From positions 1 through 21,225 of IMG/VR virus record IMGVR_UViG_3300000115_000253: a DNA stretch of 21,225 bases, one strand, 5' to 3'. Below the pieces are notes generated by a model. That model ran no database searches and had not been told where the DNA came from. It worked only from the letters and a program-made list of their open reading frames with translations. This document shows, in pieces, positions 1 to 21,225 of this stretch; position 1 is the first letter of the stretch, and the number at the start of each line of letters is the position of its first letter. Both the position numbers and the translations under genes were made by a program. Source of the stretch: a virus.

Positions 1-146
1 TGTTCAGCACACAGACAGTGGAGCACTACCAGTTAGGTAACTATGCCACGATAGAAGAGTGTCAGATAGAACTGAGCAAAGCAGCCAAGATGGTAACGCA
101 CAAGTCAGAGACAGTGGCTTGTCTAGAAGTAGAGGTACAGCAATGA
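1..146 (+). CDS. C-terminal part of a small phage protein (5' end outside window)
   Basis: The reading frame starting at base 3 is open from the window edge to a TGA at 144-146 and encodes the last 47 residues of a protein whose start lies upstream. The tail is hydrophilic, with a Y-x-T-x-E-E-C segment and an acidic end (E-V-E-V-Q-Q). Its stop overlaps the ATG of the next gene (ATGA at 143-146), which is the same coupling seen at most junctions further along, so this is very likely a real gene. I recognise no domain and cannot assign a function. The competing frames over this stretch are closed or lack a good ribosome binding site. Confidence 0.6.
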   Translation, partial: FSTQTVEHYQLGNYATIEECQIELSKAAKMVTHKSETVACLEVEVQQ

Positions 147-304
147 AGCAGTACTTAGTTAAAATAAAAAAGAACAGAAATGACAATAGTCATATAAGTT
201 TTTACATAAGGGCAAAAGACAAAAGAATTATCTTAGATATGTTTGAGACAGGTCAGTATTATGCAGTAGGTGTAGAGGAAGTCAGAAAGGAGAAACTACA
301 ATGA
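143..304 (+). CDS. Small basic hypothetical protein (53 aa)
   Basis: Encodes 53 residues starting M-K-Q-Y-L-V-K-I-K-K, Lys/Arg-rich in the first half, with no Cys motif, signal peptide or membrane segment. The ATG at 143 is chosen because a GAGG lies 7 bases upstream and the start overlaps the preceding stop as ATGA. A longer GTG start at 59 would add 28 residues that merely read another frame of the upstream gene. The stop overlaps the start of the next gene (ATGA at 301-304). The short beta-rich look (SHISFYIRA, YYAVGVEEV) suggests a compact single-domain protein. The function is unknown. Confidence 0.65.
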   Translation: MKQYLVKIKKNRNDNSHISFYIRAKDKRIILDMFETGQYYAVGVEEVRKEKLQ

Positions 305-501
305 CACCAAGAGAAGCTGCAGAGTCAGAAGCAAAGAAAACATTTGAAGGGTTTATCAAGTGGTGTAAGGTTTCATTCTACTGGATCATGGCAATCCTAG
401 TGATCTTAGCATGGTGTAACTTTGGAGCAGATACTGAGACTGGTAGCCAATACAATGGTGAAGTCTACGCACCAAAGAATATAGGAAAAACTTATGATTG
501 A
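301..501 (+). CDS. Small single-pass membrane protein (66 aa)
   Basis: Encodes a 66-residue protein with a charged N-terminus (residues 1-20), one hydrophobic segment at about residues 24-41 (WIMAILVILAW core), and a hydrophilic Asn/Gly-rich tail. An AGGAG ribosome binding site lies just upstream and the ATG overlaps the previous stop. The hydrophobic stretch is long enough for one membrane span, and no lipobox Cys follows a cleavage site. It sits in the early/replication arm ahead of thyX, so it is not obviously a holin, although a single-span phage protein of this size could affect the inner membrane. Function not recognised. Confidence 0.65.
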   Translation: MTPREAAESEAKKTFEGFIKWCKVSFYWIMAILVILAWCNFGADTETGSQYNGEVYAPKNIGKTYD

Positions 502-1147
502 GGTAACTTATCAGCAGCATGTAGGTAGTGACATCATGGTTGTAAATGCAGCTAGGGTTAGCTTTGGTAAAAAGTCAGAGATGATTTGCACTGATCAAAC
601 AATCGGGAAGTGGGGCCTCAAAATCAAGGATGAAAAGTTAATACAGTACTTATCTAAACACAAGCACTACTCTCCATTCAATCACACGTTTTTAACCTTC
701 CATGTCAAAGCTCCTATCTTTGTAGCACGTCAGCTACAGAAGCATGAGTACATGCCTTGGAATGAAATTAGCCGTAGGTATGTAGATGATGAGCCTGAGT
801 TTTATAAACCTGATACATGGCGTGGACGTAGTGCTAATAAGAAACAAGGTAGTGAGGGTACTGTTGAAGTTGGAGATTGGGAGGACGCAAACTGGGTAGG
901 CTTACAGACTTATAAAGAATTGCTTGATTACGGTGTTGCACCAGAGCAAGCACGTATGGTACTACCACAGTCTATGATGACTGAGTGGTATTGGTCAGGA
1001 ACACTTCATGCTTTTGCAAAGATGTGTGGACTACGGCTCAAGCCTGATGCTCAGTATGAAACAAGACTGGTAGCAGAAAAAATAGAAGAAAAAATAATGG
1101 AGCTATTCCCTGTATCATGGGAAGCTTTAAGAATGTATGAGGATTGA
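494..1147 (+). CDS. thyX: Flavin-dependent thymidylate synthase ThyX
   Basis: Methylates dUMP to dTMP using methylene-tetrahydrofolate, FAD and NADPH, supplying dTTP for phage replication. The 217-residue length fits the family. The ThyX signature lies at residues 83-96 as K-H-E-Y-M-P-W-N-E-I-S-R-R-Y. The NExSxRY half is intact, but the usual RHR is KHE and the first Ser is Pro. Further family landmarks are A-R-M-V-L-P (153-158), T-E-W-Y-W (163-167) and L-R-L...A-Q-Y-E-T-R (180-191), the last holding the substrate-binding Arg. A GGA lies 7 bases before the ATG and the start overlaps the preceding gene by 8 bases. Together with nrdJ and the MazG-like gene downstream it forms the dNTP supply set of this arm. 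Confidence 0.93.
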   Translation: MIEVTYQQHVGSDIMVVNAARVSFGKKSEMICTDQTIGKWGLKIKDEKLIQYLSKHKHYSPFNHTFLTFHVKAPIFVARQLQKHEYMPWNEISRRYVDDEPEFYKPDTWRGRSANKKQGSEGTVEVGDWEDANWVGLQTYKELLDYGVAPEQARMVLPQSMMTEWYWSGTLHAFAKMCGLRLKPDAQYETRLVAEKIEEKIMELFPVSWEALRMYED

Positions 1148-1149
1148 AC

Positions 1150-1332
1150 ATGAATTGTTGGCACTGTAAAGCCAAGTTAATTTGGGGTGGTGATCACGAC
1201 ATTGAGGAGGAGGAAACCTATCTCTTTGGAGATTACAGCATGGTGACTAATCTTAGTTGTCCTGATTGTGACTCATATATTTTAGTATACTATCCAAGGA
1301 AAGAAAAGGATGACAAAAAAATGCATTCGTGA
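1150..1332 (+). CDS. Small zinc-ribbon phage protein (60 aa)
   Basis: Encodes 60 residues with two Cys pairs, C3-x2-C6 and C37-x2-C40, spaced as in a zinc ribbon, and the string W-G-G-D-H-D followed by an acidic run. Similar small W-G-G-D-H-D proteins with an L-S-C-P-x-C end are, from memory, widespread in marine phages, with no assigned role. The ATG at 1150 is preferred because GAGG at 1139-1142 is 7 bases upstream. A TTG at 1144 would add only two residues and overlap thyX. Metal binding is predicted from the Cys spacing. The partner (nucleic acid or protein) is unknown. Confidence 0.75.
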   Translation: MNCWHCKAKLIWGGDHDIEEEETYLFGDYSMVTNLSCPDCDSYILVYYPRKEKDDKKMHS

Positions 1333-1456
1333 TATGACTGATGAGGAGAGGAAGAGATCAATTGAAAAGGAACAGTGTAACAATGACAGCAGCAGTAAAC
1401 AGCAGCAACGAGATAACACATCAACCGTGTCCATTCGAGGACTGTGCAAGCAGTGA
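1310..1456 (+). CDS. Candidate 48-aa overlapping gene between the zinc-ribbon gene and the primase
   Basis: A 48-codon frame beginning M-T-K-K-C-I-R-D-M-T-D-E-E-R-K-R has an AAGGA 9 bases before its ATG, starts inside the end of the zinc-ribbon gene and runs 74 bases into the primase-helicase frame. Its first 22 residues are helix-like and charged. The rest is Asn/Ser/Gln-rich, partly because it shares bases with the primase N-terminus. If real, it explains how ribosomes cross from the zinc-ribbon gene to the primase, whose own start has only a distant Shine-Dalgarno sequence. No family is recognised. The alternative is that the frame is untranslated and the primase begins at 1341. Confidence 0.4.
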   Translation: MTKKCIRDMTDEERKRSIEKEQCNNDSSSKQQQRDNTSTVSIRGLCKQ

Positions 1457-2981
1457 CGCATTCAGCTACAACGTAGCAACAAAGGTTGGCAAGTGCCACT
1501 CCTGTGGCAGAGGATACCCAAACAAAGATAAAAAGTTTGAATGGGCAGAACGTACCTACCCACCTCCACCTCTTAAGGTTGATGTCAGAAACGCAAAAGT
1601 TATTTCTGGTAAACACACAGGCATTCGTGGCTTGGATGAAGATGTAGCCAAGCTATACAACATACAGTTACAAACTGGTGAGGGTAACTTACCAGTACGA
1701 TATGCTTTCAAGTACCCCAATGGCGTCAAGTACAGAGGCTTTCACGAGAAGAAGTTCTTCTGGAAAGAGGGCAGTGACTCAAACAATTTGTTTGGACCTG
1801 AGTTCAATGCAGGATCTAGTAAACGGATCTACATTACTGAGGGTGAGTTCGATGCAGCAAGTCTTTACCAGGTGTTAGGTAAGTCCTACCCTGTTAAGTC
1901 AGTACCTTCTGCTTCATTATCAGAAAAGCTAATCAAGAATTGTTTTGATTACCTCAACAGTTTTGAGATGGTAGTCTACGCAGGTGAGCTATCGGATGCA
2001 GCAGGTAAAGCAGCAGCACAAAAGCTTTACAGTATGATGCCTGAGAAGTTCTACTATGTACCTATGTCCAAGTGGAAGGATGCCAATGAGTTCTTGATGG
2101 AAGGAGATAGTGAAGACCTCAAGTGGTCAGCCCTCAAGCCTCAACGATTCAGTCCTGACAACTTCTTTGTAGGTGATCTTGAAGTTGAGAAAGCTATCAC
2201 TACGGAGAATCCATACGAGTATGTACCAACAGGTCATGTTGCTATCGATGACAAGATCAGAGGATTGGTCAAAGGTGGTTTAACTTTTATCAAAGCTATG
2301 AGAGGTCAAGGTAAGACTGAGCTCGTCAGATACTTTGAGGTTCAACTCCTTAAACAAAACACTCGTGTTGCTATGCTACACATGGAAGAGATGAAGTCTA
2401 CAACCTACAGGGCAATGGCAACCTACGAACTTGGATGGAATGTCAGAACCAAAGAGGATGCCAAAGCTACAGGGTATACAGAGGAACAGGTTATCCAGGC
2501 TGCACAAAAGATGACAGGTGGTGAGAACACAATCATCTTTGAGATGCAAACGCATGACGATCCTATGCAGTTACTAGACTACGTAAGGCTAGCATCCACT
2601 GTGTATGGAGCACAGTACATCTTCATAGATCACGTCCAACGTCTAGCCTACCTGTCTAACTCTGGCGTTGATGCAGCCACCAGTACCCTGACAACTCTAG
2701 GCTCACGAATGGCACAGCTTGCTAAAGAGTTAAACATTGGTGTTATCTTTATCTCTCAGGTCAATGATGATGGACGTACAAAGTATGCTGCATCTCTTGA
2801 AGAGGAAGCTATCATCTGTATCAAACTGCAACGTGATGTGGAGGCAGAGAATGAAACAGAACGCAACACCACACACTTTATCGTAGATAAGAATAGACCC
2901 TTTGCTAAGTTAGGTAATGCAGGATCAGTGTACTATGACCCTGAAACAACTATCTTAGAAGAAAAGGTTTTTAACGGATGA
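1383..2981 (+). CDS. T7 gp4-like DNA primase-helicase
   Basis: Bifunctional replication enzyme: the N-terminal half would make RNA primers and the C-terminal half is a hexameric 5'-3' helicase. Numbered from the ATG at 1383 (532 aa), a zinc finger uses C16, C21, C38 and C41. The TOPRIM fold shows T-E-G-E-F-D with E153, then E-L-S-D-A-A-G at 202-208 where the DxDxxG motif belongs, so the first Asp is Leu203. K-D-A-N-E is at 232-236, Walker A R-G-Q-G-K-T at 307-312 and Walker B I-F-I-D-H further on. Length and motif positions closely match T7 gp4 (E157, D207, D209, K318). An upstream ATG at 1341 is possible (546 aa) but has no good ribosome site. It overlaps the polymerase start by 4 bases. Confidence 0.93.
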   Translation: MTAAVNSSNEITHQPCPFEDCASSDAFSYNVATKVGKCHSCGRGYPNKDKKFEWAERTYPPPPLKVDVRNAKVISGKHTGIRGLDEDVAKLYNIQLQTGEGNLPVRYAFKYPNGVKYRGFHEKKFFWKEGSDSNNLFGPEFNAGSSKRIYITEGEFDAASLYQVLGKSYPVKSVPSASLSEKLIKNCFDYLNSFEMVVYAGELSDAAGKAAAQKLYSMMPEKFYYVPMSKWKDANEFLMEGDSEDLKWSALKPQRFSPDNFFVGDLEVEKAITTENPYEYVPTGHVAIDDKIRGLVKGGLTFIKAMRGQGKTELVRYFEVQLLKQNTRVAMLHMEEMKSTTYRAMATYELGWNVRTKEDAKATGYTEEQVIQAAQKMTGGENTIIFEMQTHDDPMQLLDYVRLASTVYGAQYIFIDHVQRLAYLSNSGVDAATSTLTTLGSRMAQLAKELNIGVIFISQVNDDGRTKYAASLEEEAIICIKLQRDVEAENETERNTTHFIVDKNRPFAKLGNAGSVYYDPETTILEEKVFNG

Positions 2982-4939
2982 GGATAGTAGTATCGGACAT
3001 AGAAACAAATGGACTTGAGGACAGTAACAAGCTTTGGATTTGTGGTGGTAAGGATATTACTACTGGTGAAGTAGTCAGGTTTGATAACTGTCACGAGGAT
3101 GAGGTTGCTAAACGTGAAGCAATCAAATGGTATGAGTCAGCAGATCTAATTGTTGGTCACAACTTTATACAGTTTGATGCACCTATGCTTAACAAACTCT
3201 TGAGACCAAGACTGATTGATCCAAAGAAGATTGTAGATACTCTGATCGTCAGCCGACTTTCAGACTACGACATCGAAACACCCAAGGGTTCACGATCACC
3301 TCACAGTCTACAGGCTTGGGGTATGAGACTCAACAAACATAAAGGAGACTTTCATGAGTTTAATAACTTCAGTATCGAAATGGTTGACTACTGGTATCAA
3401 GACATCGAGGTTACAGAATCTCTGTTCAATCATTTCAATGACATTATTTGGAATCCTGATTGGGCTAAATCTCTGAGAGCAGAACATGATGTACAGATAG
3501 AGCTAGTTAGAACTCAGTATTACGGTTTTCAGTTTGATATTCCAAAGGCTGAGTTCTTACTTAACTCCGTCAAAGAAAAGATGAAGACACTTGAGGATCA
3601 ATTCCAGGTGGACTTCCCACCTAAACTACAAGAGGTCAATCGTATCAAGTACCGACTCAAGAAGGATGGTACGGAGATGGCTACAGTAAGTAAAGCAAAA
3701 GAGAAGTATGCATTAACTACTGTAGAAAGTAATGACCTTATTTGTTTTGACTGGTCATCCTTTAATCCTGGCTCATCAAAGGATCGCATTGATGCACTAT
3801 GGGATGCAGGGTGGAAGCCAGTAGATAAAACTAAAACAGCTATCAACTTCTCCAGAAAAAAGGTAGGAGATCCTTACGGTAAGTCTATCGAATCTATGGA
3901 TGAGGATTTCTACGATCAAAAGAAAGAACATCTTTCACACTACGGATACACTGTGTCTGAGGATAATCTCAGTACACTTCCAGAGGCAGCACCTACAGGA
4001 GCCAAAGCCTTGGCCCAGTGGTTGACACTGGAAGGTAGGCGTTCATCACTGGTGGAGTGGCTAGGGCAGTGTGGAGAAGATTCACGTATTCACGGTAGGA
4101 TTCAAAGTATTGGAGCCTGGACTGGACGTTGCTCACATAAAGATCCTAACACTGCTAACATATCTTCTCCTTTTCATGATGAGGTAACAACTCCAGTTGA
4201 AGAGGTAAAGAAGCAGTACGATGAAAACTTAAGGTCTTGTTGGACTGTACCCTCTGGATCATGGTTGGTTGGCACAGATGCAGATGGGATTCAGTTACGA
4301 GTATTAGCTGATTACCTATGGCGTCTGTTTGACGCAGATCAGTATGCACAAGCTATCATGAAGGGTAAGAAAGAAAACGAGACAGACATTCACAACGTCA
4401 ACAAGAATGCTCTGGCTGTACCCAATGGTACAAGAGATATGGCAAAGACTTTTATCTATGCTTGGCTACTAGGAGCAGGGGTAGCAAAGACTGGTCAGAT
4501 CCTAAAGGTCAGCATGAAGGAAGCACAGGATGCACGTACTCGTTTTGAGATGAGTATTGGTGGTCTTTATGATCTAAAGAACAGCTACATCTCTACTGTG
4601 GGAGAGCATGGTTGGTTCAAAGGGTATGATGGACGTAGAGTTAAAGTACCAAGTACCCATAAAGCTTTGGCAGGTATCCTACAAAATGGTGAAGCTTGTC
4701 TGATGAAGCATACTCTCTTACGTTGGCATGATGCTGCACGTAAGGAAGGTATCAAGTTTAAGATGGTTGGATTTATTCATGATGAGTACCAAGTAGAAGT
4801 AACAGGTACAGAAGAAGAAGCTATACATCTTGGTAAACTACAAGAAAAATGTATGCTTGAAACTGGAGAGGAGTTAGGCTTTAAGATACCTACCCCTGGC
4901 TCTTCAAACGTAGGAAAAAATTGGGCTGAAACCCATTGA
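2978..4939 (+). CDS. polA: Family A DNA polymerase with 3'-5' exonuclease (T7 gp5-like)
   Basis: Replicative polymerase of 653 aa (T7 gp5 is about 704). The proofreading exonuclease looks active: exo I D7-I-E9, exo II H-N62-F-I-Q-F-D67, exo III Y138-x3-D142. In the polymerase half, motif A is D434-A-D-G-I-Q-L-R, motif B runs R486-D-M-A-K490-T-F-I-Y494-A-W-L-L498-G, and motif C is H601-D602-E603. Y494 aligns with E. coli Pol I position 762, a Tyr as in T7 (the residue that governs ddNTP discrimination). L498 replaces the usual Tyr at E. coli position 766. No 5'-nuclease domain is present, as in T7. Whether host thioredoxin serves as the processivity factor cannot be told here. The start overlaps the primase stop by 4 bases. 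Confidence 0.95.
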   Translation: MRIVVSDIETNGLEDSNKLWICGGKDITTGEVVRFDNCHEDEVAKREAIKWYESADLIVGHNFIQFDAPMLNKLLRPRLIDPKKIVDTLIVSRLSDYDIETPKGSRSPHSLQAWGMRLNKHKGDFHEFNNFSIEMVDYWYQDIEVTESLFNHFNDIIWNPDWAKSLRAEHDVQIELVRTQYYGFQFDIPKAEFLLNSVKEKMKTLEDQFQVDFPPKLQEVNRIKYRLKKDGTEMATVSKAKEKYALTTVESNDLICFDWSSFNPGSSKDRIDALWDAGWKPVDKTKTAINFSRKKVGDPYGKSIESMDEDFYDQKKEHLSHYGYTVSEDNLSTLPEAAPTGAKALAQWLTLEGRRSSLVEWLGQCGEDSRIHGRIQSIGAWTGRCSHKDPNTANISSPFHDEVTTPVEEVKKQYDENLRSCWTVPSGSWLVGTDADGIQLRVLADYLWRLFDADQYAQAIMKGKKENETDIHNVNKNALAVPNGTRDMAKTFIYAWLLGAGVAKTGQILKVSMKEAQDARTRFEMSIGGLYDLKNSYISTVGEHGWFKGYDGRRVKVPSTHKALAGILQNGEACLMKHTLLRWHDAARKEGIKFKMVGFIHDEYQVEVTGTEEEAIHLGKLQEKCMLETGEELGFKIPTPGSSNVGKNWAETH

Positions 4940-4964
4940 CAACTACAATAAAAAATATTAGATG
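4936..4964 (+). promoter_or_regulatory. Candidate sigma70-type promoter upstream of the SSB gene
   Basis: A perfect TTGACA lies at 4936-4941, overlapping the polymerase stop. Seventeen bases later is TAGATG (4959-4964), a weak -10, with AT-rich DNA (AATAAAAAATATTAG) between them. The 51-base gap before the SSB gene is larger than most in this arm and would allow separate high-level transcription of SSB. The -10 is poor, so this is tentative. Confidence 0.35.
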
Positions 4965-4990
4965 TAACAACAGTAAAAAAGGAGGGCAAA

Positions 4991-5518
4991 ATGCCATCAA
5001 CACAAATAGATGTAAAAGGTAAGATCGAATGGGCAAAAGTATTTGAGTCCAACAGGGATCGTGCTGAATGGAATACAGAGACTGACGGTGAATACAAAGT
5101 TACCGTTACAACAGATGCAGCTACAGCTAAAGCATTAAAGAAAGCAGGTTGCATGAAAAAGATTGAGGAAGTAACTGACGGTCATAAGGTATCTTTCTCA
5201 CGTCCTCACACTGGTGCACAAGACTGGATGGGTGGTGCACCTATCGTTGCTGACATCACTGGTAAGTCTTGGGATCTACAAGATAAAGGTCTTATTGGAA
5301 ATGGCAGTGAAGGTATCGTAAAGATTGAGGTTTACCCTACACGCACTGGGCGTACAGGTACACGGCTTCTAGGACTTCAAGTTCTAGATCATGTGGTCTA
5401 TGAATCAGAGGGTGGTTCCTCCCAATCACGTTCAATGTTTACAGATCACTCTGATAGTTCTGGTGGTTCTACATCTTCCACCTCCCAAGAAGAACCACAG
5501 GACTCAATACCCTTCTAG
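4991..5518 (+). CDS. Single-stranded DNA-binding protein (T7 gp2.5-like)
   Basis: Encodes 175 residues beginning M-P-S-T-Q-I-D-V-K-G-K-I-E-W-A. The middle is beta-rich with many aromatic and basic residues (W-D-L-Q-D-K-G-L-I-G-N-G-S). It then turns into a Ser/Gly-rich linker and an acidic tail ending D-S-I-P-F. An acidic C-terminus with a terminal Phe is the hallmark of T7 gp2.5 and of bacterial SSBs, where it contacts the polymerase and helicase. Position directly after the polymerase and before the nucleases fits this role. It has the strongest ribosome binding site nearby (AGGAGG, about 7 bases before the ATG), consistent with the large amounts of SSB a phage needs. Confidence 0.82.
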   Translation: MPSTQIDVKGKIEWAKVFESNRDRAEWNTETDGEYKVTVTTDAATAKALKKAGCMKKIEEVTDGHKVSFSRPHTGAQDWMGGAPIVADITGKSWDLQDKGLIGNGSEGIVKIEVYPTRTGRTGTRLLGLQVLDHVVYESEGGSSQSRSMFTDHSDSSGGSTSSTSQEEPQDSIPF

Positions 5519-5543
5519 GTTTTCTGATTCCTTCCCCTAGAAG
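5512..5543 (+). other. RNA hairpin at the end of the SSB gene
   Basis: CTTCTAGG at 5512-5519 and CCTAGAAG at 5536-5543 form a perfect 8-bp stem with a 16-base loop. The left arm contains the SSB stop codon TAG. No T-run follows, so it is not a standard intrinsic terminator. It could stabilise the 3' end of the SSB message or be processed. Confidence 0.5.
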
Positions 5544-5547
5544 AATC

Positions 5548-5581
5548 GCCCTCACCTCTTTTCTCATTTTCAGGTGGGGGC
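5548..5581 (+). other. Second RNA hairpin between SSB and exonuclease genes
   Basis: GCCCTCACCT at 5548-5557 pairs with AGGTGGGGGC at 5572-5581 (10 bp, one G-U pair) around a 14-base pyrimidine-rich loop. It starts only 4 bases after the preceding hairpin and ends 21 bases before the exonuclease ATG. It is GC-rich in an AT-rich genome. The lack of a T-run on the plus strand argues against simple termination. Attenuation, RNase processing or mRNA stability are possible. Confidence 0.5.
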
Positions 5582-5602
5582 GTATACACAAAAGGATATA
5601 CA

Positions 5603-6472
5603 ATGCCCAATATAAAAACACTCGTCAAAGATATGGAAGACACAATCCTTGGACTCAAGGGTTGGGATCATTTACTCAGCCTAAAGATGGGTGATCGTAT
5701 TGGCAAAGCAGCTACCTCAAGATTCAGAGCACCACAGAAACCACGAGGGTATCTGTCGTTCTCCTCTATTGGTAGCCCATGCAAAAGAAAACTTTGGTAC
5801 AAGATTAACGAGACTAATGTAGCTAAAGCACTGTCTCCTTCAGACTTGCTGAAGTTCTTCTATGGAGACATGATAGAAGAATTAGTTCTTGCTATCGTAG
5901 AAGCATCTGGTCACAAAGTTACAGGTCAACAGGATCGAATGAGGATCAATGACCTAGCAGGACACAGGGATGCAGTGATTGATGGTATGACTATTGATGT
6001 AAAGTCTGCCTCTCCCTACTCATTTAAAAAGTTTGCAGAAGGTAATCTAAGGGAAGAAGATCCATTTGGTTATATCAGTCAGCTAAGTTCGTATGTTTAC
6101 GCAGCCAAGGATGATCCACTGGTAACAAACAAAACGCATGGTGCTTTCCTTGTCGTTGATAAAGTAGGTGGTGGTATCTGCTTGGATATGTACGACTTTA
6201 CTCCTGAGTTAGAACAAAAAGAAAAAGAACTAGCCCAAGTAAAAGAAATGGTAAAGGGTGGCATACCTGACAGAGGTTTTGATCCAGTACCACAATCAAA
6301 GACAAGCCCTAACACAAAGCTTCACCCTTCCTGTGGATTCTGTGAGTTCAATAAGAAGTGTTGGCCTGAAGCCAGGAGATTTGTTTACGGCAATGGTGAT
6401 GTCCTCCTGGTGGACGTGGTTAAGATACCAAATGTCCCAGAGGATCTTACGTACAATGAGCAAACGGTATAG
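5603..6472 (+). CDS. Cas4/AddB-like Fe-S PD-(D/E)XK exonuclease
   Basis: A 289-aa nuclease likely filling the role of T7 gp6 exonuclease (host DNA breakdown, primer removal, recombination). Residues in family order: C60 in G-S-P-C, then G-H121-R-D123, I-D132-V-K134 as the catalytic D-x-K core, Q160-x3-Y164, and a C-terminal Cys group C244-x2-C247-x5-C253. One Cys before and three after the nuclease core is the arrangement that binds a 4Fe-4S cluster in Cas4 and AddB. The ATG follows AAAGGA. The gene overlaps endonuclease I by 17 bases. A CRISPR role is unlikely, since no cas1, cas2 or array is present. Nuclease fold is confident and the cluster is probable; direction of digestion is not visible. 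Confidence 0.85.
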   Translation: MPNIKTLVKDMEDTILGLKGWDHLLSLKMGDRIGKAATSRFRAPQKPRGYLSFSSIGSPCKRKLWYKINETNVAKALSPSDLLKFFYGDMIEELVLAIVEASGHKVTGQQDRMRINDLAGHRDAVIDGMTIDVKSASPYSFKKFAEGNLREEDPFGYISQLSSYVYAAKDDPLVTNKTHGAFLVVDKVGGGICLDMYDFTPELEQKEKELAQVKEMVKGGIPDRGFDPVPQSKTSPNTKLHPSCGFCEFNKKCWPEARRFVYGNGDVLLVDVVKIPNVPEDLTYNEQTV

Positions 6473-6848
6473 AGCATCAGCACTCAAGGCAGGATATCGA
6501 TCTGGCTTTGAGGATGATGTAGCAAAAGAGTTACGGTCCAAAGGAATTAAGTTTACGTATGAAAAAGAAAAGATCAGGTGGGTTGACTTAAAAGTAAGAA
6601 CGTATACACCTGACTTTGTTTTGTCCAATGGTATCATTATAGAAACCAAGGGACGATTTGTAGCAAACGATAGACGTAAGCACAAAGAGATAGCAAAACA
6701 ATTTCCTGATTTAGATATTCGTTTTGTTTTTCAAAACAGTAGAGCAAAGTTATACAAGGGTGCTAAGTCTTCCTATGCAGACTGGTGCAAAAAGTATGGC
6801 TTTCAGTACGCAGAAAAATCTATTCCTGACGATTGGACAAAAGAATAG
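6456..6848 (+). CDS. Endonuclease I / Holliday junction resolvase (T7 gp3-like)
   Basis: A 130-aa resolvase (T7 gp3 has 149). It cuts branched DNA during packaging and helps degrade host DNA. The active-site residues line up almost residue for residue with T7 gp3: E19 in S-G-F-E-D, D53 in T-P-D, and E63-T-K65, against T7 E20, D55, E65 and K67. The ATG at 6456 is chosen because homology begins directly after it (M-S-K-R-Y-R-A). Upstream in-frame codons read through the exonuclease gene and give no recognisable protein. AGAGG lies about 12 bases upstream, somewhat far, so translation may be coupled to the exonuclease gene that it overlaps. Confidence 0.92.
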   Translation: MSKRYRASALKAGYRSGFEDDVAKELRSKGIKFTYEKEKIRWVDLKVRTYTPDFVLSNGIIIETKGRFVANDRRKHKEIAKQFPDLDIRFVFQNSRAKLYKGAKSSYADWCKKYGFQYAEKSIPDDWTKE

Positions 6849-6849
6849 A

Positions 6850-6877
6850 TTGACGTATGTGTTTCAGTCTATATAAC
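6850..6877 (+). promoter_or_regulatory. Weak candidate promoter after endonuclease I
   Basis: TTGACG (6850-6855) and TATAAC (6872-6877), each one base from the sigma70 consensus, are 16 bases apart at the start of the gap after endonuclease I. Transcription would begin near 6884, which would leave no leader for the GGAGG/GTG start just downstream, so the site may be chance or may serve the ATG at 6908 or later genes. Confidence 0.25.
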
Positions 6878-6889
6878 TTGGAGGTTCCT

Positions 6890-7045
6890 GTGTTGTTTGA
6901 GATAACAATGTTATTGGAGGTAGATCCTGAAGCAAACTTTATTGCTTCAGATAGTTTGAAGATGAGTGTTGAAGAAATAATTCGAGACACCATCTATGAT
7001 TTAGACGATGTTAAAATTATAGAGATAGATGCAAAGGAGAAATAA
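6890..7045 (+). CDS. Small conserved phage protein (about 51 aa)
   Basis: The protein reads M-L-F-E-I-T-M-L-L-E-V-D-P-E-A-N and ends with D-D-V-K-I-I-E-I-D-A-K. A beta strand, a helix and a second beta strand are likely. Acidic small proteins with this 'FEITML..D' start and 'Y-D-hydrophobic-D-x-hydrophobic' end recur, from memory, in marine phages beside replication genes, with no known role. The GTG at 6890 is chosen because GGAGG at 6880-6884 sits 5 bases before it. An ATG at 6857 would add 11 poorly supported residues, and an ATG at 6908 is a shorter option. The stop TAA shares a base with the next ATG (TAATG). Confidence 0.6.
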   Translation: MLFEITMLLEVDPEANFIASDSLKMSVEEIIRDTIYDLDDVKIIEIDAKEK

Positions 7046-7422
7046 TGCTAACACATCAAGACTTAGAAGACATGGGATACTTTGATGCCTTTGAAGAAAA
7101 TAAACCAGTAGACTTAGATGATTATTCTGAGTGGGTAGAAAACAAAATGATTACCTCTGGTGATAAAAGGTTCTTAGAAAATACTATGGGTCTGATAGGA
7201 GAAACAGGTGAGTTCTTTGAGAAGCTCAAGAAACATAAGAGGGATGACACACCATTAGATAAACAAGGTGTCACACTTGAAGCAGGGGATATGTTCTTTT
7301 ACTTTATAGCTATACTAAATCTTTTAGATATAAAATTAAATGATGTTGTAAAAGAAAATATGAAGAAGCTCGACAGCAGAGAGAAACGTGGAACAATAAA
7401 AGGATCAGGAGACTACAGATGA
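7045..7422 (+). CDS. mazG: MazG-like nucleotide pyrophosphohydrolase
   Basis: A 125-aa all-alpha NTP pyrophosphatase. The metal-binding pairs are E53-T-G-E56 in the string G-L-I-G-E-T-G-E and E79-A-G-D82 further along. The end (N-M-K-K-L-D-S-R...R-G-T-I-K-G-S-G-D) matches the usual C-terminus of phage MazG-like proteins. Members hydrolyse (d)NTPs to monophosphates; for phages, dNTP-pool cleaning, release of dNMPs for reuse and lowering of host (p)ppGpp have been proposed. Its place directly before nrdJ, overlapping by 4 bases, argues for a part in nucleotide supply. The first 30 residues are extra and acidic. Confidence 0.85.
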   Translation: MLTHQDLEDMGYFDAFEENKPVDLDDYSEWVENKMITSGDKRFLENTMGLIGETGEFFEKLKKHKRDDTPLDKQGVTLEAGDMFFYFIAILNLLDIKLNDVVKENMKKLDSREKRGTIKGSGDYR

Positions 7423-9173
7423 ATATACCAAACACAGAACCAGAGTACGGACCAACACTAGAGATATCAGAATCTATTCATGCTGAGAAGTATAGAGGCC
7501 AGGGAGAAACATTTAAGGATGCAATGACTCGTGTTGCACGAGCACTGAAGGATGATGAGGGACACTTCAATAACTTTAGAAACATTTTATTCAATCAACG
7601 TTTCCTTCCTGCAGGGAGGGTGCAGAGTGCAATGGGCGCACCAAGACGTGTGACACCCTACAACTGCTTTGTTAGTGGTACTATTGAAGATAGTATGGAC
7701 GGTATCATGGATGCCGCAAGACGTGCAGCAGAAACAATGAGACTAGGTGGTGGTATTGGCTACGATTTCTCTACTCTTCGCCCTCGTGGTGCAATGATAA
7801 AATCTTTGGAGTCTAAATCTTCTGGACCTTTATCATTCATGGGTATCTTTGATGCTGTATGTAAAACAATTGCTTCTGCAGGACACAGACGTGGAGCACA
7901 GATGGGTGTCCTTCGTGTTGACCACCCTGACATTGAAGAGTTTGTTACAGCAAAGAACAACAAGACTGCCCTTACTGGTTTTAATATTAGTGTTGGTGTC
8001 ACTGATAAATTTATGACTGCAGTAAAAGAAGGTACTGACTTTGATCTAGTATTCAACGGAGAAGTGCGTAAGACTATTGATGCTCGTGCTCTTTGGGATA
8101 TGATTATGACAAGCACCTGGGACTGGGCTGAACCTGGTATCCTATTTATTGATCGTATCAATCAGAAGAATAACCTACACTACTGTGAAACAATTGCAGC
8201 CACTAATCCCTGTGGTGAACAACCACTTCCTCCTAATGGTGCGTGTCTTCTTGGTTCGTTTAACCTGACTAAGTACGTACTAAAACACGATGACAAGTAC
8301 GTGTTCAACATGAACCAACTTCGTAATGACATACCTCATGTCGTTAGAGCTATGGATAATGTCGTGGATAGAGCAACCTATCCTCTAAAGGAACAAGAGA
8401 TAGAAGCTAAGAGCAAAAGACGTATGGGTCTAGGGGTAACAGGGGTAGCAAATGCTATAGAAGCATTAGGGTTCTCATATGGTAGTGAAAGATTCTTACA
8501 GACCCTAGAAGAAATCATGGGAGTAATTAGGGATGTTGCATACACTACATCTGTCGAGCTTGCTATTGAAAAAGGATCATTCCCTTTATTTACTCAAGCT
8601 TATCTTGAGTCTGACTTTGCAAAGACATTACCAGATAACATACGAGAGTTAATAAGTAACTACGGTATTCGTAACAGTCACTTGTTATCTGTAGCTCCAA
8701 CAGGAACTATCAGTTTGTCAGCAGACAATGTTTCTTCTGGTATTGAACCACCTTACGAGCTTGTAGCTGACAGAACGATCCAAACGTTTGATGGTGAAAA
8801 GATTGTAAAGGTAGAGGACTATGGCTACCGTGTCTTTGATGTCAAAGGTAAAACAGCAAACGAACTGTCTGTGTTTGATCATGTTAAAGTTTTAAATGTA
8901 GCTTCTAAGTTCGTTGACTCAGCTTGTAGTAAAACCTGTAATGTTGGTGATGATGTATCCTGGGAAGACTTTAAAAAGATTTACATGGATGCTTATGATG
9001 GTGGTGCTTCTGGGTGTACAACATTCAGAGCAGCAGGTAAACGTATGGGAATTTTAAATGCCTCTTCTGAAGAAAACTCTGGACAAGAACAGGTAAAAGA
9101 AACACAAGACTTTGTTGATGAAGGTGGTGCTTGTTACTTTGATCCTACCACAGGACTTCGTAAGTGTGAATGA
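7419..9173 (+). CDS. nrdJ: Class II (adenosylcobalamin-dependent) ribonucleotide reductase NrdJ
   Basis: Reduces ribonucleotides to deoxyribonucleotides using a radical from coenzyme B12, which the host must make or import. In 584 aa it shows C83 in Y-N-C-F-V-S-G-T (one of the redox Cys pair), L-G-G-G-I-G-Y-D-F near 109-117, S-S-G-P near 134-137, the active site N263-P-C265-G-E267-Q with C265 as thiyl radical site, then C276 in N-G-A-C-L-L-G-S, and a late S-G-C-T-T-F-R segment. The C-terminal Cys pair C572 and C583 would pass electrons to the active site. No small radical subunit (nrdB) follows, which supports class II. ATGA overlaps link it to the genes on both sides. Confidence 0.93.
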   Translation: MNIPNTEPEYGPTLEISESIHAEKYRGQGETFKDAMTRVARALKDDEGHFNNFRNILFNQRFLPAGRVQSAMGAPRRVTPYNCFVSGTIEDSMDGIMDAARRAAETMRLGGGIGYDFSTLRPRGAMIKSLESKSSGPLSFMGIFDAVCKTIASAGHRRGAQMGVLRVDHPDIEEFVTAKNNKTALTGFNISVGVTDKFMTAVKEGTDFDLVFNGEVRKTIDARALWDMIMTSTWDWAEPGILFIDRINQKNNLHYCETIAATNPCGEQPLPPNGACLLGSFNLTKYVLKHDDKYVFNMNQLRNDIPHVVRAMDNVVDRATYPLKEQEIEAKSKRRMGLGVTGVANAIEALGFSYGSERFLQTLEEIMGVIRDVAYTTSVELAIEKGSFPLFTQAYLESDFAKTLPDNIRELISNYGIRNSHLLSVAPTGTISLSADNVSSGIEPPYELVADRTIQTFDGEKIVKVEDYGYRVFDVKGKTANELSVFDHVKVLNVASKFVDSACSKTCNVGDDVSWEDFKKIYMDAYDGGASGCTTFRAAGKRMGILNASSEENSGQEQVKETQDFVDEGGACYFDPTTGLRKCE

Positions 9174-9385
9174 GTATACCTCATGTAAGAAGAGAGATTG
9201 CTCCTAGATTTGGGAGCACTCCCTCACCTTGCGTAAAAGTATGTGAGGTAGATGATGGTGGTTTTTGTAAAGGATGTAAAAGAACACTTGACGAAATACG
9301 TAACTGGATGGTAATGAGTGACTACGAGCAGAACATGCTGTTGGCAGAACTCAAATGGAGAGAGCATAATGAAAAGAAACAATAG
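9170..9385 (+). CDS. DUF1289 four-cysteine protein
   Basis: Encodes 71 residues whose centre matches the DUF1289 family: S-P-C21-V-K-V-C25, then C33-K-G-C36-K-R-T-L-D-E-I-R-N-W, followed by M-S-D-Y-E. Four conserved Cys (C-x3-C-x7-C-x2-C) point to a bound metal or an Fe-S site. The family is common in proteobacteria and has no firm function. Here the start overlaps the nrdJ stop (ATGA) and the gene takes the place where many phages keep a glutaredoxin or thioredoxin, so a redox or metal-related link to the reductase is possible but only inferred from position. Confidence 0.85.
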   Translation: MSIPHVRREIAPRFGSTPSPCVKVCEVDDGGFCKGCKRTLDEIRNWMVMSDYEQNMLLAELKWREHNEKKQ

Positions 9386-9818
9386 GCCATTTAGTAAATC
9401 CTGGTATGACGTTTACGATGATAAAGCAAAACAAACTTTAGCAGAGTATTTAGAATCAAAGGGACACACCATAGTCTCAACTAAAGAAGACTATAACGTT
9501 GATGTGGTTTCCCAGAAAGATGGGTACACTTACTTTAATGAGGCAGAAGTAAAGGTTGCATGGCAAGGAGACTGGCCTACTCACTGGTCAGAGATTCGCA
9601 TACCATCTCGTAAACGTAGGTTAGTTGAGAAGTACAAAGAACAGAATGGAGTTCTTAACTTCTATGTTTTTGATAAAAATCTTGATAAAGCCTGGAGAAT
9701 AAAAGATACCCTTATGACTGATGATAAAATTAAAGAAGCATCAGGACGTAACATATGGAAGGGTGAAAAGTTTTTTCATATTCCTTATACGGAGGCAGAG
9801 CTAGTTGAACTGCAATAA
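9369..9818 (+). CDS. PD-(D/E)XK-like protein of unknown role (149 aa)
   Basis: The ATG at 9369 has GGAGAG about 7 bases upstream and overlaps the end of the DUF1289 gene by 17 bases. An in-frame codon at 9318 lies inside that gene and is not needed. A helix (D-K-A-K-Q-T-L-A-E-Y-L) is followed by D45-V-V-S, then E58-A-E60-V-K62, which fits the D...E-x-K core of the PD-(D/E)XK nuclease fold. Next comes W-P-T-H-W-S-E-I-R-I-P-S-R-K-R, a signature I associate with a marine phage family of unknown function. The end has F-H-I-P before the terminal helix. DNA cleavage is plausible but not shown. It may instead be a repair nuclease or a non-catalytic relative. Confidence 0.7.
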   Translation: MKRNNRPFSKSWYDVYDDKAKQTLAEYLESKGHTIVSTKEDYNVDVVSQKDGYTYFNEAEVKVAWQGDWPTHWSEIRIPSRKRRLVEKYKEQNGVLNFYVFDKNLDKAWRIKDTLMTDDKIKEASGRNIWKGEKFFHIPYTEAELVELQ

Positions 9819-10113
9819 GTGTGGTAACTTGTTAGATGATGAGGGGCAGTGTGGTGAGTGTTTATCATCTGATAACTCATCTTTAGACTTTCAAGTTGGC
9901 GGCACTCACTACAAGTCTAAAAAGATACAGCCCATTGAATATATTTTAGCTAACGAGTTAAAGTTTTCAGAAGGAAACATAATCAAGTACATTTCTAGGC
10001 ATGATGAAAAGAATGGTGCAGAGGACGTACTAAAAAGTATACAGTACCATTTGTTTATACTTAAGGATACCTACGGTGAAGAATACGAAATCATCAAAAA
10101 AGAAAACCCTTGA
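9805..10113 (+). CDS. DUF3310 protein with N-terminal zinc ribbon
   Basis: Starts with TTG at 9805, 9 bases after GGAGG (9791-9795). No ATG in this frame precedes the conserved part, so TTG decides the start. Residues 3-19 hold two Cys pairs, C3-x2-C6 and C16-x2-C19. The rest matches DUF3310: V-G-G-T-H-Y (31-36), I-Q-P-I-E-Y-I (41-47), then G-N-I-I-K-Y-I-S-R-H (57-66) and a long helix K-S-I-Q-Y-H-L. The family is very common in phages, sometimes labelled nucleotide kinase without good proof. It overlaps the genes on both sides by 14 and 38 bases. Confidence 0.8.
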   Translation: MNCNKCGNLLDDEGQCGECLSSDNSSLDFQVGGTHYKSKKIQPIEYILANELKFSEGNIIKYISRHDEKNGAEDVLKSIQYHLFILKDTYGEEYEIIKKENP

Positions 10114-10312
10114 GCAAGAAGCCCAAGAGTTTACTCAAAAAGAGATTCCCAGTCATGATGTAACGACTAGGGATTACTTTGCAGGTGCAGCCCTGTCGGG
10201 TTTACTGGCAGCATCTGGGAAGTATATACGATCAGACGAGATCGTTAATCAAGCATTCTGTTATAGCTGCCTGATGCTTGACCATAAAAAGACTAAAGAT
10301 AAATCGTCTTAA
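10076..10312 (+). CDS. Last gene of the replication arm, small phage protein (78 aa)
   Basis: GTG start at 10076 with AAGGA 8 bases upstream. It begins inside the DUF3310 gene (38-base overlap). The first 28 residues are Lys/Glu-rich and the rest reads T-T-R-D-Y-F-A-G-A-A-L-S-G-L-L-A, then D-E-I-V-N-Q-A-F-C-Y-S-C-L-M-L-D-H-K. The 'R-D-Y-F-A...A' helix followed by a second helix ending in A/L-D-x-M-L is a pattern found in many small tailed-phage proteins of unknown role. The stop TAA is 6 bases before the terminator stem. No function can be given. Confidence 0.65.
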   Translation: MKNTKSSKKKTLEQEAQEFTQKEIPSHDVTTRDYFAGAALSGLLAASGKYIRSDEIVNQAFCYSCLMLDHKKTKDKSS

Positions 10313-10318
10313 ACTAAA

Positions 10319-10347
10319 CCCCCAGGGATTAACTGGGGGTTTTTTTT
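10319..10347 (+). terminator. Intrinsic terminator between the convergent arms
   Basis: CCCCCAG (10319-10325), a 7-base loop, CTGGGGG (10333-10339) and eight T (10340-10347) form a textbook rho-independent terminator for the plus-strand arm, 6 bases after the last stop. On the minus strand the same stem is followed by TTTAGTTT, a weaker T-rich tail, so it may also stop leftward transcription. The last T residues are shared with the stop codon of the opposing gene (10346-10348). Confidence 0.93.
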
Positions 10348-13300
10348 ATTCGAGTCCCACTTCTTCAGTGATATTTCTTTGGTCTGTCCTGGTATCCTTT
10401 ATCATAGCTAAAGCAAGATTAAGTTGTGAAACCGATAGATCCCATAACTCTTTTTCCCTTACATCAAAAGCTTTTAATACTTTTCGTACATCTGATTTCT
10501 TAGCTCCTGAGTTACCTATCTGAAAGATCAGACTAGCCTTTGTATCTTTATCTATGTAACTCTCTTCCAAGGCTTCCATAGTTTCTCTCTTAGCAAGAGT
10601 CAGCATAGATTTCACTGTTGCTTTCTTTGTTTTAAGATCCATCCTGTTCCACTTACCATTAGAAGTAACGACATTGGAGTACAACTCTAACACTGGAAAC
10701 ACTTGTTCGTTAAATGCGTTTGCTGCTTCAGGAGATTTAGATCTTATCTCTGTCATCCAATCTGGTCTCCCAATATCAGCAAATAGTTTTTGAGTAGTAG
10801 AGGAAGGTAGAACTTCTCTGTAACCTACTACTCTTCCTATTCCTTGCACTGCTTTCCTGTCGGATGTGGAGAACTCTTTCTCTGGAGCAATGTCCTCACC
10901 TGATAGTAGGCTGTAGATTTGATCCACATATCTAATAGAATTATTTAGATACTGGTATCCTTGCTTACGATCAACAGCTACAAAGTCCTCTCCCCTTTGC
11001 ATTGCAGCAATCTGATTTACTGGATCTAGTCTACGAGTAAATCCTGATACGTACATAGATGCTGAAGCCTTAAGTGCATCTACAGCCTGGTCCTGTGCTT
11101 CCCCAAACTCTCCTTGTGTCAACATAAACATTGCTTCCATTGCAGTTGAACCTGCATCTCCAAGCTGTCGTGTCAAACCTTCAGTACCAAAGTTTCTACC
11201 AAATTCAGCTAGTAATTCCTCTGGTACTTTCTCATCCCTGGCTATGTGAGCACCCATACGTCCTGCTAGTTTATACAAACTGTACGGAAAGTCGTACTGT
11301 CTGTTTACCACAGCCCCATCTCTATCTCTTTCAGCATACCAGGGTAAACCTTCTTCAAGGTTTCCCATCTCACGAGAAGTTACAAGACCTAGTGTACTCC
11401 AACCAACTGCAGCTTTAGTAAGTAGATCCATGCTGTCCCTACCAGTGTCACTACCTGCTGTCTTACGAGCAACTTTGTGTAATAAGCTTACACCTGAGTG
11501 ATCAAACATGAAAGCCACAGTGTTATTAAAGAATTGTCCAAATGGAACCATAGCCCCAATGATAGGATAGTTACGAGCCTGTTCAATAATCTTTGCTACA
11601 CTTCCTAGTACTGTCTTGCTATCTCCATATGATTTAGCAAATACATTTCTTAAAGCATCTTGAACTGCGTAAGCTTCTATCTCCATAAACTCTCTATACC
11701 TATCAGATCCTTTCTCTGACAGGAAGGTTGCAGTCTCATCATCTCTAAGAAACTCTGAGTAACTTTTACCATACTTCAATCTAATCTGTTTATCGATTGA
11801 GTACATAAACTCCTGCGTCTTGGAAAAGAAGTCTTGTGCTCTTACACCATAAGCAACTTCAAAAGAGTTAATTACTTTCTGCATCCCAGTTCTATTTAAT
11901 TTCTGACCAGGTTCTAGGTCTAGTTCTTTTAGAACATCATCAACTTCAACACCACCTGTAATGTACCTGAACAATTCTTTTTGTGCTTCAGGTCTAAAGG
12001 TAAGATAATCCATAGCAGCTTCATAAGTAGTGTATGGATCAAGAAGATTAGTAAACTTTTGTTTCTGCAAAGACACCATCTGTCCTGCTAGATTGGCATA
12101 CTTCTTAGCACTTACGGATCTTCCTACCAAAGCATTCAGGGATGCTGCGCCACCGTATAAAGCTGCACGTACCATGTCAGATGCAGACTGAGACAAGCTT
12201 GCTTGCTTCCAACCGATAAGGTTAAGTGCAGTCGTACCTGGGTGGGTTATTAAAGATCTTATCAAGTTGTCTTGTAACTTCTTAGCTCCACCTGCAAGAA
12301 AACTTTTCTTTGCTTCTTCTGTAATAGGATCAACAACAGTATTAATAGCAGTCATTGCATTTATTTCCCCAGGCTCAATACCTTTAGCTTTTGCTAACGT
12401 GGTCAAGTCTCTTTGAAGCTGTGAAGCAATCTGATTTTGTTGCCCTGCTCTATTGTATTGAGCTAAACTAAAAGCTAAATAATCGTCTAGGTTTAGCCCC
12501 TCCATAGGAGTTCCTTTCGACAACTCCTGTAAAACTTTTGCTATCTCATCTTTAATTGTAGGATCTACAGTTTCAATAACCTCATTAAGATTTTCCGTAA
12601 GTGTTTTGTTTTTTGGTCTGAATGCCAAAGCTTCAACAGGGACACCTGAATCAATAAGAAGTTTAGCTAAACCTTTTGAACCAGTCTCTTCATCCCCTAA
12701 CATAAATGCTCTTTCTAAAGCTATGTTAGCTTCAAGTCCTTCAACCTTCCCAATATAGTACCCTGCTTTTATCATCTCCTCTTTTTGGCCTACAAGTTTT
12801 TTACGTGTCTGTTCAAGACCATCTAAAAAGTATTGTACGTCAAAGTCTTTTTGAGCAGTTTCTTTAGCCTTCTTAGCAGCTAGCTCTCTGGAGGCTGCAA
12901 GAGTTTCCATAGACCTTTCTAATTCAAGAGAAGTCATAGGAAGCTTTGATGCTCCTTTAACTGAAGCAAACCCAAAGGCAAGACCCCCACCTACAATACC
13001 AGATAAAGAAGCAAACCCTAGCTGCAATGGGTCAACACCTTCTCTATACTTTGATACTATCTCTGCTTCTTGCTGTACTCTATCAACTAGACCTGCTGCT
13101 GTACTGTCTGCTATAGCAGTACCCATTATCTCTCTTTTAGTTGCAACCTTGGCAGAGTCTTTAAATAGTCGATCCTCCATAGCTCTGCTGTATGCACGTC
13201 TAGCTGCTTCTTTACGAGCAGTTAGTTTAGCAGACTCAGAGGCTCCCCTCCCAAGTCCCTTTACTGCAGCTTCCCCTGCCTCTTTAGCCTGTCGTTTTAG

Positions 13301-13792
13301 TAACTCAATAGCACCTTTAGATGCACCTTTAGCAAACAGTTTACCTATCCCCAAGCTAACTAAGTTAACTGGGTCAACAATCAAAGCTCTACCATAGTCG
13401 TATACTGCATCAGCTTTTTCCATTGCAGTTCTATCTTTACCAAAGGCATTACCAAGGGTATCAAAAAGCTTGTACGCATTCATAGCCTTTGATCTTCTGT
13501 CTGCTTTATCTCCGTCTGTTTCTCCACTGTAAAGATGTGCAAGTTCTTGACCAACAACAACAGACTGACCTACTTTAAAACTCCTCATCTGATTAATGTA
13601 AGAGTCTACTATCTCTTGCTTGTCGTGCTTGTCCTCACTCATACCAAACCGATCACCCATGTAATCTAAAATGATACGAAAGTTATCCTCTTCTAAAAGA
13701 GAGTCCAAGCCAAAGCCACTACTCTTCTGAATCCCTGACAGATTTAACGGATCTTTTTCTTTATCTTCTTGGTTTAAGTATTCAATAGCCAT
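10346..13792 (-). CDS. Very large internal virion / DNA-ejection protein (1148 aa)
   Basis: By size, position as last gene of the virion operon and character, this is probably the T7 gp16-type protein that leaves the particle to build a channel through the envelope. It is alpha-helical, rich in Ala, Lys and Glu, with a glycine-rich hydrophobic segment at 259-278 (I-V-G-G-G-L-A-F-G-F), a T-H-P-G-T-T-A-L-N-L-I-G patch at 516-527, and a second apolar patch at 741-764 (Y-P-I-I-G-A-M-V-P-F-G-Q-F-F-N-N). Patches of the kind 'P-hydrophobic-PFG-x-F-x-N' occur, from memory, in giant marine phage virion proteins. No lytic domain is seen here; one lies in the 320-aa neighbour. The minus-strand AAGG before the ATG overlaps the preceding stop. 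Confidence 0.7.
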   Translation of the reverse strand: MAIEYLNQEDKEKDPLNLSGIQKSSGFGLDSLLEEDNFRIILDYMGDRFGMSEDKHDKQEIVDSYINQMRSFKVGQSVVVGQELAHLYSGETDGDKADRRSKAMNAYKLFDTLGNAFGKDRTAMEKADAVYDYGRALIVDPVNLVSLGIGKLFAKGASKGAIELLKRQAKEAGEAAVKGLGRGASESAKLTARKEAARRAYSRAMEDRLFKDSAKVATKREIMGTAIADSTAAGLVDRVQQEAEIVSKYREGVDPLQLGFASLSGIVGGGLAFGFASVKGASKLPMTSLELERSMETLAASRELAAKKAKETAQKDFDVQYFLDGLEQTRKKLVGQKEEMIKAGYYIGKVEGLEANIALERAFMLGDEETGSKGLAKLLIDSGVPVEALAFRPKNKTLTENLNEVIETVDPTIKDEIAKVLQELSKGTPMEGLNLDDYLAFSLAQYNRAGQQNQIASQLQRDLTTLAKAKGIEPGEINAMTAINTVVDPITEEAKKSFLAGGAKKLQDNLIRSLITHPGTTALNLIGWKQASLSQSASDMVRAALYGGAASLNALVGRSVSAKKYANLAGQMVSLQKQKFTNLLDPYTTYEAAMDYLTFRPEAQKELFRYITGGVEVDDVLKELDLEPGQKLNRTGMQKVINSFEVAYGVRAQDFFSKTQEFMYSIDKQIRLKYGKSYSEFLRDDETATFLSEKGSDRYREFMEIEAYAVQDALRNVFAKSYGDSKTVLGSVAKIIEQARNYPIIGAMVPFGQFFNNTVAFMFDHSGVSLLHKVARKTAGSDTGRDSMDLLTKAAVGWSTLGLVTSREMGNLEEGLPWYAERDRDGAVVNRQYDFPYSLYKLAGRMGAHIARDEKVPEELLAEFGRNFGTEGLTRQLGDAGSTAMEAMFMLTQGEFGEAQDQAVDALKASASMYVSGFTRRLDPVNQIAAMQRGEDFVAVDRKQGYQYLNNSIRYVDQIYSLLSGEDIAPEKEFSTSDRKAVQGIGRVVGYREVLPSSTTQKLFADIGRPDWMTEIRSKSPEAANAFNEQVFPVLELYSNVVTSNGKWNRMDLKTKKATVKSMLTLAKRETMEALEESYIDKDTKASLIFQIGNSGAKKSDVRKVLKAFDVREKELWDLSVSQLNLALAMIKDTRTDQRNITEEVGLE

Positions 13793-13800
13793 ACTAGACC

Positions 13801-16152
13801 TTATCTATTATTTAATGTGTCTCTAAAATCGTAAAGCTCTTCCAGTAAATCTCTTCTGGCATCAGTGTAGGGAAGCTTTTTAGTACTCTTAATTAGCCTA
13901 GTTATATCTGCTGCTTTTATTTTATTAGAAGATACTTTCTTTTCAAAAGTTTTAGCTGCGTTAGAACCAGAGCCATGTAGTTTTCTAACAGTAGAAACTA
14001 AAGCAGTGTTGCCTAACTCAGGTTGTTCACCTTTTGGTTGAGGTGACATCAGACCACCAGGACTTTCACCCCCTTCAATCTGAGATATTTCAGAAGGAGC
14101 ACCAGACTTCTCTGAAGGCTCTATGCCAAAGAGTTTTTGTAGTCTTTCTTTGACAGTCAATCTTTCTTCTTCTACTTCTTTTACTTTCTCAACTACTTTA
14201 GGAGCTAATGCTTTAATCTTAGCTTTTTCTGCTTCGTCTCTAGCTTGTTCAGCCCTCTGTGCTAAAATATCTTGAAGACGTTTGTAGGCAGGAGTGTCCA
14301 CTGTTCTAGTAAACACATTCTTATAGGTTTCGATGTCATCTTCTTTGAAGATTAACTCACCTATATCCTCTGCAATTGATACCATAGGATTCTTTTTATC
14401 AGGTGTTACCAAAGAAATGTCAGAAAAAGTAAAGTTAGATATTTCTTCTTTCAGTTGTCTCCAAGCATCAGTAGCTTGCTCACCTAGTTTTTCAATATGA
14501 GCAGGTGCTCTTGCAAAAGCTGCATCATACTTTTCATCTTGAGGGATAACTGACAGCATACCTTGCACAGCCCTATCAAGTGTAACCTCTGGATCAGATG
14601 ATTCAGAGTAATCAGGAAGACCTACCTTATCCATTAAACTATTGATAGCAGGAATTAAACCTTTGGTATTCTTTGCATCATCCTCAGATTTAATTGCTTG
14701 GGTATAGAAGAAGTTTGCTAAACTTTCTGCACCTATCATCTGTGAAAAAACACCAAGCATGGTGTTAGCTTTTTCCATAGTTTTCATCGAACCTGAAGCA
14801 ACCTTTTGATCTAAGTTTGCTGTAAACTCCATGACACTGTTATCAACTGTCTCTAGTACTTCTGTAATTTCTCTTTTCTTTGTTTTTACTCTTTGATCAA
14901 GAGTAATATTATCTCTGTAACCAGGAGCACCAGTCATATCAACAGGTTCACGAGTAAGAATAGTTTCGTTACCACCTATAATAGCAGGACCGTATACACC
15001 CTTTGCATTAGCTTCTAAAGCTTCTCCTGTTGTATTAAAAACTGCTTTACCGTCAGCATTTACTTCAATGTCTGCTTTCATATTGTCAGGTATTACTACT
15101 TTTGCTTCTGCAGAAACTCCAGTACCTTCATCTTTTACTTCACTAGTACCTTCAGCAGTACCCTCACCTAATGCAGAACTCATCTGTTCGTCTGTGCTAC
15201 TATCACCTTCTTTATCAGGAGATAGGAGGTCAATAGTACTCAACCTAAAAATACCACGATCTTTATTGAACAACTCAGAACCATAAGGAGTATCAGAAAA
15301 GTACCCCTGTGCTATAGAGGGATATTGCTTGATAAGTCTGTTCAACATATTGTCAGACACTTCACCTCTTGTACTGATACTATCAGTAAGAGAATTTAAT
15401 CTTGTGAATTCTGGTGCATCTTCTGGATTTATACCATCTTCTCTTAAGTTTGTTAAGAGTTGTGACATCTCTGTTTCAAGAAGATCTTTGTAGTCAAGAA
15501 CCATAGATACTCTTTTTCTCTCTAGAAAAACATCATCATACTTTTCATCTTTAAGTACAGAGTAGTCAGGACGCATACCACCATCCCCTGTACGTAGTGT
15601 ACCTACGGTGTCCATACCTGCAATAATCTCAGCACCAGTTATCCCTGGTAGGATCTCTGCCATTGCAACGTTTCGATTTATTTCATCAGTATCTACACCA
15701 CTAAAGAGCCTTTGAAAAATAGTTTTTTCTTTTTGCTCTGGAGCATCAGGCAGTTTAATCTTGTCATACTTTACAAAAGCATTCTCTACCAACTCGTCAA
15801 CAGATGCTGCTATGTCAGGATTTTCTTCGTTAATCTTTAAGAAAATATCAGCATCTGCCCCATTAAATTTATCAGGATTTTGTTCTAGAATATTTGCTAT
15901 GTAACTAATAGCAGCAGGATTTTTAGACAAGTACCTTTTTAGTCTTCGTTCTTCAACACCTCTACTTTTTAGTGCATTGTAATCTGCCATAAGCTTAGTC
16001 TGAAATTGTTTAACTTTAGCTCCGTTCTCTAGTGCTTTAGTAAACAGATAATCTTTTTTCTTTTGCTCAGACACCCTGATAGTCTCAGCATTTTTGACCA
16101 CTTGATCTCCGACTTTACCTGCAGCCTTAAATATAACTCTACCTAAATTCAT
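13801..16152 (-). CDS. Virion-associated protein of unknown function (783 aa)
   Basis: Not assigned to a named family. The first 60 residues are basic and helical (K-N-A-E-T-I-R-V-S-E-Q-K-K-K). Later parts are acidic and loop-rich, including a Ser/Thr/Gly/Glu-rich stretch near 320-360. A coiled-coil region (A-Q-R-A-E-Q-A-R-D-E-A-E-K-A-K) precedes a Pro/Gly/Ser linker that holds G-G-L-M-S-P-Q at 699-705. A compact 65-residue helical domain (L-V-S-T-V-R-K-L-H to the end) closes the protein. The linker motif recurs in two neighbours. Genes on either side are 2 and 8 bases away, so it is part of the same virion operon. An internal or tail-associated protein is the best guess. Confidence 0.65.
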   Translation of the reverse strand: MNLGRVIFKAAGKVGDQVVKNAETIRVSEQKKKDYLFTKALENGAKVKQFQTKLMADYNALKSRGVEERRLKRYLSKNPAAISYIANILEQNPDKFNGADADIFLKINEENPDIAASVDELVENAFVKYDKIKLPDAPEQKEKTIFQRLFSGVDTDEINRNVAMAEILPGITGAEIIAGMDTVGTLRTGDGGMRPDYSVLKDEKYDDVFLERKRVSMVLDYKDLLETEMSQLLTNLREDGINPEDAPEFTRLNSLTDSISTRGEVSDNMLNRLIKQYPSIAQGYFSDTPYGSELFNKDRGIFRLSTIDLLSPDKEGDSSTDEQMSSALGEGTAEGTSEVKDEGTGVSAEAKVVIPDNMKADIEVNADGKAVFNTTGEALEANAKGVYGPAIIGGNETILTREPVDMTGAPGYRDNITLDQRVKTKKREITEVLETVDNSVMEFTANLDQKVASGSMKTMEKANTMLGVFSQMIGAESLANFFYTQAIKSEDDAKNTKGLIPAINSLMDKVGLPDYSESSDPEVTLDRAVQGMLSVIPQDEKYDAAFARAPAHIEKLGEQATDAWRQLKEEISNFTFSDISLVTPDKKNPMVSIAEDIGELIFKEDDIETYKNVFTRTVDTPAYKRLQDILAQRAEQARDEAEKAKIKALAPKVVEKVKEVEEERLTVKERLQKLFGIEPSEKSGAPSEISQIEGGESPGGLMSPQPKGEQPELGNTALVSTVRKLHGSGSNAAKTFEKKVSSNKIKAADITRLIKSTKKLPYTDARRDLLEELYDFRDTLNNR

Positions 16153-16154
16153 TA

Positions 16155-16706
16155 TTACACCCTCGCCATTAAGCCTTGAGGCTTCTCTTCTTGCATTGTC
16201 GGTTCTTCAGGCATCTCTTCAGGCATCTCTTCAGCCTCACCTTCATCTGCCTCTAGGGTTGTGGCAACATCTTCTAGGAAGTCTACACCTTCGTCACGTT
16301 CATCTTCTGCTGTTGCTCTTATTGCTTTTCGCACAAGCATAGCTGCACGTTCTTCTACGTTGCTTTCATCTTGCTCAAAGTCTACTTTGTATTCTATCTT
16401 AGCTTCGTTTGCTAATCTAATAATATAATCTGAAACAACTGGTTCAATGATTAAACTAATATCAATGGAGTGAATACCATTTCCTACTGCACCAGTCATC
16501 ATAGCTTCAGCCAAAACCTTTACTGGTAAACCATACTCAAGAGCAAAGAAAACATTATCAATTACCTCGTCATCTTGAAGACGTTCAATGTGGTACTCAA
16601 CAGCCTCGTTGTGGTCTGTAATCTGAGGAGGTCTTTCCCATGCGTAATTCTTAGGTTCATCTGTTAGTGACTGACCTGGTACAGGAGCCATAAAATTTTG
16701 TGACAT
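16155..16706 (-). CDS. Conserved virion protein with acidic repeat tail (183 aa)
   Basis: The N-terminus reads M-A-P-V-P-G-Q-S-L-T-D-E-P, then Y-A-W-E-R-P-P-Q-I-T-D. From memory, 'P-P-x-P-G-x-S-L-T-x-E-P ... ERPP' openings mark a family found in marine tailed phages close to tail and head genes, with unknown role. The middle is helical with two apolar stretches (V-K-V-L-A-E-A-M-M-T-G; D-I-S-L-I-I-E-P-V-V). The tail is Glu/Met/Pro-rich from a 12-base repeat (2.5 copies at 16205-16234) and ends Q-G-L-M-A-R-V. The start shares one base with the previous stop (TAATG), so it is coupled to the 320-aa gene. Confidence 0.65.
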   Translation of the reverse strand: MSQNFMAPVPGQSLTDEPKNYAWERPPQITDHNEAVEYHIERLQDDEVIDNVFFALEYGLPVKVLAEAMMTGAVGNGIHSIDISLIIEPVVSDYIIRLANEAKIEYKVDFEQDESNVEERAAMLVRKAIRATAEDERDEGVDFLEDVATTLEADEGEAEEMPEEMPEEPTMQEEKPQGLMARV

Positions 16707-17668
16707 TATGTAGACCCTCTAATCTCATTAACTATTCTAACTAATCTAGACTTTGGCAGTTTCTTAAAACCTTCCCACTCATTTTTTAACTCAGCTACTG
16801 CTTTATCTATTGAGTAAGTAGGCTTAACTCTTCTCTCTGCTAAATGCATTGCAATAGAGTCTTGTGTTGCCTTATCAAATTTAGTATCGTCAGTAATACC
16901 CATCTTTTTTAAGATATTACGATCACGTAAATCTCGTAGGGTAAGCCCTACCATCTGATACTTTCCAATTGCTGTAGTATCTTGATCGTGTGTATTCAAG
17001 TTATAACTATGCCAATCCCCTCCAAGTTCCATGAGATCAAATATTTCACCCATAGTCATGTCGGTTACTTTAGTTCCTTTGAAAGGAGTGTCTTTTAAGT
17101 GAGCACCATTAAACATGTAGTCATAGTTAGGAGCTTCTACTTCATTTAAAGCTGTCCTAAACTCTGAAGTAATTTGCATGTACCCAGGTAAATCAGAATA
17201 GTCTAAATCCCCTGCAGGAATATCAGCAGGGTTATCATATCCTGTTTCAGAAGAAGCTACAATTCTATCAGCTTGAGCATCTGTTACATCTTCTGCTGCA
17301 TCAATATCCTGTCCCAAAAAAAAATCAAGGTCAGGTGACTTATCCATCTCAGGTGTATCAATAGGATCTAACCCCCCTCTTATAGCAGCAAGCCAAGTAG
17401 CCATATCTCTTTCAGCTTTCATTGGATCATCTGATGACAACAAAGAATCAACTACACCAGACTCATCTCCTGCTTTACTTGCACGTCTAACATCCCCTAT
17501 AGATTTTCTTATTTGATCTGCTGATTCACGAGCATCCCTAGCACCAAGACCTATAATTTCTTTAGTGCTTTGAGCAGACTTTTCTGTTGCATCACCCAGT
17601 ATTAAAGACGCAAGACTGTTAAGCCTTTGCATCCTACGTTTTTCTCTTAATCGATCACTTTCTTGCAT
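16706..17668 (-). CDS. Virion-associated protein with lysozyme/transglycosylase-like C-terminal domain (320 aa)
   Basis: The first 165 residues are charged, with two Arg-rich helices (R-L-R-E-K-R-R-M-Q-R; R-D-A-R-E-S-A-D-Q-I-R-K) and an acidic linker. From about 168 a lysozyme-like domain appears: E-F-R-T-A-L-N-E176-V-E178-A-P-N with a candidate catalytic Glu, then T-A-I-G-K-Y-Q-M (232-239), then K-F-D-K-A-T-Q-D-S-I-A-M-H-L (263-276). The GKYQ block and the Q-D-x-hydrophobic-A helix resemble phage lambda R-type transglycosylases (GH104-like). In a virion operon this would open peptidoglycan during DNA entry. A run of nine T in the coding strand (17316-17324) at residues 115-118 separates the two parts and is a possible slippage site. 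Confidence 0.68.
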   Translation of the reverse strand: MQESDRLREKRRMQRLNSLASLILGDATEKSAQSTKEIIGLGARDARESADQIRKSIGDVRRASKAGDESGVVDSLLSSDDPMKAERDMATWLAAIRGGLDPIDTPEMDKSPDLDFFLGQDIDAAEDVTDAQADRIVASSETGYDNPADIPAGDLDYSDLPGYMQITSEFRTALNEVEAPNYDYMFNGAHLKDTPFKGTKVTDMTMGEIFDLMELGGDWHSYNLNTHDQDTTAIGKYQMVGLTLRDLRDRNILKKMGITDDTKFDKATQDSIAMHLAERRVKPTYSIDKAVAELKNEWEGFKKLPKSRLVRIVNEIRGST

Positions 17669-17669
17669 T

Positions 17670-20600
17670 TTATATAAGTCCTACTGCTTTCATAAATACG
17701 GCTGATATTAAATTAGAAGCCCCTGCTTCAGCTTCAATATCTGCTTGTAACTCTGCACCTTCAATTGCTGCTTTGTTTGCAAGCTTTTGTAACATAATTG
17801 AGTTGTTTCTAGCAAGTGTGTTCTCTGAAGATTGGAATGCCATTGACAACAAATCTCGTTCTCTCTGCCATATCTCATCAAGACCTGCTTGAGTAATGTT
17901 ATTTACATTCTTAGCATACTCCATATTTGAAGCATTAGCTGCAGAAGTATTAATGGTAGCTAAGTTCTGTCTCCACTGAGCATTAGCTTGTGCTACAACA
18001 AGATAGTTCTGAGCATTAAACATTTCTCTTTGATTCTGAAGTGCAGAATTAAACTCAAGAAGAGAGTTAACCTCATCAGCATTAAACTGTTTCATAGCAT
18101 TCATTTGTGCTGCGTTAAACTGATTTACTGAAGAAGACAGATTAGCAAAGAACTGATTAGTCTGATTCTCTGATGTAGCATTAAATTGAAGAGCAGCATT
18201 AGCTGCAGCCTGATCAGAGAGTATAGAACTAACTAAAGACTGTTGTTTAAACAAGGCTGTCTGCTGTTCATTAGACAAGTTAGCCATGTCAACTTGTAAA
18301 AAGTTCTGAGCATTTTGTACTTCGGCCTGTTGTCTATTATTCAAATTCTGTGTGTCAAGTTGAGATAACGCAGCAGCTTCTGCCATGACTAGTGCTTGTT
18401 CATTACTAAGATTTTGCAACTCCATTGTGTTTGCAGCCCTAGAGTTTTCCAAAGCTATCTGCTGTTCAGCAGTAAAGTTCATATTTGCTATATCAGAAAC
18501 TTTCGCAGCATTTATAACTTTAGCCTGGAAGTCTTGATCAAAGTCCATCTGTAAAAACTTAGCTCTTTGTTCTGCTTTGAACAGAGCCATCTGCTGTTTG
18601 TTTGCTGTGTCAATCTGAGCAATAGGAAGAGCAGCTTCCATAGCAGCCTGGATCACAGCCTGACCTGCCATACTAGAAGCACCTAACCCTCTTTCAGCAA
18701 GCATCTGTGAAGCTTTTCTCATAGAACCTGCAGCCCAGGCAGGTGTTTCACCACCCTCAAACTGAGACATAAGACCTGCTAGTTCATCCTGTACAGAGGC
18801 AGCAGCCACTTCACCAGTACCAAAGGTTTCACCTACTTTTCTTTGGTCTACAGAGCTAAGACCTTGATTACCTTTAGCAACTGATTCCCCAGTTTCTAAT
18901 TTTCTTGGGTCTGGTGCATCAACATCAATAGAGTCTCCACTCGCAGCATCAAGATCTGCAACAGAGCTTGTCTTTTGTTCCTGTCCTGTTATACTTTTTG
19001 TAGGTCCAGTAGATGTTGCTGCAGTCATATCATCAGTAGCAGACTTTACATCCCCATAAGCTTGATTAGCTGATATTTGTGAAGCACCTATTTTTTGTGG
19101 AACATCAGCAGTAGTAGCAGTATCAATCTGTGCTACCTGCTCTTCCTGAATAGTAGGTGCTGTAGCAAGAGCCTGACCTGCAGTAGACTCAACGACAGTG
19201 CCATAAGTGTTAGGATCAATATAAGAAACAGGAGAGGCAGCTACTGCACCACCTGGTTGTGCAAAGGCTTGAGCATTTAGATTAGCTTGGTACTGTGCTA
19301 AATCTTCAGGTGTAACTGTTGTTTCTCCTGTAGGTATATCAGAACCTACACTGGCATCAATAGGTTCAGGTTTGTTAGTCTTTGCTTCTGCTGCAGCTTT
19401 ATCAGCTTCTATTTTGGCTAGAGTTGCAGGATCTTGAATATAAGTTTGATAAGCAGCAGCCATAGCATCTTTATCAAAACCAGGAAGACTGCTATCGTAT
19501 CCTTGATTAGATAAGTAAGTACCATAGTCAGGTAAACCAAGGTTAGATGTACCTGAATCATTAGCAGATTTAGCATTCAATGCTGTGTCATACCCCTGAG
19601 AATATGTTCCATCAGGATACTTGATCCTGTATATACCATCCTGCTCAACAACAGTGCCACCAGGCTTAAAGTTCATGGCAGGGTTTACTGTACCACCTGG
19701 ATTAAACCCTTGGATCACACCCCCTTGATTAAAAGTATCTACCTTATAATACCCAGGTGGAATCGGCTGTACAGGCTCATCATTTATGTGTTGAATGTAC
19801 ATAGTCATACCAAACCTGTTACGGTACAATACATTTTTAAAACCTGAAGAAGAACCTGCAGCTACTTTTTCTGCTTCTGTTTGAGGTTGAATGAGTGAAG
19901 CAGCTTCAGTAGCTCTATTAGCAAACTGTGTTTCTTGTAAACCAATTCCTGCTTCATAAGTAGGAAGATTTACTTCACTAGTACCAGTCTTTCCACCTCC
20001 ATACACAGGTGTAACATTACCAATACTAGGTGTACTAACATAATTAGGGCCACCATAACTCCCTGTGCTTCCCCCAGTTGTTTGACCTCCACCTACGTTA
20101 CCACCTACACCAGACACATTTCCTGAGAGTCTACCAGTTCCAGTAGTTCCAGTAGTTCCAGTAGTCTTTTTCTTTTTCTTAGTAAGATCCCACTCTAGCA
20201 TGTCAAGAAGCTTAGAGTTGTCTGTACCTGCTAGCCTGTCCATTTCATCACGAGCTTCTTGAGCAGTTGAAGCACCTCTATCATCAAAACTACTTAAGTT
20301 ACCTCCAAGGAATCCTGCTGTTGACCCAAATGTACCTTTTGTATTAGCAGCCCCATAACCCATTTCTTTCATTTTTTGTTCTAAGTAAAAGGCGTTTGCT
20401 GAATTACTACTAACAATACTTACTTCATTGGGGTCTAAATCTGCATCAATTAAGTCTTGCTCAGTAGGAGCAGTCTGCCATTTGTCAGATAATATTTGAG
20501 CACCTACATCGTTAGGTGAGTTACTGCCATAAAAGTTAGCTTGTTCCCCAGGGTTATACCCTGCAGCTTTAAGAACTTTATCTAGGTCAGAAGAAGCCAT

Positions 20601-20930
20601 CGTATCATTAGGATCAATACCTAAAGATTCGTAGGCTGCACTCATGTCACTAGTATTAACACCAGTGTTTTGAGCAAGAAACTTTAAGTCAGCAGCAGAA
20701 GCAATTTCATCTGCGTACTCTGTTAACTTAGATTCATCCACAACCCTAGAGGGTGCTCCTGTAACTTTTAGCTCAACACCATCATACGCATAGTTTCCAT
20801 CTGCATTTACAGTTACACCTGCAACACTTGCATCTCCTGCAGCAATAAGCTTATCAAGCTCAGGATTATCTCCTTCAGCTATTGTTGATCCTGCAGGTAA
20901 TGTCGATTTTACTGTTTTAAATACTGCCAT
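17670..20930 (-). CDS. Large virion protein with hendecad repeat array (1086 aa)
   Basis: Likely a tail or internal virion protein; no enzyme domain is seen. In order: an acidic N-terminal part (1-250); K-K-K-K-K and Thr-Gly repeats (near 255-264) leading into a Gly-rich stretch; Y-R-N-R-F-G-M-T-M-Y-I and P-I-P-P-G-Y-Y at 369-395, a block I recall from marine phage virion proteins; three F-[N/K]-x-G-G repeats at 400-427; a low-complexity Ala/Gln/Thr region; a conserved block at 715-773 containing A-G-L-M-S-Q-F-E-G-G-E-T-P and G-L-G-A-S-S-M-A-G-Q-A; then an Asn/Gln-rich repeat array at 774-1002 and an apolar end (L-I-S-A-V-F-M-K-A-V-G-L-I). The ATG follows AAGG by 9 bases. The upstream epimerase stop is 17 bases away. 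Confidence 0.72.
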   Translation of the reverse strand: MAVFKTVKSTLPAGSTIAEGDNPELDKLIAAGDASVAGVTVNADGNYAYDGVELKVTGAPSRVVDESKLTEYADEIASAADLKFLAQNTGVNTSDMSAAYESLGIDPNDTMASSDLDKVLKAAGYNPGEQANFYGSNSPNDVGAQILSDKWQTAPTEQDLIDADLDPNEVSIVSSNSANAFYLEQKMKEMGYGAANTKGTFGSTAGFLGGNLSSFDDRGASTAQEARDEMDRLAGTDNSKLLDMLEWDLTKKKKKTTGTTGTTGTGRLSGNVSGVGGNVGGGQTTGGSTGSYGGPNYVSTPSIGNVTPVYGGGKTGTSEVNLPTYEAGIGLQETQFANRATEAASLIQPQTEAEKVAAGSSSGFKNVLYRNRFGMTMYIQHINDEPVQPIPPGYYKVDTFNQGGVIQGFNPGGTVNPAMNFKPGGTVVEQDGIYRIKYPDGTYSQGYDTALNAKSANDSGTSNLGLPDYGTYLSNQGYDSSLPGFDKDAMAAAYQTYIQDPATLAKIEADKAAAEAKTNKPEPIDASVGSDIPTGETTVTPEDLAQYQANLNAQAFAQPGGAVAASPVSYIDPNTYGTVVESTAGQALATAPTIQEEQVAQIDTATTADVPQKIGASQISANQAYGDVKSATDDMTAATSTGPTKSITGQEQKTSSVADLDAASGDSIDVDAPDPRKLETGESVAKGNQGLSSVDQRKVGETFGTGEVAAASVQDELAGLMSQFEGGETPAWAAGSMRKASQMLAERGLGASSMAGQAVIQAAMEAALPIAQIDTANKQQMALFKAEQRAKFLQMDFDQDFQAKVINAAKVSDIANMNFTAEQQIALENSRAANTMELQNLSNEQALVMAEAAALSQLDTQNLNNRQQAEVQNAQNFLQVDMANLSNEQQTALFKQQSLVSSILSDQAAANAALQFNATSENQTNQFFANLSSSVNQFNAAQMNAMKQFNADEVNSLLEFNSALQNQREMFNAQNYLVVAQANAQWRQNLATINTSAANASNMEYAKNVNNITQAGLDEIWQRERDLLSMAFQSSENTLARNNSIMLQKLANKAAIEGAELQADIEAEAGASNLISAVFMKAVGLI
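17925..18611 (-). repeat. Coding 11/22-residue (hendecad) repeat array
   Basis: Residues 774-1002 of the 1086-aa protein divide into about ten consecutive 22-residue units without any gap. Early units start D-T-A-N-K-Q-Q, D-F-D-Q-D-F-Q, N-F-T-A-E-Q-Q, N-L-S-N-E-Q-A, N-L-N-N-R-Q-Q and N-L-S-N-E-Q-Q. In the later half the period halves to 11, with units opening Q-F-N, Q-F-F, Q-F-N, Q-F-N, E-F-N, M-F-N, Q-A-N and T-I-N. An 11-residue period is that of hendecad coiled coils. DNA identity between units is low, so the array is old and kept by selection on the protein. Confidence 0.8.
20138..20164 (-). repeat. Three perfect 9-base tandem repeats
   Basis: TTCCAGTAG occurs three times head to tail on the plus strand (20138-20146, 20147-20155, 20156-20164), encoding Thr-Gly-Thr units next to a K-K-K-K-K run in the 1086-aa protein. 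Perfect identity suggests recent expansion in a flexible linker. Confidence 0.85.
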
Positions 20931-20947
20931 ACTATTTTACCTTAATA

Positions 20948-21225
20948 TCATGATAAAGTTCTCCAAAGCTTTGTTGTATCTGCCTTAGTGAAATTTTGAT
21001 AACCCTTTTTTAATTTTTCTGGCATGTCTATCCATTCGATAGATGCCCCTGTTTCCTTACATATACTCAAGGCAACCTCGTAAAAGCTTTTCTCAAACCC
21101 TGTGCCTACGTTCCAAACATCTGACTTTTGTATAGAGAAAAATCTTTGATGATACTCTGTAATCTTGTCTACGTGAATAAAATCTCTGTAGAAATATTCT
21201 GAGTTCTTGAATAGCTTGACCTTTC
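20948..21225 (-). CDS. hldD: HldD-like ADP-heptose epimerase, C-terminal part (5' end outside window)
   Basis: The minus-strand frame is open from the window edge to TGA at 20948-20950 and gives the last 91 residues of an extended short-chain dehydrogenase/reductase. It contains Y-R-D-F-I-H-V-D-K-I, W-N-V-G-T-G-F-E-K-S-F, and I-E-W-I-D-M-P-E-K-L...Y-Q-N-F-T-K-A-D-T-T-K-L, which matches the end of ADP-L-glycero-D-manno-heptose 6-epimerase rather than other sugar epimerases. HldD makes the heptose precursor of LPS inner core. The protein stops right after this block, about 30 residues short of E. coli HldD, and the next gene follows after 17 bases. It could also be a related GDP-heptose or nucleotide-sugar epimerase. 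The NAD-binding N-terminus is not visible. Confidence 0.75.
   Translation of the reverse strand, partial: KVKLFKNSEYFYRDFIHVDKITEYHQRFFSIQKSDVWNVGTGFEKSFYEVALSICKETGASIEWIDMPEKLKKGYQNFTKADTTKLWRTLS

Follow-up and report, generated by a model that had tools for sequence, protein, structure and literature searches.

The window analysed here, the whole stretch of 21225 bases, is an entire IMG/VR virus record, so the copy of hldD at its end cannot be extended. The 5′ part of the gene lies beyond the end of the record, and its 91-aa open frame runs off the window. The features at this end are as follows.

20948..21223, minus strand: 3′ part (91 codons plus stop) of an hldD-like gene for an ADP-heptose 6-epimerase, assigned from TIGR02197, PDB 1eq2 and full-length relatives
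20931..20947, minus strand: gap of 17 bases between the hldD stop and the next start
17670..20930, minus strand: 1086-aa gene after hldD, presumed structural by its place
16706-17668, minus strand: 320-aa gene after the 1086-aa gene, with a weak endolysin-type match (phrog_90, E 2.1e-8)

The hldD fragment matches TIGR02197 (ADP-glyceromanno-heptose 6-epimerase; E 4.7e-20, 72 bits), E. coli HldD in the PDB (1eq2; E 1.6e-12) and PHROG 540, "nucleotide-sugar epimerase" (E 1.5e-9); no Pfam family was matched at E 0.01. Its motif Y-Q-N-F-T-K-A-D-T-T-K-L aligns with Y-Q-A-F-T-Q-A-D-L-T-N-L of E. coli HldD. These matches bear out an earlier note on this DNA, which had recognised an HldD-like protein with HldD-specific residues. 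The 17-base gap to the next gene is consistent with one transcript. That next gene, of 1086 aa, has DNA matches in CRP-9 gp40 and CRP-13 gp39, each annotated as hypothetical, and no Pfam or PHROG match at E 0.01. The window itself holds no gene upstream of hldD. Two related loci, L002 and L003, match the window collinearly along 3.4 kb, with 93% identity, and their upstream DNA is thus a fair guide to the missing part; the same collinearity rules out a misassembled or chance window end.

When the fragment was used to scan viral contigs, 24 stretches were matched, and a relative is encoded in 16 of them. The gene is complete in 14 of these 16 loci, always at 256-261 aa, with L002 and L003 supplying a full hldD of 256 aa. 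The upstream sequence that the earlier note had wanted is therefore at hand, and it carries an intact NAD motif and catalytic Ser, Tyr, Lys and Lys: GxxGFIG and S116, Y140, K144 and K178 (E. coli numbers; residues that we take to be catalytic in E. coli HldD) are identical in the HldD of L003, L010, P-SSM2 and S-CAM3, and the catalytic residues are invariant among 12 aligned close relatives. A broken or decaying hldD is ruled out by this invariance and by the complete gene in 14 of 16 loci. The HldD-like fragment is genuine, and its enzyme is predicted to be functional.

The phage enzyme is nevertheless shorter than the 310-aa HldD of E. coli K-12. It lacks a loop of ∼29 residues in the N-terminal half, and its C terminus falls ∼22 residues short (residue 86 of the fragment corresponds to E. 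coli residue 283, leaving 5 residues compared with 27), so that the C-terminal domain is incomplete relative to the E. coli protein. The claim that the tail is truly missing, with the next gene 17 bases on, agrees with the short C terminus of the complete relatives; the truncation stands, whereas its size, given as about 30 residues, comes down to ∼22 by the 1eq2 alignment. A comparison of lengths, also proposed, finds the short form shared by the viral relatives. A second scan with the aligned HldD family gave 442 relatives, and the best 80 of the 442, at 51% identity or more, are nearly all 255-264 aa where complete, with four longer by start choice. As judged from these sequences, the short tail is a family trait. 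Full-length proteins from L003 (215.3 bits) and L010 (216.0 bits) stay under the TIGR02197 equivalog cut-off of 274.6 bits. One scan of genome contigs with strict patterns found no bacterial source close to the short HldD.

In L003, L010 and related loci, the gene order is fibre-like proteins, a GT9-like protein (308 aa), a carbamoyltransferase (570 aa), GmhB-like, HldC-like and HldA-like proteins, a cupin (118 aa), HldD, and the long gene; in these loci and their kin the GmhB-like phosphatase lies on the other strand from the rest of the operon. The earlier note placed hldD at the head of a virion operon. In the relatives hldD does lie among fibre and structural genes, but it is better read as the last gene of a heptose operon that is flanked by the fibre-like genes on one side and, on the other, by the long gene with which the structural block continues. 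Late expression of hldD, as predicted by this gene order, is plausible. The GmhB-like protein matches D-glycero-D-manno-heptose 1,7-bisphosphate 7-phosphatase (PRK08942, 126 bits), the HldC-like adenylyltransferase matches rfaE domain II (102.7 bits), and the HldA-like kinase matches rfaE domain I (132.2 bits). Broader models are above their cut-offs (HAD-IIIA TIGR01662, TIGR00125, and the Pfam epimerase, cupin, PfkB and carbamoyltransferase domains), whereas the specific NCBIfam equivalog models are under theirs, and the enzymes are accordingly named only as "-like."

Searches for GmhA (TIGR00441), including a copy hidden elsewhere in the virus, gave 0 of 18 records in one set and 0 of 24 in another; two records belong to both sets, and many are fragments. 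Among 55 more distant loci, 47 have a cupin close to HldD. Its metal site HxH, E, H (H39, H41, E46 and H86) is invariant in 24 of 24 sequences, and the L003 protein scores 21.3 bits against PF01050 (mannose-6-phosphate isomerase), under the 23.6 cut-off. We take the operon cupin to resemble a type II PMI-like sugar-phosphate isomerase, and our guess is that it may replace GmhA in isomerising sedoheptulose 7-phosphate. A cupin scan of genome contigs gave 69 loci, 11 with an HldA-like and 12 with an HldC-like neighbour by phage-derived profiles. A GmhA search in the genomes behind 15 of these loci gave a match at E 1e-10 in eight, with one above the curated cut-off; GmhA in 8 of 15 neither proves nor excludes a role for the cupin as isomerase. 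The PHROG label of the cupin, cysteine dioxygenase, was set aside because the cupin also occurs in heptose cassettes without Cys-rich fibres.

Several further observations concern these cassettes. The "putative nucleotidyltransferase" T4-GC 307 of P-SSM2 (L098 14312-14993; also in L096, L245 and L247) is a cupin, and the "phosphoheptose isomerase" T4-GC 306 of cyanophages has weak HAD-type matches only; these annotations look wrong. A cupin-HldD-HldC-HldA cassette recurs in viral contigs beside replication-type genes (L040-L095 except L050, for example L066 9624-11893), mostly with neither GT9 nor carbamoyltransferase genes, and its purpose there may differ, perhaps concerning the host surface. 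Compact clusters of cupin, HldA, HldC and short-HAD genes in bacterial or archaeal MAG contigs (L279, L280, L292 and L300) are possibly cellular relatives or more viral contigs. GT9, carbamoyltransferase and heptose genes also occur in L309 and L321, filed as Rhodobacteraceae and Euryarchaeota MAGs, which are probably virus contigs binned into cellular genomes.

The GT9-like protein of L003 scores 20.2 bits against PF01075, below the gathering score of 22, and matches TIGR02201 at E 1.8e-7. Its P-SSM2 counterpart reaches 15.4 bits against PF01075, and at E 0.001 a match to heptosyltransferase III is given by 30 of the 46 phage members. An AlphaFold2 model built from the 46 sequences has a mean pLDDT of 93.7. 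The solved folds nearest to this model are the GT9 structure 3tov (Z 23.7, rmsd 3.2, 277 aligned) and WaaF (Z 22.1), followed by TibC (Z 21.1) and WaaC (Z 20.0); chloroplast NDH subunits come next (Z 18.8-19.7), and other GT-B enzymes fall below 12. The model thus predicts the GT-B fold of GT9. A PDB sequence search with the GT9-like profile returned a single chance-level match; kinship with GT9 was settled by the fold search and not by the sequence search. Profile comparison with E. coli WaaC, WaaF and WaaU aligned only the C-lobe, including a D-x4-H motif, at a probability of 80%. In GT-B enzymes it is the N-lobe that contacts the acceptor; here this lobe has an invariant GGAGR in the 46 phage sequences, in which R13 follows G12 where the E. 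coli enzymes have G12-D13, a region left unaligned by the profile. D13 of WaaC is presumably the N-terminal catalytic Asp.

The family of bacterial autotransporter-type transferases modelled by TIGR04414 (BAHT) was matched by 1 of the 46 members (E 5.1e-4) and, at E 0.001, not by the L003 protein. GT9-like enzymes of the window group contain 0-2 Cys and those of the cyanophages 4 and 7, so the window group has no room for the four-cysteine iron finger of BAHT enzymes; the combination of this finger with an N-terminal β-barrel was not found in that group. A remote GT9 relative at 24% identity is present in Aeromonas phage HJ05 (L244 7249-9864; host Aeromonas hydrophila), with no carbamoyltransferase match; its gene lies directly after a 559-aa ORF with 23 Cys (4.1%), which is suggestive only. 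The carbamoyltransferase of the operon matches PF16861 at 210.5 bits, with both Carbam_trans_N (83.7) and Carbam_trans_C (210.5) above cut-off, and it matches carbamoyltransferases in the PDB from E 2.3e-52 (TobZ, 3.9e-52). Two cyanophage modules (L245 14441-17585 and L246 8239-17520) hold a second carbamoyltransferase-like gene.

The proteins encoded just upstream of GT9 are unusual in composition, with ∼10% cysteine and up to 13% (71 of 712 residues in L003, 114 of 1120 in L005); the L003 protein has a weak match to a virion structural protein PHROG (E 2e-7). Cyanophages and many viral contigs repeat this arrangement, with Cys-rich fibre, GT9 and carbamoyltransferase in that order. Our main count took as Cys-rich any ORF of at least 200 aa with at least 6% cysteine, removed near-duplicates, and excluded the window's own stretch and named phage records. 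Within 4.5 kb upstream of the GT9 and carbamoyltransferase pair, 106 of 240 distinct ORFs are Cys-rich; in other parts of these loci the count is 8 of 567, and control loci that lack the pair give 0 of 316. Upstream sequence of 3 kb or more is available for 56 distinct GT9 lineages. A Cys-rich ORF is present in 42 of them at the 6% level and in 47 at 4%; the 14 without any ORF of 6% include five that reach 4%. A contrast by heptose genes covered the 49 lineages for which upstream sequence exceeds 3 kb and downstream sequence 6 kb. HldA, HldC, HldD or cupin is carried by 29 of them, and all four by 20. Cys-rich fibres occur in 28 of the 29 heptose-gene lineages compared with 7 of the 20 without detected heptose genes (Fisher p 3.4e-6, a value that is too small because lineages share ancestry). 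The one exception among the 29 is L207, which has the pair and the heptose genes with 0.1% cysteine.

Counts were also made with lower length limits. In L020-L095, all 21 GT9 and carbamoyltransferase loci have an ORF of at least 120 aa with 6% cysteine; such an ORF occurs in 5 of the remaining 55 loci, where it is 131-170 aa. L099-L239 were gathered by carbamoyltransferase scans and were not selected for cysteine. Across all the loci collected, L099-L239 among them, 105 of 142 with both genes, duplicates and truncated loci included, have a Cys-rich ORF (at least 150 aa, 6%) among the six ORFs upstream, and several of the other 37 are cut off or reach 4-5.5%. L168 and L173 have a carbamoyltransferase without a GT9 match and yet a 183-aa ORF with 11 Cys (6%). 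In L041, L042, L043 and L046, GT9 and heptose genes occur without carbamoyltransferase, and no Cys-rich ORF lies upstream; in L041, L043 and L046, the three for which upstream sequence is available, the preceding ORF has 1882 aa with 0.3-0.4% Cys. From these four loci, cysteine richness appears to follow the carbamoyltransferase more closely than heptose, which leaves room for the carbamoyltransferase being what demands cysteine.

The larger finding is thus a recurrent phage module in which genes for ADP-heptose synthesis, a GT9-like transferase and a carbamoyltransferase are coupled to Cys-rich fibre-like proteins. By analogy with bacterial systems that sugar-coat adhesins, we propose, with a probability of roughly 0.5, that the phage operon makes ADP-heptose and that it heptosylates and carbamoylates the phage's own Cys-rich fibres, perhaps on cysteine.

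The module could also be explained if HldD were an ordinary, virus-specific auxiliary enzyme that accompanies other sugar genes and has no functional tie to the fibres, the linkage arising from shared descent or transfer of one hypervariable tail-fibre region. The enzymes are indeed related across phage groups (49% identity for carbamoyltransferase and 38% for GT9 between the window group and P-SSM2), and hypervariable host-recognition clusters are described for T4-like phages in the available text of PMC7029224. To examine the fibres themselves, the 118 distinct Cys-rich proteins with a length of 200 aa or more were clustered with cysteine masked (BLAST, E 1e-5 over 40% of the shorter protein), giving 42 clusters. 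Among the 40 listed, nine begin with the anchor MAYKING, a point in favour of common descent, and four with MSTYSTFA or a near form. The clusters are therefore not fully independent. Past the shared N-terminal anchors, however, no similarity between the bodies was detected; a high cysteine content has thus arisen in fibres of different kinds, and this speaks against inheritance of a single block. L208-L239 point the same way: L225 and L226 have GT9 and Cys-rich ORFs, whereas the other 30 of these 32 carbamoyltransferase loci, several of them short or cut, have neither a GT9 match nor a Cys-rich ORF. We consider shared descent without function very improbable.

What the cysteines do is a separate question. 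Cysteine makes up 9.7% of the Cys-rich proteins compared with 0.9% of other ORFs; the Cys-rich proteins are poor in Lys, Glu, Asp, Leu and Ile and rich in Gly. In 354 pairs at 40-75% identity, which are not independent, cysteine is the best conserved residue (82%), and in a family of 33 sequences two cysteines are invariant and three more are at least 90% conserved. Such conservation fits acceptor sites and disulfides alike. It would be expected if the fibres carried their modification on Ser or Thr, or carried none, and the cysteines served for dense disulfide stapling or metal binding in the exposed fibre, the two traits being linked as parts of a single host-recognition cassette. The absence of Cys-rich fibres from the four loci in which GT9 and heptose genes lack an accompanying carbamoyltransferase also suits this account, as does the use of serine by TibC itself (PMC4358343, as available). 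However, the number of cysteines is odd in 62 and even in 56 of the 118 proteins, with no sign of full pairing; the controls contain no Cys-rich ORF of at least 200 aa among 316; and the account leaves unexplained why differing fibres gain cysteine mainly beside the transferase pair. We judge this account unlikely. When cysteine is replaced, it is mostly by Asn, Thr, Ser or Arg, whereas in ordinary proteins Ala, Val, Ile, Gly and Leu take its place, a pattern that points to surface positions. The spacing of cysteines has a mild excess at 1 and 2 residues only, and thus no clean β-strand pattern.

Structurally, a model of the 33-member family has a moderate pLDDT of 70.0, and its best match is the fibre of cyanophage Pam3 (7ypx; E 5.3e-6, TM 0.46). 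The Pfam glycine-rich domain Gly_rich_2 occurs in 11 of the 33 members; with the Pam3 match, this suggests that at least the modelled family is fibre-like. A control of 42 records yielded three Gly_rich_2 domains of low cysteine, too few to weigh, and a search of the PDB by sequence with the Cys-rich profile gave no convincing relative. In L132 (1706-5674), a 1322-aa ORF consists of repeats (NTTGxxNxAxG), which we take to be YadA-like, and has 82 Cys, many at repeat positions.

S-SSM7, Sf-FS3, S-CAM1, S-CAM3, P-SSM2, AG-345-O18 and AG-345-P14 each combine Cys-rich ORFs with GT9, carbamoyltransferase and heptose genes in one region; the Cys-rich proteins of S-CAM1 are C030809_105 to _107. AG-345-O18 and AG-345-P14 are single-cell viruses, and in AG-345-O18 the heptose genes are on the other side of the fibres. 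P-SSM2 has two and S-CAM3 three Cys-rich proteins in the same gene order. S-SM2 has HldA, HldC, HldD and cupin with no GT9 or carbamoyltransferase match; a level of 5% cysteine is found in 0 of its 119 ORFs with 150 aa or more (the sequence was covered as four stretches, which cut the ORFs at their borders), and its heptose genes are within a polysaccharide-like gene cluster. For CRP-9 and CRP-13 (50 of 56 and 50 of 55 kb), the corresponding count is 0 of 56. The S-SSM7 module also contains a tryptophan halogenase and that of Sf-FS3 several prolyl-hydroxylase-like genes, so these fibres may bear other modifications as well.

The recorded host of Sf-FS3, Synechococcus WH8102, bears on the purpose that the earlier note had proposed, a change to the heptose of host LPS that blocks superinfection or frees progeny. 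In such a scheme, the GT9-like enzyme would add heptose or carbamoyl-heptose to host LPS late in infection. GT9 is the LPS heptosyltransferase family, 30 of 46 phage members match heptosyltransferase III, and the fold agrees; moreover, rfaE and glycosyltransferase genes of pelagimyophages, many near tail fibres, have been read as O-chain modification against co-infection (PMC7029224, in the text available), and S-SM2 keeps its heptose genes with polysaccharide-like ones. According to the available part of a review (PMC4515613), however, the LPS of Synechococcus WH8102 and CC9311 contains neither heptose nor Kdo, whereas both are reported in Spirulina. Because Sf-FS3 carries the module, an LPS core is a poor target candidate in such a phage. 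A host-LPS target also leaves the linkage with Cys-rich fibres unexplained, and profile similarity to E. coli WaaC, WaaF and WaaU is limited to the C-lobe. With the operon's own GT9-like and carbamoyltransferase genes directly behind the Cys-rich fibre-like genes, and the module present in a phage of a heptose-less host, the proposed purpose is not supported, and we hold host-surface modification to be distinctly unlikely here; the fibre of the phage itself is more likely to be the target. Modification of LPS is most plausible for phages with heptose genes but no GT9 or carbamoyltransferase, such as S-SM2.

In the proposed fibre-coating pathway, sedoheptulose 7-phosphate would be converted to D-glycero-D-manno-heptose 7-phosphate, either by the cupin in the role of GmhA or by the GmhA of the host, and the kinase, phosphatase, adenylyltransferase and HldD would then yield ADP-L,D-heptose. 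The GT9-like enzyme would transfer heptose to the Cys-rich fibre encoded next to it, most simply to cysteine sulfur. The carbamoyltransferase could cap the heptose, or it could act on the fibre itself; carbamoylated heptose occurs in Pseudomonas LPS. The resulting sugar coat may tune the receptor binding, stability or recognition of the fibre. With cysteine as the acceptor, the gain of cysteine by differing fibres beside the transferase pair would be most simply accounted for. A widespread viral modification, with heptose or carbamoylated heptose on dozens of cysteine sulfurs per fibre subunit, is a possibility that we advance tentatively and well short of even odds. The same doubtful standing applies to the corollary of this S-linked reading, in which the GT9-like transferase would write a thio-linked coat on differing bodies and cysteine density would have evolved as acceptor. 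To our knowledge, no other protein S-heptosylation is known, and our literature searches found none.

If the fibre-coating proposal is true, aquatic phages of several kinds make a sugar to dress their own receptor-binding fibres and not to alter the host, which would explain heptose genes in a WH8102 phage despite the heptose-less LPS. Genes now read as LPS remodelling or host-surface functions would be recast as a virion-coating system, and there would be a new enzyme family for multi-site protein glycosylation, possibly on cysteine. The cultivated phages S-CAM1, S-CAM3, S-SSM7, P-SSM2 and Sf-FS3 make the proposal directly testable. Among the open-access matches listed (subscription journals and preprints lay outside this scope), we found no published account of the module. 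The main text of PMC9038755 (HMO-2011-type phages) and PMC8528129 (CRP-9 and CRP-13), as available, mentions no epimerase, heptose or lipopolysaccharide, and the available text of PMC12629253 (roseophages) no epimerase, heptose or carbamoyltransferase.

Each part of the module can be compared with known systems. Its HldD shares with E. coli HldD (RfaD, 1eq2) the NAD motif, the Ser, Tyr and two Lys named above, and Y-Q-x-F-T-x-A-D, but differs in length (256-261 aa, with one loop and ∼22 C-terminal residues missing) and scores 215 of the 274.6 bits asked by TIGR02197. The cyanomyovirus clusters of P-SSM2, S-CAM1, S-CAM3, S-SSM7 and S-SM2 contain these cupin, HldC, HldA, HAD-like and HldD genes too, under the annotations nucleotidyltransferase, carbohydrate kinase, phosphoheptose isomerase and epimerase. 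The carbamoyltransferase holds both Pfam domains of the NodU/TobZ O-carbamoyltransferases, whereas its acceptor would probably be heptose or the fibre. Cyanophage carbamoyltransferase, which may not be of the NodU type, has been read as pyrimidine synthesis (PMC9146016 and PMC10436341), and in the available text of these papers and PMC7029224, none of the published readings of cyanomyovirus and related phages ties sugar genes to Cys-rich fibres, unlike ours. The GT9-like enzyme has the fold of the LPS heptosyltransferases WaaC, WaaF and WaaQ (WaaF Z 22.1, WaaC Z 20.0) and their C-lobe D-x4-H, but differs from WaaC, WaaF and WaaU in an N-lobe that the profile could not align and in GGAGR where E. 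coli has G12-D13. With TibC and AAH it shares a GT9-like GT-B fold (Z 21). According to the available text of PMC4358343, BAHTs glycosylate a surface adhesin from ADP-heptose, and TibC, which features a four-cysteine iron finger and an N-terminal β-barrel, hyper-heptosylates TibA on serine. The phage model lacks the barrel (its residue 1 corresponds to TibC residue 97), its acceptor would be a Cys-rich fibre, and a carbamoyltransferase is added. We do not claim membership in HldD, GT9 or BAHT proper where cut-offs or features fail; our claim, made by analogy, is that the phage module would work like a BAHT system, resembling the TibC-type autotransporter heptosyltransferases that hyper-heptosylate adhesins on serine.
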